From: Viridibacillus arenosi
GTDB lineage: Bacteria; Bacillota; Bacilli; Bacillales_A; Planococcaceae
DNA: 64,000 nt
Direction: 5' to 3'
NCBI RefSeq assembly: GCF_001955655.1
Contig: NZ_MSPW01000011.1
Coordinates: 62,001-126,000, forward strand
In this document: in pieces, positions 1-64,000 of the stretch
Layout: every line of letters starts with the position of its first letter
Numbering within the stretch: position 1 is the stretch's first letter
Program-made: the position numbers and the translations under genes
Notes under the pieces: model-generated
The model's database searches: none
What the model saw: the letters and a program-made list of their open reading frames with translations, nothing else
What the model was told of the DNA's origin: nothing

Positions 1-418
1 ATGATATAGCAAGTCCTCGTTTTTTAACCGGCATGGTTTCACTTGCAACAATCATGGCTAGAGAGATTAATACTCCTGTTACAATCGCTGTCATAATTCG
101 AAGTACAAGGAGAGTGAAGTAGCTCGTCGAGAATACACACAAAGCATTCAGGACGATGAAAGATCCTATCAAAAACAACATCCATTTACGCTTTGGAAAA
201 TGACTTGTTGCTGACATCACTAGTGGTGTGGCGATGGCAAACGTAATTGCAAACGCAGATACGAGTGTGCCTGCTTTTGCATTTGTTATAAGAAGGCTCG
301 AGGAAATATCGGTTAAGATTCCGACAATTACAAATTCGCTTGTCCCTAGAACAAATGTTAATAAAGAAAGTGTTAAGATGAGCAACCAATGTCGCTTGGA
401 TAATTTTGTAGAGTGCAT
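1..418 (-). CDS. MFS transporter, N-terminal part (runs off the left edge)
   Basis: Read on the minus strand from ATG at 418, this frame is open to the window edge for 139 codons. It encodes a hydrophobic protein with the motif LGTSEFVIVGIL in the first membrane segment, followed by helices ending in LRIMTAIVTGVLISLAMIVA and a charged loop with PVKKRG. This layout is typical of 12-helix major facilitator exporters of the AraJ/PbuE/YdhP type, which expel sugars, purine bases or drugs. An AGAGG ribosome site precedes the ATG. The substrate cannot be told from half a protein. The C-terminal part lies outside the window. Confidence 0.8.
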   Translation of the reverse strand, partial: MHSTKLSKRHWLLILTLSLLTFVLGTSEFVIVGILTDISSSLLITNAKAGTLVSAFAITFAIATPLVMSATSHFPKRKWMLFLIGSFIVLNALCVFSTSYFTLLVLRIMTAIVTGVLISLAMIVASETMPVKKRGLAIS

Positions 419-528
419 AAGTACCTCTTCTCTTAGATGAATGTAAATTTGTCACATTGTAGATAAATGACCTAAACATCATACCATAAAATATTTTTGC
501 GAGAAAAACACTTTCTTATTAAATAGAG

Positions 529-633
529 GTTAATGAATTACCGGAATCAACAACGCAACGAGAGTTAGCAGAAAACTATTTAAGAAAGCACATTTCTCTT
601 GATAATCTATTGATAGCATTATGTATTAGGTAA
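529..633 (+). pseudogene. possible C-terminal remnant of an unidentified gene
   Basis: An open stretch without a convincing start reads VNELPESTTQRELAENYLR and ends with ALCIR before TAA. The composition looks like protein (charged helix), but there is no start with a ribosome site and I do not recognise a family. It lies in the 464-base gap between two divergent genes, in a region rich in decayed pieces. It could be chance. Confidence 0.2.
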
Positions 634-712
634 AGATTTCATACATTATAAAAAAAGATAAAGAATATACTTGAACGCGTCTACTTGTTGCGTAGGAGAG
701 ATTATGAAGGAA

Positions 713-760
713 TCAACTTAACGGGGGCTATTGTGGAAAATCATTGAGTTACTTAGGAAG
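713..760 (+). repeat. degenerate copy of the dispersed terminator repeat
   Basis: The stretch aligns with the CAACTAACGGGTGCTTTAG and GATCTTTGAGCTG blocks of the repeat family seen at 8793, 12405, 18842, 19883 and 21160. The hairpin has decayed and the poly-T is lost. Apart from this and the remnant at 529, I see nothing in the 419-882 gap. Confidence 0.4.
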
Positions 761-882
761 CACATTTTTATTATTGCACTTAAGCAGTATGTTAATTAAA
801 TATTTATTTTTTCCAAATACATACAACAGAACGTACATTCGTGTTACAATTTTATTGATAACACTATTGTAGGGGGATCAAT

Positions 883-1923
883 ATGAAATTAAAAAATTAC
901 AACATCGAAGAACAAATGAAATATTATAATGTCCCAGGTATTAGTATTGCATTGCTTGAGAACGGTCAAATTAGCGGAACCGAAAATTACGGTTTACTAG
1001 AGGTAGAAAGCGATAGAAAAGTAAATGAAAATTCTATTTTTAGTTCGTGTTCCATTAGCAAGTTCTTAACAGGAATGATTGCAATAAAGCTAATAGAGGA
1101 AGGACTTCTTGACTTAGATGAGGACATAAATACTAGACTTGTATCGTGGAAATTACCAGAAAATGAATTCACTAAAAATAAAAGCGTTACATTGAGAAAT
1201 TTACTTAGTCATCAATCCGGGATAAAGGACCCAGAAGGTAGTTTTTCTGAACTAAATTCAAAAATAGGTATTCCTTCGATGGTTGAATTATTAGAGGGGA
1301 AAACGCCTTATTGTAAAGCTCCTATTATAGTACATTGTGAACCAGAGAGTGAATTTCACTATTCAGATGCAGGTTTTTGTATTGTTCAGCAACTAATTGA
1401 AGATGTTACTGAGAAGCCATTTTATCAAGTAGTGAATGAGTTAATATTTAAGCCAATAAGAATGAAAAATAGCCATCTAGATACAACAACAATGTTAGAG
1501 ATGGATAAAAAAGAATTTTCTTGCGGTCATAATAAAAACGGTGAATTGGTAGATGGTAAGTATCCTATATATCCTTATCCAGCAGCTTCTGGATTATGGA
1601 CAACTTCTTTAGATTTAGCTCGATTAGTTCTTGAGCTACTGAATGCGCTAAAAGGAGAAAGTAAAATTAGCATTTCAGAAAGATTAGCAAAAGAAATGAT
1701 ATCACCTCAAAAAGGTAAGAGTTGGACTGGATTAGGTGTATTTCTTGAAGACTCTGAAAGAGAAATAAAAATTACATCACTCGGTTGGGGCGTAGGCTTT
1801 CAATGTATGATGGTAGCATTTTCAAACCTAGAAAAAGGTGCGGTTATCATGACGAATGCAGAATTAGGTGTTCATCAAATGGAAGGAATTATAGGAAATA
1901 TATATAAATCACTTATGCTATAA
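883..1923 (+). CDS. serine hydrolase, class C beta-lactamase/D-Ala-D-Ala peptidase fold
   Basis: The 346-residue protein belongs to the beta-lactamase-related serine hydrolases (PF00144-type). The nucleophile motif SxxK is seen as S57-I-S-K60, and the second motif as Y160-S-D162, where YSN or YAN is more common. A hydrophobic helix MIAIKLIEEGLLDLDED follows the SxxK serine as usual. Family members hydrolyse esters, peptides or beta-lactams; the substrate is not predictable here. There is no signal peptide, so it is probably cytoplasmic. A GGGGG ribosome site precedes ATG 883. The downstream acetyltransferase begins 27 bases after the stop, so the two are probably cotranscribed. Confidence 0.85.
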   Translation: MKLKNYNIEEQMKYYNVPGISIALLENGQISGTENYGLLEVESDRKVNENSIFSSCSISKFLTGMIAIKLIEEGLLDLDEDINTRLVSWKLPENEFTKNKSVTLRNLLSHQSGIKDPEGSFSELNSKIGIPSMVELLEGKTPYCKAPIIVHCEPESEFHYSDAGFCIVQQLIEDVTEKPFYQVVNELIFKPIRMKNSHLDTTTMLEMDKKEFSCGHNKNGELVDGKYPIYPYPAASGLWTTSLDLARLVLELLNALKGESKISISERLAKEMISPQKGKSWTGLGVFLEDSEREIKITSLGWGVGFQCMMVAFSNLEKGAVIMTNAELGVHQMEGIIGNIYKSLML

Positions 1924-1950
1924 AAAAACGGTATTTACAGGGGGAGAAAG

Positions 1951-2373
1951 ATGCAAATAGCTTTAGCGAATCCAACTCATATCTTTGAAGTTGTGCATTT
2001 CTTTAACGTAAATTTAGATCGTAAAAACAGTGCAGTTTTTTCTGATGAGTTTTTTTGTCCTCTTGGAATTAAAGCAGCTATAAGAAGAAAGCAAATGATA
2101 GTGGCAACAGTAGAAGGTCAAGTAGTAGGAGCATTTCGGTTTTACCGTAAAAAAACACAAAATAAAATTTCTTTGTATCAATTTGCGATAAGCGAGGTTT
2201 ATCGTGGTCAAGGGTTGTTAAAAAAGATGTTAAATACGATTAATGATTTACCAATTGTTGCACTATGTCCGACTGATTCCAATTTTAATGAGTATTATTA
2301 TAAATCAGGTTGGAAATTACAAGAACAAAGTGATGTGTTCAAAATCTGGGTTTTTAGTAACGAAGGACGTTGA
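1951..2373 (+). CDS. GNAT-family N-acetyltransferase
   Basis: This 140-residue single-domain protein carries the GNAT signature around residues 75-95, where the strand ISLYQFAISEVYRGQGLLKK contains the acetyl-CoA pyrophosphate loop (RGQGLL, a Q/RxxGxG/A-type motif). The C-terminal part, NFNEYYYKSGWK, matches the usual last helix-strand. The ribosome site GGGGGAGA lies 6-12 bases before ATG. It follows the serine hydrolase closely and precedes a GyrI-like gene, so the three may form one transcript. Substrate unknown. Confidence 0.8.
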   Translation: MQIALANPTHIFEVVHFFNVNLDRKNSAVFSDEFFCPLGIKAAIRRKQMIVATVEGQVVGAFRFYRKKTQNKISLYQFAISEVYRGQGLLKKMLNTINDLPIVALCPTDSNFNEYYYKSGWKLQEQSDVFKIWVFSNEGR

Positions 2374-2423
2374 AGTAGTACTCAAACATAATGAAAATAA
2401 TATATAGAGGGGAACAAAAACTA

Positions 2424-3050
2424 TTGAAATACGAATGGAGAAAACAAGAGAAGAATTTATATATCCCAAAACAAAAACCTGAACTTGTAACAATTCCAGA
2501 ACAGAAATTTTTTTTGATAAAGGGAAAAGGAAATCCAAATGAGCACGAATTCGCTGAAAAGATAGGTGTACTTTATTCTTTGGCTTATGCGGTCAGAATG
2601 ATGCCGAAGCAAGGATACACTCCAGATGGTTATTATGAATATACTGTATATCCATTAGAAGGCATTTGGGATTTAACAGAAAAGGGAAGGGAATTGGATA
2701 CATTAAATAAAGATGAATTATTATATACTATTATGATAAGACAACCAGATTTTGTAACAACTGAAATAGTAGAGAGAGCATTTGAAAACGTAGAAAAAAA
2801 GAAACCACATCCATTCCTAAATGATGTAACGTTCGATATATTTCAAGATGGTTTATCTGTTCAGATGCTTCATATTGGTCCATATGATGACGAGCCTAAA
2901 AGTTTTGAATTAATGAATGAATTTATAAAAAATAATAATCTTGAAAGAACTTCATTACAACATAGGGAAATATATCTTTCAGATTTTAGAAAAGTTGAAC
3001 CTGCAAAGTTAAAAACAGTTTTGAGATACAAGGTTAAGTCAATAGAATAG
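2424..3050 (+). CDS. GyrI-like small-molecule-binding protein
   Basis: The protein begins KYEWRKQEKNLYIPK and later contains QMLHIGPYDDEPKSF, the loop typical of GyrI/SbmC-like (COG4832-type) stand-alone ligand-binding proteins. In this fold two repeated halves form a cavity for amphipathic compounds; some members hydrolyse cyclopropane-type drugs or act as effectors. I place the start at TTG 2424 (208 residues). It lies 11 bases after the strong ribosome site AGAGGGG, and the protein then starts where the family usually starts. An in-frame ATG at 2391 lies upstream of that ribosome site and is less likely. No DNA-binding domain is attached. Confidence 0.75.
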   Translation: MKYEWRKQEKNLYIPKQKPELVTIPEQKFFLIKGKGNPNEHEFAEKIGVLYSLAYAVRMMPKQGYTPDGYYEYTVYPLEGIWDLTEKGRELDTLNKDELLYTIMIRQPDFVTTEIVERAFENVEKKKPHPFLNDVTFDIFQDGLSVQMLHIGPYDDEPKSFELMNEFIKNNNLERTSLQHREIYLSDFRKVEPAKLKTVLRYKVKSIE

Positions 3051-3142
3051 CATAATCTCTTAACTCATAATGAACATTTATTATTGAAATATATGAAGGA
3101 TTGTAATTAAACAAACGGGAGCGATGATCCAAGACGGATTAA

Positions 3143-3191
3143 CGTTCTTCTTTGTTGAAAATTCAACTAAAGAGGCGGGATAAGAAGAACG
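3143..3191. repeat. inverted repeat CGTTCTTC...GAAGAACG
   Basis: An 8-base perfect inverted repeat with a 33-base spacer lies just before the small membrane protein gene. The spacer contains TTCAACTAAAG, a block also found in the dispersed repeats. The role is unknown. Confidence 0.35.
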
Positions 3192-3215
3192 AATAAGTTA
3201 AATGGAGGTAGGGAA

Positions 3216-3437
3216 ATGTTGTTATTATGGCAACTTTCGTTATCTATCTCAATTGTAGCTTTATTGGTAGGTATTATTAAAAAATACTGGGTATTCTTAC
3301 TAATTAGTACGATTACATTCATACCGATAGCATATTATTTTTTAGGGGCAAATAATGCTTGGAAATATGTTGGTTTGACTCCAGTCATACTATTTGTTCT
3401 AACGATATTAATTTGGTTCATAAGTAAGAAAAAATGA
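3216..3437 (+). CDS. small membrane protein, three hydrophobic segments
   Basis: The 73-residue product is nearly all hydrophobic: segments at about residues 3-19 (WQLSLSISIVALLVGI), 24-44 and 50-68, ending in the positive tail ISKKK. It has no recognisable domain. The ribosome site GGAGGTAGGG precedes ATG. A terminator hairpin follows at 3459. Small proteins of this kind are common in Bacillus accessory regions; the function is unknown. Confidence 0.6.
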   Translation: MLLLWQLSLSISIVALLVGIIKKYWVFLLISTITFIPIAYYFLGANNAWKYVGLTPVILFVLTILIWFISKKK

Positions 3438-3458
3438 AGACAATTAAAAGGGAAATCT

Positions 3459-3494
3459 AAAGCGTTTGTTTCAACGTGAACAGTCGCTTTTTTA
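3459..3494 (+). terminator. intrinsic terminator after the small membrane protein gene
   Basis: The arms AAAGCG and CGCTTT enclose a further partly paired loop and are followed by a T-run. Confidence 0.6.
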
Positions 3495-3602
3495 TTATAG
3501 CAACAAGTTAGTTCAATAAGGCACCTTTCAAAGAAGGATAAATAACTTCTCTTATAGAATTTATATCATGGTAACTGCATTAAAGGGAGGGAAATAATAC
3601 CT

Positions 3603-4823
3603 ATGACGAACTATTTAAATCGAATAATACAAGAATTAGTAGAAGAAAATTTGGAAAATTATTGGCCAGGTTTTGAAATGGTTGCTTATGCCTTATATGA
3701 TAATTGTAATGTTTATTTATACAATCATCCTAAATTTAAAGGAAATAAACAAAATACATATCAAATTTTAAAACGAGATGAACAGTTTAATGGTTGTACA
3801 CTAATCCTCTATGAAGAATATCCAACAGCAATTGTAGATCTTCAATTGTATGGGGACTATGAAAGTTTGTTTTCTATTCTCGTACACGAATTATTTCACG
3901 GTTATCAATATATTAAGGGGGAAAATAGATTTCCTGATGAATTACTAGGAGTCACATATCCTTTATCAAATGAAAATGTGCAATTAAGAAATCTAGAAAG
4001 AATGAATCTATATAATGCGTTGTTAGAAAAAAATACGCTTAAGAAGAAAGAATATCTTAATACTTTCATTGAGCTAAAAGAAAAAAGAGCAGCAATAATT
4101 AATGACTATCTAATATATGAAAACTTAATTGAATCCGTTGAGGGACCTGCGTGGTATGTGGAATTAAAAGCTTACGAAGAGAAAAGCTCACTAGAATATG
4201 GTTCAGTTTTACAAAACTACGGACAATCCTTAATAAACAAATATGAGTCTACTTCTAATATAAGAAGAAGCTGTTATAGTTCAGGTTTGTTTATGTGTTT
4301 ATTACTAGATGAGTTATCGCCAGGTTGGAAAGAAGATTTTTTTGGAACAGAGGAAACATTATATGATTTTTTCAAACGACTCTCAGCTAACTTTATAAAA
4401 AGTAATCTAATTGATTACAGAGAAATCGAAATAAGCTCAGAAACTGAGGAAGTAATAATTTTTGCATTAGAAAATAGGAAGAAAGAATTTAAAAAGTTTA
4501 ATGAACAAAAAGGAATCCTTCTAAGTATAGAGGGAGAAATAACTGCAAAATCTTTTGACCCAATGAATATTATTTTCCTAGAAGAAAAGCTTTTACATAA
4601 AAACTTTATTAAGGTAAGAATTAACAATGAAGACTATCTGATACAACAACATGTTATTACTGATTTTAAAGGTAGGCTTCAAGACATAAAAAAATTACAT
4701 TTAATTTTAAAGGATAAACCCATCGAAAATATTGATTCGCTTGTAGTAGAAGGTGTCGGGGAAATAAAAGGGAGATATTTAAAAAGGGAAAATAATTACC
4801 ACTTATTTGTTAATAAATATTAA
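3603..4823 (+). CDS. putative zinc metallopeptidase-like protein with HExxH and EGxA motifs
   Basis: This 406-residue soluble protein has H95-E-L-F-H99 inside the helix SILVHELFHGYQY, the classic zincin zinc-binding motif. About 80 residues later E180-G-P-A-W-Y supplies a plausible third ligand in the style of gluzincins. The N-terminal 90 residues are strand-rich (VAYALYDNCNVYLYNHPKF) and the C-terminal 120 look like a separate beta domain. There is no signal peptide. I do not recognise a named family, so peptidase activity is an inference from the motif spacing. The ribosome site GGGAGGG lies 10 bases before ATG. The next gene, at 4990, also encodes an HELFH protein, but a membrane one. Confidence 0.55.
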   Translation: MTNYLNRIIQELVEENLENYWPGFEMVAYALYDNCNVYLYNHPKFKGNKQNTYQILKRDEQFNGCTLILYEEYPTAIVDLQLYGDYESLFSILVHELFHGYQYIKGENRFPDELLGVTYPLSNENVQLRNLERMNLYNALLEKNTLKKKEYLNTFIELKEKRAAIINDYLIYENLIESVEGPAWYVELKAYEEKSSLEYGSVLQNYGQSLINKYESTSNIRRSCYSSGLFMCLLLDELSPGWKEDFFGTEETLYDFFKRLSANFIKSNLIDYREIEISSETEEVIIFALENRKKEFKKFNEQKGILLSIEGEITAKSFDPMNIIFLEEKLLHKNFIKVRINNEDYLIQQHVITDFKGRLQDIKKLHLILKDKPIENIDSLVVEGVGEIKGRYLKRENNYHLFVNKY

Positions 4824-4856
4824 TCTTAATTTACTTCTTTAAGTAACAAGGACGTA

Positions 4857-4905
4857 TAGGCAGCTCTTTTTTTCTTTATTGAACTAACGCAGTAGGTTCG
4901 TTGAA
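4857..4905 (+). repeat. dispersed terminator repeat, 5' part degenerate
   Basis: The copy keeps the CAGCTCTTTTTTT arm with T-run and the ATTGAACTAACG/GTAGGTTCG flank, but the left GAGCTGT arm has been lost. It sits just downstream of the zincin-like gene. Confidence 0.5.
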
Positions 4906-4989
4906 TAATCAAACGGGGTGATTGCATAAATAGAGGTAATCGTCATTTTCTTTCTGAACTTCTAAATAAAAAATAAATGGAGTGGGTAA

Positions 4990-5613
4990 ATGAAAATACT
5001 AAATAAATTGCCAAAAAGTAACCCAAATTTACATTTAGAATTAATTAAAGATAGATGGATTCCAATGAAAGAACCTAAGAATTTAACAAGTGCTATTTTG
5101 CTATCTGTCCCTTTAATGATTGTCGCTGCAATCATCTCTATAGGGATAATAAATATACTTTCCAGTATTTCTTTGAAAGATTTTGGACTAACACCTGATG
5201 CAATATCAATAACGATTAATTTAAGTATTATATTTTGGCTATTTTTACTTTTAATACTTCACGAATTATTTCATTTAATTTTCATTCCAAAATTTATTAA
5301 ATCAGAAAAAACATATGTCGGATTTACTCTGTTAGGGGGTTTTGTGATAACGGAAGAAGAAATTTCAAAATCAAGATATATCTTCATTACAATTGCTCCT
5401 TTCTTGATTATTTCAATAATTATGCCACTAATATTAAATGGATTTGGACTATTAACAACGACATTAAAATTCTTGATAATACTAAACTCATTGGCATCAT
5501 CAGTTGATTTACTTAATCTATTTCTTATAATTAAACAGGTACCGAAAAACGCAACTTTAAAAAGTAATGGACCAAACACTTATTGGAAAAGTGTATATAT
5601 GAACGAAAAGTAA
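4990..5613 (+). CDS. DUF3267-type membrane zincin (putative metalloprotease)
   Basis: The 207-residue integral membrane protein has about four hydrophobic segments (residues 33-58, 73-98, 130-150, 155-172). H91-E-L-F-H95 sits at the end of the second one, in the sequence LLLILHELFHLIF. This arrangement matches the DUF3267 'putative zincin peptidase' family, which resembles membrane-embedded site-2-type proteases. The substrate is unknown. The ribosome site GGAG lies before ATG. A strong terminator at 5822 ends the transcript. Confidence 0.7.
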   Translation: MKILNKLPKSNPNLHLELIKDRWIPMKEPKNLTSAILLSVPLMIVAAIISIGIINILSSISLKDFGLTPDAISITINLSIIFWLFLLLILHELFHLIFIPKFIKSEKTYVGFTLLGGFVITEEEISKSRYIFITIAPFLIISIIMPLILNGFGLLTTTLKFLIILNSLASSVDLLNLFLIIKQVPKNATLKSNGPNTYWKSVYMNEK

Positions 5614-5732
5614 ATAGAGAACGAAAATCATATTATTTAAGCACGATGCTTTAATTTAATATATATAAATGGGGCAGCACTCTTGTAATAAATGAACTGA
5701 ATTTTCTTAGTAAACCATTTAAGTTTGTGAAT

Positions 5733-5760
5733 AGATGTACTTAAACTAATGGGTGCTTTA
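5733..5760 (+). repeat. partial copy of the dispersed repeat (left end only)
   Basis: The block TTAAACTAATGGGTGCTTT followed by AGTGGA matches the left part of the family, but no hairpin follows. The rest of 5614-5820 shows nothing else. Confidence 0.4.
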
Positions 5761-5821
5761 GTGGACTAAGCATATTTAAAATAATCAATCTTTTTTATAA
5801 AAACAGTTCTTAAAAATAAAG

Positions 5822-5870
5822 AAAGCAATCGTTTTGAGCAATCATTATTCAAAATGATTGCTTTTTATAT
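5822..5870 (+). terminator. intrinsic terminator
   Basis: The arms AAAGCAATC-g-TTTTGA and TCAAAA-t-GATTGCTTT form a long stem followed by TTTTTAT. It probably ends the DUF3267 transcript. Confidence 0.75.
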
Positions 5871-6026
5871 GCAGTAAAATCAAGGATTTAGAGTGATTTA
5901 TAATCAAACTTTATTCTAAACCAATAGTAATTGTGGATTGAAAATAAAGTAGAGCTTTACCCCTTTGGATGTAAATTGTCTAAAGGGGTTTCTAATGGTA
6001 AAAATGAGAAAAGATTATTCCATAAC
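5866..6026 (+). repeat. copy A of the yrvL leader sequence
   Basis: This stretch is nearly identical to 11643-11826, the leader of the intact YrvL gene. It includes the hairpin ACCCCTTTgga...tctAAAGGGGT. Copy A lacks about 20 bases (around 11730-11752 in the other copy). It is followed at once by the 3' half of a yrvL gene. Confidence 0.85.
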
Positions 6027-6027
6027 C

Positions 6028-6200
6028 ATCAAGTAAGGGATGGTTATCATTTATTTTGAATAGGGGCCTTACTTTTGCGTTAATTCAATTATTCGATACC
6101 TTCATGGAGAATATTATGATTACTTGGCAGAGTTCACTCATATTGCATTGATTTCTGGACTTTTCGGTTTGATATTAAAAGAGAAAGATGTATATGATAA
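6028..6200 (+). pseudogene. yrvL-like pseudogene: 5' half deleted and frameshifted
   Basis: The reading SSKGWLSFILNRGLTFALIQ matches the second half of the YrvL protein encoded at 11964-12377. The first half is missing: the leader is joined directly to codon ~60. Inside, CTCATATTGCATTG has one T fewer than the intact copy (CTCATATTTGCATTG), which shifts the frame before ALISGLFGLILKEKD. It cannot make a full protein. This is a decayed paralogous duplication. Confidence 0.85.
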
Positions 6201-6237
6201 TCATTTTCTGCCTTATTTAATACTTTGGTCAAACACC

Positions 6238-6897
6238 CTACAAGTAATCCAGACTATTAAAAATTAGGATAATTCCAACAATACACATTATCCAAGAAAG
6301 AGCTGATCCTGTATTATTAGCTATTTTCACCCGAAGTTTCTTAAGAGGTTTTTGCATCCTCCGACCAAACAGGAGATAAAAGAGAAACAGCAAGAGGGAA
6401 GGCATCACCATGATAACATTGTATCCAGCTAAAATAGAAGACCATTCCATCCATGATAGATTAGAAGTAGTCATTATTCCGATTGCTGCAAAATAAGGAA
6501 ATGCAGTACCTACTTCAATTAATGAAGTAGTGAATCCCAGAGCCACAATTGAGAGAATGCTTTTTGATTTTGGAGAAGGCAGGTCTGAATTTTTCTTTGT
6601 TGGAACATAAAAACTTGCGATGAGCAAAATTGTGCCAATAATAAAGACTATCCAGCTTACGATTCGATTTTGAAATACGCCAGAAATAATCTCAAACAAA
6701 AAAACTAATCCTAACATAAGTGAAACTCCAACAGCAAAATAAAATCCGGCAACCGTCAATAAATAAACCAATAAACGTTTGGTAAGTTTCTCTTTATCTG
6801 TTAAAAGTATATACACCGTTACCCCTAATGTAGCAGGGCTTAACGTATCCAGTAACGCCAAACCTCCTATCAGGAGAAGTATTTCTGTACTCACCAT
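6238..6897 (-). CDS. GAP-family (SfLAP/LysE-like) membrane protein
   Basis: The 219-residue protein has six predicted membrane helices. It begins MVSTEILLLIGGLALLDTLS, with the DxxSPATLGV pattern after the first helix that marks the GAP/Sap 'sulfolipid-addressing' branch of the LysE-like exporters. These probably export small polar or lipid-linked molecules; no substrate can be named. I set the start at ATG 6897, after the ribosome site AAGGGGG. A longer in-frame reading to 6951 overlaps the upstream gene and has no ribosome site. The MerR regulator gene ends 10 bases upstream, so regulator and transporter form one operon. Confidence 0.75.
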   Translation of the reverse strand: MVSTEILLLIGGLALLDTLSPATLGVTVYILLTDKEKLTKRLLVYLLTVAGFYFAVGVSLMLGLVFLFEIISGVFQNRIVSWIVFIIGTILLIASFYVPTKKNSDLPSPKSKSILSIVALGFTTSLIEVGTAFPYFAAIGIMTTSNLSWMEWSSILAGYNVIMVMPSLLLFLFYLLFGRRMQKPLKKLRVKIANNTGSALSWIMCIVGIILIFNSLDYL

Positions 6898-6907
6898 TCT
6901 TTCCCCC

Positions 6908-7666
6908 TTATTCCGGTTGAGGATTATTCTTTTCAGCCATAAAAAATACATATGCCTGGTTCATCAACTCAAGCACATCCTGATCAATCGGATATAATCC
7001 CAGTTTCTCTGACTGCTCTTGCGACATCCTTATTTCCCACAGCTTATCTAAAAATTCATTCTCACCATCAAATTCCTCTAAACGCTTTTCATCCATTCTT
7101 CTAATGATATTTTGAACTTTGGTTGCTTTTGGACCGTCCTTGATATAACGCTTTAACTGACCTATCAGAGCGATCCATTCTAGTGAATCAGAACTGTCAC
7201 TTGTCATATTGGGAACCTTTTTCCATAGCTTTATTTCTCTTTCTTTAAATACAGATTCTCTATAATCCTGCTGTATTTCTTTATCTTTACTGGATAATTG
7301 CATGATCTTCTGAATTGCAATCCAGTTTTCTTCACCTTCAATAGCAATTCCATGTATCAACTCCCGTAAGGACTGTTCTATTTTCTTTAAGTTTTCCTGT
7401 TCTTTTAATACAAATGATAATTGACTCTTTAGACTATCCGACCAATCCCACTCACTGGAAGCGAGCATATTCTTAATCTCATTCAAGCGAAATCCAATTT
7501 TTTTTAAAAATTGAATCTGCTGTAGTTTTTGTATTTCTTTATTCGTATATAAACGATGACCACCTTCTGTTTTGGACGTTGGTTTTAATAATCCGATTTT
7601 ATCGTAGTGACGCAGTGTTCTTACTGTAACACCTGTCAGCTCTCCCACTTTGTTAATGTGTATCAA
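6908..7666 (-). CDS. MerR-family transcriptional regulator
   Basis: Residues 1-70 form a typical MerR winged helix-turn-helix (VGELTGVTVRTLRHYDKIGL, then EGGHRLYTNKEIQKLQQI), followed by the dimerisation helix and a C-terminal effector domain of about 160 residues rich in W and charged helices, resembling TipAS-like ligand-binding regions. It starts at TTG 7666 behind AGGAAGGTAGG. It most likely controls its own operon with the GAP-family exporter. There is no cysteine pair of the metal- or redox-sensing MerR type, so an organic ligand is more likely than a metal. Confidence 0.85.
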   Translation of the reverse strand: MIHINKVGELTGVTVRTLRHYDKIGLLKPTSKTEGGHRLYTNKEIQKLQQIQFLKKIGFRLNEIKNMLASSEWDWSDSLKSQLSFVLKEQENLKKIEQSLRELIHGIAIEGEENWIAIQKIMQLSSKDKEIQQDYRESVFKEREIKLWKKVPNMTSDSSDSLEWIALIGQLKRYIKDGPKATKVQNIIRRMDEKRLEEFDGENEFLDKLWEIRMSQEQSEKLGLYPIDQDVLELMNQAYVFFMAEKNNPQPE

Positions 7667-7731
7667 CTGATAAACCTACCTTCCTGTACGTTAAGACCTA
7701 ATCGTTAACAACTGTTTTATTCATTCAACTT

Positions 7732-7875
7732 TTATTCTTCTTTACGAAAAAGAGTTTTAAGTAAGTACCCTGTTCCCAAGCCAATCAGCACACCAGGAAA
7801 TGCATTATCCAGAGTCAGTCCAACACCAGCGCCTATAATGACACAACCATAAATAATAATATCGTCTTGTTTCAT
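7732..7875 (-). CDS. small membrane protein (47 aa)
   Basis: On the minus strand, ATG 7875 follows the strong ribosome site AGGGGGA by 5 bases. It encodes MKQDDIIIYGCVIIGAG, then a hydrophobic glycine-rich stretch and the basic tail LLKTLFRKEE. There is one long or two short membrane segments with a glycine zipper. It lies immediately upstream of merR on the same strand and may share its promoter region. No function is known. Confidence 0.55.
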   Translation of the reverse strand: MKQDDIIIYGCVIIGAGVGLTLDNAFPGVLIGLGTGYLLKTLFRKEE

Positions 7876-8058
7876 CTAATCCCCCTATTTTTCTAATCTA
7901 ACTAGATATTGCAAAAAAAGTAGTTACTAAACAGTATACAAAATGACGCAAGGTAAGCTTCAAGTATTTATTAGAACTTTATTAATTAATTTATATAAAC
8001 CTTGAAACTGACGAGGGGTCACCTTCTATAATGGTATCCAAAGAGAGGAATGGTAAAA

Positions 8059-8727
8059 ATGAAGAAATACTGTAAGGTTATGTTGCTTATTCTTACTATA
8101 ATATTTTTAAGTTCCTGTGCAGGGGGTGGGGAAAGTGAAGACATTCAAATGGCCTCACTTAAAGATATAGATAGCATTTATATAGAGAATGGAAGCATCG
8201 ATATAGATGTAGTATCAGCGGATATTGATGAATTGGAATCGTACTTACATTTGTACGACAATGGTCCAGGGATTGAAATGGAAGAGGGGGAGCAAAAAAT
8301 AACGATTCGATTAAAAAATGATATAACCCGTCTGTTTAAAATCAATCGGATGCCCCATTTGGAAGTTCGGATTCCTACTGAATTCAAAGGTGAAATCATT
8401 GTTAATGGCTCCTCCGGTAGCATCGTTGGTAAGGATCTTCAAACTCATAATTTACAAGTTAATGGAAAAAGCGGAAGTGTAAAACTTGACTTCCTTCACT
8501 TTCATAGTGAGGTTCACGTTACTACGACAAGTGGGAATGTGGACATTTCATTGAATGAGGATGAACCTGATGCAACGCTACTTCTCAAATCTAACAGCGG
8601 AAGACGTTCAGTCGGTATTGTATTAAATGATAATCAACAAAGCAAAAAAGAAACAAAAGGAACATCTGGGACCGGAGATTATGAAGTGCAGCTGGAAACC
8701 TCTTCAGGAAATATATCATTGAAATAA
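8059..8727 (+). CDS. DUF4097-type beta-repeat lipoprotein
   Basis: The N-terminus KKYCKVMLLILTIIFLSSC is a lipoprotein signal peptide with the lipobox LSSC (Cys20 from the ATG at 8059). The mature part is a run of short strands with repeated NGSSGSI/NGKSGSV/TTSGNVDI/SNSGRR/ETSSGNISL motifs, each about 20 residues apart, as in the DUF4097 right-handed beta-helix family often linked to envelope stress. ATG 8059 is preferred over ATG 8050 because the ribosome site GAGAGG is 10 bases before the former and touches the latter. It is a monocistronic gene ended by the repeat-terminator at 8817. Confidence 0.75.
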   Translation: MKKYCKVMLLILTIIFLSSCAGGGESEDIQMASLKDIDSIYIENGSIDIDVVSADIDELESYLHLYDNGPGIEMEEGEQKITIRLKNDITRLFKINRMPHLEVRIPTEFKGEIIVNGSSGSIVGKDLQTHNLQVNGKSGSVKLDFLHFHSEVHVTTTSGNVDISLNEDEPDATLLLKSNSGRRSVGIVLNDNQQSKKETKGTSGTGDYEVQLETSSGNISLK

Positions 8728-8792
8728 ATACAGGTACTACTTCAAAGCTAATACCACTCCAAGAAGAAAGCGTAAACTCTACTTGGACTGAC

Positions 8793-8866
8793 TTGTAATG
8801 CTTTAGAAGATCTTTGAGCTGTTTAGACAGCTTTTTTTTATTCAACTAACGGGGGAGTTTAGTGGA
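8793..8866 (+). repeat. dispersed terminator repeat (full copy)
   Basis: It contains TGCTTTAGAAGATCTTTG, the hairpin AGCTGT-ttag-ACAGCT with eight T, then ATTCAACTAACGGGGGAG. It acts plausibly as the terminator of the DUF4097 lipoprotein gene. Confidence 0.7.
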
Positions 8867-8910
8867 AGAAGATAATGAACTTCATAATTTCGTATTCAAT
8901 AAAGGGTTTA

Positions 8911-9237
8911 GGAGGGGTATTTTGCAAGAAAGACGGACATGGAAGTATTAATAAGGTTAGTCCGATGATTTCAAAATAACTGTAATCATATAGAATCTTT
9001 GGATACTGTTCAACAAGAAGATGTTCATGAATTTCTTTTAACTTTAACAACTAAGCATTGTGAGATTGTGAGGGGAAATATGTTAGTTCTATTCAAGTTA
9101 GCCAAAAGAAAACGAGTAATAACCATATACCGATTTTGGATATCAAATCTAAAGAACTTCCTCCAACTATTGAGCCTCTAACTTTTGATGAACAAATAAA
9201 AGTGGCCTTTATGAACAACCTTTTGTTGTTCCGTTAA
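8911..9237 (+). pseudogene. possible decayed gene fragments
   Basis: Short protein-like stretches occur in different frames on the plus strand: CKKDGHGSINKVSPMISK, then DTVQQEDVHEFLLTLTTK, then DIKSKELPPTIEPLTFDEQ ending at a TAA. The changing frame with preserved amino-acid composition suggests an eroded gene, but I recognise no family. The remainder to 9544 holds a weak AAAGACC/GGTCTTT hairpin near 9298-9328 and the leader of the LysR gene. Confidence 0.25.
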
Positions 9238-9544
9238 TGGGTAATTTTGTGGAATAACCCTTTATAAGTAAATTGAACATTTATGTAATAAGAATAAAAA
9301 GACCACCAATAAAAATATGAAGGTCTTTAAAAACAATGATATATACAATTTTCATTGAATATCGAGATTTACCACTTTTAAGAATGCATGAATATGTTAA
9401 AGGATGTCCAAAAATCATCTTCTCAATTATGTAGAATCGAACACAATAAAATATAATGAATTAGAAGGTTGTTCAAAATGAAAATATGGAACCATTTAGT
9501 ATGACGGGAAGGAATTATAATTATAGTACCGGGGGAGTTTTAAA

Positions 9545-10423
9545 ATGGATATTCAACATCTTAAATATTTTGTAGAAGTAGCCAAACAAAAGAATTTTAC
9601 GAAGGCATCTGAGAGCCTACATGTATCTCAGCCTTCCATTAGTAAGATGATAAAAAGCCTGGAAGTGGAGCTTCAAGTGACGTTGCTAGATCGTTCGGAG
9701 AGAAAAGTGGAGCTGACAGATGCGGGCAAGGTTGTTTATGATCAAGCATTGAAAATTTTGCAGATGATGGAAGATATCCATTCTTCTGTAAACGAAGTCG
9801 TTCATGTAAAAAAGGGAACCATTAAAATGGGATTAATGCCGACTTTGGGTGTAATGTTATTTCCGAACGTGCTGGCTGATTTTAAAAAGGGTTATCCACA
9901 AATTGAAATGCAAATGGTCGAATTTAGCGGGAAACAATTAGAACGAAAAGTAGTACAAGGGGAAGTGGATGTTGGTATTACCGTATCACCAGTTGACTCT
10001 GAAGTGTTTGAATCCATCCCCTTATTCAAAGAAGTACTAGTTGTCATTGTTGACAGGGATCATTGGCTGTCGGAAAGAAAATCAGTACTTTTATCCGAAT
10101 TAAAGGAAGAAGCCTTTATTCTCTTTACCGAAGAATATGTTCTGCATGATGTGGTAATGAAGGCCTGTTTGCGATCGGGATTTGAACCTAATTTAGTCTA
10201 CAAAAGTTCCTTATGGGATATCGTTGGAGAGATGGTAGCGGCACAATTTGGGATATCTGTTGTTCCTAAGTCGGTAGCAAACCGATTTAAGGATCAGGTT
10301 TCTATTGTTTCTATTACTTCACCTCAGATTGATTGGGAATTGGCAATGATTTATAAAAAGAATAAGTATCTTTCCTATGCAGTTCGGGAGTTCATTACTT
10401 ATCTTCAAGAAGGAAAAACCTAA
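9545..10423 (+). CDS. cidR: LysR-family regulator of the cid operon (CidR/YwbI-like)
   Basis: The 292-residue LysR protein has an N-terminal helix-turn-helix (residues 1-60; ASESLHVSQPSISKMIKSLE) and a periplasmic-binding-protein-like effector domain. It lies directly upstream of, and on the same strand as, a cidA/cidB pair. This is the arrangement of Bacillus ywbI-ywbH-ywbG and of CidR in staphylococci, where the regulator responds to acetate or overflow metabolism and turns on the holin-like genes. The ribosome site GGGGGAG precedes ATG. The name rests on context more than on the sequence itself. Confidence 0.75.
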   Translation: MDIQHLKYFVEVAKQKNFTKASESLHVSQPSISKMIKSLEVELQVTLLDRSERKVELTDAGKVVYDQALKILQMMEDIHSSVNEVVHVKKGTIKMGLMPTLGVMLFPNVLADFKKGYPQIEMQMVEFSGKQLERKVVQGEVDVGITVSPVDSEVFESIPLFKEVLVVIVDRDHWLSERKSVLLSELKEEAFILFTEEYVLHDVVMKACLRSGFEPNLVYKSSLWDIVGEMVAAQFGISVVPKSVANRFKDQVSIVSITSPQIDWELAMIYKKNKYLSYAVREFITYLQEGKT

Positions 10424-10531
10424 CTATAACTTCATGGAATAGTTTTGATGTCTTTTATATATTTTACGAATCGGGAATCTCAAAGTAGAATGATCTATAT
10501 TACATATTGTTCTATTTCGGAGGTGTTGCTC

Positions 10532-10927
10532 TTGAAAAAGGGCTTAACAATTTTATTGCAAATTGGGGTTATTATTGCATTTACCTGGATCGGTGACTAT
10601 ATTGTCTCTCTTCTTCATGTACCTATTCCAGGAAGTATTATCGGGATGATTTTATTATTCTTCGGTCTTCATTTAGGCTTGATTAAATTAAATTGGGTGC
10701 AAGCTGGGGCTACGCTTATTATTTCCGAGATGATGTTATTTTTCATACCGGCAGTCGTTGGATTTATGGAATATTCATGGATATTTGGCATCAAAGGACT
10801 AATTATTTTATTCATTGTTGTTAGTGGTACAGCACTTATGATGATAGCAACAGGAGTCATCTCCGATAGGATTTTAGAAAGAAAAGACGGTGAAGCAAGG
10901 AAATGGTTACCAAAATCTTCTATATAA
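10532..10927 (+). CDS. cidA: CidA/LrgA holin-like membrane protein
   Basis: The 131-residue protein has four membrane segments and the family sequence VPIPGSIIGMILLFFGLHLG near residues 27-50. CidA/LrgA proteins behave like holins or small-metabolite channels and affect autolysis and pyruvate/acetate flux. I place the start at TTG 10532, 7 bases after CGGAGG; this matches the family's N-terminus (LKKGLTILLQIGVIIA). An open frame extends upstream to 10445 but has no ribosome site there. It overlaps cidB by 25 bases, which indicates translational coupling. Confidence 0.85.
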   Translation: MKKGLTILLQIGVIIAFTWIGDYIVSLLHVPIPGSIIGMILLFFGLHLGLIKLNWVQAGATLIISEMMLFFIPAVVGFMEYSWIFGIKGLIILFIVVSGTALMMIATGVISDRILERKDGEARKWLPKSSI

Positions 10928-11595
10928 TTATCACTGTCCTATTTTATTTTTTGGCGAAAAAGATTAATCGGAAAAAACCAGGATTGTTATTTTCACCAAT
11001 CATTCTAACACCTGTTATGCTCATTGTTCTCCTTTTGATAATGGATATACCATACAAAGAATATGCAAATGGCACTTTTCCAATAAATAAATTGTTAGAC
11101 GTTGTAACCGTTGCATTAGCCATTCCATTGTATCGAAACTGGTCGTTTCTGGTGAAAAATTGGCGCGTGATTGTATGTAGTCTTGCAGCCGGTTCCTTGA
11201 TTGCTGTTGTTTCTGGAATTTTATTTACTTACCTGCTTGCAATGGGAAAGGATTATATGCTTAGTATTATTCCTCGCATTGTCACCATTCCAATTGCTGT
11301 CAGTTTGTCTGAATCCATTGGAGGGACTCCTGCCATAACTGTTCTTTTTAGTATGTTGACATGCTTTGTTGGTGTCTTCATAGGACCAACTATAATGAAG
11401 CACTTTTCCATTAAGCATCCATTGTCTATCGGCATGATGTATGGTTTGGGTGCACAGGCACTTGGGACTGCAAAAGCGTTTAAAATCGGGGAAAAAGAGG
11501 GAACAACCTCCAGTGTATCCTACATTCTGACTGCCATCTTTACAGTCATCTGGGCACTAATCCTAACACCTTTTATCCATACTTTGAACGTGTAG
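10903..11595 (+). CDS. cidB: CidB/LrgB family membrane protein
   Basis: The 230-residue protein has about seven membrane segments with the family motifs LDVVTVALAIPLY near residue 64, SLSESIGGTPAITVLF near residue 134 and MYGLGAQALGTAKAF near residue 178. It works with CidA; LrgB/CidB-type proteins are implicated in murein hydrolase control and pyruvate uptake. The ATG lies inside the end of cidA. It completes a cidR-cidA-cidB cluster. Confidence 0.88.
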   Translation: MVTKIFYIIITVLFYFLAKKINRKKPGLLFSPIILTPVMLIVLLLIMDIPYKEYANGTFPINKLLDVVTVALAIPLYRNWSFLVKNWRVIVCSLAAGSLIAVVSGILFTYLLAMGKDYMLSIIPRIVTIPIAVSLSESIGGTPAITVLFSMLTCFVGVFIGPTIMKHFSIKHPLSIGMMYGLGAQALGTAKAFKIGEKEGTTSSVSYILTAIFTVIWALILTPFIHTLNV

Positions 11596-11642
11596 GAATA
11601 TTGGTTCAACCTCTAACATGAATATAATTCAAAACAATTGAT

Positions 11643-11826
11643 ATTATATGCATTGAAATCAAGGATTTAGAGTGATTTATAATCAAACTTAATTCTAAAC
11701 CAACAGTAATTGTGGATTGAAAATAAAGTCGCGAGGTTTATAAAAAAGTTGCGAAGCTTTACCCCTTTAGATGTAAATTGTCTAAAGGGGTTTCTTATGG
11801 TAAAAAGATATAAGATTATTCCATAA
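11643..11826 (+). repeat. copy B of the yrvL leader sequence
   Basis: It is paired with copy A at 5866-6026. It contains the hairpin ACCCCTTTAGA-tgtaaattg-TCTAAAGGGGT, which looks like a short terminator or leader structure, about 100 bases before the YrvL ribosome site. High conservation in a non-coding stretch suggests either a recent duplication or a functional leader. Confidence 0.8.
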
Positions 11827-11963
11827 TCGGGTCAGATTATTTAATAATGTTTAGTAAGATAAATGAAAATCGTGAAAGAATGGACTTAAGCTAACGGACA
11901 GAATAGTAAGGAGGTACGTTTATAATAAATAAAATTAAAACAATAGTAATTTGTACGTCTATT

Positions 11964-12377
11964 GTGCTAATAATTCTGCTTGGTATTACTTTTTTTGAAT
12001 ACATATTTTTAAGATTACTTGGATTTCATTATGATTCAATTGGTGCTTTAATATTTTTCTTTATTATGTATGTATTCCTTGAAATACCTCTCTCACTCAT
12101 TACAAATGCGATACCAAAAGCTTTGAAATCTGTCGGTATAATTCAATCAAGTAAGGGATGGTTGTCATTTATTTTGAATACGGGTCTTACTTTTGAGTTA
12201 ATTCAATTACTCGATACCTTCATGGCGAATATTGCGATTACTTGGCAGGGTTCACTCATATTTGCATTGATTTCTGGACTTTTCGGTTTGATATTAAAAG
12301 AGAAAGATGATGAACCTCCGATGATTGACAGTGAAGAATTTAAGGGAATAGGAAATAGATATAATTCTAAGAAATAA
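11964..12377 (+). CDS. YrvL-family membrane regulatory protein
   Basis: The 137-residue reading has four membrane helices and ends in a hydrophilic tail with ILKEKDDEPP. It matches the YrvL family (PF14184), whose Bacillus member dampens the sigma-O/RsoA acid-stress response. The only standard start in frame is GTG 11964, but it has no ribosome site and cuts the first helix. A perfect AAGGAGG lies at 11908-11914, and the frame is open from there, starting at an ATA pair (11922, 11925) 7-10 bases downstream. The true start is therefore probably a non-standard codon, or the native start was mutated. A broken paralogue lies at 6028. Confidence 0.65.
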   Translation: MLIILLGITFFEYIFLRLLGFHYDSIGALIFFFIMYVFLEIPLSLITNAIPKALKSVGIIQSSKGWLSFILNTGLTFELIQLLDTFMANIAITWQGSLIFALISGLFGLILKEKDDEPPMIDSEEFKGIGNRYNSKK

Positions 12378-12404
12378 GCTATCTAACGCAAGGCTTGTGA
12401 AAAA

Positions 12405-12490
12405 TTACACTTAAAGTAACGGGTGCTTTAGTAGAAGATTTTTGAGCTGTCTTAACAGCTCTTTTTTTTATTCAACTAACGGGGTAGGGC
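12405..12490 (+). repeat. dispersed terminator repeat (full copy)
   Basis: It contains AAGTAACGGGTGCTTTAGTA, the hairpin GAGCTGT-ctta-ACAGCTC with eight T, and TTCAACTAACGGGGTAGG. It follows the YrvL gene. A second partial left end (CTTGAACTAACCTGTGCTTT) follows at about 12530-12572. Confidence 0.7.
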
Positions 12491-12543
12491 CTTATTTTTA
12501 TCACATTTACGAAAGAGATGAGTAATTGTTCTTGAACTAACCT

Positions 12544-12693
12544 GTGCTTTACTTGAAGAACATTGAGTTGCCTACAATATGCTATCAATATTCAGAGCAA
12601 GTCAATAAAGATGTAGAAGTATGGGAAGTTACTTTACTATCAAGCAAGAGAGAGTACGTAGATGGGATGTGGTACATAAAGTCAGCGGGGTAG
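12544..12693 (+). pseudogene. C-terminal remnant of an unidentified gene
   Basis: A start-less open frame reads YQYSEQVNKDVEVWEVTLL, then KREYVDGMWYIKSAG before TAG. It looks like the end of a real soluble protein (alternating strand pattern), cut off by the repeat on its left. Family not recognised. Confidence 0.35.
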
Positions 12694-12809
12694 ATTGATG
12701 TTAGGACAAAGACAAACTTCTCAGCTACTCTTTTATCAAACTGTAGGGGACGCCTTTATTGAAGATGAACTCTCTTTTTTCTGCAATAGTGGCTATAATA
12801 AAGTAGTCA

Positions 12810-12855
12810 AAGCCTAATTTTCTCGGTATTGTAAGCAAGAAACTAGGCTTTTTTT
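12810..12855. terminator. terminator hairpin, probably bidirectional
   Basis: The arms AAGCCTA and TAGGCTT, extended by TTTTCT/AGAAA pairing, are followed by seven T on the plus strand and a T-rich stretch on the minus strand. It lies downstream of the minus-strand trio that ends at 12894. Confidence 0.6.
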
Positions 12856-12893
12856 CAAAATACCAGTCAGTGGTCAGTGTATTCAATAATAAA

Positions 12894-13175
12894 TTATAGT
12901 CTAACCTTAACCTCAGTACCGTCCTTAGCTTTGACATCTACTAGCACGATCCCTTTATAATTTTTCAGTTCCTTGACGATAGGCTTTAGCGTTTTTTTGT
13001 CTATTAGTGGAAAGGTAAATTCCAGTTTTTTTCTTTCGAAGTGTTCTTTTGTCCATTTGTTTGCATTTTGCTGAAAAAATTTTGAAGACAAAATTGAAAT
13101 AACAATGTTTAAAATAGCATATGGAATTGGGATGGTAAACCGAACGTCTTTTGCTTTCACTTTTACATACATCAT
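12894..13175 (-). CDS. uncharacterised protein, third gene of the DUF2089/SHOCT operon
   Basis: The 93-residue product starts at the ATG pair 13175/13172 (MMYVKVKAKDVRFTIPIPYA), 10 bases after the stop of the upstream gene. The frame is open further upstream to 13247, but that part overlaps the SHOCT-like gene and is probably not translated. The protein has a short hydrophobic stretch (YAILNIVISILSS) and a C-terminal alpha/beta part ending VLVDVKAKDGTEVKVRL. The phrase resembles the end of the SHOCT-like protein next to it (VDIKSANGDTVSVIID), so it may share a domain. Function unknown. Confidence 0.6.
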   Translation of the reverse strand: MMYVKVKAKDVRFTIPIPYAILNIVISILSSKFFQQNANKWTKEHFERKKLEFTFPLIDKKTLKPIVKELKNYKGIVLVDVKAKDGTEVKVRL

Positions 13176-13185
13176 AAGCAAATCA

Positions 13186-13575
13186 CTAATCAATGATGAC
13201 AGAAACGGTATCCCCGTTTGCCGATTTAATATCAACAATTTGGCCATCTAATTCGTTTTCGATTGCTTCAATAATTAGGCTTATGTCAATATCTTTAACG
13301 TATTTTTCCGATTGAGGAATACTCGCTGCGATGCTGTGTCCAGCCATTAATACTACCTTGACAAGTTTTATAGGCAAATTGACAGTGACGTTATCATTTT
13401 CGGCTGATACAACACGAATTTTTAATGTTTTATCTAAATACTTAGTCGGTTTTTCAAGAAGCTTATTACCTGTTTCTTCTTTCTCTTTTAATACTTGAAT
13501 CAGTTCTGATCCCTTATCTGCATCAATCTTCCCTTCTTGAACCATTGTTAACACTCTTGTAATTTCCTCTTTCAT
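13186..13575 (-). CDS. SHOCT-like domain protein
   Basis: The 129-residue protein begins with a short helical domain, KEEITRVLTMVQEGKIDADKG (a bacterial 'SHOCT-like' oligomerisation segment that also ends many DUF2089 and YvlB-type proteins), followed by two alpha/beta repeats: TLKIRVVSAENDNVTVNLPI and then DGQIVDIKSANGDTVSVIID. It follows the DUF2089 gene by 13 bases with a clear GGGAGGAA site. The same EGxIxxxxAxxLL helix is found at the end of DUF2089 (NGEITPEEAIKLLK), so the two proteins may interact through it. Confidence 0.7.
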   Translation of the reverse strand: MKEEITRVLTMVQEGKIDADKGSELIQVLKEKEETGNKLLEKPTKYLDKTLKIRVVSAENDNVTVNLPIKLVKVVLMAGHSIAASIPQSEKYVKDIDISLIIEAIENELDGQIVDIKSANGDTVSVIID

Positions 13576-13588
13576 GATAAATTCCTCC

Positions 13589-13954
13589 CTATTCCTCTTT
13601 TAAGAGCTTAATGGCTTCTTCTGGTGTGATTTCGCCATTTTCCAACATGGTGACAACCTTTTTCTCGTCTACTTCATTTTTCTTCTTCTGCACATATCCA
13701 AGGGATGAAATGATGTCCGTTAGCTTACCTCGAACTGTTGGATATGAAATCCCCAGATCCTTTTCAACTTCTTTGATATTTCCTCTGCATGTTAAAAATA
13801 CTTCCACAAAATGAAGCTGATCCTTTGATAAGGATGCCAGCTTAGATAATTCAAACTCATTTTCAATCGTAGTGTGACAATGAGTGCACTGCAACTTTGT
13901 AATTTTCAATGTTTTACTGCAGACAGGACAATTTGTGATTACTTTATAAGCCAT
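13589..13954 (-). CDS. DUF2089 zinc-ribbon/helix-turn-helix protein
   Basis: The 121-residue protein has an N-terminal zinc ribbon with two CxxC knuckles (CPVC and CTHC at residues ~9-12 and ~23-26), a sigma-70 region-4-like helix-turn-helix (FVEVFLTCRGNIKEVEKDLG, then YPTVRGKL), and a C-terminal SHOCT-like helix (MLENGEITPEEAIKLLKEE). This is the DUF2089 architecture, presumed to be a DNA-binding regulator. It is the first gene of a minus-strand operon and may autoregulate it. The ribosome site AAGGAAGGG lies before ATG 13954. Confidence 0.8.
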   Translation of the reverse strand: MAYKVITNCPVCSKTLKITKLQCTHCHTTIENEFELSKLASLSKDQLHFVEVFLTCRGNIKEVEKDLGISYPTVRGKLTDIISSLGYVQKKKNEVDEKKVVTMLENGEITPEEAIKLLKEE

Positions 13955-14377
13955 AATGAAACCCTTCCTTTTAGTTGATTCGATTATATTATATAACGAG
14001 AAATCAAAAATATAAATAATAAAATTAATTTTTTTGTTGAAAAAAGATAATGATGTTAATTTTATGTTTAATATTATTAATTATTCGTTTTCGTTGTTCA
14101 TTTCAGTATTTACCATGATGGATTGTAGACATTTCTCTTGATGAAAATACCCAGTTACATAATGAGCACGATTACTTAGACTTAGAGGTAAATTTTATTA
14201 ATCATTGCAGTAACTTTTTAATAGGTATATTTTGGAAGTGTATTTTTTCGTTCATTTTTGTCCATAAATTAGAAGATATGCCGAAAAAATCCTGCTATTT
14301 ATTAAATGTAGTATGATTTAAAAAATCTGAACTGATTATATGTGTTTTCAGACTTTTTCGCTAAAAGGAGTTTCCTT
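13955..14377. other. intergenic region between divergent operons
   Basis: Very AT-rich, with no convincing reading frame or strong hairpin seen. It should hold the promoter of the DUF2089 operon (minus) and that of the germinant receptor operon (plus). I could not identify a clear sigma-G promoter by eye. Confidence 0.4.
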
Positions 14378-14479
14378 ATGCTAAAGAAAATGAGAATCTA
14401 TATCTCATCAACAGGTTTAATAGAAAAGTTAACGGATCAACAATATTTTCCTAATTGGCAAAGTAATAAACAAAATTAA
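14378..14479 (+). CDS. short ORF (33 aa) upstream of the germination operon
   Basis: ATG 14378 stands 7 bases after AAAAGGAG and opens a 33-codon frame beginning MLKKMRIYISSTGLIEKLTD. It ends 41 bases before the gerXA start. It could be a small coding gene, a leader peptide or a chance reading; the good ribosome site is the main support. No family recognised. Confidence 0.35.
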   Translation: MLKKMRIYISSTGLIEKLTDQQYFPNWQSNKQN

Positions 14480-14520
14480 ATATAAATACGCAAAAAAACA
14501 AACAGTAAATGAGGTAGTGT

Positions 14521-16140
14521 ATGGGCTTTTTCAAAAAGAAAAGTAATTCTAAAATACATTCCAATTCTATTTCAGCTAGCCAAATGATGACGACAAGTTC
14601 AACAAACGAATTAAAAGCAAATCTTCAAGAAAATATACAAATAATAAAAGATTCCATAGGAAAAAGCTCGGATATTATCATTCGAGAAATTCGAATTGGA
14701 GAAGAAGGAACTATTAAAGCCGGTATTATCTATACAGATGGATTAACTGATACAACCGCATTACAAAATTTCATTTTGGAAACGCTCATGCTCGATTTTA
14801 AAGAGACCGAATTACAGGAAAAGCTATCTCCTGAACAAAATCTTATTACCGTATTAAAAGATTTTGCCATGACAGTAGGAGAAATTAAAGAACTAACTAA
14901 TTTTGAAGTGCTTTTTACTGGACTTTTATCGGGGGATACGATTATTTTAATCGATGGATATGCCCAAGGTTTAATCATTTCCAATAGGTATTGGGTTGAG
15001 CGTGGAGTAACGGAAGCAACAGCCCAGGTGGTAGTAAGAGGACCACGAGAGGGATTCTCCGAAAATTTGCGTGTAAATACAGCTTTAGTTCGTAGAAGAC
15101 TTAAAGACCCAAATCTTTGGATGGAATCAAAAGTTATTGGAAAACGGACGAAAACGAATGTTGCCATGATGTATATTAACGGAATTGCAAACGACAAAAT
15201 AGTGAAAGAAGTCCGTTTGCGTTTAGATAAAATAGATATTGATGGAATTCTTGAAAGTGGAAATATTGAGGAATTGATTCAGGATACACCATACTCACCT
15301 TTTCCAACTATATTTAATACGGAACGTTCGGATGTAGTAGCTGCAGCATTATTAGAAGGACGCATAGCCATTTTTGTAGATGGAACACCATTTGTCCTAA
15401 TTGTTCCAGCATTATTCGTTCAATTTTTTCAATCTTCGGAAGACTACTATCAGCGTGCGGATATTGCGAGTCTTATTCGTCTCCTTCGCTTTTTTGCATT
15501 CACGATTGCATTGCTTGCACCTGCATTATTTATTGCGGTCACAACTTTTAATCATGTAATGCTACCGCCGGCACTCCTTATTAGTCTGGCAGCCCAACGA
15601 GAAGGTGTCCCATTTCCGGCATTTGTTGAAGCAATTATAATGGAAATCACCTTTGAAATCTTGCGTGAAGCAGGATTAAGAATGCCACGAAGCATCGGTT
15701 CAGCCATGTCTATTGTAGGGGCATTTGTAATTGGAACAGCAGCGGTTGAAGCAGGCATGATCTCTGCAGCGATGGTAATCGTGGTTTCAATAACAGCCAT
15801 TGCTAGTTTCGTTTCTCCAACTTACGACTTAGCTATCTCTGCCAGGATACTACGCTTTGGGTTTATGGCAATAGCTGCTTCTTTTGGTTTATTAGGAATA
15901 ACGATTGGTTTAATTGCTCTACTTCTGCATTTATGCAGTTTGCGTTCTTTTGGAGTGCCATATATGTCTCCACTTGCTCCATTTAATCTTTCTGATCAAA
16001 AGGATACGTTTATTCGCTTTCCTATATGGAAAATGTTTACTCGACCCCGTCTAATCAATCAACAAAATATCGTTAGGCAACAAGATTCAGCCGCTGCAAA
16101 ACCAGAAACATCAAAAAACAAGGAGCATGAAGGGGTTTAA
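14521..16140 (+). CDS. spore germinant receptor subunit A (GerA family)
   Basis: The 539-residue protein has the GerAA/GerKA layout: a long cytoplasmic N-terminal domain (residues 1-270, including LTGLLSGDTIILIDG and VVRGPREGFSE), five or so membrane helices (about 300-480), and a hydrophilic C-terminal tail with PYMSPLAPFN. These subunits form oligomeric ligand-gated channels in the spore inner membrane that release ions when germinants bind. It is the first gene of a four-gene operon; the next gene starts 3 bases after the stop. Which nutrient is sensed cannot be told. Confidence 0.93.
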   Translation: MGFFKKKSNSKIHSNSISASQMMTTSSTNELKANLQENIQIIKDSIGKSSDIIIREIRIGEEGTIKAGIIYTDGLTDTTALQNFILETLMLDFKETELQEKLSPEQNLITVLKDFAMTVGEIKELTNFEVLFTGLLSGDTIILIDGYAQGLIISNRYWVERGVTEATAQVVVRGPREGFSENLRVNTALVRRRLKDPNLWMESKVIGKRTKTNVAMMYINGIANDKIVKEVRLRLDKIDIDGILESGNIEELIQDTPYSPFPTIFNTERSDVVAAALLEGRIAIFVDGTPFVLIVPALFVQFFQSSEDYYQRADIASLIRLLRFFAFTIALLAPALFIAVTTFNHVMLPPALLISLAAQREGVPFPAFVEAIIMEITFEILREAGLRMPRSIGSAMSIVGAFVIGTAAVEAGMISAAMVIVVSITAIASFVSPTYDLAISARILRFGFMAIAASFGLLGITIGLIALLLHLCSLRSFGVPYMSPLAPFNLSDQKDTFIRFPIWKMFTRPRLINQQNIVRQQDSAAAKPETSKNKEHEGV

Positions 16141-16143
16141 ACG

Positions 16144-17331
16144 ATGAAAAAGTGCATGTTTGTTCTTCTGATTCTCAGTCTCTTTCTTACGGGGTGTTGG
16201 GACCGGAGGGAATTAAATGAGCTTGGCATTACGTTGGCAATAGGAATCGATAAAGTAGAAGATGAATACCAAGTAACTGCTCAAGTGGTTGTTCCTTCGG
16301 AAATATCGGCGAAAACAAGTACTGGGCGTTCACCAGTCACCCTGTTTCAGGCAAACGGAGAAACGGTATATGAAGCCCTTCGAAAAATCACAAAGAACTC
16401 GCCTCGGAAAATATATCCTGGACATCTTCGAACGCTTGTGCTTGGTGAGGATTTAGCTGAAGAAGGTATAGCCGAATCCTTAGATTTTCTGTCAAGAGAT
16501 TGGGAACTTCGATCTGATTTCTTTGTTGTTATTGCTAAGGATATGACCGCAGGGGAAGTACTGAATGTCACAACAACGATTGAAAATATACCCGCCAATC
16601 ATATGTTTAACACGCTTAAAACGTCAGAAGCTTTCTGGGCTGCAACGAACGGCTTTTTATTAGATGAGTTGATAGCCAATCTTACAATTGATGGAAAGGA
16701 AGCCGTATTAACAGGGATTCTAGTAACCGGGGAAAAAATGGGATCAAGCAAACAGAATGTGGAATCGATTACTCCTTCTGCGCAAATTAAATATGATGAA
16801 TTAGCGGTGTTTAAAAAAGATAAACTGGTAGGCTGGTTAACTGAACGGCAAAGCAGAGGGTATAATGGCATCGTCAACGAAGTGCAAAAAACTGTAACTG
16901 CTATATCTTGTCCTGAAAAGGGGAAAGCCACTTTAGAGATTATTCAATTCGATTCTAAAATAAAAGGCAAAATAAACAAAGGTAAGCCTGAAGTGGATGT
17001 CAATATTAAAGTAAAAGGAAATGTTGGGGAAGTAGAGTGTCAAATTAATCTTAATGATCAAGAAACAATTGTTAGGCTAGAGAAGAATACTGAAAATAAG
17101 CTGGAAGAGATTTATAATATGACCATTGAAACGGTACAAAAACAATTTAAGTCAGACATATTTGGATTTGGTGAAGCCATTCATCGATCTAATCCGAAAG
17201 AATGGAAAAAGATTAAAAAGCAGTGGGATGAGGAATTTCCTGAGATGACGGCGAATGTTAAAGTTGACGTAAAAATTGTGCATACTGGTACAGAAGGTAA
17301 TTCATTTTTAGATGAGATAGAGGTAAAATAA
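16144..17331 (+). CDS. spore germinant receptor subunit C (Ger(x)C lipoprotein)
   Basis: The 395-residue lipoprotein has the signal KKCMFVLLILSLFLTGC with lipobox Cys18, followed by the family's hallmark WDRRELNELG and a region with GIDKVEDEYQVTAQVVVPSE. The C subunit is anchored to the outer face of the spore inner membrane and is needed for receptor function. The C-terminal third carries the conserved VQKQFKSDIFGFGEAIHR followed by the PKEWKKIKKQWDEEFP segment. It sits between A and the small D gene with gaps of only 3 and 2 bases. Confidence 0.93.
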   Translation: MKKCMFVLLILSLFLTGCWDRRELNELGITLAIGIDKVEDEYQVTAQVVVPSEISAKTSTGRSPVTLFQANGETVYEALRKITKNSPRKIYPGHLRTLVLGEDLAEEGIAESLDFLSRDWELRSDFFVVIAKDMTAGEVLNVTTTIENIPANHMFNTLKTSEAFWAATNGFLLDELIANLTIDGKEAVLTGILVTGEKMGSSKQNVESITPSAQIKYDELAVFKKDKLVGWLTERQSRGYNGIVNEVQKTVTAISCPEKGKATLEIIQFDSKIKGKINKGKPEVDVNIKVKGNVGEVECQINLNDQETIVRLEKNTENKLEEIYNMTIETVQKQFKSDIFGFGEAIHRSNPKEWKKIKKQWDEEFPEMTANVKVDVKIVHTGTEGNSFLDEIEVK

Positions 17332-17333
17332 TT

Positions 17334-17570
17334 ATGATAAAAAGTATTGGAATACTCGTAATTGCTGCAGTCATTCTATGGATTGAAGTTCCACCTCTCT
17401 TAGAAAAAAAATATAAAAAAGAGTTATTTGTATTTTCAATTCTTCTTGCAATTGGGGTAGGTCTAAGTATTACACTTTTTGGATTTAAAAAACCTATTCC
17501 AAATCCATTTGATTTACTCACTTTTATTTTTAAACCGCTGGATGATGTTATTTCTCTTTTGTTGAAATAA
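17334..17570 (+). CDS. small germinant receptor D subunit
   Basis: The 78-residue membrane protein has two hydrophobic segments (residues 3-18 and 30-47) joined by a charged loop LLEKKYKKEL. Many gerA-type operons contain such a two-helix 'D' gene, which modulates the rate of germination through the cognate receptor. The start lies 2 bases after the gerXC stop, so it is translationally coupled. The identification rests on size, topology and its position between C and B. Confidence 0.75.
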   Translation: MIKSIGILVIAAVILWIEVPPLLEKKYKKELFVFSILLAIGVGLSITLFGFKKPIPNPFDLLTFIFKPLDDVISLLLK

Positions 17571-17608
17571 AAGAACAGAACAGTGTAGAGGGGAAGGTAT
17601 GATATGAA

Positions 17609-18703
17609 ATGATGCAAGACGTTAAAATAAATCCGTACCAATTTCTAGTTTTAGTTATTTTATTTACGATTGGTACGAGCATCTTAACTGTACCATCAGC
17701 ATTAGCAACCGACGCGAAGCAAGACGCTTGGATTGCCGCTATAATTGGTACGGGAATCGGTTTATTAATCATATGGCTATTCATCACTATAGCACATTGG
17801 TTCCCTCACCTAACCTATGTCCAAATCATTGAAAAACTATTTGGAAGATGGATAGGTAAAGTCTTTTCAGCTTTGTTTGTACTCACGTCCCTTTTTTTTG
17901 CTTCAGAACTTTTGTATTATTTTGGGCTATTCTTAAATATCCATATGATGCCAAATACTCCAATGGTAGTCCTTAATATTCTTATGGCGGGGATTGTGGT
18001 GATGGGAGTCCGTCTTGGATTGGAAACCTTCGCTCGTACTGCAGAAATCTTAATTGTCGTGTTCTTCGTCATTTTATTTATTTTAGTGGTGTTTATTTCA
18101 CCTGAAATAAAGTTTGAAAACATACAGCCTGTATATGAGATGGGGACAAAAAAGATTGTTCAATCATCTATTTTTTATGTCATAGTATCTTCAGTTGATG
18201 CCATTGTTCTCTTAATGATTTTTCCTTCCGTTATTAACAAAATGAAACAAGCTAAAAAATCTTTTTTAATTGGAAACTTAATTGGCGGCATTGTCATCAT
18301 AGTTATTACAATTTTGTGCGTTACGGTATTAGGTGTTGACAAAACTGCAAGTGAGATTTATCCAAGCTATGAACTGACCAAAAAGATAAATATCGGGAAT
18401 TTTGTACAGCGTATTGAGGGATTAATGGCTTCACTTTGGGTTATCACCCTCTATTTTAAGACGACCCTTTATTTTTACGCTTCCGTTTTAGGGATGGCAC
18501 AAATTCTGAATTTGAAAGATTACCGCCCTTTAACATTACCGTTAGGCATGATTGCAGTTGTCCTTTCTCTCGTGATTTATCCAAATGTCATGTACCAACA
18601 ACATTGGGACAGTACAACGGGTAATTCCTTAACATTATCAATCGGACTTTTTTTACCTCTTTTGTTGGTAGTCGTATATGCAATAAGAAAAAGAACGGGA
18701 TAG
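17609..18703 (+). CDS. spore germinant receptor subunit B (GerB/GerKB, APC-type transporter fold)
   Basis: The 364-residue protein has ten membrane helices and the N-terminal family motif ISPYQF-like INPYQFLVLVILFTIGTSIL, then PSALATDAKQDAWIAAIIG. GerB subunits share the APC-superfamily fold and bind the germinant. ATG 17609 is used because ATG 17599 and 17604 run into stops at once; the ribosome site is GAGGGGAAGG. It closes the operon, which is ended by the hairpin at 18734. The gene order A-C-D-B is one of the common arrangements. Confidence 0.92.
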   Translation: MMQDVKINPYQFLVLVILFTIGTSILTVPSALATDAKQDAWIAAIIGTGIGLLIIWLFITIAHWFPHLTYVQIIEKLFGRWIGKVFSALFVLTSLFFASELLYYFGLFLNIHMMPNTPMVVLNILMAGIVVMGVRLGLETFARTAEILIVVFFVILFILVVFISPEIKFENIQPVYEMGTKKIVQSSIFYVIVSSVDAIVLLMIFPSVINKMKQAKKSFLIGNLIGGIVIIVITILCVTVLGVDKTASEIYPSYELTKKINIGNFVQRIEGLMASLWVITLYFKTTLYFYASVLGMAQILNLKDYRPLTLPLGMIAVVLSLVIYPNVMYQQHWDSTTGNSLTLSIGLFLPLLLVVVYAIRKRTG

Positions 18704-18733
18704 AAATAAGCAAATAGATGATTCTTGAACTAA

Positions 18734-18762
18734 CGGATTCCTTAAAGAATCCGATATTTTTT
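18734..18762 (+). terminator. terminator of the germinant receptor operon
   Basis: CGGATTC-cttaaa-GAATCCG is followed by ATATTTTTTG. The preceding TTCTTGAACTAA belongs to the dispersed repeat family, and the same left end recurs at about 18809. Confidence 0.75.
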
Positions 18763-18841
18763 GTACATGTAGGAGTGGGATTTCTTATTTGCTGTACAAA
18801 AACGATGATTCTTGAACTAAGAAGGTTAACGTTATATTTTA

Positions 18842-18935
18842 TTGAACTTATTGTACTAACGGGTGCTTAAGTAGAAGAGCGTAGAGCTGTTAAGACAGCT
18901 CTTTTTTTTATTCAACTAAAGGGGTAGGTTCGAAG
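18842..18935 (+). repeat. dispersed terminator repeat (full copy)
   Basis: It contains TTGTACTAACGGGTGCTTAA, the hairpin GAGCTGT-taag-ACAGCTC plus eight T, and ATTCAACTAAAGGGGTAGG. It lies in the 700-base gap after the germination operon, which also holds partial left ends at 18721 and 18809. Confidence 0.7.
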
Positions 18936-19103
18936 AGTGGTATGTATCATTGTTAAACAAAAGGACCATTTTGTAGTAGACTTTCTCTGAAGATAATTGG
19001 ATATTTATGTTAAAATATAATAGAAATTGCGAAGAGTTGTACATTAATTATGTAGCAGGTTAGGAAAGTAATTCACAAAAAAAGGGGATGTGTATTTATT
19101 ACG

Positions 19104-19187
19104 TTGGAATTCTTATTGGGTGGTGGTTTAGTGAAATTTAGTGAGTTTTTGGCAATGGGTTTAGAAGGATGTAGTTCATTTTTGTGA
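19104..19187 (+). pseudogene. short remnant, hydrophobic reading
   Basis: From TTG 19104, a 27-codon frame reads EFLLGGGLVKFSEFLAMG and then LEGCSSFL before TGA. AAAGGGG stands 16 bases upstream, which is too far for a good ribosome site. It may be the N-terminus of a membrane protein whose rest has been replaced by the repeat at 19184. Confidence 0.2.
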
Positions 19188-19262
19188 AAAAATGCACTTA
19201 AATAAACGGGTTCTTTAGTAGGGGATTTTTGAGCAGTACCTTTTTTATTCAACTAAAAAGGT
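19184..19262 (+). repeat. dispersed terminator repeat, hairpin eroded
   Basis: The left end AAATAAACGGGTTCTTTAG and the right end TTATTCAACTAAAAAGGTAG are kept, while the hairpin is reduced to GAGCAGTACC plus T-run. Confidence 0.6.
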
Positions 19263-19402
19263 AGATTAGTTGAACAAGGAATTTGTTACCTCACGTATCA
19301 ACGCCTTAAATTCGCTAACTCTTTAGTAAGACATATACTGTTGACGCATGAAATGGAATTTTTATAACGAAGGTCGACTTATTAAATAAATGGGGAGTTC
19401 AT

Positions 19403-19837
19403 ATGAAATTATTTATAAAGACCTTATTTGTTTCATTGGCAATGATTTTATTTGTTATTACAGGGTGTTCTAATGGAAAAGAAGACGAAGGAGAATATAT
19501 AGAAGTTCAAAAGCGTATTGGTGATGAAAATAAATATGAAGACTTCAAAGAAATTACTGATAATAAACAAGTTCAAAAGGTGAAAGATATTATATTGAAT
19601 AGGGATGATTGGAAAAACGCCAAAGTAGATATGGTACGTCCTGCTGATTATAAGTTTGCATTTCAATCTAAAAATCCTAAATCGTCTGAAAAAGCAGTGT
19701 TATATGAAATTTGGATAAGTCCAAATAAAGATAAATTAGAGGTTGTTAGAGGTGTTGATCAGTATGTTCGACTTAACGTGGAAAATTCTACTGATTTATT
19801 TGAAATATTAACAGGAGAAAAGCTTTCTGATTTTTGA
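19403..19837 (+). CDS. small lipoprotein of unknown function
   Basis: The 144-residue protein starts with the lipoprotein signal KLFIKTLFVSLAMILFVITGC (lipobox ITGC, Cys22), followed by an acidic linker (KEDEGEY) and an alpha/beta domain with VQKVKDIILNRDDWKNAKV and YEIWISPNKDKLEVVRG. It should be anchored on the outer face of the membrane. The pattern recalls Bacillus lipoproteins of about 150 residues without known function. The ribosome site GGGGAG precedes ATG. Confidence 0.65.
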   Translation: MKLFIKTLFVSLAMILFVITGCSNGKEDEGEYIEVQKRIGDENKYEDFKEITDNKQVQKVKDIILNRDDWKNAKVDMVRPADYKFAFQSKNPKSSEKAVLYEIWISPNKDKLEVVRGVDQYVRLNVENSTDLFEILTGEKLSDF

Positions 19838-19882
19838 TTGGATAATATGGATATTTAAAAAGAGTTTGAAGGTAATTTTGAA

Positions 19883-19970
19883 CTTTAATCCTTCTGGGGG
19901 CTTAGTAAAAGATCTTTGAGCTGTTCAAACAGCTCTTTTTTTATTCAACTGAAGGGACAGGTTAGTTTAA
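19883..19970 (+). repeat. dispersed terminator repeat (full copy)
   Basis: It holds the hairpin GAGCTGT-tcaa-ACAGCTC with seven T, preceded by CTTAGTAAAAGATCTTT and followed by ATTCAACTGAAGGGACAGG, then TTAGTTTAA. It serves as the terminator of the lipoprotein gene. Confidence 0.7.
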
Positions 19971-20147
19971 TATGATCATTATCATTTAACGATAAAGATT
20001 AATGGTTAAAGAAAAAAGAAGTGATTTACCATTAATAATGGGTAGTATGGTAAAATTTAATAGTTATATGATGTCTTTAAATTGTATTTCAGTTTATTCT
20101 TTGACTTTTTGAAAATGTCATAAGAAATTAAAAGGGGTAGATTAAGA

Positions 20148-21026
20148 GTGAAAAAGTTGTACAAGGTATTATTACTAATAGCTATGTTATCTTTGGTTAT
20201 ATTTTGCAATCCACGCGAAGGATTTGCTGAAAGTTTTTCACCTACAATCATAGAAAATGAAGTAAATGCTAAAATTACCTTTAGCAATAGGAAATTAACG
20301 AATAAACCTATTACAGTTACTATCGACACCTCAAACTCTAATGGAGGAAATAACTATATTTATGATTTACATAATGAACAATCTAATAAAGCAGTAATTC
20401 AAATAACCGAAAACGGAGTGTATAATTGGTATATATTTGATAAAGATAAAGAATTGATCTGGGGAAAAGCCAAAAAAATAACTATCGATATTAAAAATAT
20501 AGATATGAAAAAACCTAAAATAACGATAAATAAACCCTCTTTAGAGTATGGTACAGGTAACTATCAGCTAAACATAGAAGTTGCAGATGCGGAATCTGGC
20601 ATTAAGACAGTTATTTATCCAAATAATTATAAAAAAATTATACCATTAGAAGAAGCATTATCAGGGCATAGTCTGCCATTTGTTGTTTATAAAAATGGAA
20701 GCTACAAATTTACAGCAATAGACTTTGCAGGAAATAGAACAGAAAAGTATATTAAAGTAAAAGATTATAAAAAGGCGAAATTAAAAATAAACAAAGTAAC
20801 TTCAAGAAGTAGTTATATAAAAGGTTACTCAGAGAAGAATACATGGATCTCTATTTATTATGATTATCCTGCTGGTGCACGTATTGCAAAAGTAAAAACG
20901 GATAGCAAAGGTAAATTTAGCGCATATATCGGTAAACAGAAAACAGGAACCAAACTTTTAGTAAGCACCTTGCATATACCTAAAAAACATGTGAGTGCAA
21001 ATAAGCGAATCAAAGTTAGTAAGTAA
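20148..21026 (+). CDS. secreted protein with Ig-like repeats
   Basis: The 292-residue protein begins at GTG 20148 after AAAGGGG and has a signal peptide (KKLYKVLLLIAMLSLVIF, cut near GFAES). The mature part contains Ig-like beta modules: a middle one with VADAESGIKTVIYPN and YKFTAIDFAGNRTEKYIKV (an Ig-like 'DxAGN' ending), and a C-terminal Big_6-like one with RSSYIKGYSEKNTWISIYY and VKTDSKGKFSAYIGKQ. It has no anchor motif, so it is probably released or bound non-covalently to the wall. The ligand is unknown. Confidence 0.7.
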   Translation: MKKLYKVLLLIAMLSLVIFCNPREGFAESFSPTIIENEVNAKITFSNRKLTNKPITVTIDTSNSNGGNNYIYDLHNEQSNKAVIQITENGVYNWYIFDKDKELIWGKAKKITIDIKNIDMKKPKITINKPSLEYGTGNYQLNIEVADAESGIKTVIYPNNYKKIIPLEEALSGHSLPFVVYKNGSYKFTAIDFAGNRTEKYIKVKDYKKAKLKINKVTSRSSYIKGYSEKNTWISIYYDYPAGARIAKVKTDSKGKFSAYIGKQKTGTKLLVSTLHIPKKHVSANKRIKVSK

Positions 21027-21037
21027 CTTTTATCATG

Positions 21038-21070
21038 AAATGACTAGTCTTATAGGCAGGTCATTTTTTT
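21038..21070 (+). terminator. terminator after the Ig-like protein gene
   Basis: The arms AAATGAC and GGTCATTT are followed by a T-run. Confidence 0.6.
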
Positions 21071-21159
21071 ATATAATGAGTGTTAAAACTTCAATAAGAT
21101 ACATCTCGTTGAACGTATCATGAGTAGGAACGATTTTTTAGTAATGATTACTGTTCTTC

Positions 21160-21248
21160 TTCAACAAAAGGAGTGCTTTAGTAGAAGATCTTTGAGCTGT
21201 TCAGACAGCTCTTTTTTCTTATTAAACTAAAGGGGCAGATTAGTTTAA
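21160..21248 (+). repeat. dispersed terminator repeat (full copy)
   Basis: It contains GGAGTGCTTTAGTAGAAGAT, the hairpin GAGCTGT-tcag-ACAGCTC with six T, and ATTAAACTAAAGGGGCAGAT followed by TAGTTTAATAAGAA. It is the best preserved copy on its right side and the last one found in the window. Confidence 0.7.
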
Positions 21249-21281
21249 TAAGAATATAGAAAGATATATTAAAAAAGTAGG

Positions 21282-21371
21282 ATGCCGTTCGAAGGGTTTA
21301 TTTTGTCAGCAGAACGAACCGCAATGATTAAATATTTGAAACAGCACGTTATCCCAACGTTAAGGGAATGA
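21282..21371 (+). pseudogene. short reading (29 aa), possible gene remnant
   Basis: ATG 21282 lacks a good ribosome site. The frame reads PFEGFILSAERTAMIKYLKQ and ends VIPTLRE. The composition is protein-like but no family is recognised. A hairpin AGCGCCC/GGGCGCT follows at 21393-21419. Confidence 0.25.
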
Positions 21372-21392
21372 GGCTATAAGTAAGCGTCAAAT

Positions 21393-21419
21393 AGCGCCCA
21401 CCTTCTTTCAGGGGGCGCT
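21393..21419. terminator. GC-rich hairpin downstream of the dihydrouridine synthase gene
   Basis: A 7-bp stem AGCGCCC/GGGCGCT with a short T-poor tail. It could end the minus-strand dus transcript (stop at 21518). Confidence 0.4.
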
Positions 21420-21517
21420 TATTCCACCAGTCAAAATGATGCCTCATCTACTAGATTATTAGTCATTATTAATTTTTTTGTAGGAAGCGGAACCCTTCTC
21501 CGTGTCCCATGCTTGAC

Positions 21518-22489
21518 TTAGTCTAATTCTAAAAATAGTTGTATTAAACGACGGACCTCATCCGTTGATTTTGTATCCATCAATTGGTTTCTTAGTTCAC
21601 TCGAGCCTCTAAATCCCTGAGTATAGATTTTGAAAAAGCGAAGAAGTGGCTTAAATGGACGAGGTTCGATTTCTTTTGAATATTTATCATGAAGATCTAA
21701 TTGTAAAAGTAATAAATTGAGAAACTCTATCATACTATGTTCTTTAGGTTCTTTTTCAAAAGCAAATGGATTCGTGAAAACGCCGCGGCCAATCATTACG
21801 CCATCAATGCCGTATTGTTCTACTAATTTTAAACCTGTTGCTCGGTCAGGGATATCTCCGTTAATTGTTAATAACGTATTTGGAGCAATTTCATCTCGAA
21901 GTTTTTTTATTTCGGGGATTAGTTCCCAGTGAGCATCTACCTTACTCATTTCTTTTTTCGAACGAAGGTGAATAGAAAGGTTCGCAATATCTTGTTTCAA
22001 TACATGTCCTAACCAATCGCGCCATTCGTCAATGTCGTGATAACCTAATCTTGTTTTAACGCTAACTGGCAATTCACCGGCTTTTGCTGCTTGAATAATT
22101 TCTGCTGCCACTTCAGGACGTTGGATTAATCCAGCACCTCTTCCTTTTGATGAAACGTTTGGTGCGGGGCAGCCCATATTTAAATCAATCCCACGAAAAC
22201 CAAGTTTTTTCATATCGATACTCATCTGTTTAAAAAACTCAGGTTTATCGCCCCAAATATGAGCGACAATAGGTTGTTCATCTTCCGTAAACGTTAAACG
22301 CCCACGCATACTATCTTTTCCGTCAGATTGGCAATAACTTTCTGTATTTGTAAACTCCGTAAAAAATACGTCGGGTTTTGCTGCTTCACTAATGACGTGG
22401 CGAAACACAACGTCTGTGACATCTTCCATTGGTGCTAATATAAAAAATGGCTTCGGTAAATCAAGCCAAAAATTATGTTCGTTATTCAT
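21518..22489 (-). CDS. tRNA-dihydrouridine synthase
   Basis: The 323-residue flavoenzyme reduces a uridine in tRNA to dihydrouridine using FMN and NAD(P)H. It shows the Dus hallmarks: [17 protein letters not shown] at the N-terminus, [20 protein letters not shown] with the catalytic Cys near residue 98, [26 protein letters not shown] and [13 protein letters not shown]. The ribosome site AGGAGG is 6-7 bases before ATG 22489. It stands alone on the minus strand, divergent from the siderophore operon. Which uridine it modifies is not determined by the sequence I can see. Confidence 0.92.
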
Positions 22490-22706
22490 TTATATCCTCC
22501 TATTGCAACATATAAAAACAATATTTATCTATTGCAAAATCCTTTACTCATCATACATATTATCATTTCTTGTAGTTGGTTGCACTGTCCTATAACTAAT
22601 ACTGAATTTTCAAAAATGACTAACTAAAACTTTAAATCGCAAAAAATTTATTTATCTTATAGAGAAAGCAACCTTTTTTAGTAATTGGAATTAAGTGGAA
22701 AATTGG

Positions 22707-22736
22707 AGCTCCTTAAAATAGGGGAGCTTTTTTGTT
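22707..22736 (+). terminator. orphan terminator-like hairpin between divergent genes
   Basis: AGCTCC-ttaaaata-GGGGAGCT is followed by TTTTTTG. It points in the plus direction but no plus-strand gene precedes it (dus is on the minus strand). It could end a short RNA made from the 22490-22700 gap or be a remnant of an attenuator. Confidence 0.5.
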
Positions 22737-22826
22737 TGTTAAAAAATTATTAAAAATCACGCATTTTAAATAAAAAAATAATAAATATATTGACTTATTA
22801 GCTATAAGAATATAATATTCAATAAT

Positions 22827-22845
22827 GAAAATGATTATCATTATC
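22827..22845 (+). promoter_or_regulatory. Fur box of the siderophore importer operon
   Basis: GAAAATGATTATCATTATC matches the 19-base Fur consensus GATAATGATWATCATTATC at 18 positions. It lies just downstream of a TTGACT (22790) and TATAAT (22811) pair and 39 bases before the binding-protein gene. Iron-loaded Fur would block this promoter. Confidence 0.88.
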
Positions 22846-22883
22846 GTTGTCATGACCTTACAACAAAGGAGAATACATCTTAT

Positions 22884-23828
22884 ATGAAGAAAATAAAAAA
22901 AGGCAAATTAGCAATTATTTACGCTATTATATCCATATTATTAGTGTTAGCAGGATGCGGATCGAATCAAGATTCATCAAAAGAAAATTTAGATAACAAG
23001 CAAAAGGTGACTGTTCAGCATGAACTAGGAAAAACAAGCATTCCTAAAAATCCTAAAAAAATAGTCGTTCTTGAATTATCATTTGTTGATGCACTTCAAG
23101 GTTTAGGCATGAAGCCAATCGGAATTGCTGATGATAATAAAACAGATATGATTGAAAAGCTTGTTGGAGACAAAATAGATTATACCTCTGTTGGAACACG
23201 TCAACAGCCTAATTTAGAAGTGATTAGTTCATTGCAACCAGACTTGATTATCGCAGACTATCAGCGTCATAAGGAAATTTATAAAGATCTTGAACAAATT
23301 GCTCCAACAATTGAGTTGAAGAGTCGTGAGTCAACATATGAAGAAAATGTAGATTCATTTAAAACGATTGCTAAAGCAGTTGGAAAAGAAAAGGAAGCAA
23401 ATCAACGTTTAGATGAACATGAAAAAACCATTGCAGAATTAAAAAATGAATTAAAAGAAGAAAAAGATCAGACAGTGTTACCAGCCGTTGTAAGAGATAC
23501 TTCATTTCAAGCGCACACGTCTTCTTCATTTGACGGAGAGTTTCTTGAAAAGTTAGGTCTTAAAAACGCAGTACAAAACAAAGAAGCATATGCTGAAATG
23601 AACTTAGAGCAGTTGTCTGATATTAACCCAGATATCTTAATTTTAGCAAATAATGAAGGTAAACTTTTAACAGATGAATGGAAAGGAAATTCTCTTTGGA
23701 AGAATTTGAAAGCTGTTAAAAATGACAAAGTTTTTGTAGTTGATCGTGATTTATGGACAAGATACCGAGGTGTAGTATCAGCTGAGGCTATTGGAAAAGA
23801 TACGGTTAAGTTACTAAACGAAGAATAA
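22884..23828 (+). CDS. iron-siderophore ABC transporter, substrate-binding lipoprotein
   Basis: The 314-residue protein has a lipoprotein signal (AIIYAIISILLVLAGC, lipobox Cys25) and the class III binding-protein fold: PKKIVVLELSFVDALQGLGM, then SLQPDLIIADYQRHKEIYKD, NLEQLSDINPDILILANNEG and DRDLWTRYRGVVSAEAI. It resembles the YfiY/FecB/FhuD-type binders of hydroxamate or citrate-hydroxamate siderophores. It captures the ferric siderophore outside and passes it to the two permeases encoded downstream. The Fur box at 22827 shows iron repression. Confidence 0.9.
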   Translation: MKKIKKGKLAIIYAIISILLVLAGCGSNQDSSKENLDNKQKVTVQHELGKTSIPKNPKKIVVLELSFVDALQGLGMKPIGIADDNKTDMIEKLVGDKIDYTSVGTRQQPNLEVISSLQPDLIIADYQRHKEIYKDLEQIAPTIELKSRESTYEENVDSFKTIAKAVGKEKEANQRLDEHEKTIAELKNELKEEKDQTVLPAVVRDTSFQAHTSSSFDGEFLEKLGLKNAVQNKEAYAEMNLEQLSDINPDILILANNEGKLLTDEWKGNSLWKNLKAVKNDKVFVVDRDLWTRYRGVVSAEAIGKDTVKLLNEE

Positions 23829-23925
23829 AAGTAAAATAATTATGGTTAAAAATAGGGGTGAGAATAGATTTACTATTCTTGCTTCTATTTGTTTAAAAAG
23901 AAAACTTGAGAAAGTGTGTTGTAAA

Positions 23926-24933
23926 ATGACTAACATCGTTCTAAAGCCAAAAGCGAATAAATATATAGTCGCATTTGTCAGTGTTTGTTTATTAATAGTC
24001 GGAATGGTTATACATATTGCTTTCGGCTCTTCATCCATAAGTTTTATAGATGTGTTAAAGGCATTATTTGCATCAGACGATTCTAAACAAACAACGATTA
24101 TTCAGACGCTTAGACTTCCTCGGGCTGTTCTTGCAGCACTTATTGGTGCCAGTCTTGCTGTAGCAGGAGCACTAATGCAAGCAATTACAAGGAACTCTTT
24201 AGCATCTCCGCAAGTCTTTGGCGTAAATGCGGGTGCGTCTTTAGCGATTGTGATGGCACTGATTCTATTTCCGGAATTGAATTCACAAACGACTGTATAT
24301 ATTGCCTTTTTAGGAGCAGCGTTAGGAGGAATAACCGTCTATTTATTTGCATCAGGCGGTAAAACCACACATGTGAAACTAGCACTTGCAGGTATGGCAG
24401 TCCATTTGTTTTTATCATCACTTACACAAGGAGTTATTGTGTTGAATGAACAAGCAACCGATGTGCTGTACTGGCTTGTAGGTTCTATCAATGGTAAAGA
24501 CTGGACCCATGTCAAAATTCTCTTTCCATGGTTTGTTCTTGGACTGTTTTTTGCATTTAGCATGTCACGTTCAATCTCTATATTAGTTCTAGGTGAAAAT
24601 ATGGCTACGGGTTTAGGTGAAAAAGTAAAATGGATTCGTTTTTTTGCGGGAGTGATTGTTGTTATGCTTGCAGGTGCATCAGTTGCTGTAGCAGGTCCAA
24701 TCGGTTTTGTTGGTCTTATCGTTCCTCATATTGCAAGAAAGTTAGTCGGAGGAGACTACCAGAGGATTTTACCGTTCTCAGCCCTTTTAGGAGCCATTTT
24801 ACTTGTCTATGCTGACGTGTTATCACGTTTTATTGCATATCCTTTTGAGTCTCCAGTTGGAATTGTTACAGCACTTATCGGAGCTCCTTTCTTTTTATAT
24901 CTGGCTAAAAAAGGGAGGAATATCAAACAATGA
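23926..24933 (+). CDS. iron-siderophore ABC transporter, FecCD permease 1
   Basis: This FecCD-family permease has nine or ten membrane helices and the motifs LRLPRAVLAALIGASLAVAG, GLIVPHIARKLVGGDYQRIL and SPVGIVTALIGAPFFLYL. It forms a heterodimeric channel with the next gene product. ATG 23926 gives 335 residues and the usual short N-terminus; the frame is open up to ATG 23842, but that start has no ribosome site, and GTG 23914 is a further option. The gene follows the binding-protein gene and overlaps the second permease gene by 4 bases (ATGA). Confidence 0.88.
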   Translation: MTNIVLKPKANKYIVAFVSVCLLIVGMVIHIAFGSSSISFIDVLKALFASDDSKQTTIIQTLRLPRAVLAALIGASLAVAGALMQAITRNSLASPQVFGVNAGASLAIVMALILFPELNSQTTVYIAFLGAALGGITVYLFASGGKTTHVKLALAGMAVHLFLSSLTQGVIVLNEQATDVLYWLVGSINGKDWTHVKILFPWFVLGLFFAFSMSRSISILVLGENMATGLGEKVKWIRFFAGVIVVMLAGASVAVAGPIGFVGLIVPHIARKLVGGDYQRILPFSALLGAILLVYADVLSRFIAYPFESPVGIVTALIGAPFFLYLAKKGRNIKQ

Positions 24934-25913
24934 CCAAAAGAAAACATCCATATGGGATACTAAGTGCCTTTCTTGTACTTCTGCTAATCGTCGCAATTAT
25001 TAGCTTAGGTGTAGGTGCTATCTATATTTCCCCTCTTGATATATTAAGCAATATAAGTGGGACTTCACAAAATAATACGTTTATTTTATATAATTACCGT
25101 ATTCCACGTATGATTATTGCCATTGTAATTGGGGCATCTTTAGCCGTAGCAGGAGCAATCCTACAAGGGATTTTAAAAAATCCTCTAGCTTCACCTGATG
25201 TTATAGGGGTTACAAAAGGAGCGGGTTTGTTTGCTGTTTTTGTATTAATTGTATTTCCTACAGCTTCTATACTGGTATTACCTATTGCAGCATTTATAGG
25301 AGCAGCGGTTATTGCAATTATTCTCATGATATTTTCGTATGCTCAAGGGGCAAAGCCGCATACATTAGCACTTGTCGGAGTAGCTTTAGGGGCCATTTGC
25401 CAAGCAGGAATTCAATATTTCATGATTAAATTTCCTGATAATGTAAATACTACACTTCTTTGGTTAACAGGAAGTTTATGGGGAAGAGGATGGAGTGAAA
25501 TATGGATTTTGGTTCCCTCTATCATCCTTATTCCATTCATAGTCATTTTTGCATCGAAGTTGGACATCTTAAATCTTGGAGATGAAATTGCCGTTGGTTT
25601 AGGAGAACGAACAAAATTTGTTCGTTATGTTTTATTAAGCATTGCTGTTATATTGACAGGCTTATCTGTGGCTGTTGTCGGAGCAATTGGCTTTATCGGT
25701 TTAATTGCCCCGCATGTCGGAAGAAGGTTAGTAGGAAGCCGTTCGAAATTTTTACTACCAGTCTCAGGAACAGTAGGAGCGCTGTTTTTATTGATCGCGG
25801 ATACTTTAGGAAGAGGTATCGTCCCTCCAGTTGAAATTCCAGCAGGTATTGTAACAGCTGTCATTGGTGCCCCATATTTCTTATATCTACTGCGCCGTGA
25901 ACAGAAAAAGTAA
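24930..25913 (+). CDS. iron-siderophore ABC transporter, FecCD permease 2
   Basis: The 327-residue FecCD permease shows YRIPRMIIAIVIGASLAVAG at residues ~52-71, GFIGLIAPHVGRRLVGSRSK and EIPAGIVTAVIGAPYFLYLL near the C-terminus. It pairs with permease 1. The ATG overlaps the previous stop (ATGA), showing translational coupling. The ribosome site GGGAGG is inside the end of the upstream gene. Confidence 0.9.
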   Translation: MTKRKHPYGILSAFLVLLLIVAIISLGVGAIYISPLDILSNISGTSQNNTFILYNYRIPRMIIAIVIGASLAVAGAILQGILKNPLASPDVIGVTKGAGLFAVFVLIVFPTASILVLPIAAFIGAAVIAIILMIFSYAQGAKPHTLALVGVALGAICQAGIQYFMIKFPDNVNTTLLWLTGSLWGRGWSEIWILVPSIILIPFIVIFASKLDILNLGDEIAVGLGERTKFVRYVLLSIAVILTGLSVAVVGAIGFIGLIAPHVGRRLVGSRSKFLLPVSGTVGALFLLIADTLGRGIVPPVEIPAGIVTAVIGAPYFLYLLRREQKK

Positions 25914-25931
25914 ATGAAAGGATGAATAGTA

Positions 25932-26717
25932 ATGACAAAACTAACAGCAGAAAAACTTTCATTGTCGTACAATTCAATTTCTGTTATTAATAATATTGAT
26001 CTTCACATTCCAGAAGGGAAAATTAGCATTATTATTGGCTCAAATGGCTGTGGAAAATCAACTATTCTTCGGTCTTTAGCCAGGTTGTTAAAGCCTACAG
26101 CAGGAAGTATTTATATAAATGGTAAAGATATTCATCGACATTCATCAAAAGAAGTGGCGAAACAGCTGGCCATTTTGCCACAGTCTCCTGAAGCACCTGA
26201 AGATTTGACGGTTAAAGAACTTTGTTATTATGGACGCCATCCTCACAAAGGTTTACTTTCTCGTTATTCTGCGGAAGATCATGAAATTGTAGATGAAGCT
26301 TTAAGAGCAACTAAAATGGATTACTTAGGTGATCGTACGTTAGATGCTCTATCAGGCGGTCAGCGTCAGCGAGCATGGATTGCAATGGCTTTAGCGCAAG
26401 GCACAGAGCTGTTGCTTCTCGATGAACCGACTACTTATTTAGATTTAGCTCATCAAATAGAAGTACTTGAGTTGTTGTGTTCACTAAATAGTAAGCACAA
26501 TCGAACGATTGTCATGGTTTTGCATGACTTAAACCAAGCTGCGCGTTATGCAGATTACTTAATCAGTATCTCAAACGGGCAGATATACAGAGAAGGCCCA
26601 CCTGATGAAGTATTCACTGAGAAAATGATTGAAGATGTGTTTGGACTATCTTCAATTATTATTCAAAACCCTGTGGATCAATCACCTCTTTGTATCCCAA
26701 TAGGAGTCAAAAAATAA
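25932..26717 (+). CDS. iron-siderophore ABC transporter ATPase
   Basis: The 261-residue ATPase has Walker [10 protein letters not shown] (about residues 36-44), Q-loop [13 protein letters not shown], signature LSGGQRQR (about 140), Walker [13 protein letters not shown] (about 160) and the switch histidine in [14 protein letters not shown]. It belongs to the FecE/FhuC/YusV group that energises siderophore import, and it completes a binder-permease-permease-ATPase operon. The strong hairpin at 26759 ends the transcript. Confidence 0.92.
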
Positions 26718-26758
26718 ATTCTCTTTCATTAGAAGGAGAGCATTTTAATGTTTCTAAT

Positions 26759-26801
26759 AAAAACAGCTTGTGATGTATTCTCATCAGCAAGCTGTTTTTA
26801 T
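26759..26801 (+). terminator. terminator of the siderophore importer operon
   Basis: The arms AAAACAGCTTG(t)GATG and CATC(ag)CAAGCTGTTTTT form a long stem ending in a T-run. Confidence 0.8.
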
Positions 26802-26851
26802 TTCTTAATTAATATGGAATGTAGAGTGAGAAAGTTATTCAAAAAAAGGGT

Positions 26852-27087
26852 ATGTCAATCGAAATTAATTATAAGGACCATTTAAAGTATGAAAGACTAC
26901 TTGAAAAATTTGGGATCGAGAGAGTGTATTGGGAGAGAAAAGTATTGAATGGGGTATTGTCACAGAATTAGAAGTAGTAAAAGCAATGGTTCGTAAAATT
27001 GCTTTTGTGCATAGCTACGCAGACTTAACTTTTATAGAAGAGTTGGAAGAATGTTCAGTTTATGAATTTGGCGAAATGGCTATTTAA
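26852..27087 (+). pseudogene. frameshifted small gene
   Basis: ATG 26852 opens SIEINYKDHLKYERLLEKFG, then IERVYW, and stops early. One frame over, from about 26930, the text continues as GEKSIEWGIVTELEVVKAMV and runs to SVYEFGEMAI with TAA at 27085. A one-base indel near 26930 restores a single protein of about 78 residues. No family is recognised. It may be a real inactivated gene or a sequencing error. The 27088-27358 stretch after it shows only promoter-like AT-rich DNA (TATAAT at 27286). Confidence 0.6.
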
Positions 27088-27358
27088 TTTAAAGATTGTA
27101 AATACTCACTTAAGTACTTTTAGGATGGTGATTTATATATAATCTCTTTTACTTCATCGCTCTTAATGCAAATTATTCGCGAAGAATAAATTTTTCTGAA
27201 AAATATTAAAGTCCAATAAAAAACATAGTTGTTTAAACATATGGAGTGAAATTGAATTCTTTTACTATATTTATTTTTTACCTTGTATAATATATGTATG
27301 AATATTTCAATATTCGTTAAGTGTAGAAAATGAAAGTTTTTTATTTTAAGGAGATAAA

Positions 27359-27712
27359 ATGTTTAAGACTATTAGATGGCGTATGTATATTAAAGTAAAG
27401 TCGAAAGAAAAAGCTCAAAAGGTAATCAAGCGATTAAAGCAAGAAATAGGGGATATTGAAGTGGTATCTTTACAACCATATTGGAAAGATGAAACATTGT
27501 TTGAGTTAGATTGCGAGACCACTCTCATGATTGAAGAACCAGAAAAATCGGTGTTTGAGGTTCTTCGTTTGTCCAATCAAATAAGTAACGATTTATATGT
27601 CACTGGACCAATTCTATATGAAAACAATCGTGTACAGTTTGAAGGAGTTTGTTCATCTTCTAGTGTAGTAGGTATTCATTGGTTCCATTTCCGAATAGCT
27701 AATTTTGATTAG
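27359..27712 (+). CDS. uncharacterised protein (117 aa)
   Basis: The soluble protein starts MFKTIRWRMYIKVKSKEKAQ and has a ferredoxin-like pattern (strand, helix KAQKVIKRLKQEIG, strand EVVSLQPYW, strand LFELDCETTLMI, helix). The C-terminal half has another strand pair ending VGIHWFHFRIANFD. The ribosome site AAGGAG is 7 bases before ATG. It has no neighbours on the same transcript. I do not recognise a named family. Confidence 0.55.
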   Translation: MFKTIRWRMYIKVKSKEKAQKVIKRLKQEIGDIEVVSLQPYWKDETLFELDCETTLMIEEPEKSVFEVLRLSNQISNDLYVTGPILYENNRVQFEGVCSSSSVVGIHWFHFRIANFD

Positions 27713-27902
27713 TAGCTATTTTTAACGATTTGCGTTCCAAAATTAGAAAATGATATTTTCAACTATCTTTAGCAACCAGCTATTAGTGACTGATAGATGG
27801 TAACTGTTTTTCTATAAACAAAATTAAACTACATATATATAAAGTGACGATAGAGTTGTTACATGAATAATAAAGTATAAAATAGTTGTTAAAAAAAGTA
27901 AT

Positions 27903-27931
27903 TTGTTAATAATGTTGAAGTCTGGTATAAT
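27903..27931 (+). promoter_or_regulatory. sigma-A promoter of the attenuated MFS exporter gene
   Basis: TTGTTA (27903-27908) and TATAAT (27926-27931) are separated by exactly 17 bases. The transcript would start near 27938, giving a leader of about 130 bases before the exporter ATG. Confidence 0.75.
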
Positions 27932-27980
27932 CTAAAAATTATATTAGTCCAACTATTATTAAATAAAGAGGGTGAATAAA

Positions 27981-28040
27981 TTGACTAAAAACCTTAGACA
28001 ATTGAAAAACGTTTCAGTGATCCTAACGCTTCTAACTTAG
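27981..28040 (+). CDS. putative leader peptide (19 aa)
   Basis: TTG 27981 follows GAGGGTG by 6 bases and opens a 19-codon frame, TKNLRQLKNVSVILTLLT after the first residue, with TAG at 28038. It lies between a good promoter and a hairpin that overlaps the next ribosome site. The last codons form the left arm of that hairpin. This is the layout of regulatory leader peptides of inducible antibiotic resistance genes, in which drug-stalled ribosomes open the hairpin. The peptide itself is inferred. Confidence 0.6.
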   Translation: MTKNLRQLKNVSVILTLLT

Positions 28041-28060
28041 AGAATAATTTAGAAGCGAGG
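28027..28060 (+). promoter_or_regulatory. candidate translational attenuator hairpin
   Basis: CGCTTCTAA (28027-28035) pairs perfectly over nine bases with TTAGAAGCG (28049-28057). The right arm reaches into the ribosome site GAGG (28057-28060) of the MFS gene that starts at 28070. The left arm lies inside the leader peptide frame and its stop codon is in the loop. Confidence 0.6.
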
Positions 28061-28069
28061 AATAGTTAT

Positions 28070-29236
28070 ATGAAAAATCAAAGAATCTTTAGTAAACCAT
28101 TTATATTCTTATTTATTAGCAACTTTTTAGTTTTTATAGGGTTTGATATGTTGCTCCCTATTTTGCCAGCCTATTTGTTAAGTATAAATGCAACTTCCAT
28201 TCAAGTAGGTCTAGTGACAACATTATTTACGATAGGTGCTGTTTTAATCAGACCTTTTGTAGGGTACTATTTAATCGATAACCAACGAAAAAGTCTAGCC
28301 ATTGGTGCAAGTGCAGCTTTAATGATTATTACAATGCTGTATCCATTTCTTAATTTTGTATGGCTTTTTCTATTGTTACGCATTTTCCATGGTGCAGCGT
28401 GGGGGGTATCAACCACAGCAAATAGTACAATGGTAGTCGATTTAATTCCTAAGTCACGGTTAGGAGAAGGAATGGGGTATTTTTCTATCTCTACAACGGT
28501 AGGGGCTATTATTTCACCGAGTATCGGTATCCTTATATATGAGTCGTTTTCCTTCGATGTTTTAATTTGGTCCTCCGTAGTACTTAGTTTATTGGCTGTA
28601 ATTGCGCTTCAATTTGTAAAAGCATCTCCTACAACTGTAATGCGTGAGAAGCAACCATTTCGATTTTTGGATATGATTTTTGAAAAAGAAGTGTGGTTCC
28701 CAGCGTTACTGACTGTTATTACAACACTTGGTTTTGGAGCGGTTATTACATTCTTGGTTCTTTTTGGAAAGCAAAAGGGGATAGATCATATTTTTCTATT
28801 CTTCCTTATCAATGCAACTGTAGCAACTTTGATACGTCCATTTACTGGGAAATGGTATGACAAAAAAGGACCGTGGTCTATTATCATTGTGTCAGCTATG
28901 TTAGGGTTTTTATCACTTGTTATGCTGTCTTATGCATCAAATGATATTGGTCTAATAATAGCAGCGATTTTATTTGGAGCAGGTTATGGAACAGTTATGC
29001 CATGTTTACAAACATGGACGGTTCAAAAGGTAAGTGAAGAAAAAAGTGGCACGGCAAATGCAACTTTCTTTTCTAGTTTTGACGTTGGCGTTGGAGTTAG
29101 CGCATTTGTATTAGGTATTTTAGCTGAATGGATTAGTTTAGAAATGATCTTCCGGATTGTAAGTTTAAGCTTTATTGTTGTTGCGGTTTTAGTCTACAAA
29201 GATTATTTAAATGAGAAAAAGCTTAAAAATATATAA
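28070..29236 (+). CDS. MFS exporter, probably drug efflux
   Basis: The 388-residue protein has twelve membrane helices. Motifs of major facilitator exporters are visible: FIGFDMLLPILPAYLLS in helix 1, a helix 2-3 loop RPFVGYYLIDNQRKSLAI (motif A-like), and LLRIFHGAAWGVSTTANSTM in helix 4. The GxxxSPxxG-like stretch GAIISPSIG in helix 5 matches the antiporter motif C of drug exporters. The leader peptide and hairpin just upstream suggest induction by a ribosome-targeting compound, but the substrate is unknown. A terminator follows at 29327. Confidence 0.85.
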   Translation: MKNQRIFSKPFIFLFISNFLVFIGFDMLLPILPAYLLSINATSIQVGLVTTLFTIGAVLIRPFVGYYLIDNQRKSLAIGASAALMIITMLYPFLNFVWLFLLLRIFHGAAWGVSTTANSTMVVDLIPKSRLGEGMGYFSISTTVGAIISPSIGILIYESFSFDVLIWSSVVLSLLAVIALQFVKASPTTVMREKQPFRFLDMIFEKEVWFPALLTVITTLGFGAVITFLVLFGKQKGIDHIFLFFLINATVATLIRPFTGKWYDKKGPWSIIIVSAMLGFLSLVMLSYASNDIGLIIAAILFGAGYGTVMPCLQTWTVQKVSEEKSGTANATFFSSFDVGVGVSAFVLGILAEWISLEMIFRIVSLSFIVVAVLVYKDYLNEKKLKNI

Positions 29237-29326
29237 ATCCATCTCAAACAAATCTACTATAAAATGGTTTGGTAAACAAACACATTTGTAATCAACAATA
29301 TAGAAATTTTTAGTATGAAATAAACA

Positions 29327-29366
29327 AAAGCCATCCATCTAGTCTTAACCTAGATGAATGGCTTTT
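29327..29366. terminator. bidirectional terminator
   Basis: AAGCCATccATCTAG and CTAGATgaATGGCTT form a long stem with T-runs on both strands. It ends the MFS gene (plus) and the HxlR regulator gene (minus). Confidence 0.85.
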
Positions 29367-29398
29367 TGCATACTATTAGATAGTAAAATACGCTATAA

Positions 29399-29743
29399 CT
29401 ATTTTGATTCATTCGTTTGCTTTTCAAAATCACATAGATCAATCCATTTCTGAATAGATACAATGACGTCATTAAATGCCAAACCGTTTGGTGTTAACTC
29501 ATATTCTACTTTTTTAATGGAAGAGTCAATTAGCTTTTTATTGATTAAGCCAGCATCTACTAATTCATTTAAGCGTTCTGTTAGTAAGCGGTCAGAAATT
29601 CCAGGAATTAAAGTGTGAATTTCGTGATAACGTTTAGGGCCTGATAACAGAGAATAAATAATCATCCCCATCCAGCGTTTTCCGATAAATTCAATTGCTT
29701 GATGGTAGCTACTACATTTATGTGTACAATTCGGTTGAGTCAT
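29399..29743 (-). CDS. HxlR/YodB-type redox-sensing repressor
   Basis: Starting at ATG 29743 (8 bases after GGGAGG) gives 114 residues with the HxlR winged helix: IEFIGKRWMGMIIYSLLSG, PKRYHEIHTLIPGISDRLLT, ERLNELVDAGLI. Cys6 and Cys10 precede the domain and another Cys lies in the last helix (DLCDFEK). Bacillus YodB has its redox-active cysteine at the same position, Cys6, and represses nitroreductase/azoreductase genes until quinones or diamide modify it. A longer reading to 29770 is possible but has no ribosome site. The divergent nitroreductase gene is the expected target. Confidence 0.82.
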   Translation of the reverse strand: MTQPNCTHKCSSYHQAIEFIGKRWMGMIIYSLLSGPKRYHEIHTLIPGISDRLLTERLNELVDAGLINKKLIDSSIKKVEYELTPNGLAFNDVIVSIQKWIDLCDFEKQTNESK

Positions 29744-29802
29744 AAAACAACCTCCCGCATGTGAATGCATTTTCCTCTATTGTAACATATAAAACTTTTT
29801 TA

Positions 29803-29859
29803 TTGACGTATAAACTTACTAATGGTAAGATTTATTTATCAACTTACCTTAAGTAAGTT
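29803..29859 (+). promoter_or_regulatory. nitroreductase promoter with two inverted-repeat operators
   Basis: TTGACG (29803) and TAAGAT (29826) with 17-base spacing form the promoter. CTTAC-taatg-GTAAG (29815-29829) overlaps the -10 box, and AACTTAC-cttaa-GTAAGTT (29841-29859) lies at the start of the transcript. The centres are 28 bases apart. Both share CTTAC-N5-GTAAG and are likely binding sites for the divergent HxlR/YodB-type repressor. Confidence 0.8.
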
Positions 29860-29874
29860 TTAGGAGGAAATATA

Positions 29875-30504
29875 ATGACAACTACAACAGAAAAAAGTTT
29901 ATATACAATTATGGAAGACAGAAAATCAGTTCGTAAATACGATCCGACTTTTAAAATGACTCAAGCACAACTTGAAGAGATCATAAAAGAAGCTACAAGT
30001 GCACCTTCTTCAAGTAACCTACAAGCATGGAGATTCCTTGTTATTCAAGATGAAGAAACGAAAAAAGAACTTCGCGCAATTGGTAACAATCAAGAACAAA
30101 TTGAAACATCTTCAGCAGTTATTGCCGTTTTAGGTGATGCTGAAATGTACAAAAACGTAGAAAAAATCTACACACAAAATGTAGAAGAAGGCCATATGGG
30201 TGAAGAACAGAAGAACATCACAATCAACAATACAATGCGTATGTACCCAGCAGCACCATTAGAAGTAAGACAAAGTATCGCAACTTTTGATGCAGGTCTA
30301 ATTTCTATGCAATTGATGCTGATCGCAAAAGAAAAAGGTTTCGATACAGTAACAATGGGCGGATTTGATAAAGTGAAATTTGCAGAGCGATTTGAATTAC
30401 CTGAGAATGAATTCCCAATCGTATTAATTGCTATCGGTAAAGCAGCAGCACCAGCATTCGGCTCATCACGTTTACCATTAGAGGATATTGCTCGTTTTAT
30501 CTAA
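29875..30504 (+). CDS. nitroreductase family protein (YodC-like)
   Basis: The 209-residue flavoprotein has the nitroreductase features: DRKSVRKYDPTFKMTQAQL at the N-terminus, EATSAPSSSNLQAWRFLVIQ (FMN-binding serines), DAGLISMQLMLIAKEKGFDT and a C-terminal PIVLIAIGKAA. Such enzymes reduce nitro compounds and quinones with NAD(P)H. The gene is divergent from a YodB-like repressor and carries matching operators, so it should be induced by electrophiles such as quinones. The ribosome site AGGAGG precedes ATG; a strong terminator follows. Confidence 0.9.
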   Translation: MTTTTEKSLYTIMEDRKSVRKYDPTFKMTQAQLEEIIKEATSAPSSSNLQAWRFLVIQDEETKKELRAIGNNQEQIETSSAVIAVLGDAEMYKNVEKIYTQNVEEGHMGEEQKNITINNTMRMYPAAPLEVRQSIATFDAGLISMQLMLIAKEKGFDTVTMGGFDKVKFAERFELPENEFPIVLIAIGKAAAPAFGSSRLPLEDIARFI

Positions 30505-30528
30505 ATAACATAGCAAGTTAAAGATTCA

Positions 30529-30559
30529 GCAGAAACGAATTTGTTTCTGCTTTTTTTTT
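30529..30559 (+). terminator. terminator of the nitroreductase gene
   Basis: GCAGAAAC-gaattt-GTTTCTGC followed by nine T. Confidence 0.9.
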
Positions 30560-30647
30560 GTGGTTTTTACAATAAAATTAGGGGTAAAGAGGTAAAAATA
30601 TAAATTTATAGAATTATATAAAGAACAAATTGAAGGGAGCTTAGATA

Positions 30648-31070
30648 ATGAGTAATAAGTTAGTGCGGGTTGGAACTACTTATATTCCAGTAACTAATGT
30701 AGACATTTCTGCAAAGTGGTATGTAAAGAACTTAGGTGCTGTACTGAGCTATCAAGACGAAGAGAAGGTGATTCTTAATCTAGCAGATCAAAGCTTTTTC
30801 TTAGTGAAGGCAGAAGAGACTCAAAGTTCGAATTTCATCGATAGTAACGGCAATGAACGTTTTTCCATGACTTTTGAGGTAAATGGGCTCGATGCTTTAG
30901 AAGAATTACATAGCTTCTTTATGGAAAGTGAAATGCAAGTTGGGAATATTGAAAATAGAGGTCATGCTGGAAGAAACTTTGTATTTGCTGATTTAGATGG
31001 GAATAAATTTGATGTGTGGAGTGAATTGAGTCCAAATTTTCAAGAAATCAAAAAATTGATTAGTGAATAG
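30648..31070 (+). CDS. VOC-superfamily protein (glyoxalase/bleomycin-resistance fold)
   Basis: The 140-residue protein consists of two beta-alpha-beta-beta-beta units: TYIPVTNVDISAKWYVKNLG, then LNLADQSFFLVKAE, and a second half ending AGRNFVFADLDGNKFDVWSE. This matches vicinal oxygen chelate proteins: dioxygenases, glyoxalases or antibiotic-binding proteins. It is a stand-alone domain with no clear metal triad by eye (a C-terminal Glu/Asp is present in FDVWSE). The ribosome site GGGAGC precedes ATG. Substrate unknown. Confidence 0.78.
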   Translation: MSNKLVRVGTTYIPVTNVDISAKWYVKNLGAVLSYQDEEKVILNLADQSFFLVKAEETQSSNFIDSNGNERFSMTFEVNGLDALEELHSFFMESEMQVGNIENRGHAGRNFVFADLDGNKFDVWSELSPNFQEIKKLISE

Positions 31071-31134
31071 GTAAAGAGCTTATTCATCAAGAGTAGATAA
31101 TGAAAATCTGACATATATAGGGGTAGGGGACACA

Positions 31135-31959
31135 ATGCTACAATATTATTCCATTGTAAGTGGAAAAGGTAATAAGGTTGCTATTTTTCTTCCTGGTACT
31201 GGATGGTCAGGAAGTATGGGGATGCCTATAGCGGATGCATTACATAAGGAGTTTACTACACATATGATTGATCTACCTGGTATCGGGAAGAGTACTGGAA
31301 TTGAAGGTGTAGTGACAGAAAGAGATATGGCTGATTGGCTTCATGGCTATATCGAAAAGAATCATTTAGATAAAGTTGCTATCATCGGGCACTCATTAGG
31401 GGGAATTATTGGTTTAGCATATGCATTCTATTATCCTAAGAAAGTAGATCGACTGATTCTTTTAGATATCGGATATGATAGGGTTAATCGTTTCCCTGTT
31501 AAAATGTTCGGTAAAACGGGATACTTCTTACCTATCATAAGTATTTGTCATAAATTATTTGGACAACGTTTACTAGGGAAGGAATCATACGATGAGCAAG
31601 TATCAAAGCCTAAAACAGAGGAAGAAATTAAGAAAGTTATTGAAAAGTTTAAATTTGAAGATAGTCCTTTTATTAGAGAAGCCATTGAAAACCAACGATC
31701 AAGTAATTTATCGGGGATTAGTTTGTTGTTAGCTGCTTATAGGAGCAATCCACCTAAAATCTTAAAAACAATTCAAATGCCTTGTTTGCTTCTTTATGGA
31801 AATCGGGAAAATAGTCCAGCTGCTGCGCAACGAAAAGTAAAGAAAGAAGTGGAAGGAATAAAATCAAATCAAGTAAAAGTTCAGATGTTAAAGGGTGATC
31901 ATTATGCCCATGTACAGGATAAAAGAGCGATAGAGTATATCAGTACTTTTTTGGCTTAA
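31135..31959 (+). CDS. alpha/beta hydrolase
   Basis: The 274-residue protein has the alpha/beta hydrolase fold with the oxyanion region FLPGTGWSG, nucleophile elbow IGHSLGGIIG (Ser about residue 87), a lid rich in charged helices (EEEIKKVIEKFKFED), and the catalytic histidine in KGDHYAHVQD near the C-terminus. It may act as an esterase or C-C hydrolase. It starts 64 bases after the VOC gene and may share its transcript. Ribosome site GGGGTAGGGG before ATG. Confidence 0.83.
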   Translation: MLQYYSIVSGKGNKVAIFLPGTGWSGSMGMPIADALHKEFTTHMIDLPGIGKSTGIEGVVTERDMADWLHGYIEKNHLDKVAIIGHSLGGIIGLAYAFYYPKKVDRLILLDIGYDRVNRFPVKMFGKTGYFLPIISICHKLFGQRLLGKESYDEQVSKPKTEEEIKKVIEKFKFEDSPFIREAIENQRSSNLSGISLLLAAYRSNPPKILKTIQMPCLLLYGNRENSPAAAQRKVKKEVEGIKSNQVKVQMLKGDHYAHVQDKRAIEYISTFLA

Positions 31960-32139
31960 CATGTAAGGGAATCGTTAAAAGTCAAAAAACTTAGTGGTAA
32001 AATAAATAGAATTAGAAAAAAATGTAGACTTTTTTTCTTCAAATAAGAGGATGGATGTTCTAATTTTTTGAGTTGGTATTGGACAAGCACATACGGTAAT
32101 GGCTGTTTTTTAAAAGCATGTTGCTGTTAAAACATAAAG

Positions 32140-32183
32140 ACAGAGTAAATCTACAAAATGTGTAGAAATAGCTCTGTTTTTTT
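32140..32183 (+). terminator. intrinsic terminator
   Basis: ACAGAG...TCTACA-aaatg-TGTAGA...CTCTGT is followed by seven T. It ends the hydrolase transcript. Nothing else is seen in the 31960-32306 gap. Confidence 0.8.
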
Positions 32184-32306
32184 GTTTTAAAAATTCGTAA
32201 ATAGAAAGATTGTTACTTTTAAAAAAATGAAGTGTATATATTTTTTAAGCATGTTACATTCGAAATGCACCAAATAAATCCAAAAGAAGAAAGGAAGAAA
32301 GAATAT

Positions 32307-32750
32307 ATGAAATTTAAAGTTGAAACACTACCTAACTATCGCTTAGCTTATGTGCGACGTGTTGGTCCGTATGGTTCTGCAAATATTGAAGTTATGGAGA
32401 AGTTGAAAAAATGGGCAAGAGAGAAAAATCTTTCGTCAATTATACTTGCAATTCAACAAGATAACCCTGAGACAACACTTCCTGAAGACTGTAGATTTGA
32501 TGCTTGTATTGTGATTTCAGAGGATTATCAAATCGATAATTCAATTTGTGAAGGTGAACTTGCTGGTGGAAAGTACCTTGCTTACGAAGTCAAACATACA
32601 GCCGAAGACATTCAAGAAGCATATGCCAATATTTTTATTGATTTACAAATGAATGGATATCAAATTGATAACAAACCTATTTTGGAAAGATACACTGAGG
32701 AGATGGTAAACAACCATTATTGCGAAATATGTGTACCGATAAAAGCTTAA
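32307..32750 (+). CDS. stand-alone GyrI/SbmC-like protein
   Basis: From ATG 32307 the 147-residue protein starts KFKVETLPNYRLAYVRRVGP followed by YGSANIEVMEKLKKW, the signature of GyrI-like effector domains (AYxRxxGPYG). It ends HYCEICVPIKA. In AraC-type regulators this domain follows a helix-turn-helix; here none is attached, although the frame extends upstream to 32232 over poorly conserved residues. ATG 32307 follows AGAAAGGAAG. It is a second GyrI-like protein in this window (see 2424) and probably binds an amphipathic small molecule. Confidence 0.78.
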   Translation: MKFKVETLPNYRLAYVRRVGPYGSANIEVMEKLKKWAREKNLSSIILAIQQDNPETTLPEDCRFDACIVISEDYQIDNSICEGELAGGKYLAYEVKHTAEDIQEAYANIFIDLQMNGYQIDNKPILERYTEEMVNNHYCEICVPIKA

Positions 32751-32851
32751 TAAGTTTGATTAGCTTACTTTACTTGATTTTTACTCCAGTAAGGCACTAA
32801 AAATTTATTGGCTATGTTTAATGATATTATTGAAATTCTCTAAAACAATAA

Positions 32852-32879
32852 GCGTATTCGAGTTATAAATCGAATACGC
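32852..32879 (-). terminator. perfect 10-bp hairpin, likely terminator for amj
   Basis: GCGTATTCGA-gttataaa-TCGAATACGC. On the minus strand it is followed by TTATTGTTTT, so it more likely ends the amj transcript than the plus-strand GyrI gene. Confidence 0.6.
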
Positions 32880-32973
32880 AAATTGTTTCGAGTGGCGAAT
32901 GATTAATAAACACCAACTAAGGATAATTTCCAAGTCGGATAGAACTTCGTAGTTAAAAACAAGTCATTACAAA

Positions 32974-33825
32974 TTAAACAATAAATTTCGTAAACCAAGC
33001 TACATAATGAGCTCCTGGAATGAAAAAGACTTGTGCTAGTAATGTCCCAAACAATCGGGAAGTCATCATCATAATTGACATACCTTTTAGATTCGAATAA
33101 CTGCCTCTTTGGTTAATGACGTCATCGGCAAGAATTGATATTCTTGGGTCAATAAAGATGATAAGCAAGATAGTAGCTACCCCGTTAATAAGACCTGAGG
33201 CCATAATGGCTGTTGCTTTTCTTTCTGGAGCGATCAACCCAGCGTACAAAGCAGATAATACTCCAATTGTGTAGATAGCTGTGATCACCATATTGATGAA
33301 AAATAATTTTACTGGGATATCTTTTAATCGTATATCCTTTACATAAGAAATTTTTGGCAAGTGAATATGCTTTAGTCCGCGTTTTATGTATGCAAATGTG
33401 AAGCCCTTTTTAATCAACGACGGAATGGAGCCTCTTTCTTCAGCTAAATGGATAATTGCTCTAGAAAAAATGGCGATAAAAGTTGGGAGTAGTAGAATCC
33501 CGATGATAGTACCTATTGTGGAAGATGCAATGATGATCCTAAATTGACTTTCGACAAATTCTAGAGTATTTTCTTTTGGTGCTTTATCAATTAGGCTTCC
33601 AGTAAAAGGTTGCTGCATCATATTAGCAAGCCTTGATACCATGACCATCAAGTTAAATAAGGATAAAGCAGAAGCAAGCAGTTTAACTCTTGCACCGGAT
33701 AATCGGACAGCGTATGCAAGTGTTTCGATACAATGGATAATCAGTATAAACAGTGCAATGAATATTAGTTTCTCAGTAAATAGTTCTGAAATAAAATCAC
33801 CTTCTCTTAGATGATATATTAGCAT
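32974..33825 (-). CDS. amj: lipid II flippase Amj
   Basis: This is an integral membrane protein with six or more helices and the sequences ETLAYAVRLSGARVKLLASA, NLMVMVSRLANMMQQPFTGS and NGVATILLIIFIDPRISILA. These match Amj (YdaH), the alternative lipid II flippase that backs up MurJ and is induced by cell envelope stress. The start is uncertain. The frame is open up to 33912, ATG 33825 has no ribosome site, and a good site AGAGAAGGTGA is followed after 5-6 bases by an in-frame ATT at 33792, which would give the usual length (about 272 residues). A rare ATT start is therefore possible. Confidence 0.85.
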   Translation of the reverse strand: MLIYHLREGDFISELFTEKLIFIALFILIIHCIETLAYAVRLSGARVKLLASALSLFNLMVMVSRLANMMQQPFTGSLIDKAPKENTLEFVESQFRIIIASSTIGTIIGILLLPTFIAIFSRAIIHLAEERGSIPSLIKKGFTFAYIKRGLKHIHLPKISYVKDIRLKDIPVKLFFINMVITAIYTIGVLSALYAGLIAPERKATAIMASGLINGVATILLIIFIDPRISILADDVINQRGSYSNLKGMSIMMMTSRLFGTLLAQVFFIPGAHYVAWFTKFIV

Positions 33826-34027
33826 AATCAAACGATAAAAACTGATTTTAGACATAAGCAAAGAAAAGATATTTTTATTGATACCATATTTTGTTATTAT
33901 TACATGTAACACACTAACAATTTTGTGCAGAGAAGATTTAATTATTTCGTTTTTCTTGGTACATTCAAGTGTTAATAATAGGAGAAATTACAGAGTGAAA
34001 TACTACAATTCAAAGTGAGGTGTAACA

Positions 34028-35119
34028 GTGCAAGCATTGATTATTCGTTATATTGCGTTGCTTTTTACTATAGGCGTATTAATAATTCATATCTTGCTGA
34101 ATAGTGGGCCGGTAACAAACACAATCATTATAGCCACAGCTACTTTGTGCTTATATTTTACAATCCCACTTAGTAAAATACCTATCATTAATTATCTCAT
34201 TATGGTGTTATTAATCCCAATAGGATTGGTACTTTCAATAGATGTTGTTTATTTATTGCCCATGCATGCTTTTTTTATAATGGAGGGAGCTTTTCAACTA
34301 AAACATCGGGAACATACAATTTACATAAGTTCGCTTGTCTTCGTTTGTACAGCAATAACTTTATTGAAATATCTTCCTTTTTTAAATTTTGTGTTATTTA
34401 TTTCGATTTGTATAAGTTCATTCTTTGTAAGTCAACTTTTTTGGAACGTTAAAGAAAAAGGTGATCTTTATACAGGATTGCTTGGGGAATATCGAACGTT
34501 AAAGCGCTCTTTTGTAGAGCAAGAACAATTAGCTCGAGCAGAAGAACGCACGAAAATGGCGAGAGATATCCATGATTCAGTGGGACATAAGTTAACAGCT
34601 TTGTTAATGCAATTAGAGGTTCTATCCATCGAGAATAATTTGAAAGGTATAAAAGACATAAAAGAATTAGCTAGAGATAGTTTGGATGAAACGAGAAATG
34701 CAGTGCGACAGCTGAAAACGGCTGAAGTAAGCGGTATTCAATCTGTTATTCAATTAATACGAAAGCTTGAAATGGAGAGCCATTTACAAATTCGTTTTAC
34801 TTTTGAAAAAGGTGTGTTAACTTTACCGATTTCCAATAAACAAAGTATTGTTCTCTATCGCGTACTCCAGGAAAGTTTGACGAATGCGATGAAATATAGT
34901 GATTCAAAAGAAGTAGAAGTAATCTTAAGACAAAATTCATTACAACAGGTTCATTTTATAGTGAAAAATAAAGTGTTGAAACTAAAGGCTTTTGAATTAG
35001 GATTCGGACTCACGAATATGATGGGTAGAGTAGAAGAAATCGGTGGAGAACTTCGTGTCAATCGGACCGAAGATCATTTTATAGTTGAAGGTACATTTCC
35101 AATAAAAGAGAGGGAATAG
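34028..35119 (+). CDS. lnrJ: sensor histidine kinase, NarL/DesK type (LnrJ-like)
   Basis: The 363-residue kinase has five or six membrane helices in residues 5-140, with almost no extracellular domain, then a dimerisation helix with MARDIHDSVGHKLTALLMQL (phospho-accepting His about residue 182, HisKA_3 type) and an ATPase domain with N-box VLQESLTNAMKYSD and G-box GFGLTNMMGRVEEIGG. The adjacent response regulator and three-gene ABC transporter make the full set of Bacillus LnrJK-LnrLMN, which senses and expels linear polyenes such as linearmycin. GTG start 34028 after GAGGTG. Confidence 0.78.
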   Translation: MQALIIRYIALLFTIGVLIIHILLNSGPVTNTIIIATATLCLYFTIPLSKIPIINYLIMVLLIPIGLVLSIDVVYLLPMHAFFIMEGAFQLKHREHTIYISSLVFVCTAITLLKYLPFLNFVLFISICISSFFVSQLFWNVKEKGDLYTGLLGEYRTLKRSFVEQEQLARAEERTKMARDIHDSVGHKLTALLMQLEVLSIENNLKGIKDIKELARDSLDETRNAVRQLKTAEVSGIQSVIQLIRKLEMESHLQIRFTFEKGVLTLPISNKQSIVLYRVLQESLTNAMKYSDSKEVEVILRQNSLQQVHFIVKNKVLKLKAFELGFGLTNMMGRVEEIGGELRVNRTEDHFIVEGTFPIKERE

Positions 35120-35122
35120 AGA

Positions 35123-35755
35123 ATGGTACATATTTTGATTGTTGAAGATCAGGCTATTGTGCGCAATGGGCTGAAGATGATTGTAGAGCAAGAGCCGGAT
35201 TTTGAAATTGTTGCGGAAGCAAGTAATGGAGTTGAAGCACTGGCTGCACTTGAAAATCATCATATTGATCTCGTACTAATGGATGTCAGAATGCCAGAAA
35301 TGAATGGGATAGAAGCAACTAAAAGAATCCGCAATCGATTCCCACAAATTAAAGTTTTAGTGTTGACGACGTTTGACGATGAAGAATATGCGTTCGAAAT
35401 ATTAAAAGACGGGGCTAATGGATTTTTGTTAAAATCAGCAGAACCTCATAAATTAATTAGTGCTATCCATAGTGTCCTTGAAGGAGGGCTCGTATTACAT
35501 GAGGATGTTGCAGCAAAGTTAATGCCTAAATTATTGAAAAAATCGCCTCCATCACAACCAGTTCATACTTTAACTGAACGAGAGCTTGATGTAGTGAGGC
35601 TCGTAGGTGAGGGCAAGACAAATAAGGAAATATCAGAAGAATTGTTTTTATCAATTGGTACAGTGAAGAATTATATGACACATATTCTACAGGAACTTGA
35701 TTTAAGGGATCGTACACAGTTAGCCATTTATGCTGTGAAAAATGATCTCGTATGA
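35123..35755 (+). CDS. lnrK: NarL/LuxR-family response regulator (LnrK-like)
   Basis: The 210-residue regulator has a receiver domain with Asp8/Asp9 region VEDQ, phosphorylated Asp54 in VLMDVRMPEMNG and Lys104 in FLLKSAE, followed by a LuxR-type helix-turn-helix (LTERELDVVRLVGEGKTNKE, then LFLSIGTVKNYM). It begins 3 bases after the kinase gene. It should activate the ABC transporter genes that start 132 bases downstream, where an inverted repeat lies at 35793. Confidence 0.85.
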   Translation: MVHILIVEDQAIVRNGLKMIVEQEPDFEIVAEASNGVEALAALENHHIDLVLMDVRMPEMNGIEATKRIRNRFPQIKVLVLTTFDDEEYAFEILKDGANGFLLKSAEPHKLISAIHSVLEGGLVLHEDVAAKLMPKLLKKSPPSQPVHTLTERELDVVRLVGEGKTNKEISEELFLSIGTVKNYMTHILQELDLRDRTQLAIYAVKNDLV

Positions 35756-35766
35756 GTAATGAAAGA

Positions 35767-35792
35767 AGCGGCGATTAACTCGTCGCTTTTTT
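35767..35792 (+). terminator. terminator between the two-component genes and the ABC operon
   Basis: AGCGGCGA-ttaac-TCGTCGCT followed by TTTTT. It separates lnrJK from lnrLMN transcription and so implies a separate promoter for the transporter. Confidence 0.8.
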
Positions 35793-35810
35793 ATGTGACT
35801 GAGGTCATAT
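35793..35810 (+). promoter_or_regulatory. candidate response-regulator operator
   Basis: ATGTGAC-tgag-GTCATAT is an almost perfect inverted repeat (one mismatch), followed by another TGAC at about 35818. NarL-type regulators of this group bind such spaced palindromes upstream of their ABC target. This is inference from position and symmetry. Confidence 0.5.
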
Positions 35811-35887
35811 CGATTTATGACGTTAGCTAGTCGGCAAGCAATGTGATTTTATTTATAGTGTAATTAAGGAGAGAGGGGATGTAATTT

Positions 35888-36820
35888 ATGATAGAAGTAG
35901 TGGATTTAACAAAAACATATAAAAAAGTAAATGTGGTAGATCACGTGAATTTATATATTGAGCCAGGTGAGATTGTGGGGTTACTTGGTCCAAATGGTGC
36001 GGGAAAATCGACAGCGATTGCCATGATATCAACGCTTATCAAACCATCAAAGGGTGATGTATTGCTACACCAAAAAAGCGTTATAAATGATCAAGGTTCT
36101 TTGCGAGAGGTGTTGGGGGTCGTACCACAAGAAATAGCTTTATATAGTGATTTAACGGCTAGAGAAAATCTGCATTTCTTTGGCAGTATTCATAAAATGC
36201 CAAAAGATAAATTGAAAGAGCGAATTGAAATTGTATTAGAAGAAATTGGCCTACAAGATGAAAACAAAAAACTGGTCAAACATTACTCAGGTGGTATGAA
36301 ACGTCGGTTAAATATTGGCGTGGCGCTATTACATGAGCCTGAATATTTAATCATGGATGAACCAACTGTAGGGATAGATCCTCAATCACGAAATCACATT
36401 TTAGAGACCGTGAAAAAACTAAATGAACGATCCAATACAGCAATTATTTACACAAGTCATTACATGGAAGAAGTCGAATTTTTATGTGATCGTATTTACA
36501 TTATTGATAAGGGAAGGGTTATTGCATCTGGTACAAAGGATGAGATAAAAGCTATTCTGTCTTCTGAGAAAACCGTGCGTCTTAAACTTGAGAAACCTTC
36601 TAAACAACTTGTTGAGGATTTAACTTTGAATCCTATGTTATCAAATACATTAGCTAAGGATGCGGAGATTACTTTTACAGTAGCGAAAGATACAAATTTT
36701 CTACCTATGATCTTAACATTGTGTGACCAACATCATGTGGCATTAAATAGTTTTCAAATAGAAGAGCCAAGTCTTGAAGATGTATTTTTACACTTAACAG
36801 GTAGAGCATTACGAAATTAG
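35888..36820 (+). CDS. lnrL: ABC transporter ATPase (LnrL-like)
   Basis: The 310-residue ATPase has Walker A GPNGAGKST (about residues 35-43), Q-loop VPQEIALYSDLTA, signature YSGGMKRRL (about 134), Walker B YLIMDEPTVGIDPQS (about 155) and the switch His in YTSHYMEEVEFLCD. A C-terminal extension of about 80 residues follows, as in drug/lipid exporters of the DrrA group. With the two permeases it forms an exporter for membrane-active compounds. Ribosome site GAGAGGGG before ATG. Confidence 0.85.
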   Translation: MIEVVDLTKTYKKVNVVDHVNLYIEPGEIVGLLGPNGAGKSTAIAMISTLIKPSKGDVLLHQKSVINDQGSLREVLGVVPQEIALYSDLTARENLHFFGSIHKMPKDKLKERIEIVLEEIGLQDENKKLVKHYSGGMKRRLNIGVALLHEPEYLIMDEPTVGIDPQSRNHILETVKKLNERSNTAIIYTSHYMEEVEFLCDRIYIIDKGRVIASGTKDEIKAILSSEKTVRLKLEKPSKQLVEDLTLNPMLSNTLAKDAEITFTVAKDTNFLPMILTLCDQHHVALNSFQIEEPSLEDVFLHLTGRALRN

Positions 36821-36831
36821 GAGGAGAGCTA

Positions 36832-38088
36832 ATGTTCTTAGCGCTTATCGTAAAACAATTAAAAATATTGAGTAGAAACCCTTTAGAGTTGCTAGTTCTT
36901 CTGTTAATGCCTGTTGTATTAATTACAATTTTAAGTGTAGCTCTTGGACCTATAATGGATGGGAATAGTGAAATGTTTGATTTGGATATAGCTGTTATTC
37001 AACATGATGACGAAGAAGCGCAGCTCGAATCCTTTCTAAAAAAGTCAAATGAAAGTATGCCAATTGATGAAAAGTTGAAGGAAAGCATAAAACAAATGCT
37101 TCCAGTAACTTTGTTGCTCGATCAATTAACGGGAAATGAAGAAATGAAGAAATTTGTAACAGTAAAAAAACTAAATGAGAATGAACTTAATAAGGCAAGA
37201 AAAAGTGGAGACTATGACGTAATTATCGACGTTCCAAAGAATTTCACTGATGCGTATTTATCGTCCGTTTTTTTATCAGGAAGCAAACCTTCTTTAAATG
37301 TCTATTTAGATGAGGATCAACCTGTTACTTCATCAATTACTAAAAGCATGCTCGATTATTTCCAACAACAATATTCTTTACTAACACAATTGAACAATGC
37401 TGATCAGTTAGATGCTAAAGTAACTAGTCCTAAAATTGTAGTCGCTTCGGATATTGAGACAATAGCCAACCAAAAGAGTATCTCATCAAAAATTTATTAT
37501 ACGTTTAGTATGAGTGTCATGTTCATCTTATATATGGCTAGTACTATAGCAAGTTTGGCTTTTTTAGAAAAAGATATGAATATTTTCGACCGGATTGTAT
37601 TAGCACGAATTCATCCAATAACGTATTTAGGTAGCATCATTGTATCAACTATTCTCTTAGCAATGATTCAGATGACTATTTTGTTTACTGTTTCACATTT
37701 TATGTTTGATATTCAATTTGAACAGTTCGGATTATATGTACTAATTACATTTCTTCTGGCCGTTATTGTAGGAGCTTTAGCAGCATTATTGTCAGCGATT
37801 AATTATAGAAATAATTCATCAGGAGCTTCAAATATATTTTCAGCTGCAATAATATCTATTCTTGCCTTAGTAGGAGGGAGTTTCATTCCAATAAGTCAGC
37901 TATCTTCATTTTTATCATCACTTGGAAAATGGACACCGAATGGAGCAGCACTTGAAGCTTATTTGAAACTGCAGCAAAATGCGACGTTTCTTGATATTCA
38001 AGATCTAGTCTTCAACTTAAGTATGTTAGGCATAGGTCTCCTAGTTATAGCGTTTGTACTCTTTCCTAGAAGAGGTGGCATATTATGA
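36832..38088 (+). CDS. lnrM: ABC transporter permease (LnrM-like)
   Basis: The 418-residue ABC-2 type permease has one N-terminal helix (ELLVLLLMPVVLITILSVAL), a large extracytoplasmic domain (residues ~45-215), and five C-terminal helices with a SFIPISQLSSFLSSLGKWTP loop typical of ABC-2 exporters. It follows the ATPase gene by 11 bases and overlaps the next permease gene by 4 bases (ATGA). Both permeases should form the heterodimeric channel. Confidence 0.82.
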   Translation: MFLALIVKQLKILSRNPLELLVLLLMPVVLITILSVALGPIMDGNSEMFDLDIAVIQHDDEEAQLESFLKKSNESMPIDEKLKESIKQMLPVTLLLDQLTGNEEMKKFVTVKKLNENELNKARKSGDYDVIIDVPKNFTDAYLSSVFLSGSKPSLNVYLDEDQPVTSSITKSMLDYFQQQYSLLTQLNNADQLDAKVTSPKIVVASDIETIANQKSISSKIYYTFSMSVMFILYMASTIASLAFLEKDMNIFDRIVLARIHPITYLGSIIVSTILLAMIQMTILFTVSHFMFDIQFEQFGLYVLITFLLAVIVGALAALLSAINYRNNSSGASNIFSAAIISILALVGGSFIPISQLSSFLSSLGKWTPNGAALEAYLKLQQNATFLDIQDLVFNLSMLGIGLLVIAFVLFPRRGGIL

Positions 38089-39191
38089 TGAATATTTTAA
38101 AGACGAAATTTTTATTATTTAGAAGAAAGCCTGCAGCTTATATTGTAACAACTATTATCATTTGTATATTTACTTATTTAATGGGTCAAGGCCAAGTAAC
38201 AAAGGAACCTATTGCCTTATTTTCTACACTAAATAACGAACAGCAGTCGGTAATTATGAAAGAGTTAAAAAAACTATCGCAATATGATTTCACATTGTAT
38301 GAAGAGGATGAGGCGATTAAACAAGTAAAAGATGGCAAAGTTGATGTTGCTATATCTTTAAAAGATGATGGGTATAAATTAATCGTAGCACCAGATTTTA
38401 TGAATGCTCCGATGTTGGGGAATGAGTTGAATGCGATTTACAGTCAGGTATTATTAAAGCATGCGATAATTCAATCATCTCCTGATGAACAAAAAGAGCA
38501 AATAACAAGTAAAATAGAGAAAATTCAAGATGAACCAAGTTTTAATATTGGCTATAAAAACTTGGGAAATGAAAATGGGATAAAGTTTGATCAGAAGTTG
38601 CGTAGCTTATTTGGTTTTACACTATTCATGGTAATTTATACGATTGCAAGTGGCGTTAATCATATCGTTATGGAACGTAGGGATAGGATTTGGGAAAGGA
38701 TAACTGTGTCAGCTATTCCAAAATGGAAAGCCTATCTAGCGAATTTAACCTATAGTTTCATGCTTGGCTACGTGCAAATTACTCTCGTGCTTACCATATT
38801 CTACTTTGGTGTAGGGATCGATTTCTATGGTGGCTATTGGAAGAGCTTAATTGTTGTCATTCCATATGTACTTTGTATTGTGTCACTTTCCATATTCATA
38901 GCAGCAATTGCAAATACACCTGGTAAATTTAATGCCTTTATGACGGTGCTGGCAGTTCCGTTAGCAATGCTTGGTGGAGCATACTGGCCACTTGAAATCG
39001 TAACATCGAAAATAATGTTAGCTTTATCAAAAATTTCACCAATAAAATACGGATTAGATTTATTAAATGGCGTCACAATTAATAGTAGTTCCACAACAGA
39101 TTTACTATTACCTTTTAGTATATTAATGTTCATGACGATCATTTTCATGGGTATAGGGATAAATGTGTTAGAGAAAAAGGAACAAATTTAA
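38085..39191 (+). CDS. lnrN: ABC transporter permease (LnrN-like)
   Basis: The 368-residue ABC-2 permease has the same layout as the previous gene product: helix at residues 17-33, an external domain to about residue 175, then five helices with MLGGAYWPLEIVTSKIMLAL near residue 305. The start codon overlaps the upstream stop. The operon ends at the hairpin at 39200. Confidence 0.82.
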   Translation: MMNILKTKFLLFRRKPAAYIVTTIIICIFTYLMGQGQVTKEPIALFSTLNNEQQSVIMKELKKLSQYDFTLYEEDEAIKQVKDGKVDVAISLKDDGYKLIVAPDFMNAPMLGNELNAIYSQVLLKHAIIQSSPDEQKEQITSKIEKIQDEPSFNIGYKNLGNENGIKFDQKLRSLFGFTLFMVIYTIASGVNHIVMERRDRIWERITVSAIPKWKAYLANLTYSFMLGYVQITLVLTIFYFGVGIDFYGGYWKSLIVVIPYVLCIVSLSIFIAAIANTPGKFNAFMTVLAVPLAMLGGAYWPLEIVTSKIMLALSKISPIKYGLDLLNGVTINSSSTTDLLLPFSILMFMTIIFMGIGINVLEKKEQI

Positions 39192-39199
39192 TCTTTTGG

Positions 39200-39235
39200 A
39201 AAGGGTACTTACATTTTGTATGTGAGTACCCTTTT
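39200..39235 (+). terminator. terminator of the lnr-like ABC operon
   Basis: AAAGGGTACTtACAT-tttgt-ATGTgAGTACCCTTT followed by T's. Confidence 0.85.
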
Positions 39236-39409
39236 ATATTTCAATAATCACAATCTAGGGAAGTACTTTATGAGTTATAATGAAATAATTGGTATTTTAT
39301 TTAAAGAATAATTTTTTCTAAACTGCGACCGTCTTAGTGGGTGATTAAATATTATGAGAGAACATTTAGATTCTATTCGAATTATAAAATAAACTTAGAG
39401 GAGGAAAAC

Positions 39410-40273
39410 GTGGAGACTCATTGGTTAAAATCATTTATAAAAGCTGCAAAATATGAAAATTTACGTCTTGCTTCTGAAGAGCTATTTATTTCACAACCAG
39501 CTGTAACTAAGCATATTCAAAGCTTAGAGAAAAACTTAAATACACAGTTGTTTATTAGGCAAAATAAATCCATTCGATTAAATCAAAATGGTGAAATGTT
39601 TTTACCTATTGCCCAGGAAATTATTGACACTTATGAGGCGGGGATTCATCAGTTTCAGCAATATGTAGAAGGTTTTGAAAGAGAGCTGACGATAGCAGTT
39701 GCACCTCAAATTGCCAATTCTATGCTGCCATCTATTTTAAAACAATTTTCGAAACAAAAATCACATGTAAGTGTGCGTGTAGAAATCATTAAATCCAATG
39801 AGATTGCAAACAGTATTCAATCAGGACAATCACATGTCGGTTTGTCAAAAATCAAACCTGTAAATCCGGTTTTAAGCGTTAAATGTTTAATTGATGAGCC
39901 TATTGTTTGTGTAGGTCCAAAACATTTGGAAAGTATGGATATGGTAGAAATAATACGACAGGAAAAGGTATTGACTCATGAATATGCTCCTTATTGGGAT
40001 GAAGTTAATCATCAGTTGCAACAACAATTTACTCATACTACCAATATGAAGGTGAATCAAACTGAGGCTATAAAACAAATGATACTAGAAGGAATAGGTG
40101 TAGCATTTTTACCGAAAAGTGTAGTGCGTAAGGAGTTAGAAGATGACAGACTAGCATTATTAGCGACAAATATACTTAATACCTGTACATCTAAAACGTA
40201 TTTTATATCAAAGCATAGTTCAGCCGAGACGGAACATCTTTTTGAAATCTGCAAATCTATTTATGGGACTTAA
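39410..40273 (+). CDS. LysR-family transcriptional regulator
   Basis: From GTG 39410 (after AGAGGAGG) the 287-residue protein has the LysR helix-turn-helix in residues 1-60 (KAAKYENLRLASEELFISQP, AVTKHIQSLEKNLN) and an effector-binding domain. An in-frame extension to 39341 has no ribosome site and precedes the usual N-terminus (METHWLKSFI). No divergent or downstream partner gene is adjacent: a methyltransferase on the opposite strand follows. The target is unknown. Confidence 0.82.
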   Translation: METHWLKSFIKAAKYENLRLASEELFISQPAVTKHIQSLEKNLNTQLFIRQNKSIRLNQNGEMFLPIAQEIIDTYEAGIHQFQQYVEGFERELTIAVAPQIANSMLPSILKQFSKQKSHVSVRVEIIKSNEIANSIQSGQSHVGLSKIKPVNPVLSVKCLIDEPIVCVGPKHLESMDMVEIIRQEKVLTHEYAPYWDEVNHQLQQQFTHTTNMKVNQTEAIKQMILEGIGVAFLPKSVVRKELEDDRLALLATNILNTCTSKTYFISKHSSAETEHLFEICKSIYGT

Positions 40274-40280
40274 AAATTGA

Positions 40281-40324
40281 GGGATAGATAAAGCGAGTAT
40301 ATCTGGCTTTATCTATCCCTGTTT
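40281..40324 (+). terminator. terminator of the LysR gene
   Basis: A perfect 14-bp stem, GGGATAGATAAAGC with GCTTTATCTATCCC, loop of 11 bases. Confidence 0.75.
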
Positions 40325-40404
40325 TGTATGGCGAAAATAGGCTCTTACATCCATATTCATTTGTAGTTTAACTTCTTTTTACAAATAGTAGAAGATGAAT
40401 ACAA

Positions 40405-40440
40405 AAAAGTCGCCCAATTTTCAAATGGGCGACTCTTTTT
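40405..40440. terminator. hairpin at the end of the methyltransferase gene
   Basis: GTCGCCCA-attttcaaa-TGGGCGAC flanked by A-run and T-run, so it can act on both strands; it serves the minus-strand methyltransferase gene. Confidence 0.8.
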
Positions 40441-41194
40441 ATTTTGTAGCTAATACACGAAGACGGTAATAATCCGCAATCCACTTTCCATCTTGATACA
40501 AAGTGGTTTTTAAATGTGCTTCTGTTCGTTTAATAACTTTTTCTTTTTCAATTTTGGTCAAATGCTCGAGTAGACTGTCACTAAACATATTCAACCAGTT
40601 TAAAATACCATCTTCTCCAGATAATTCAGTAGGACGATTATATAATTCTACATAGTGCACATTAAAGCCATGTTCATCAAGTAAAGCAACATACTCGGCC
40701 ACGCTTGGAAAATACCACGGGAACTCTTCTGCTTTGTATTCATAATCTAGTTCACTAAATGATTGTTGAATTGCTTCCACAATAGATTGAATATTACCTT
40801 GCCCACCCAATTCAGCGACAAAGCGACCACCATCTATTAAAGCTTCATAAATACTTGCAACGGCCTTATCTTGAGATTTCACCCAATGTAAAGCAGCGTT
40901 AGAAAAAACTGCATCAAACTGTTTTGAATAACCAAGGTGTTGCGCATCTTTGACGTAGAAGGGAATATGACCAAATTTTTGGTTTGCTTGTTCAATCATT
41001 GATTCTGACTGATCAATCCCAATGACTTTTGCACCTAATTCAGCGATTTGTGCAGCTAAATCACCGGTACCACAACCGACATCTAAAATCTGCTCTCCTA
41101 CTTTTGGATGAAGAAACGAAATTAATCCTTCCCCATATTTTGAAACAAATTGATGTTTTGTATCATATAAAGTTGCATTCCAAGTACTATTCAT
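40439..41194 (-). CDS. class I SAM-dependent methyltransferase
   Basis: The protein (251 residues from ATG 41194) has motif I ILDVGCGTGDLAAQIAELGA (about residues 35-54), motif II VIGIDQSESMIEQANQ, and FDAVFSNAALHWVKSQD (motif IV/V). The overall pattern resembles trans-aconitate methyltransferase-like and UbiE-like small-molecule enzymes. A GTG three codons earlier lies too close to the ribosome site AAGGAG, so ATG is preferred. Stand-alone gene; the substrate is unknown. Confidence 0.85.
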   Translation of the reverse strand: MNSTWNATLYDTKHQFVSKYGEGLISFLHPKVGEQILDVGCGTGDLAAQIAELGAKVIGIDQSESMIEQANQKFGHIPFYVKDAQHLGYSKQFDAVFSNAALHWVKSQDKAVASIYEALIDGGRFVAELGGQGNIQSIVEAIQQSFSELDYEYKAEEFPWYFPSVAEYVALLDEHGFNVHYVELYNRPTELSGEDGILNWLNMFSDSLLEHLTKIEKEKVIKRTEAHLKTTLYQDGKWIADYYRLRVLATK

Positions 41195-41427
41195 TTCACT
41201 CACTCCTTTTCTTAAGAAAACTATACTGTTAATTGGAATGATATAGAAATAATTAAAAAGTTGATTTTTGATAACGATTTGGAATTAGGTTATTAAGAAG
41301 AGCTTATTTCTTTTACATTGAAAATTAATATATTTAGATAGTTTTGTTCAAGTCATGTTTACAAAATAAATACTAAGAATAAATCAAAAGAAAATGAACA
41401 AATTATAGTGGATGGAGGTGAATATAA

Positions 41428-41625
41428 ATGGCGAATAACAACCAAGAAAAGAATAAAGCGAAAAAGAAAAATGACTTAGGTCGTGAAGAATTTGGGTATG
41501 GGTTTGATTTGAGTCCAGATGACTTTGATGTAGTTGGACAAAATGATGAAGCACATAAACAACATAATCATGAAGAAAAACAAAAACCGAATAATAAAAA
41601 TAATGCTAGAAGAATAAATGAATAA
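41428..41625 (+). CDS. small hydrophilic protein (65 aa)
   Basis: The product is very rich in N, K, E, D and Q, starting MANNNQEKNKAKKKNDLGRE, with a single more ordered patch FGYGFDLSPDDFDVVGQ and a His/Asn/Lys-rich tail. Its composition resembles small sporulation or coat-associated proteins of Bacillales, but I recognise no family. The ribosome site GGAGGTG is 9 bases before ATG and a hairpin follows at 41644. Confidence 0.6.
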   Translation: MANNNQEKNKAKKKNDLGREEFGYGFDLSPDDFDVVGQNDEAHKQHNHEEKQKPNNKNNARRINE

Positions 41626-41643
41626 GTAAGGTGAATAGAGGAG

Positions 41644-41692
41644 TGCTACATATAAAACGATATTAAATTGTTTTATTATGTAGTGCTTTTTT
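41644..41692 (+). terminator. intrinsic terminator
   Basis: TGCTACATA...AAAAC pairs with GTTTT...TATGTAGTGC and is followed by TTTTTT. Confidence 0.65.
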
Positions 41693-41903
41693 ATTAGGCA
41701 TGTTTAAATTTTTGTATGAGAGCAGATAATTTAACTGGTGGGAAAATGTTAGTAAATATTCGATATCATTGTGTCATATACATAAAATATTAAAACGATT
41801 TATATAATAGTTTAAGGTTATTTTCAATAGTATGTACACTACGACAGAAATCAATGTGATGAGGTTTTTAAAGCATAATTTTAATAATGAAAAGGAGGAT
41901 ATA

Positions 41904-42227
41904 ATGAGAATAGGATACCGTTCTATTTCCATAATAGTTAACTTATTTCTAGGCTATTTATCTTTTTTTATAGGTTTATTATGGTTCATGACAATAATGT
42001 ATGCATCGCATTCTTTTGGATTGAGAGTAGACTCTACTTTCGATGATGGTTTACTAGGTGTCTTTTTAATAATATCTATCATTGCAACAGCTATTTATAT
42101 TCCTGCCTGCATTAATTTAAATAGTATAATAAGGCCGAAATTGGAAATGAGAAAATGGAGTTTTATTGCTTTTATATCCATAGTTTTTATCCTTGGTTTT
42201 TGTATTATTACCTTAACTATACAGTGA
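41904..42227 (+). CDS. small membrane protein with three helices
   Basis: From ATG 41904 (after AAAGGAGG) the 107-residue product has three hydrophobic segments: SISIIVNLFLGYLSFFIGLL, LLGVFLIISIIATAIYIPAC and SFIAFISIVFILGFCIITL. The frame is open to 41832 but the upstream codons lack a ribosome site. It ends just before the riboflavin leader. No known domain. Confidence 0.55.
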   Translation: MRIGYRSISIIVNLFLGYLSFFIGLLWFMTIMYASHSFGLRVDSTFDDGLLGVFLIISIIATAIYIPACINLNSIIRPKLEMRKWSFIAFISIVFILGFCIITLTIQ

Positions 42228-42411
42228 ATTGGTGTTGGTAAATAAAAAAAATTACATTTTCTCATGACATGTAACAGGTCAATATAGCCCAACATATCAA
42301 GCTTTTAAGACTAATCTCTTTTTAGTATGTTCTCGATCAATCCAATATAAATTAAAAAACCTCTAGTTTTTAAATAAGTAAAGTGCTATGGTATTTACAT
42401 ACAATATAATA

Positions 42412-42539
42412 ATCCTTCGGGGTCGGGTGAAATTCCCAATCGACGGTGATAAAGTAAAACTTTTAAGCCCGTGAGCCTTTTTTAGGCAGGATATGGTGAG
42501 AATCCAAAGCCGACAGTATAGTCTGGATGGGAGAAGGAT
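42412..42539 (+). promoter_or_regulatory. FMN riboswitch, copy 1 of 3
   Basis: The 128-base element has the full RFN/FMN aptamer: P1 ATCCTTC/GAAGGAT, GGGGTCGGGTGAAATTCCC, CGACGGTGAT, AGCCCGTGAG, and AAAGCCGACAGTATAGTC with TGGATGGGAGAAGGA. It binds FMN and, when occupied, favours the terminator at 42618. It differs from copies 2 and 3 in the P3 loop (GCC-TTTTTTA-GGC) and in a smaller P2 stem. Confidence 0.97.
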
Positions 42540-42617
42540 GTAAAGAATATCAAGGTCTTATTAAATTTATGTAGATTTAATAGGTTTATTTAGCATTGAT
42601 AATTTATGTCTCCTATC

Positions 42618-42647
42618 AAACTCCGTAGTGTTCTATGGGGTTTTTTT
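42618..42647 (+). terminator. terminator of riboswitch copy 1
   Basis: AAACTCCGTAG-tgtt-CTATGGGGTTT followed by TTTT. The strand before it (ATAGGTTTATTTAG, repeated after each aptamer) is the candidate antiterminator partner. Confidence 0.9.
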
Positions 42648-42692
42648 GATGCCCTAAAACTTATTTGTATTGTTGTTAATTTCATATGTAAT

Positions 42693-42820
42693 ATCCTTCG
42701 GGGTCGGGTGAAATTCCCAATCGACGGTGATGAAGTAAAACTTCTAAGCCCGTGAGCTTGATAAGAGCAGGATTTGGTGTGAGTCCAAAGCCGACAGTAT
42801 AGTCTGGATGGGAGAAGGAT
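42693..42820 (+). promoter_or_regulatory. FMN riboswitch, copy 2 of 3
   Basis: A complete 128-base FMN aptamer with P1 ATCCTTC/GAAGGAT and all conserved core segments. It differs from copy 3 at only about six positions. It begins 45 bases after the terminator of copy 1. Confidence 0.97.
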
Positions 42821-42900
42821 GTAGAGAATATCGAAGTCTTATTAAAAATAAAGTATTTTAATAGGTTTATTTGCTTATGATATTTTACATAACTCCTATC

Positions 42901-42930
42901 AAACTCCGTAGAAATCTATGGAGTTTTTTT
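42901..42930 (+). terminator. terminator of riboswitch copy 2
   Basis: AAACTCCGTAG-aaat-CTATGGAGTTT followed by TTTT, almost the same as terminator 1. Confidence 0.92.
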
Positions 42931-42952
42931 GATGGAAAAACTAAATAAGTAA

Positions 42953-43080
42953 GTCCTTCGGGGTCGGGTGAAATTCCCAATCGACGGTGATGAAGTGAAT
43001 CTTCTAAGCCCGTGAGCTTGATAAGAGCAGGATTTGGTGCGAATCCAAAGCCGACAGTATAGTCTGGATGGGAGAAGGAC
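42953..43080 (+). promoter_or_regulatory. FMN riboswitch, copy 3 of 3
   Basis: A complete 128-base aptamer with P1 GTCCTTC/GAAGGAC. The terminal pair G-C replaces the A-T of copies 1 and 2, a compensating change. It begins only 22 bases after terminator 2, too little for an independent promoter between them. Confidence 0.97.
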
Positions 43081-43160
43081 AGCTAGATTACACGCAATTC
43101 CTTTTGAAAAATAGTATTTCATTAGGTTTATTTAGCGATGCGTTTATCTAATACTCTCCT

Positions 43161-43195
43161 AAACTCCCTAATTTAATTAGAGAGTTTTTTATTTT
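43161..43195 (+). terminator. terminator of riboswitch copy 3
   Basis: AAACTCcCTAATT/AATTAGaGAGTTT followed by TTTATTTTT, ending about 23 bases before the ribD start and just before its ribosome site GGGAGG. Confidence 0.88.
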
Positions 43196-43217
43196 TCAAA
43201 AAGGGAGGTTTATCACA

Positions 43218-44303
43218 ATGCATGACGAGTATTTTATGGATTTAGCGTTGAAATTTGCAACAGTAGGTGAGGATCAAACTTCGCCCAATCCGGTAGTAGG
43301 AGCGATCATTGTAAAAGAAGGTGCTGTAGTTGGTTTTGGAGCGCATCTTAGTGCCGGTTCTCATCATGCGGAAGTACATGCACTCAATATGGCCGGGGAA
43401 AATGCTGTTGGCAGTACAATGTATGTCACATTAGAGCCTTGTAATCATTATGGTAAAACACCACCATGTACGATGGCCATTTTGAATGCAGGTATAAAAA
43501 AAGTAGTGGTAGCAACACTCGATCCAAATCCCAAAGTAGCTGGCACTGGTGTAACAAAGCTAAAGGATGCTGGCATTGAAGTGGAAGTGGGGCTTTGTGA
43601 AGTCGAAGCTGTGAAATTAAATAAAGCTTATTTTCATTTTATGAAGCAGAAGTTGCCTTTTGTTACGTTAAAGCAAGCTATTACATTGGATGGCAAGATT
43701 GCTACCGTTCATGGAAAAAATGAAAATATCACAGGTAAAGAAGTGCAGGAGGATGTTCATCGAAAAAGAGGGCAAACGGATGCGATCTTAGTTGGTGTTG
43801 GGACGGTGTTAACAGATGACCCATTACTAACAAATCGATTTACAGAAAGTAAAAAACAACCGATTCGAATCATTTTGGACACGCATTTAAGAACACCTAT
43901 AAATGCTAAGGTTATCACTGATCAAACAACGCAGACATGGATTGTTGTTGGGCTTGAAGTTACCCCTGATCATATCACCAGCTTTGCACAAGACAATGTA
44001 CAAGTAATCCAACTTAAAACAAAAACAATCGCAATCCAGGACGTCCTTCAAGAGCTGGCAAGGCGAAATATCGTCACCCTTTATGTAGAAGGGGGGCAGC
44101 GTATAAATACGAGTTTTATCATTTCAGGTCTAGTTAATGAAATGATTACTTACATAGCACCAAAACTAGTAGGTGACCATGATGGAATGGGGATGTTGGA
44201 AGATTTAGAAGTAAAAAGCATGGCTGATGCTGTCCCACTAAAACTGCAGCAAGTGGATCGAATTGGTGATGTAATTAAAGTGATTTCGGGAGTGGGGGTA
44301 TAG
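43218..44303 (+). CDS. ribD: bifunctional riboflavin deaminase/reductase RibD
   Basis: The 361-residue enzyme performs the second and third steps of riboflavin synthesis: deamination of the pyrimidine, then reduction of its ribosyl side chain with NADPH. The N-terminal deaminase domain shows the zinc site His50-Ala-Glu52 and PCNHYGKTPPC (Cys75, Cys84). The reductase domain starts near residue 148 with LPFVTLKQAITLDGKIA and has LVGVGTVLTDDPLLTNR and a C-terminal YVEGGQRINTSFI. It is the first gene of the operon and follows three FMN riboswitches. The ribosome site GGGAGG is 10 bases before ATG. Confidence 0.97.
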   Translation: MHDEYFMDLALKFATVGEDQTSPNPVVGAIIVKEGAVVGFGAHLSAGSHHAEVHALNMAGENAVGSTMYVTLEPCNHYGKTPPCTMAILNAGIKKVVVATLDPNPKVAGTGVTKLKDAGIEVEVGLCEVEAVKLNKAYFHFMKQKLPFVTLKQAITLDGKIATVHGKNENITGKEVQEDVHRKRGQTDAILVGVGTVLTDDPLLTNRFTESKKQPIRIILDTHLRTPINAKVITDQTTQTWIVVGLEVTPDHITSFAQDNVQVIQLKTKTIAIQDVLQELARRNIVTLYVEGGQRINTSFIISGLVNEMITYIAPKLVGDHDGMGMLEDLEVKSMADAVPLKLQQVDRIGDVIKVISGVGV

Positions 44304-44306
44304 CGT

Positions 44307-44945
44307 ATGTTCACAGGAATTATTGAGGCAAAAGGAAAAATTACAGAGCTGAAAAAAGATGCAGAGAGTATGAAATTTACTATTGAAGCTCAAGACATCA
44401 TGTTGGATATGCAACTTGGCGATAGTGTAGCAGTAAACGGCGTATGCCTAACCGTTTCGCATTTCACACTTCACGAATTCACGTTAGATGTCATGCCAGA
44501 AACGGTCAAAGCGACAACAATTCACTCCTTAAAAGTAGGGCAGTTGGTGAATTTAGAAAGAGCAATGGCTGCAAATGGGCGATTTGGCGGTCACTTCGTT
44601 TCAGGTCATGTTGATGGGACAGGGACTATTATCAGAAAAACAAAGCAAGCAAATGCAGTCTACATTGACATCGCTATCTCTAGAGAACTGAGTGATTTGT
44701 GTATACCAAGGGGTTCCGTAGCCATTGATGGAACAAGCTTGACGATTTTTGAAAAACATCCTGAAAAATTGACTGTATCTCTTATTCCACATACGTATCA
44801 AGAAACTATTTTTGCACTTAAAGAAACGGGACAACAAGTGAATATCGAAACAGATATGCTAGGTAAATACATTATTCATCAATTACAGAATAACGATAGT
44901 ACTTCAGCAATTACAATGGATTTTTTACAACAAAACGGATTTTAA
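44307..44945 (+). CDS. ribE: riboflavin synthase alpha subunit RibE
   Basis: The 212-residue enzyme dismutates two lumazines into riboflavin and the pyrimidine. It has two similar barrel repeats: MFTGIIEAKGKI, GDSVAVNGVCLTV, and GRFGGHFVSGHVDGTGTI; then GSVAIDGTSLTIF in the second half, ending NIETDMLGKYI. The start lies 3 bases after ribD. It works with RibH from the end of the operon. Confidence 0.96.
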   Translation: MFTGIIEAKGKITELKKDAESMKFTIEAQDIMLDMQLGDSVAVNGVCLTVSHFTLHEFTLDVMPETVKATTIHSLKVGQLVNLERAMAANGRFGGHFVSGHVDGTGTIIRKTKQANAVYIDIAISRELSDLCIPRGSVAIDGTSLTIFEKHPEKLTVSLIPHTYQETIFALKETGQQVNIETDMLGKYIIHQLQNNDSTSAITMDFLQQNGF

Positions 44946-44963
44946 AACGGGCGGTGTATAGCA

Positions 44964-46154
44964 ATGTTTCACTCAATTGAAGAAGCATTAAAGGATTTAA
45001 AAGAAGGCAAAATGATCATAGTCGTTGATGATGAAAATCGTGAAAATGAAGGGGATTTAGTAGCACTTGCAGAATATGCAACGCCAGAAAATATTAACTT
45101 TATGGCAACACATGCAAGAGGTCTAATTTGTACACCAATAACAGAAAAAATCGCAACAGAGCTCAATTTACATCCAATGGTGTCCAATAATACGGATCAC
45201 CATCAAACGGCATTTACAGTAAGTATTGATCATTGTAATGCAAAGACGGGTATTAGTGCATTTGAGCGTTCACAAACGATTCAACATTTATTGAATACCA
45301 ATGCATTAGCCGATGATTTTAAAAGACCGGGTCACGTTTTTCCGTTAGTTGCTAAAAGAAATGGCGTATTAGAAAGACCTGGTCATACAGAAGCTGCAGT
45401 TGATTTGGCGAAAGCATGCGGCGCAATTCCAGCTGGTATTATCTGTGAAATAATGGGGGATAGCGGAGAGATGTCTACTGGACAAGAGCTAATAGACTTC
45501 GCTCAAAAACATCAGTTAAAAATAATTACGATTGAAAGTTTAATTCAATATCGTTACATCCAAGAAGATCTAGTCACTAGAGCAGCTAATGTACAACTTC
45601 CTACAAGCTATGGCCATTTCAATTTGATTGGCTATGAAAACGACATCGACAAGTTCGAACATGTAGCCCTTGTAAAAGGGGATGTAAGTATTGTAGAAGC
45701 TCCGATTGTGCGCGTTCACTCATCTTGTCTAACTGGTGATATTTTTCATTCTGAAAGATGTGATTGTGGTCCTCAATTGGAACAGGCCTTAAAAGTCATC
45801 GAGACTGAAGGGGCGGGTGTTGTGTTGTATATGCAGCAAGAGGGTAGAGGTATCGGTTTGATCAATAAGCTACGTACTTATGAGTTACAAGAGCAGGGCT
45901 TTGATACAGTTGAAGCCAATGTAAAGTTGGGTTTTCCTGCAGATGCACGTGACTATGCATTAGCAGCTCAAATGCTAAGAAATTTAGGTATTTCAAAAGT
46001 TCGCTTATTAACGAACAACCCAGATAAAGTACAAAGCCTAAAAGCATATGGCATTGAAGTTGTCGAAAGATTGCCAATTGAAATTGAAGCTGTAGCAAGC
46101 AATTTATTTTATTTAGAAACTAAAAAAGAAAAGATGAATCATCTTATTTCGTAA
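44964..46154 (+). CDS. ribBA: bifunctional DHBP synthase/GTP cyclohydrolase II RibBA
   Basis: The 396-residue fusion makes both precursors. The N-terminal half (1-200) is 3,4-dihydroxy-2-butanone-4-phosphate synthase, with the acidic loop [11 protein letters not shown] (residues 22-32) and [16 protein letters not shown]. The C-terminal half is GTP cyclohydrolase II, with zinc cysteines in [17 protein letters not shown] (about 255, 266, 268) and [11 protein letters not shown]. It follows ribE by 18 bases. In Bacillus the gene is also called ribA. Confidence 0.96.
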
Positions 46155-46167
46155 AGGGGAGCTTAAA

Positions 46168-46632
46168 ATGGGAAAAGTATTTGAAGCACAATTAATTGGA
46201 ACAGATTTAAAAATTGGTATTGTAGTAGGTAGGTTTAATGAGTTTATCACAAGTAAATTACTAGGTGGCGCAATGGACGGCTTAGTACGACATGGCGTTT
46301 CAGAAGACAATATTGATGTTGCGTGGGTACCTGGTGCATTTGAAGTGCCCTTTATAGCAAAGCAAATGGTAGAGAAAGGTGACTACGATGCCGTAATAGG
46401 TTTGGGGACGGTTATACGTGGTTCCACATCCCATTATGATTATGTGTGCAATGAAGCAGCAAAAGGAATTGCCAATGTTTCGTTAAATACAAATGTACCC
46501 GTTATTTTCGGTATAGTCACAACAGAAAATATTGAACAAGCAATCGAACGCTCAGGTACGAAATCAGGCAATAAAGGCTATGATTCTGCAGTTGCTGCAA
46601 TTGAGATGGCTAATTTAAAGCGTCTATTTTAA
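46168..46632 (+). CDS. ribH: 6,7-dimethyl-8-ribityllumazine synthase RibH
   Basis: The 154-residue enzyme condenses the pyrimidine and butanone phosphate into lumazine and forms a large icosahedral capsid. Conserved parts: [54 protein letters not shown] with the catalytic His near residue 89, and [19 protein letters not shown]. It is the last gene of the operon, 13 bases after ribBA. Confidence 0.97.
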
Positions 46633-46638
46633 AAATAA

Positions 46639-46670
46639 GGCACTTCTACGATATTGTAGAAGTGCCATTT
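46639..46670 (+). terminator. terminator of the riboflavin operon
   Basis: GGCACTTCTAC-gatatt-GTAGAAGTGCC, an 11-bp perfect stem followed by ATTTACAT. Confidence 0.8.
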
Positions 46671-46675
46671 ACATA

Positions 46676-46876
46676 TCAGTCATTATACATGCCGCTTGCA
46701 TCCATTAACATGAGAATCAAGGGTATGATACCTAGTGTGAAGCAGGTAATCGTTAATATTTTTGCTTGTCTAGCTTCTCGTATATTTCCTTCATGAAGGT
46801 GTTCTATAAATGAAATTTTAAAATAATAGCTCAATATTAATAATAGAATAGGACTATACATAATTATTGTACTCAA
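46676..46876 (-). CDS. small membrane protein (66 aa)
   Basis: TTG 46876 follows GAGGTGA by 6 bases. The product has two membrane segments (MYSPILLLILSYYFKISF and ILTITCFTLGIIPLILMLMD) joined by a charged loop HLHEGNIREARQAK. This resembles small CD225/dispanin-like two-helix proteins, but the match is not certain. It converges on the ribH terminator. Confidence 0.55.
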   Translation of the reverse strand: MSTIIMYSPILLLILSYYFKISFIEHLHEGNIREARQAKILTITCFTLGIIPLILMLMDASGMYND

Positions 46877-46967
46877 AAAATCACCTCGATTTCCAAATTT
46901 ATCATAAATATAATTATATCAAAATATAAATGTATTGAAAGCCTTCGTTTACAGCTACAATAGAAAA

Positions 46968-47007
46968 GCACCTCCAATTGTAGACTTAAGTCTAACAATT
47001 GAGGTGC
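46968..47007 (-). terminator. terminator of the minus-strand gene at 47017
   Basis: GCACCTC-a-CAATTG-tt-AGACTTAAGTCT... forms a nearly perfect long stem (GCACCTC/GAGGTGC ends) with TTTTCTATT on the minus strand. Confidence 0.75.
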
Positions 47008-47016
47008 AGATTTAAT

Positions 47017-47388
47017 TCAATGAATTATTTTTTCTCCATTTTTAATTTTATCTAGTAACCTTTTTACTTTCTCTCTTGTTTCTGGATTAGTTGGATCTAA
47101 ATTACATCCTTCTGGAATATTCGCATGATCTCCATTATAATCGATTTCTTTATCTAATTTAAATAAGTCTAATTCAGTAATGCTTTCATCTTCTAACTCA
47201 CCAAATGCAGCAACAATTCGTAATTCATCATTTCCTTCATCAATAAACGTTAATTTAGAATTATAAGTACCTAACTCTTCTTGATCTGCTAAGTGGTGAC
47301 AAACTATTTCTAAAATATCATCTGCATTTAATTTAAAATAATGATGCTTTTTATCGTTTTTTTTATTTTTCAATTTAATATAGCCCAC
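47017..47388 (-). CDS. uncharacterised acidic protein (123 aa)
   Basis: The soluble product starts GYIKLKNKKNDKKHHYFKLN and continues with a helix ADDILEIVCHHLADQEEL, strands SKLTFIDEGNDELRIVAAFG and an acidic stretch ESITELDLFKLDKEIDYNGD. It ends with a helical KVKRLLDKIKNGEKIIH. No family is recognised. The ribosome site AAGGTGGG precedes ATG 47388. Confidence 0.55.
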   Translation of the reverse strand: MGYIKLKNKKNDKKHHYFKLNADDILEIVCHHLADQEELGTYNSKLTFIDEGNDELRIVAAFGELEDESITELDLFKLDKEIDYNGDHANIPEGCNLDPTNPETREKVKRLLDKIKNGEKIIH

Positions 47389-47466
47389 CTTAAAAATTTT
47401 AAATCACACGAAATTGGTATGATTTTTGTTGTTTACTATCCCAAATAACCTAACTAGTTAATACTA

Positions 47467-47568
47467 TTATCCTAACCAATTGTTATTATAAGCAATTATT
47501 CCAATAATAGCACCAATTGAAGCTCCGAAAAGTAAATAAAAGATTGTTTTTGCTTTTGAAATACCCAT
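47467..47568 (-). CDS. possible small membrane peptide (33 aa)
   Basis: On the minus strand, ATG 47568 encodes GISKAKTIFYLLFGASIGAI followed by IGIIAYNNNWLG. A strong AAGGAGG lies about 30 bases upstream, too far for this ATG. A shifted frame from near that site reads LDDSKNKWVF, so the gene may have suffered a frameshift at its 5' end. A glycine-rich transmembrane segment is clear. Nothing else is seen between 47569 and 47814. Confidence 0.35.
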   Translation of the reverse strand: MGISKAKTIFYLLFGASIGAIIGIIAYNNNWLG

Positions 47569-47814
47569 TTATTTTTTGAATCATCCAAGAACAAAGACCT
47601 CCTTCATATTATGGAAATACTTATCATTATTGTAACTTGAAATAGCCAAAAAAACTGTTTGCTAGTTTTGTAAATCATCAACGAGCTTTTATCTCGAATT
47701 TTGTTATTAATTAAACCTTATTTTAATGTTGCGATGGAAAAAAATAGAAACTCCGTTTAAATCATCTCGACATTATATTAAATATACATATTAGGATGGA
47801 GGTAGCTAGATATT

Positions 47815-48147
47815 ATGAGAAAATCAATCAAAATATTAATATTTCTTTTGTTACTATTGATTTCTATTACAACAATTTATGTCGAAGTGAATAAAATGAT
47901 TTATAAAAATCGAGTAATGGAATATCTTGTAGCGGAGAAAGGCTATAACAAAGAAGAGATTAAAGAAATTAAAGGTGTGTGGGGGAAGAAACTACCTCCT
48001 TTTTACACTACTGTTATTTTTAAAGATGAACCATCTATTATATACTCGTATTTTGCACATAATGACATTAAGCAATTTGAGTATCGTTCTTTAAATAATG
48101 AAGTTAATTTAAAATCATCTGACCTCAAACATTATGAACCCTATTAA
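47815..48147 (+). CDS. DUF3139 family protein
   Basis: The 110-residue protein has an N-terminal membrane anchor (KSIKILIFLLLLLISITTIY), then the DUF3139 pattern NRVMEYLVAEKGYNKEEIKE, IKGVWGKKLPPFYTTVIFKD and YSYFAHNDIKQFEYRS. Its domain faces outside. The family is widespread in Bacillales and has no known function. GGAGGT precedes the ATG by 11 bases. Confidence 0.75.
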   Translation: MRKSIKILIFLLLLLISITTIYVEVNKMIYKNRVMEYLVAEKGYNKEEIKEIKGVWGKKLPPFYTTVIFKDEPSIIYSYFAHNDIKQFEYRSLNNEVNLKSSDLKHYEPY

Positions 48148-48349
48148 TTTCAAGGAAAACAACAATAAAGTTAAACATAGCCAAAATTTTAAAAAGTACT
48201 GTTCATTATAATAAATGGATGTAGAGAAGTATAAGGAATGCTGAAAACTAATAGAAAAGTACCTTATTTAGTAACGAAAAATTTAATTCGAATAATATAC
48301 AGTATGGAATAGGCAGAACAATCAAAAAGAGCAAGAAAGTAAATATTAT

Positions 48350-48396
48350 AACCCCTCTTCTACTTTGAAAATTTCTAAGGAGAAGGGGGTTTTTGT
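48350..48396. terminator. hairpin between convergent genes
   Basis: ACCCC(t)CTTCT and AGAAGGGGGT are followed by TTTT on the plus strand. It separates the DUF3139 gene and the minus-strand IclR gene. The 48148-48349 part holds nothing else obvious. Confidence 0.65.
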
Positions 48397-48404
48397 ATGG
48401 GCTC

Positions 48405-49166
48405 TTATAGGTTTTCACTATATCCGGCCTTGCTAGAAATTTGTTTGGCTAAATTGATCGTTTCATTGATGATTAAACTTTTTTTGGGGTCGAAGCCATT
48501 GATTGGATGGGTGAAGCTAGTGGCAGCAATAATTTTATTTTGGTTATTAAAAATAGGAGCGGAAATACATGTGAATATTTCAACAGCCTCTCCTATTTCT
48601 TGAATCCAACCTTGTTGTTGAATGATATGTAATTGTTTTAATAATTTTGGAATTGAATCGATCGTTTTATCTGTAAGTTTTGTAAAAGAATATCCAGTAT
48701 ATAATTGCTCTATTTCGGTATCTGAATATTGACTTAGTAACACTTTCCCCATTGCTGTGGCATGTGCAGGCAATGTCATCCCAGGAGATGTGACTAAGTG
48801 AATTTGTGATGAAGCATCTACTTTGGATAAATAAATAATATTTAACCCATTTAAAATGGCAAGTTGGCAAGTTGCCCCAATTTTATTGACCGATTGCAGC
48901 GCTAAATCATTAAATGTACTGGTGATGTTAAACTGTCTCAAGTATTTTGATCCCAAAATACCTAACTGTGGACCTAATACATATGTTTGCTTGTTGGTTT
49001 TTTCAAGATAACTTAATTCAGTTAATACATGAAGTATGGAATAAACAGTACTCTTATTAATCTCGGTTTTATTAATTATATCCGTCATCGTTAATTCTAC
49101 TTCTGAATTTAAGAGAATATTAAAAATCAAGTGCGCTTTTTCAAGGGCTGGAACAGAGTAGCTCAT
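48405..49166 (-). CDS. IclR-family transcriptional regulator
   Basis: The 253-residue protein has an N-terminal helix-turn-helix (VPALEKAHLIFNILLNSEVE, KTEINKSTVYSILHVLTELS) and the IclR ligand-binding domain with LPAHATAMGKVLLSQYSDTE, IQEIGEAVEIFTCISAPIFN. IclR proteins usually control catabolic genes in response to pathway acids. It lies divergently, 214 bases from the SDR-FAH-KdgT operon, which is its likely target. It resembles KdgR-type regulators of 2-keto-3-deoxygluconate use by context. Ribosome site AAGGAG before ATG 49166. Confidence 0.85.
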   Translation of the reverse strand: MSYSVPALEKAHLIFNILLNSEVELTMTDIINKTEINKSTVYSILHVLTELSYLEKTNKQTYVLGPQLGILGSKYLRQFNITSTFNDLALQSVNKIGATCQLAILNGLNIIYLSKVDASSQIHLVTSPGMTLPAHATAMGKVLLSQYSDTEIEQLYTGYSFTKLTDKTIDSIPKLLKQLHIIQQQGWIQEIGEAVEIFTCISAPIFNNQNKIIAATSFTHPINGFDPKKSLIINETINLAKQISSKAGYSENL

Positions 49167-49345
49167 ATAAAGTCTCCTTGCATTTTTAGATTGGTTTAAT
49201 TTTCTAGTACTAGCATACTACAATTCCTTATTGGATGATAATTCACTTTTCTATAAATTTGTTAAAATCTTTTTTGTCTGAATATATTGACAATTATAAA
49301 TCCCGATTATAGAATAAGAGCAACAAACAAGTTCTGCATAAAGAA

Positions 49346-49369
49346 TTTAGTTCTCTATAAAAAACTAAA
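49346..49369 (+). promoter_or_regulatory. candidate operator of the keto-deoxy acid operon
   Basis: TTTAGTT (49346) and AACTAAA (49363) form an inverted repeat with a 10-base spacer just before the ribosome site of the SDR gene. Another symmetric element, TTCT-gcataa-AGAA, lies at about 49332-49345. Either may bind the divergent IclR protein. Confidence 0.4.
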
Positions 49370-49380
49370 GGAGTGGGGAA

Positions 49381-50154
49381 ATGAGATTACAAGGTAAAGT
49401 AGCTATTATTACAGGTGCTGGATCAGGAATAGGGCGAGCTACAGCAGAAAGATTTGCACAAGAAGGCGCACATGTCGTGATTAATGATGTTAATCGTGAA
49501 GCAGGAAAAGCTACAGTTGAGATTATTAGATCTTATGGTGGTTCGTCCCAGTTTATATTTGCTGATGTTACTAATGAAAGCGATTTCAAATTACTGGTGG
49601 ATCAAGTAGTTAGTGAACATTCTAAAATTGATATTTTATTTAATAACGCTGGTGTTTCCGGTGTTGGAAATGTTGAAGAATTAGATGTAGAGACATGGGA
49701 CCGAGTTATGAGTATTAATGTGAAAGGCGTGTTTATTCCGAGTAAATGCGTAGTTCCTCATATGAAGAAGCAACAATCGGGTTCCATTATTAATATGTCC
49801 TCTTGTGTTGCAGAAATGGGTTTAATGCGAAGAACAGTTTATTCTGCTTCGAAAGGTGCTGTTTTAGCATTTACAAAGTCAATGCAAGTCGATTATGCAA
49901 AATACAATATTCGTGTTAATGCGTTATTACCAGGCACTATTATGACACCATTTGTAGAGGATTATTTAAGAAAATCTTATGATGATCCAGAAGAGGCATT
50001 TAATACCATTCGTCAGCGTCAACTAACAGCTGAAATAGGCTTACCGTTGGATGTTGCAAGTGCTGCTTTGTTTTTGGCGTCAGATGATTCTAAGTTTGTA
50101 ATGGGTTCACCACTTTATGTAGACGGTGGTGTTGTATTTGGAAAAAATGCTTAA
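49381..50154 (+). CDS. short-chain dehydrogenase/reductase
   Basis: The 257-residue classical SDR has the NAD-binding motif TGAGSGIG (residues 11-18), an acidic residue after the second strand (VVINDVNRE, favouring NAD+), NNAG, and the catalytic Ser...Tyr-x3-Lys in YSASKGA (Tyr about 154). The C-terminus ends with the typical LYVDGGVVFG. In company with a fumarylacetoacetate-type hydrolase and a KdgT permease it may oxidise C4 of a 2-keto-3-deoxy sugar acid, as the L-rhamnonate/L-fuconate pathway dehydrogenases do. This substrate is inferred from the neighbours. Confidence 0.85.
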   Translation: MRLQGKVAIITGAGSGIGRATAERFAQEGAHVVINDVNREAGKATVEIIRSYGGSSQFIFADVTNESDFKLLVDQVVSEHSKIDILFNNAGVSGVGNVEELDVETWDRVMSINVKGVFIPSKCVVPHMKKQQSGSIINMSSCVAEMGLMRRTVYSASKGAVLAFTKSMQVDYAKYNIRVNALLPGTIMTPFVEDYLRKSYDDPEEAFNTIRQRQLTAEIGLPLDVASAALFLASDDSKFVMGSPLYVDGGVVFGKNA

Positions 50155-50172
50155 AGTGTGGAGGGAAACTAA

Positions 50173-51063
50173 TTGAAACTATTAACTTTCAAAAAAAATA
50201 ATGATACTAAGCTAGGCGTTTCTCACGAAAAAGGGATTATTGATGTTAATGAGGCATCCCAAAAGTTAGGGCATGGTACTCAATTCGATTTGTTTACGGT
50301 TATTTCAGATGAGCAAAGTTATGAGGAGTTAAAAAAGGTTGTGAGTGAAGCTATTCATCAGGCAGATAATACATTTTATGTGGATGAAACAGATATGCAT
50401 TATGGTCCATGTGTGCCTCATAATATCGAAAAGATTATTTGCGTGGGATTGAACTACCGTAAGCATGCGGAAGAAACGAATGCACCAATTCCAGAGTATC
50501 CGATCTTATTTAATAAATTTGGTAATACAATAGCGGCGCATAATCAAGAAATTATACTTCCAAAAGTATCTAATGAAGTCGACTACGAGGCGGAGTTAGT
50601 CATTGTTATGGGTAAAAAGGCAAAGGATGTAGAGATAGATAATGCACTTGATTATGTGTTTGGTTATTGTAACGTAAATGATTTATCAGCCCGAGATTTA
50701 CAAATGAGAACAGCACAGTGGCTTTTAGGGAAAACGTGTGATGACTTTAGCCCGTTAGGACCATATTTAGTAACATCAGATGAGATTGAAGATCCTAATA
50801 ATTTAGCTATTAAAACTTATGTTAATGGAGAATTGAAACAAAATTCACATACGTCTGATATGATATTCAACTGCAAGGAAATCATTAGTTACATTTCAAA
50901 GCATTTCACACTAAAACCTGGAGATATTATACTGACTGGTACCCCTGAGGGAGTTGTATTAGGATTGCCAGAAAATGAACGTGTGTGGATTCAAGAAAAT
51001 GACGTGGTAGAAGTGGAAATAGAGGGGCTTGGTAAACTGAGAAATATTTTCCAAACAAATTAG
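50173..51063 (+). CDS. fumarylacetoacetate hydrolase-family protein
   Basis: The 296-residue protein starts at TTG 50173 after GGAGGGAA. It has the FAH core: ICVGLNYRKHAEETNAPIPE, PILFNKFGNTIAAHNQEIIL, then the metal-binding DYEAELVIVMG (Asp137, Glu139, Glu141 approx.), FGYCNVNDLSARDLQMRTAQ and LKPGDIILTGTPEGVVLG. Members hydrolyse C-C bonds in beta-diketo acids, for example 2,4-diketo-3-deoxy-L-rhamnonate to pyruvate and lactate. Between an SDR and a KdgT transporter, a diketo-deoxy sugar acid is the likely substrate. Confidence 0.88.
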   Translation: MKLLTFKKNNDTKLGVSHEKGIIDVNEASQKLGHGTQFDLFTVISDEQSYEELKKVVSEAIHQADNTFYVDETDMHYGPCVPHNIEKIICVGLNYRKHAEETNAPIPEYPILFNKFGNTIAAHNQEIILPKVSNEVDYEAELVIVMGKKAKDVEIDNALDYVFGYCNVNDLSARDLQMRTAQWLLGKTCDDFSPLGPYLVTSDEIEDPNNLAIKTYVNGELKQNSHTSDMIFNCKEIISYISKHFTLKPGDIILTGTPEGVVLGLPENERVWIQENDVVEVEIEGLGKLRNIFQTN

Positions 51064-51074
51064 GGGGAATCCAG

Positions 51075-52073
51075 ATGCAAATTAAAAAGACGATTGAGAA
51101 AGTACCTGGTGGTATGATGATTATTCCGTTGTTTTTAGGTGCAATTATTAACACACTTTTTCCTGCTACAGCAACTACTTTAGGGTCGTTTACAGGAGCT
51201 TTATTAACTGGGGCTTTACCAATCTTAGCTGTGTTTTATTTTTGTGTCGGTACTCAAATTAGTTTTGTGGGTTCACCAGTTGTTGTAAAGAAAGGAGTCA
51301 CATTTTTAGTAGTAAAGATAGGGACTGCTGCTTTAGTAGGGCTTATTGCAGTGAACATAATGCCTTCTGAGTATATAACAGGTGGATTTTTTGCAGGATT
51401 ATCTGTATTAGCAATTGTAGCTTCGATGAATGAAACAAATGTTGGACTATATATGGCGCTAATGTCTCAATATGGAACAGAGGAAGAAGTTGGTGCAGGT
51501 TCTATCATGATGCTTGAATCTGGTCCGTTTTTAACAATGGTTACATTTGGAGTAGCGGGGATTGCAAGCTTCCCATGGGAATTCTTAGTAGGGACGATAT
51601 TACCACTAGTTATTGGTGTAACGATTGGTAGTTTAGATAAGGAAATGAAAGCGTTTTTCAAACCAGCAGTGCCAATTTTAATTCCATTTTTTGCGTTTGC
51701 TTTAGGTGCAGGGATGAATATCGTAAATGCAGTTAGAGCAGGTTTATTAGGCATTCTTTTAGGTTTGATGGTAATAATAATTACAGGCTTCACATTATTC
51801 CTTGCTGATAAGTATATTTTAAAAGGTTCAGGTATTGCTGGGTTAGCGGCGGCCTCCTCGGCTGGTGCAGTTGTGACAGTACCTGTAGCAGTAGCTGCTG
51901 CAAATAGTAAATACGAGATAATGGCAGCAGATGCTACAGCTTTGTGTGCTGCTTCAGTAATCATTACAGCTATTTTAACTCCAATAATTGTAGCTTGGTA
52001 TCATAAACGATTAGAAAAGAAAAAGCTAGCCGAAAATCCACAACTTGCAGTTTCAGAGTTAACTATAAAATGA
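51075..52073 (+). CDS. 2-keto-3-deoxygluconate permease (KdgT family)
   Basis: The 332-residue membrane protein has about ten helices and the KdgT family features: KKTIEKVPGGMMIIPLFLGA at the N-terminus, GTQISFVGSPVVVKKG, NETNVGLYMALMSQYG and LAAASSAGAVVTVPVAVAAA near residue 260. KdgT imports 2-keto-3-deoxygluconate or related deoxy-keto acids with protons. It is the last gene of the operon, 12 bases after the hydrolase gene. No kinase or aldolase for KDG is present nearby. Confidence 0.88.
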   Translation: MQIKKTIEKVPGGMMIIPLFLGAIINTLFPATATTLGSFTGALLTGALPILAVFYFCVGTQISFVGSPVVVKKGVTFLVVKIGTAALVGLIAVNIMPSEYITGGFFAGLSVLAIVASMNETNVGLYMALMSQYGTEEEVGAGSIMMLESGPFLTMVTFGVAGIASFPWEFLVGTILPLVIGVTIGSLDKEMKAFFKPAVPILIPFFAFALGAGMNIVNAVRAGLLGILLGLMVIIITGFTLFLADKYILKGSGIAGLAAASSAGAVVTVPVAVAAANSKYEIMAADATALCAASVIITAILTPIIVAWYHKRLEKKKLAENPQLAVSELTIK

Positions 52074-52165
52074 GATAGAAATAATGAATGAATAGAAGTA
52101 AAAGAGTATAGGGCTTAGAACTACCATCACTTAAAAAATGGGAACAATAACAACAATATAAAAGT

Positions 52166-52199
52166 CAGTTATCGGTATTATACCAATAACTGGCCTTTT
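52166..52199 (+). terminator. terminator of the SDR-FAH-KdgT operon
   Basis: CAGTTATCGGTA-ttat-TACCAATAACTG (one mismatch) followed by GCCTTTTAG. Confidence 0.7.
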
Positions 52200-52563
52200 A
52201 GTTTGAATTCGGATTTTAATAAAAATCAACTTATTGTTCTTTAGATTAAAATTTGAAAAAATTAATCAACATGCTTTTAAAGTGAACGAATAGAACCAGC
52301 ATGAAAATTATTTTATACTTCCCGGAGTTATATTTGGTGCTAAATATATAACAATATCTTGCTATTAGAAGTACTTTACGAAAAGCAATTGTGTATTAGG
52401 GATAAGGGGGGAAGTTGATAGCATCAAGATTCTCATTGCAAAAATTTATGTCATAATTAAACTGAATACATATAGATTAAAGGCTTAACAGTACAATTTA
52501 GGCTATAATAGGGTATGAGAGGAATCCAACTCAATTCCTTTCAAGTAAAGGAGCTGACTTAAA
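52200..52563. other. intergenic region without recognisable content
   Basis: AT-rich. A short stop-ended reading with LLEVLYEKQLCIRDKGGS near 52360-52420 may be chance. A TATAAT at about 52505 could belong to the promoter of the next gene. Confidence 0.3.
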
Positions 52564-53145
52564 TTGTTAAAACAACAAATTGAAAATTATATTGAAAATC
52601 ATATAAGTGAAAACAAAATTGAATTGTTTGATATTGAAAAGGAATTCGCAGAAAAACATCAATTACTTCCTAATGGTGTAGCTGTTGCTGAAAAAGCATT
52701 TCACATAGATGCTCTTGAACGCTGTAATAAAGAGACGGAAGAATTGATTTCTGCTGAAACTCCTACTTTCTTGCAGAAACCAATTTCGTATTTGAAAGAA
52801 CAAGCAAATGAATTTGTTTATGTAGAATCTAGTAATTTTGAGTTAATCCGTATGGACGCTGTAGCGCTAGAATTCGATGATGTTTTCGAAACATACACAG
52901 CCTTATTTGGTTTAAAATTACAAAAGAAATTCGGCGAAGCTATAAAAACTTATTTGAATACACATTTGCAAGGAGATAATGCGAAATACAGTGTCATGTT
53001 TTCTGCTGAAGATGGTTTGTGGGATGTAAATGTGCCATTAGACTATCTAGAGGGTTTTAGTGAAGCAAAATCATTTGAAGAAATCTATAATATGATTTAT
53101 CGCTTCTTCTTCAAATTAGTTGAAGAGATTGAGGAAGCACAGTGA
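52564..53145 (+). CDS. uncharacterised protein (193 aa)
   Basis: The soluble protein starts at TTG 52564 after AAAGGAGC and reads KQQIENYIENHISENKIELF, then EKEFAEKHQLLPNGVAVAEK, and ends with an acidic FFFKLVEEIEEAQ. It is mostly helical with a central strand region (EFVYVESSNFELIRMDAVAL). Homologues in Bacillales are sometimes labelled branched-chain aminotransferase, but no aminotransferase motif is visible. It is followed after 14 bases by the RNA methyltransferase gene, so they are probably cotranscribed. Confidence 0.6.
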   Translation: MLKQQIENYIENHISENKIELFDIEKEFAEKHQLLPNGVAVAEKAFHIDALERCNKETEELISAETPTFLQKPISYLKEQANEFVYVESSNFELIRMDAVALEFDDVFETYTALFGLKLQKKFGEAIKTYLNTHLQGDNAKYSVMFSAEDGLWDVNVPLDYLEGFSEAKSFEEIYNMIYRFFFKLVEEIEEAQ

Positions 53146-53159
53146 AGGATGGGGAATGA

Positions 53160-54101
53160 TTGAGTAACAGAGAATTTATTTACACATATTCAGGACATCG
53201 AGATGAGTATGATTTGTGTCGTATGGAGATGCGATCATTTTTTGGATTCGACGTCCTTTCAAATGTGTTGAAAAGTACGATAGAAATAGATCCGAGTAGA
53301 AGTCCATTTATGAAAGAGCGCCTTGAAGTAATATATGAAGGTGAAAGCTTCGAACAAATAGCCGACTTAGTTGAACAACTTGATTTAGATCATGCAACAT
53401 TTAAAGTTGTTTGTTTGAATGACTCTGAGCTTGGTTCTATGAAAAAGGTAGGCCACTCAAAACGACGAGAAATCGAACGTAATATAGGTTTACGTATTAA
53501 AGGTGAACCTGATCTAGAGCAACCTGAAACTGTATTTGGTGTCGTTATGATAGATAACAAATGGTATTTTGGTAAATTAGAAGTCAGTGAACCTATTTGG
53601 CTTCACCACCAGCAAAAACCGCATATGTACTCAACAGCCCTAAATACACGTGTTGCAAGAGCCGTTGCAAATATCGCAGTTCCGCATCCTAACGGGGTTC
53701 GTGCAATCGATCCTTGTTGCGGTATTGGGACAGTTTTAGTTGAAGCATTATCGATGGGAATTGATATCGTAGGACGAGATATTAATCGACGTGTAGTGCT
53801 AGGCTCAAGAAAGAATATTGCCCATTTCGGTCTAGAAGGCAATGTAACTACTGGACCAATTTCAGAGATTGAAGACAATTATGATGTTGCAATCATTGAT
53901 ATGCCATACAATTTATTCACACATATTACTGTTGAAGAACAGCTTGATATCGTGAAGCAGGCTCGCCGATTCACCAAAAAAGTTGTAATAGTAACGATTG
54001 ATACAATGGACCATATGGTTGAAGAAGCTGGTTTTGAAATTATCGATCGCTGTGAAGCAAGAAAAGGAACTTTTTCTAGACAAGTATTGGTTTGTAAATA
54101 A
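53160..54101 (+). CDS. putative RNA methyltransferase (UPF0020/Trm11-like)
   Basis: The 313-residue protein has an N-terminal domain of about 170 residues (tyrosine-rich start REFIYTYSGHRDEYDLCRME) and a C-terminal SAM domain of the UPF0020/TrmG10 type: motif I VRAIDPCCGIGTVLVEALSM, GIDIVGRDINRRVVLGSRKN, and the catalytic-type motif IV DMPYN in VAIIDMPYNLFTH (D/N/S-PPY-like, with M in place of the first P). Relatives methylate N2 of guanosine in tRNA or rRNA. The start is TTG 53160 after GGATGGGG. Confidence 0.8.
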   Translation: MSNREFIYTYSGHRDEYDLCRMEMRSFFGFDVLSNVLKSTIEIDPSRSPFMKERLEVIYEGESFEQIADLVEQLDLDHATFKVVCLNDSELGSMKKVGHSKRREIERNIGLRIKGEPDLEQPETVFGVVMIDNKWYFGKLEVSEPIWLHHQQKPHMYSTALNTRVARAVANIAVPHPNGVRAIDPCCGIGTVLVEALSMGIDIVGRDINRRVVLGSRKNIAHFGLEGNVTTGPISEIEDNYDVAIIDMPYNLFTHITVEEQLDIVKQARRFTKKVVIVTIDTMDHMVEEAGFEIIDRCEARKGTFSRQVLVCK

Positions 54102-54111
54102 TATAATATAG

Positions 54112-54163
54112 GCCCCTTATGCTATAAGGAACATTTTGTTCTTCTAGCATAAGGGGCTTTCTA
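54112..54163 (+). terminator. terminator of the methyltransferase transcript
   Basis: GCCCCTTATGCTA...GAAC-atttt-GTTC...TAGCATAAGGGGC forms a long two-part stem followed by TTTCTATTT. Confidence 0.85.
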
Positions 54164-54317
54164 TTTAATGATAAAAACTACAACTTCTTTGCCTCATGTA
54201 CATCAATTTATCAAAATAATTAAAGTAGTGAAAATATAAATCTGTTCATATATATATGGGCGGTGTTATATTTGTTAAAATTGTAAATTTAATTATTTGA
54301 AAGTGAAGTGCTTATAA

Positions 54318-55490
54318 TTGAGATTCTTCCAACATTTTCATCCATTAGTATGGATCATTTTAGGCGGTACAGTATTTACACGTATCGCAAGTTTTATGGC
54401 AATGCCCTTTTTGGCGCTTTATCTACATAAAGATTTAGGGGTAGGGCCTTTACTTATCGGTATAACGATAGGAATTGCCCCATTACTATCTACTATAGGG
54501 GGCTTTATCGGTGGTTATCTGACTGACCGATTTGGTAGAAAACGAATTCTGTTAATCACTGTTTTTGTATGGAGTACGGTGTTTATAGGATTCGCTACGA
54601 CAAATATAGTTGCTATGTTCATAGTCTTAAATGCTATTAATGGTTTATGTCGTTCATTTTTTGAGCCGGCTACACAAGCATTAATGATTGATTTTACACC
54701 ACAAGAAAAAAGAAAACGTCTCTTTTCATTACGCTATACAGCAATTAATATAGCTGCTGTTATAGGTCCTGTTGTTGGAGTCTATATTGCCAGCCTGTCA
54801 AGTCCAAGTGTACCTTTTTTGTTTACAGGCGCTATGTACTGCGTATATGGAATCTTTTTGATGCTTGTATTGAATCGATATGAAATGAAACAGCAAAAAC
54901 TAGCAACACAAATTCAAATACATCATATGTTTCGCATTATCTTATCGAATCGAAAAATGCAGCTGTTTGTTGCAGGTGCGATATTGATTAACTTTGGGTA
55001 TTCTCAGTTCGATTCCACATTACCTCAATTGGTCGAATTGACTGTTGAAGAGGGAGTAAAACTTTACTCATTATTAATAGCACTTAATGCTGCAGTTGTT
55101 TTAATATTGCAGTTACCGATTAGTATCTATTCTGAACGTTATTCAACGAAATTCACACTTTTATTGGGTATTGGATTCTTTGTAGCGGGATTAGCTTTAT
55201 TTGGCGTGGCAAATAGTAGTCTCATATTTGTTATTGGGATGGTACTGTTTACTATTGGTGAGATCTTTGTTTTCCCAACAATGAATGTCCTAATTGATGA
55301 AATTGCCCCCGAAACACAAAAAGCAAGCTTTTTAGGGGCAGCCCAATTCAAGAACTTAGGAAGTTTCATTGGACCAGTTATAGGTGGATGGCTGCTAGTG
55401 CATTTTCAAGATCAACTCTTTTTTTTGGTAGCTTTGATTGTACTATCTAGTGCAGCATTTTATAAGACGGCGATGAATTTGAAACAATAA
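54318..55490 (+). CDS. MFS transporter
   Basis: The 390-residue protein has twelve helices with motif A GGYLTDRFGRKRILLITVFV between helices 2 and 3, CRSFFEPATQALMIDFTPQE in helix 4 and the following loop, and a helix 5 with AAVIGPVVGVYIA (motif C-like, GPxxG). It belongs to the drug/proton antiporter-like MFS proteins. The start is TTG 54318; the ribosome site is weak (GAAGTG). No regulator is adjacent. Substrate unknown. Confidence 0.87.
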   Translation: MRFFQHFHPLVWIILGGTVFTRIASFMAMPFLALYLHKDLGVGPLLIGITIGIAPLLSTIGGFIGGYLTDRFGRKRILLITVFVWSTVFIGFATTNIVAMFIVLNAINGLCRSFFEPATQALMIDFTPQEKRKRLFSLRYTAINIAAVIGPVVGVYIASLSSPSVPFLFTGAMYCVYGIFLMLVLNRYEMKQQKLATQIQIHHMFRIILSNRKMQLFVAGAILINFGYSQFDSTLPQLVELTVEEGVKLYSLLIALNAAVVLILQLPISIYSERYSTKFTLLLGIGFFVAGLALFGVANSSLIFVIGMVLFTIGEIFVFPTMNVLIDEIAPETQKASFLGAAQFKNLGSFIGPVIGGWLLVHFQDQLFFLVALIVLSSAAFYKTAMNLKQ

Positions 55491-55512
55491 AGTTAACTTG
55501 AATATGTAAAAT

Positions 55513-55558
55513 ACCCCGGTTAAAGGACAGTATAATAAGGTCCTCTAACTGGGTTTTC
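55513..55558 (+). terminator. terminator of the MFS gene
   Basis: ACCCCGGTTAaAGGAC and GTCCTctAACTGGGT followed by TTTTC. Confidence 0.8.
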
Positions 55559-55653
55559 TTTTGCCGGTTCAATAATGAAATTAGTTTGCCAAAGACAACG
55601 CTTTTCTCTTGATTGTTCTTCAATAAAAAGGTAAATTTAATTGTGCTATTATA

Positions 55654-55683
55654 GAACTGTTCGTAATGGAACTGTTTGAAATG
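55654..55683 (+). promoter_or_regulatory. tandem repeat, candidate MarR operator
   Basis: GAACTGTTCGTAATG is directly followed by GAACTGTTTGAAATG (13 of 15 positions identical). The core GAAC-T-GTTC is itself an inverted repeat. It lies just before the MarR gene and next to a TATTAT -10-like box, so it is a plausible self-binding site. Confidence 0.55.
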
Positions 55684-55699
55684 AAAGGAGTGGGGGATT

Positions 55700-56170
55700 T
55701 TGAGTCTTGAAAAAGACGGTGGTATAAGGTCTGAAAAGTTATTACATTCGTTTTGGCATGTGAACCATTGTATTAGGAGAATAGTGCAAAGAACCGCATT
55801 AGAAAATGATCTTACGATTCCTCAATATGCTCTATTAATAACGCTCGCACCATTTGAAGAGATGACTCAAAAACAGTTAGGGAAAGCAACTTTTTTTCCG
55901 AAAAGTACATTAAGTCAAGCTGTTGAGGGACTTGTGCAGGCTGAATTGATTCAGAGAAATCCTGTAGAAGATAATAGACGTGAAATGCTGTTGACCCTTA
56001 GTGATAAAGGTCAATTGCTTTATAACAAGATACAAAGCCAAGAGAGTAGTATACTCCAAGCTTTTGAGTCAGCGACTAATTCACTTAGTGAAAAACAATA
56101 CGATGATCTTCTAACATCACAGCGCCAAATAATCACGTTATTAGAAGAGGCTATAGAAAGAGGAGAATGA
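55700..56170 (+). CDS. MarR-family transcriptional regulator
   Basis: The 156-residue protein has the MarR winged helix-turn-helix: TIPQYALLITLAPFEEMTQK, then FFPKSTLSQAVEGLVQAELI and the wing RNPVEDNRREMLLTLSDKG. It starts at TTG 55700 behind AAAGGAG/GGGGG. The two ABC exporter genes begin 5 bases after its stop, so it most likely represses its own operon and is released by the exporter's substrate. Confidence 0.88.
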   Translation: MSLEKDGGIRSEKLLHSFWHVNHCIRRIVQRTALENDLTIPQYALLITLAPFEEMTQKQLGKATFFPKSTLSQAVEGLVQAELIQRNPVEDNRREMLLTLSDKGQLLYNKIQSQESSILQAFESATNSLSEKQYDDLLTSQRQIITLLEEAIERGE

Positions 56171-56175
56171 TTTAA

Positions 56176-57900
56176 GTGCTTAAACTACTCAAAAACCTAA
56201 CAGTTTATAAGTGGATTGTTCTAGCGGTGGTTGGACTTGTATTCGTTCAATCCATGGCTGATTTGTATTTACCTACTCTAATGTCAGATATTATTGATAA
56301 GGGAGTAGTAGTAGGTGATAAGAATTATATTTTGAAAATCGGTGGATTAATGCTTTTAGTGGCTGCACTTGGAGTGGGTGCATCGATTGTTGCAAGTTAT
56401 TACTCATCAAAAGCTGCAATGGGTTTTGGTCGTGATGTCCGACGAAAAGTGTTTAATCATGTTGAAGAATTTTCACTGCAAGATTTTGATGAAGTTGGAA
56501 CAGCATCACTGATTACACGAACAACAAATGATATAACTCAAGTACAGCAAGTAGTGATCATGTTACTAAGAATGGTTGTAAGTGCACCGATTATGTTTGT
56601 TGGTGGATTAATAATGGCTTTATCAAAGGATGCAAAATTATCGCTTATTATCGTAGCAACAATCCCTGTACTAATGGGAGCAGTTATTCTCATTATGACA
56701 AAAGGAATACCGCTATTTAAATTAGTGCAAACACGTTTAGATCGTTTGAATTTAGTTTTACGAGAAAATTTAACAGGTATACGCGTTATCCGTGCTTTTA
56801 ATCGTGAAAAGCAAGAAAAGGTTCGTTTGCAAAAGGCAAATATAGATTTAATGGATGTTTCTATCAAAGTCAATAAAGTAATGGCATTTTTAATGCCTGT
56901 TATGATGCTAGTAATGAATTTAACAGTTGTTGCTATCATTTGGTTTGGTGGAATTCGTATCGATAATGGTGGTATGCAGATCGGGGACTTGATGGCATTT
57001 ATTCAATACGTCATGCAAATCATGTTCGCCCTTGTTATGGCATCAATGATGTTTGTTATGATTCCGAGAGCTGCAGTGTCCGCTAAACGTATTAATGAAG
57101 TATTAGATAAGAAACCAACTATACTTAATGAAGGAGCCAAAGCAGTAGACCAAGAGCGAGGAACACTTGAATTTAATAACGTCTCTTTTACTTACCCAGG
57201 AGCAGAAGAACCTGTGTTATCTAATATTAGTTTCCGTGCTAAGTCAGGTGAAATTACTGCAATCATTGGGGGAACCGGTGCTGGGAAATCAACACTCGTG
57301 AATCTAATTCCACGTTTTTATGATGTTACTAGTGGAACGATTCGAGTAAATGGTGTAGATCTAAAAGAGACATCAACCGATGAGGTACGTTCTAAGATTG
57401 GTTATGTACCGCAAAAAGCACTTCTCTTTACAGGTACGATTGCTGAAAATATTCGCTTTGGTAAAGAAGATGCCACGCAAGAAGAGATTGAACATGCGGC
57501 GCGCATAGCCCAAGCAGAAGACTTTATAAGTAAAATGGAAAATGGTTATGAATCTGAAATTTCTCAAGGCGGTTCTAATGTATCGGGTGGTCAAAAACAA
57601 CGACTTTCAATAGCAAGAGCATTAGTCAGAAAACCGGATATTTATATATTCGATGATAGCTTTTCAGCACTTGATTACAAAACAGATGCAAGTCTACGAG
57701 CTGCATTAAAAGAAGAAACTAAGAATGCAACAATGCTACTCGTTGCTCAGCGCGTTAGTACCGTAGTTAATGCTGATCGAATCATCGTTTTAGATAAAGG
57801 CGAAATAGCTGGGATAGGTACACATAAAGAATTACTTGAAGAAAATGAAGTTTATCGTGAAATTGTTAAATCACAGCTCTCAGAGGAGGAAATCGCATGA
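56176..57900 (+). CDS. heterodimeric ABC exporter, subunit with degenerate ATP site residues
   Basis: The 574-residue half-transporter has six helices (residues 15-300) and an ATPase domain with Walker A GGTGAGKST (~365), signature NVSGGQKQRLS (~467), Walker B IYIFDDS (~490) and switch position VAQRVST (~523). The catalytic Glu after Walker B is Asp and the switch His is Gln, as in the inactive-site subunit of heterodimeric exporters such as BmrC/BmrD or YfiB/YfiC. GTG start 56176 after AGGAGA. The stop overlaps the next gene by 4 bases. It exports drugs or lipids together with the next protein. Confidence 0.88.
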   Translation: MLKLLKNLTVYKWIVLAVVGLVFVQSMADLYLPTLMSDIIDKGVVVGDKNYILKIGGLMLLVAALGVGASIVASYYSSKAAMGFGRDVRRKVFNHVEEFSLQDFDEVGTASLITRTTNDITQVQQVVIMLLRMVVSAPIMFVGGLIMALSKDAKLSLIIVATIPVLMGAVILIMTKGIPLFKLVQTRLDRLNLVLRENLTGIRVIRAFNREKQEKVRLQKANIDLMDVSIKVNKVMAFLMPVMMLVMNLTVVAIIWFGGIRIDNGGMQIGDLMAFIQYVMQIMFALVMASMMFVMIPRAAVSAKRINEVLDKKPTILNEGAKAVDQERGTLEFNNVSFTYPGAEEPVLSNISFRAKSGEITAIIGGTGAGKSTLVNLIPRFYDVTSGTIRVNGVDLKETSTDEVRSKIGYVPQKALLFTGTIAENIRFGKEDATQEEIEHAARIAQAEDFISKMENGYESEISQGGSNVSGGQKQRLSIARALVRKPDIYIFDDSFSALDYKTDASLRAALKEETKNATMLLVAQRVSTVVNADRIIVLDKGEIAGIGTHKELLEENEVYREIVKSQLSEEEIA

Positions 57901-59756
57901 GTAAGCATAAAAAAACGCAACCTCAAGGCGGCGGTCCAATGGGGCATGGCGGTGGTCATATGATGATGGCAGGGCAAAAAGCTAAGAATTTTAAAGGTAC
58001 GTTTAGACGTTTACTTAGCTTTTTAAAACCACATCGTAATCGACTAATCGTCGTATTTTTAGCAGCAATTATGAGTACTGTTTTCATGGTTGTGGGGCCG
58101 AAGATAATGGGGAATGCAATCACTGAATTATTTGAAGGGGCATATAGCAAATTCAAAGGAGTACCAGGAGCAGAAATCGACTTCCATGCTATTGGACAGT
58201 TGTTACTGTTACTTGCGGGACTTTATGTAATTAGTAGTTTGTTTTCGTATATTCAACAGTATATTATGTCTAGTGTCGCTCAAAAGACAGTTTATGATTT
58301 AAGAACAGAAATCAATGAAAAGCTAGAGAAGCTTCCATTGAAATATTATGACGGACGTGCAAATGGAGAGACTTTAAGTAGAGTAACAAATGACATTGAT
58401 ACAATTGGCAGTACGCTACAGCAAAGTGTGACACAATTCATCACTTCGATCGTAACCATAATAGGGATTATTATCATGATGTTAACAATCAGCCCGTTGT
58501 TGACGTTAATATCAATTGTAAGCCTACCTCTTTCAATTTTCGTTATTAAACCAATTTTGAAAAGGTCCCAAAAACATTTTGCAGATCAACAAAAAACACT
58601 TGGCCAGTTAAATGGTCATATTGAAGAAATGTATACAGGCCACCAAGTCGTTAAAGTATTTGGACATGAGAAAAAAGCAGTCGCAGAATTCGATGAAGTA
58701 AATGAAAAATTATATCAAGCAGGTCGTAAAGCACAATTTATCTCGGGAATGATCATGCCATTAATGTCTTTCATCGGGAATTTAAGTTATGTCATCATTA
58801 GTGTTGTTGGTGGTATTTTAGTAACGCAGCGTGCGATTTCAATCGGGGATATACAAGCATTTATTACGTATACTCGACAGTTTACCCAGCCTATTGCACA
58901 AACAGCGAACATTGCAAACATTATCCAATCAACAATTGCAGCAGCGGAACGTGTTTTTGAACTACTAGATGAAGAAGAGGAAGTAAAAGAAGTGACATCT
59001 TCTAGTTTAACAAAAGCAAAAGGTGCCGTTACTTTCGAGAATGTTAGTTTCGGATATGGCAAGGAACTATTAATAGAAGACATGAATATTGAAGTACTTC
59101 CAGGTCAAACAGTTGCCATTGTAGGTCCAACAGGAGCTGGTAAGACGACCCTGATCAATTTGTTAATGAGATTTTATGAGTTAAATGACGGGAAAATCAA
59201 AATAGATGGTATTGATACACGTAACATATCTCGCGAAAACCTCCGCAAAACATTTGGCATGGTGCTTCAGGATACTTGGCTTTTTAATGGAACAATTAAA
59301 GAAAACTTAGCTTTTGGAAAAGAAAATGCGACAGATGAAGAAATATTCTTGGCTGCCCAAACAGCTCGAGCAGATCACTTCATTCGTACACTTCCAGACG
59401 GTTATAATACCGTTTTAAATGAAGAAGCATCAAACATTTCGCAAGGACAAAAGCAGCTCTTAACTATTGCTCGAGCTGTACTTGCGGATCCTCCGATCAT
59501 GATTTTAGACGAAGCAACTTCAAGTGTTGATACACGTACAGAATTACTGATCCAACAGGCGATGAATCGTTTAATGGAAGGGCGAACTAGCTTTGTTATT
59601 GCACATCGTCTTTCCACTATCAGAGACGCTGACTTGATCCTAGTGATGAATCAAGGTAAAGTGATTGAACAAGGAACACATCAAGATTTGTTAGAAGAAG
59701 ACGGTTTTTATGCTGACCTTTATAACAGTCAATTTTCAAATAAAAAAGCAATGTAA
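57897..59756 (+). CDS. heterodimeric ABC exporter, catalytically complete subunit
   Basis: The 619-residue partner has a Gly/His/Met-rich cytoplasmic N-terminus (GGGPMGHGGGHMMMAG), six helices, and an ATPase domain with Walker A GPTGAGKTT (~410), signature NISQGQKQLL (~513, SQGQ instead of SGGQ), Walker B IMILDEATSSVD (~535) and a proper switch His in IAHRLST (~568). The altered signature here and the altered Walker B/switch in the partner together disable one composite ATP site, while the other stays intact. Start ATG overlaps the upstream stop. Confidence 0.9.
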   Translation: MSKHKKTQPQGGGPMGHGGGHMMMAGQKAKNFKGTFRRLLSFLKPHRNRLIVVFLAAIMSTVFMVVGPKIMGNAITELFEGAYSKFKGVPGAEIDFHAIGQLLLLLAGLYVISSLFSYIQQYIMSSVAQKTVYDLRTEINEKLEKLPLKYYDGRANGETLSRVTNDIDTIGSTLQQSVTQFITSIVTIIGIIIMMLTISPLLTLISIVSLPLSIFVIKPILKRSQKHFADQQKTLGQLNGHIEEMYTGHQVVKVFGHEKKAVAEFDEVNEKLYQAGRKAQFISGMIMPLMSFIGNLSYVIISVVGGILVTQRAISIGDIQAFITYTRQFTQPIAQTANIANIIQSTIAAAERVFELLDEEEEVKEVTSSSLTKAKGAVTFENVSFGYGKELLIEDMNIEVLPGQTVAIVGPTGAGKTTLINLLMRFYELNDGKIKIDGIDTRNISRENLRKTFGMVLQDTWLFNGTIKENLAFGKENATDEEIFLAAQTARADHFIRTLPDGYNTVLNEEASNISQGQKQLLTIARAVLADPPIMILDEATSSVDTRTELLIQQAMNRLMEGRTSFVIAHRLSTIRDADLILVMNQGKVIEQGTHQDLLEEDGFYADLYNSQFSNKKAM

Positions 59757-59763
59757 TAAATGT

Positions 59764-59795
59764 AGCCTTGATTCTAATTTGGAATCAAGGCTTTT
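59764..59795 (+). terminator. terminator of the MarR-ABC operon
   Basis: AGCCTTGATTC-taatttg-GAATCAAGGCT followed by TTT. Confidence 0.85.
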
Positions 59796-59929
59796 AAAAT
59801 TTTGAGAACAGAATAGTCAGTAATATTAGAATTGTATAAAATAATAAATAACAATATAATAAAAGAATAGCTTAATATATTTGCAGAAATTACAGTCCGA
59901 ATAACATGAATGAAAAGCGGAGGTAAACA

Positions 59930-60796
59930 ATGAACATTACTTATAAATTATTGTCGTCAGTAAGCTTTCAAGAAGCACATGAATTATTTAATAGAGGGTT
60001 TGAAGGTTATTTATTACCGATGAATTTATCTTTTGAAACATTCATTAGTAAGTTTGGAAATGAAGGTTTATCTCCATCGCTCTCAGTCGTTGCGTATGAT
60101 GGTATTGAGCCTGTCGGATTTGTACTGCAGGGAATTAGAGAAGTGGATGGTCAAAAGGTTTCATGGAATGGTGGAACCGGTATTGTTCCCGAATATCGCG
60201 GGAAGAAGTTGGGCTTTTCTTTGATGCAAGAGGCGGAGAAAGTCTTAATGGACAACGAAGTTTCTATAGCTACATTGGAAGCACTTTCTGAAAATAGACC
60301 AGCCATATCATTATATGAGAAGTGTGGTTACAAAGTAGTTGACGATTTGCTCTTTTTATCAGCAAATGGGGCATTAGATCATCAATTACCAAATTTAGAT
60401 GGCTATGAAATTCAAAGAATTCCTGCTGTGCATGCAATAGGTTCAGGATTATTTCCGGCTATTGTACCTTGGCAAACAGATCCTAGTAACACACCTAAAA
60501 TAGGTGGAGAAGTTGTGATGATTACAAAGGATGAAGATGTACAGTCTGCATGTCTTATTCGGAAAAAATATGTGTTCGGAAATGAAACGGAAGGTATTAC
60601 ATTGTTTCAAGTATCTGAAAATGGTGATGAAGATGTACTAAATGCATTACTTGCGTATGCTTTGGAATACGATAAGCCAATAAATCGTACTACTTATAAC
60701 TTCTTAAAAGGAAACGGACGAGTGATTTCCTTATTAACGAAAAAGGGATTTGAGGAGACGCCTGTTTCACAAGTATTTATGACAAAAACTTACTAA
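59930..60796 (+). CDS. GNAT-family acetyltransferase, two-domain
   Basis: The 288-residue protein has a complete N-terminal GNAT domain (GFVLQGIREVDGQKVSWNGG, then GIVPEYRGKKLGFSLMQEAE with the acetyl-CoA loop RGKKLG, and SLYEKCGYKVV) and a second, less typical GNAT-like half (residues 150-288). It resembles other Bacillus two-domain GNAT proteins. The ribosome site CGGAGG precedes ATG. The acceptor is unknown. Confidence 0.83.
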   Translation: MNITYKLLSSVSFQEAHELFNRGFEGYLLPMNLSFETFISKFGNEGLSPSLSVVAYDGIEPVGFVLQGIREVDGQKVSWNGGTGIVPEYRGKKLGFSLMQEAEKVLMDNEVSIATLEALSENRPAISLYEKCGYKVVDDLLFLSANGALDHQLPNLDGYEIQRIPAVHAIGSGLFPAIVPWQTDPSNTPKIGGEVVMITKDEDVQSACLIRKKYVFGNETEGITLFQVSENGDEDVLNALLAYALEYDKPINRTTYNFLKGNGRVISLLTKKGFEETPVSQVFMTKTY

Positions 60797-60800
60797 CTTA

Positions 60801-60840
60801 CCTGTTCAACTTTTAATAAATTGATTGAACAAGGTTTTTT
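60801..60840 (+). terminator. terminator of the GNAT gene
   Basis: CCTGTTCAA...TTGAACAAGG followed by six T. Confidence 0.65.
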
Positions 60841-60853
60841 AATCGCTTTTATG

Positions 60854-60891
60854 AAACAAGCCCTTCAATCAACAGATTGAAGGGCTTGTTT
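60854..60891. terminator. bidirectional terminator between convergent genes
   Basis: A 17-bp perfect stem, beginning AAACAAGCCCTTCAATC, with the loop AACA. It ends the RND gene on the minus strand. Confidence 0.85.
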
Positions 60892-60897
60892 GTTATG

Positions 60898-63800
60898 TTA
60901 AACAGATTCATTCATTTCGCTTGCTTGTTCTCTTTGCTGCCTTTTTGCTTTTCGGAAGTGAAGAGTCTCGTAAATAACGGGAATCACCACAAGTGTCAGC
61001 AATGTGGCCATTGTTAAACCGCCAATTACGACGATTGCAAGACTACTGGAAACTAAGCTAGTTGACTCTGCTTTTTTAAATAATAATGGAATCATAGCAC
61101 ATACTGTCGCCATAGCGGTCATTAAAATTGGACGCATTCTTGTAGCTGCTGCTTCTACTAGTGCATCGCGAATAATCATTGTTTTTTCATTTTGTTTGAC
61201 ACGATCTAGCAAAACAATCGCGTTCGTAACTACAATTCCAATTAACATTAAGGCACCAAGTAATGCCGTAACATCTACCGTAATTCCACTAATCAATAGG
61301 CCGAGAATCGCACCGATTGCTGCTAATGGAAGTGAACATAATATTGCAATTGGTGCACGGAATGTCTTAAAGGTTACAACCATAATTAAGAACACGATTC
61401 CTATTGATACAAGCATAGTGATAAATAAATCAGAGAAATCGTCTGCTTGTTGAGCACTTGCACCGCCAATATATACGTTTACTCCAGCTGGAATCTTCAT
61501 TCCCTTTACATCTTTCTTACCAAAGATAGTTTTAGTAATCTCTTCATTGACCTTTGATAGATGCTCAGGATCAACACTAGCGGTAATACGTACATATGAA
61601 TTTCCATCTTTATGGATTATGTTTGTTGGCTTCTCTTCTTGTTTTAACTTTGCTACTTTAGATAAAGGCGCCATTCCTGTAGGAGTAGCAACTAACATCT
61701 TGTTTAATTCATCTTTCGTTTTTGGGTTCAGGAGAGGCTCTAACATAATTGTAGTTGGTTGTGAACCAATCGTTGCCATTCCTATAGGCGTTCGATTTAG
61801 AAAAACACCTAATTGCTGAGAAATTTGCGTTGCGCTTCCTTCAGCAGCATTCACTTTAAAAGAATAGACCATTTTTTTGTCATCCTGATTGGTTGTTACC
61901 TTATCAATACCTTTTATTCCTTCGATTTTTTCTTTTACATTAGTTGCAGTTTTTTCAATTTGATTTAAATCATCACCCATAACATCAATCGTAATTGGTG
62001 AAGATGAACCTGACATAAAGGAAGCTGTTTCTACTGTTAGTTCTGCACCCACATACTCATTCTTTTGTTTTTCTAGTCTTTCAAGCATTTTTTCTGTATC
62101 TTTACTATCCTTTAACATGATCATGATTGTTGCAAGCGTTGGAGAATTAACCCCGCCAAATCTCGCGGCATCTTCTGTATTACCAAGCTGTGTATATTCA
62201 TATTCCACTTCATCCTGAGAGTGAATGTAATCTTCAAGGCGAAGTGTATTTTCTTTTACTTTTTCAAGTGGTGTATCATTTGGATATTCTAAAGTTGCCT
62301 GTATGAAATCAGCTGTCGATTTATCAATCTCTCCCTTAGGCATTGCAAAATAAGTCCCAATTGAACCTGCAAATAATAATAAAGAAAGTAGATATACAAC
62401 CCATTTATGGTTTAGTGTCCATGTTAATAAGCGAGAAAAACGTACTGCTGGCTTATGCGAAGCAAGTTTACTATTTTTCAATAAGGATGAACTCATCAAC
62501 GGTACAACTGTGACTGCAACAATTAATGAAGCGAGTAAAGAATATGTGATCGTCAAGGCAAATGGCATTAAAAAGTCTTGTAAACTGCCACTAACTAATC
62601 CTATTGGTAAGAAGACGGCAACAGTTGTTAGTGTAGAAGCTAATATAGCTGTTCCTACTTCTTTTGTCGCTTCTACAATAAGACTTACTGAGAATTTTTC
62701 GTTTTGCATTTTCCGGAAAATGTTTTCTATTACGACGATACTATCGTCAACAAGCCTTCCAACAGCCACAGCTACTCCACCTAATGTCAAAATGTTTAAC
62801 GAGACTCCTGACATCCATAGCAGAAACAGTGTAAAAGCTAGAGAAAGCGGTATGGAGACAATCGTAATAAATGTTGAACGTAGGTTTCTTAGAAATAGTA
62901 CAATTACTATGGTCGCGAATAGTGCGCCTAATAATACTTCTTTCATCATTGTATTTACGGAACCTTCTATCATATCGGCTGTCGACATAATAACATCACT
63001 TTGGACGTTATGATATTGTTTATTCATTTTCTTTGTTACTTCGGCAATTTCTTTCCCTGTACTTACTGCGTTTGCATTACTTTGTTTCGTCATAATAAGA
63101 ATCAACGCATCTTTACCGTTTACGCGAGTAAGAGTAGTAGTTGGCTTTTTAATGCTTACTTTTGCGACATCCGCCAGTTTGACATCTGGAGCAATGGAAA
63201 GTTGTTGGATGTCTTTCAAAGAATTCAATTTTCCAATGATTTTGATGTTACTGGCCTTGTCGTCAATCGTTTTTTCCCCGACTGAAGCAGAAAGGTTTTG
63301 ATCTTGGAGTATTGTCATAATATTCTCAAGTGATAATTGTTTTTCTGCTAATAGCGTATTATTTATTTTTATAGAAACATATGAACTTTCTGTACCAAAC
63401 GCTTGCACATCTGCGACACCTTTAATATCTTTATACATTGGAATGATTTTTTTCTTAGCAAATTCGCTGTTTCTTTTTGTTAATCCATCCTTAAAAGTAA
63501 TAGAAACATCTGCAATCGGAATCATGGATGTATTAAGCTGAATGATTGAAGGTTTCTGTACATTCTTTGGTAATGTGACGGTAGAAAGAGCTTCTTGCAC
63601 TTCCTGCTTGGCATCTTTCATATTGGTTTTTGATTCAAATAATATATCGATTTGTGAAAATCCATCACCTGTTGTAGAGAAATAATCTTTTTTACCTTTG
63701 ACAGAACTCACTGCGGTTTCAATTGGGGTTGTGACCTGTTGCTCCATCGAATTAGAATCGACTCCTTGCCCCAGTGCAATTATTGTTATTTGCGGTTGAT

Positions 63801-63924
63801 CGGCGGGTGGCAAAAACTCCATTGGTAATTTGAAATAACTAACAGTACCTAGTAGTAAGACAAGGATTGTAACTAATGTTATGGCCGCTTTATTCTTGAA
63901 GGACCATTTAGTAAAGATAGACAT
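60898..63924 (-). CDS. RND-family efflux pump (AcrB/SwrC type)
   Basis: The 1008-residue pump has twelve helices and two large external loops. The first helix is followed by FKLPMEFLPPADQPQITIIA; helix 4 carries the proton-relay aspartates in AVAVGRLVDDSIVVIENIFR; the second half repeats with GIVVTNAIVLLDRVKQ. It belongs to the Gram-positive RND group that includes SwrC, which confers surfactin and drug tolerance. I set the start at ATG 63924, 10 bases after AAAGGAG (MSIFTKWSFKNKAAITLVTI); the frame is open to 63981 without a ribosome site. No membrane-fusion partner lies in the window. Confidence 0.9.
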   Translation of the reverse strand: MSIFTKWSFKNKAAITLVTILVLLLGTVSYFKLPMEFLPPADQPQITIIALGQGVDSNSMEQQVTTPIETAVSSVKGKKDYFSTTGDGFSQIDILFESKTNMKDAKQEVQEALSTVTLPKNVQKPSIIQLNTSMIPIADVSITFKDGLTKRNSEFAKKKIIPMYKDIKGVADVQAFGTESSYVSIKINNTLLAEKQLSLENIMTILQDQNLSASVGEKTIDDKASNIKIIGKLNSLKDIQQLSIAPDVKLADVAKVSIKKPTTTLTRVNGKDALILIMTKQSNANAVSTGKEIAEVTKKMNKQYHNVQSDVIMSTADMIEGSVNTMMKEVLLGALFATIVIVLFLRNLRSTFITIVSIPLSLAFTLFLLWMSGVSLNILTLGGVAVAVGRLVDDSIVVIENIFRKMQNEKFSVSLIVEATKEVGTAILASTLTTVAVFLPIGLVSGSLQDFLMPFALTITYSLLASLIVAVTVVPLMSSSLLKNSKLASHKPAVRFSRLLTWTLNHKWVVYLLSLLLFAGSIGTYFAMPKGEIDKSTADFIQATLEYPNDTPLEKVKENTLRLEDYIHSQDEVEYEYTQLGNTEDAARFGGVNSPTLATIMIMLKDSKDTEKMLERLEKQKNEYVGAELTVETASFMSGSSSPITIDVMGDDLNQIEKTATNVKEKIEGIKGIDKVTTNQDDKKMVYSFKVNAAEGSATQISQQLGVFLNRTPIGMATIGSQPTTIMLEPLLNPKTKDELNKMLVATPTGMAPLSKVAKLKQEEKPTNIIHKDGNSYVRITASVDPEHLSKVNEEITKTIFGKKDVKGMKIPAGVNVYIGGASAQQADDFSDLFITMLVSIGIVFLIMVVTFKTFRAPIAILCSLPLAAIGAILGLLISGITVDVTALLGALMLIGIVVTNAIVLLDRVKQNEKTMIIRDALVEAAATRMRPILMTAMATVCAMIPLLFKKAESTSLVSSSLAIVVIGGLTMATLLTLVVIPVIYETLHFRKAKRQQREQASEMNESV

Positions 63925-64000
63925 ATTAAAAAAATCTCCTTTCACATGCTCATCCATTTTTTTATAGCTCATTTTCAACATTAATATTTCTCGCTTTATT

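Follow-up and report, generated by a model that had tools for sequence, protein, structure and literature searches.

The window, a 64,000-nucleotide stretch of Viridibacillus arenosi DNA, carries three FMN riboswitches in a row in front of a riboflavin operon. Is this array real, do its units act in series on one transcript, and what would three units achieve that one does not? Our preferred reading, to which we assign a probability of roughly 0.75, is that the array is a serial, pseudo-cooperative FMN off-switch. Transcription would start at one promoter before unit 1, and the resulting single leader RNA would contain all three complete riboswitches. Within a unit, polymerase would first make the aptamer, probably pause at a NusG-type TTATTT that follows a hairpin, and then reach the terminator. 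Bound FMN would hold the aptamer and let the terminator form, while without FMN the aptamer strands would pair at or just before the terminator 5' arm and transcription would continue, such that ribD-ribE-ribBA-ribH would be reached only by transcripts escaping all three terminators. Extra units probably arose by unequal recombination between aptamers, copying upstream platforms and sparing the gene-proximal one, and would have been kept by selection. Aptamers, terminators, TTATTT words, their positions, their conservation and the platform pattern come from the sequence; promoter use, pausing, the FMN response, serial termination, the recombination route and the benefit are what we infer.

The riboswitch array and its conservation

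The FMN riboswitch model RF00050 matches the window three times over the full model (E values 7.1e-26 to 4.8e-25), at 111–114 bits against a gathering score of 66.2 bits (Table 1). By sequence and secondary structure, all three units therefore lie above the curated score, and they stand where FMN riboswitches are expected, before riboflavin biosynthesis or transport genes, with ribD-ribE-ribBA-ribH downstream (43218–46632). A mechanical terminator scan of the window lists terminators 1 and 2 (42618–42643 and 42901–42926); terminator 3 (43161–43187) is absent from that list and is shown by a second terminator finder and by folding. Thus the tandem of three RFN aptamers, each with a terminator, ahead of ribDEBAH, which an earlier note had read from the letters, is borne out by RF00050, the terminator finders and the gene profiles, and the coordinates given there were correct to within a few bases. 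With three aptamers and three terminators in series, and a single transcript predicted, the locus corresponds in architecture to the tandem pseudo-cooperative riboswitch as defined in the covered part of a 2022 survey (Sherlock et al., PMC9481103), which places FMN among the tandems expected to behave in this way. Among the 80 RibD matches listed, the nearest named relative is Viridibacillus arvi DSM 16317 (87% identical), and the remaining ones, from a contig scan, are distant bacteria.

Table 1. Positions in the window of the riboswitch units, the predicted regulatory elements and the rib genes
Feature	Position	Strand	Evidence
Extended -10-like element TGCTATGGT, probable single leader promoter (predicted)	42384..42392	+	6/8 consensus positions
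FMN riboswitch aptamer, unit 1	42409..42542	+	RF00050 111.2 bits, full length
TTATTT after predicted hairpin, platform 1, like NusG pause motif TTNTTT	42586..42591	+	motif and fold
CTCCTATC, predicted antiterminator strand, unit 1	42610..42617	+	9 contiguous pairs with GATGGGAG, duplex -14.4 kcal/mol, folds
Intrinsic terminator 1 and T run	42618..42647	+	11-bp stem, -12.7 kcal/mol
FMN riboswitch aptamer, unit 2	42690..42823	+	RF00050 114.2 bits, full length
TTATTT pause-like motif, platform 2	42867..42872	+	motif and fold
CTCCTATC, predicted antiterminator strand, unit 2	42893..42900	+	8 contiguous pairs, folds
Intrinsic terminator 2 and T run	42901..42930	+	11-bp stem, -13.5 kcal/mol
FMN riboswitch aptamer, unit 3 (gene-proximal)	42950..43083	+	RF00050 111.2 bits, full length
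TTATTT pause-like motif, platform 3	43128..43133	+	motif and fold
Intrinsic terminator 3 and T run, weaker than 1 and 2	43161..43190	+	-7.3 kcal/mol, one stem mismatch
Ribosome binding site AGGGAGG of ribD	43202..43208	+	read by eye; complementary to terminator 3 5' arm
ribD	43218..44303	+	TIGR00326, 377 bits
ribE, riboflavin synthase	44307..44945	+	TIGR00187, 245 bits
ribBA	44964..46154	+	NF006803, 607 bits
ribH, lumazine synthase	46168..46632	+	TIGR00114, 195 bits

An assembly artefact of a single riboswitch is ruled out. In the window genome (G000), the aptamer copies differ pairwise at 14, 20 and 11 of 134 positions and the platform copies at 23, 45 and 42 of 97–99 positions. The triplet is also present in the own assemblies of the two congeneric genomes compared, G001 and G002, and hence in all three covered genomes of this Viridibacillus-type genus. 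Since the copies differ and both relatives carry the triplet, one riboswitch was not assembled three times.

G000 and G002 differ at 67 of 137 fourfold sites in ribD and at 32 of 67 in ribE, and their regions 60–400 bases upstream align poorly (145 of 269 positions differ, with 142 gap columns). Aptamers 1, 2 and 3 differ between the same two genomes at 8, 8 and 13 of 134 positions, and platforms 1, 2 and 3 at 16, 17 and 8 of 114. By this comparison, all three units of the genus are conserved and under constraint. Platforms in the same position differ by 7–15% between G000 and G002 and by 23–46% from one another within G000; within G002, platforms 1 and 2 differ at just 16 of 98 positions. For these two genomes, the aptamers fail to separate the between-species comparison of same positions from the within-genome one. 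In a tree of sampled units from across the family (a quick method with SH-aLRT support, many of whose forks are open), the first units of the three species cluster together (99), as do their third units (96), while unit 2 of G002 falls in the unit 1 group (96). This grouping indicates that the triplet most likely predates the split of the genus, units 1 and 2 having been homogenised to some extent. In G002, an insert of about 60 bases follows terminator 2, between units 2 and 3 (L137); it is absent in G000 and G001.

Spread and growth of FMN arrays in the family

The earlier note proposed a search of related genomes with RF00050. We searched 261 genomes of the family (Planococcaceae), an order-level search giving the same 261, and counted as tandem any matches over the cut-off whose starts lie at most 700 bases apart. 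At least two FMN aptamers stand in tandem in 110 of the 261 genomes, so that a single FMN riboswitch, taken in the note to be the rule, is not firmly so in this family. By longest run, 94 genomes have a doublet, 13 a triplet, two (G067, G069) an array of four and one (G054) an array of five; at least three are thus found in 16 of 261 genomes, belonging to 8 of 19 genera. These numbers rest on 193 genomes that were tabulated and 67 that were judged by eye, the latter with no close pair, G012 having no match; G071, in which a further aptamer is cut by N, is counted as three. Six sub-cut-off "pairs" of FMN matches (G087, G093, G102, G104, G111, G183) were dropped from the tandem counts. In G111 (L147, 2436–2728), one FMN aptamer has a 163-nt insert in a variable stem and still scores 95.4 bits. 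The weak matches in the other five genomes (L143–L146, L148) look similarly split or decayed, with a good 3' half and a displaced or lost 5' half, and we infer that these are single split aptamers too. A riboflavin synthase-like frame lies downstream of the weak match in L143, with no ribD between.

The longest array, in G054, comprises five complete FMN riboswitches before ribD at a spacing of 201–202 bases (L123, 2021–2945; G054:C1:1208220-1209144). Four-unit arrays precede ribD in G069 (L124, 1985–2704), in G067 (L125, 1997–2717) and, with one unit cut by N, in G071 (L126). The contigs carrying the G054 and G069 arrays are 4.17 Mb and 3.96 Mb long, which makes a short-read collapse or expansion of the arrays unlikely there. 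For anatomy, we sampled 31 arrays with 82 units, namely all 16 with at least three units and 15 of the 94 doublets. G040 has a partial second copy of its array and of the beginning of ribD, at a distance of 5 kb from the first copy and beside a run of N (L127, 7055–7524); it is otherwise identical by eye to the first, may be a recent duplication or an assembly error, and was left out of the unit counts. Read by eye, the first gene of the operon is ribE-like (MFTGI...) and not ribD in sampled arrays of g6, g7, g9, g14, g17 and g19; across the sampled arrays the first operon gene varies while the FMN array stays.

FMN triplets as such are known from computation, and the window triplet is true and conserved. 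In the covered sections of the two relevant surveys, the first (PMC9481103) counts 31 FMN doublets and four triplets, and the second, from 2025 (PMC12452182), reports FMN triplets before ribE, ribB and ribH, with 13% triplets and 87% doublets. The assertion that no FMN triplet had been described was therefore wrong, and the window array may be among those already counted. Both surveys deal, as we do, with rows of complete FMN riboswitches of one class ahead of riboflavin genes; in contrast to the present analysis, their covered sections give FMN counts and neither anatomy nor tests, and they contain no four- or five-unit FMN array, pause motif or expansion pattern. A limited search of the open-access literature, together with the same parts of the surveys, revealed no published array of four or five FMN units, and that search found nothing relevant on RFN tandems or on Lysinibacillus FMN riboswitches. 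Added here are the family-wide spread, the four- and five-unit arrays, a pause-like motif shared by nearly all sampled units, a platform pattern that fits crossing-over and an upper bound on steepness. The two-unit leaders of the family (94 of 261 genomes) have like units before ribD or ribE, as seen in the 15 sampled, and differ from the window array in having two units instead of three. Together, arrays of one to five FMN units in one family make up a natural series in which riboswitch number can be set against leakage, set-point and steepness.

How might such arrays grow? In 13 of the 16 arrays with at least three units (the exceptions being G027, G028 and G064), the upstream platforms resemble each other more than they resemble the last one; congeners share these arrays, so that the 13 are not 13 events. 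In G054, a 72-base comparison shows no difference among the platforms of units 2–4, and the final platform is unlike them. The tree of 82 units places units 1 and 2 of the window's genus together (99), separate from its unit 3s. It also unites the last units of G040, G054, G067, G069 and G071 in one group (82) and their upstream units in another (93), in which copies from the same genome mostly cluster. Over the whole tree, the label "last" changes 18 times, compared to 24.8 times with shuffled labels (2 of 500 shuffles were as low). Crossing-over between the aptamers of misaligned copies would add an upstream platform and keep the last one. Judged from these sequences, arrays probably grow by unequal crossing-over between aptamers, with the upstream platform copied and the last untouched, and the window's units 1 and 2 seem to descend by duplication from a single ancestral upstream unit. 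The pattern suggests a simple, testable growth route for riboswitch arrays. In the same tree, units from the rib leaders of G054 (L123) and G040 (L127), both of g8, join g11 and not the two other sampled g8 genomes (L149, L150), which could reflect transfer of the rib operon or that g8 is not one clade.

Recombination of this kind could also be the whole explanation, with near-identical aptamers crossing over, units coming and going, and their number bringing little or no advantage. The range of one to five units among related genomes, the recent near-identical copies in G054, G067, G069 and G132, and the platform pattern itself, which is compatible with crossing-over, all agree with this. However, all three units have stayed conserved in the genus over a distance at which G000 and G002 differ at roughly half of their fourfold sites. 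A useless copy could have lost FMN binding or its terminator without harm, yet none of the genus's nine units shows decay, and a terminator is found in 79 of the 82 sampled units. We regard a mere by-product as an unlikely alternative to a selected off-switch. On the latter reading, the longer arrays of relatives, with up to five units, look like a tighter, lower-set off-switch growing by recombination.

What three units in series would confer

We modelled the array as n identical, independent units in series, R = (1-T)^n. Because a transcript has to pass all three terminators, leakage would be the product of three escape probabilities, and serial termination would shut the operon at lower FMN than one unit does. 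With 10% termination in the absence and 90% in the presence of FMN, the calculated leak falls from 0.1 for one unit to 0.001 for three. The half-point of three units is 0.30 of that of one unit in this case, and 0.26–0.32 across cases. The cost is a maximal readthrough of 0.73 as against 0.90. The very low leakage that the earlier note expected thus follows from serial termination in the calculation.

The steep, near-digital response expected there does not. The calculated 10–90% FMN range narrows from 81-fold for one unit to 32–39-fold for three, with an apparent Hill coefficient of 1.20–1.26: 37-fold and 1.21 in the 10%/90% case, 32-fold and 1.26 with ideal terminators. A near-digital response from independent units was therefore rejected, as even 50 units give a calculated 22-fold range and an apparent Hill coefficient of about 1.42. 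On a log scale, maximum sensitivity does triple, from 0.5 to 0.75 per unit to 1.5 to 2.2 for three units. Within this model, the gain is in tightness and a lower set-point and not in a digital switch. The prediction of a strong gain in tightness, a lower set-point and little linear steepness tempers the usual word "digital", and a leader whose tightness is set by copy number would be useful for engineering riboflavin production. In the covered part of PMC4759541, the triple-tandem c-di-GMP-I riboswitch Bc3-5 of Bacillus thuringiensis is reported to respond more stringently than double or single versions and in a more "digital" way. Like the window array, Bc3-5 has three complete riboswitches in tandem on one leader, and it is experimentally tested; it differs in being an on-switch for another ligand, and an on-switch in series is a different case from an FMN off-switch.

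If the units differed in affinity, pausing or terminator strength, the array would widen the FMN range and not sharpen it. Affinities spread 1:10:100 would extend the calculated log-scale range from 111-fold to 983-fold. The terminator energies do differ (-12.7, -13.5 and -7.3 kcal/mol), and platform 3 is unlike platforms 1 and 2. Against this, the aptamers are alike (11–20 differences in 134 positions) and have like scores, and we consider a graded response distinctly unlikely.

Switching, pausing and the leader transcript

In units 1 and 2, GATGGGAG at the aptamer 3' end is predicted to pair with CTCCTATC just before the terminator, and CGGGGU of the aptamer 5' strand is predicted to be able to pair with the terminator 5' arm. 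Full-length minimum-energy folding of either unit yields the predicted antiterminator helix and the terminator at once, so that the modelled structures offer no clean either-or switch at equilibrium. Switching of unit 3 is less clear in these models: its minimum-energy fold is the terminated form whether or not the P1 helix is enforced, and the alternative pairing is weak. Across 79 units, complementarity between the terminator 5' arm and the aptamer 5' strand averages 14.3, compared to a shuffled mean of 10.1, with 23 of the 79 singly reaching 5%. In a full-length equilibrium fold of the array, 51 of 252 pairs join different units.

A terminator is called in 79 of the 82 units of the 31 arrays, a count inflated by one or more false calls, as in G259 unit 2, where the finder picked sequence ahead of the true terminator; 20 sets of dinucleotide shuffles gave a mean of 8.6 and a maximum of 14. 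TTNTTT precedes the terminator in 78 of 82 units (300 shuffled sets: mean 37.7, maximum 52); where no terminator was called (three units), the scan covered the entire platform. TTATTT with A, C or G after it occurs in 61 of 82 (shuffles: mean 7.4, maximum 16). Since the units are related, these three counts show conservation and not independent events. TTNTTT is missing from four units, G071 unit 3, G034 unit 1, G058 unit 1 and G094 unit 2. In the three g14 triplets, the upstream units carry TTATTA or TTATTG at the place of TTATTT and otherwise just a T run further 5'.

As described in the covered part of PMC12288461, the B. subtilis ribD and fmnP riboswitches terminate more in response to FMN when NusG pauses polymerase at TTNTTT, N81 and T82 of NusG read the motif, and the motif alone is insufficient for pausing. 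NusG of the window genome has N81 and T82, and three of three window units combine TTNTTT with a predicted upstream hairpin, the sequence features of a NusG-dependent pause site. The B. subtilis leaders share with the window an FMN aptamer and, as predicted for the window, a NusG-dependent pause before the terminator decision and attenuation of riboflavin genes; they differ in having one riboswitch per leader, compared to three modules here. From their sequence, the window units look like complete kinetic modules, in which polymerase would pause ahead of the terminator.

The last unit could act at a second level, units 1 and 2 terminating and unit 3 also, or mainly, hiding the ribosome binding site. 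A duplex between the terminator 3 5' arm and this site has an energy of -11.2 kcal/mol, and platform-to-site energies in the genus's three genomes are -11.4, -12.5 and -14.3, values that 8%, 3% and 5% of 60 shuffles attain. According to the parts of the sources covered, two-mechanism tandems exist in other riboswitch classes (PMC9481103) and B. subtilis fmnP is governed at both levels (PMC12288461). However, such pairing is not general, being at or below 5% of shuffles in just 4 of the 27 arrays with an identified start codon (of 31), and terminator 3 shows both parts of an intrinsic terminator, the stem and the T run. Control at two levels is, in our judgement, improbable.

We give even less credence to coupled units, in which passing one terminator would make passing the next more likely and the decision would be all-or-none at the first. 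Polymerase that had passed terminator 1 would leave its 3' arm unpaired and free for the 5' arm of terminator 2. These arms can form 11 pairs at -12.5 kcal/mol, compared to -13.5 for hairpin 2 itself; for the 3' arm of terminator 2 and the 5' arm of terminator 3, the energy is -8.0, compared to -7.3 for hairpin 3 itself. If true, coupling would provide an all-or-none decision that independent units cannot give. Among scorable doublets, arm-to-arm complementarity is mostly absent, with a run of at least 6 in 2 of 13. For the step to the last unit, just 4 of 15 longer arrays reach a run of at least 7, and three of these belong to the window's genus. The complementarity may be a mere echo of duplication.

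On the preferred reading, one promoter would drive the whole leader. The candidate TGCTATGGT sits 25 nt before aptamer 1 and occurs as the same element in the same place in G001 and G002. No -35 element is evident there by eye, and a generic sigma-70 scan returned no plus-strand promoter within 41800–43300. An element like TGNTATAAT with at least 6/8 matches precedes unit 1 in 29 of 31 sampled arrays and 6 of 51 later units, although a score of 6, which is that of the window's own element, is weak when taken alone, the shuffled mean being 5.5. At 7/8 or better, the figures are 11 of 31 first units and 0 of 51 later ones. First units score 6.4 on average (shuffled 5.5) and later units 4.6 (shuffled 5.0), and the best TGNTATAAT match begins 24–27 bases before the aptamer in 22 of 31 first units. 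A promoter-like element before unit 1 and not before later units fits serial action, and the arrangement of the units in series on one transcript, as the earlier note had it, is most likely on this evidence. That internal promoters bypass units 1 and 2 and make the modules independent is highly improbable: the roughly 40 nt between terminator 1 and aptamer 2 hold a poor -10-like match (5/8), but the scan of the 51 later units lends internal promoters no support, and compact arrays (spacing about 200) leave some 8–10 nt between the T run and the next aptamer.

The window genome has a fourth FMN aptamer (G000:C11; L139, about 2000–2500, minus strand), which is single. This riboswitch also has TTATTT and a terminator, and the start of the gene that follows reads by eye like a probable riboflavin transporter of the RibU/FmnP type.
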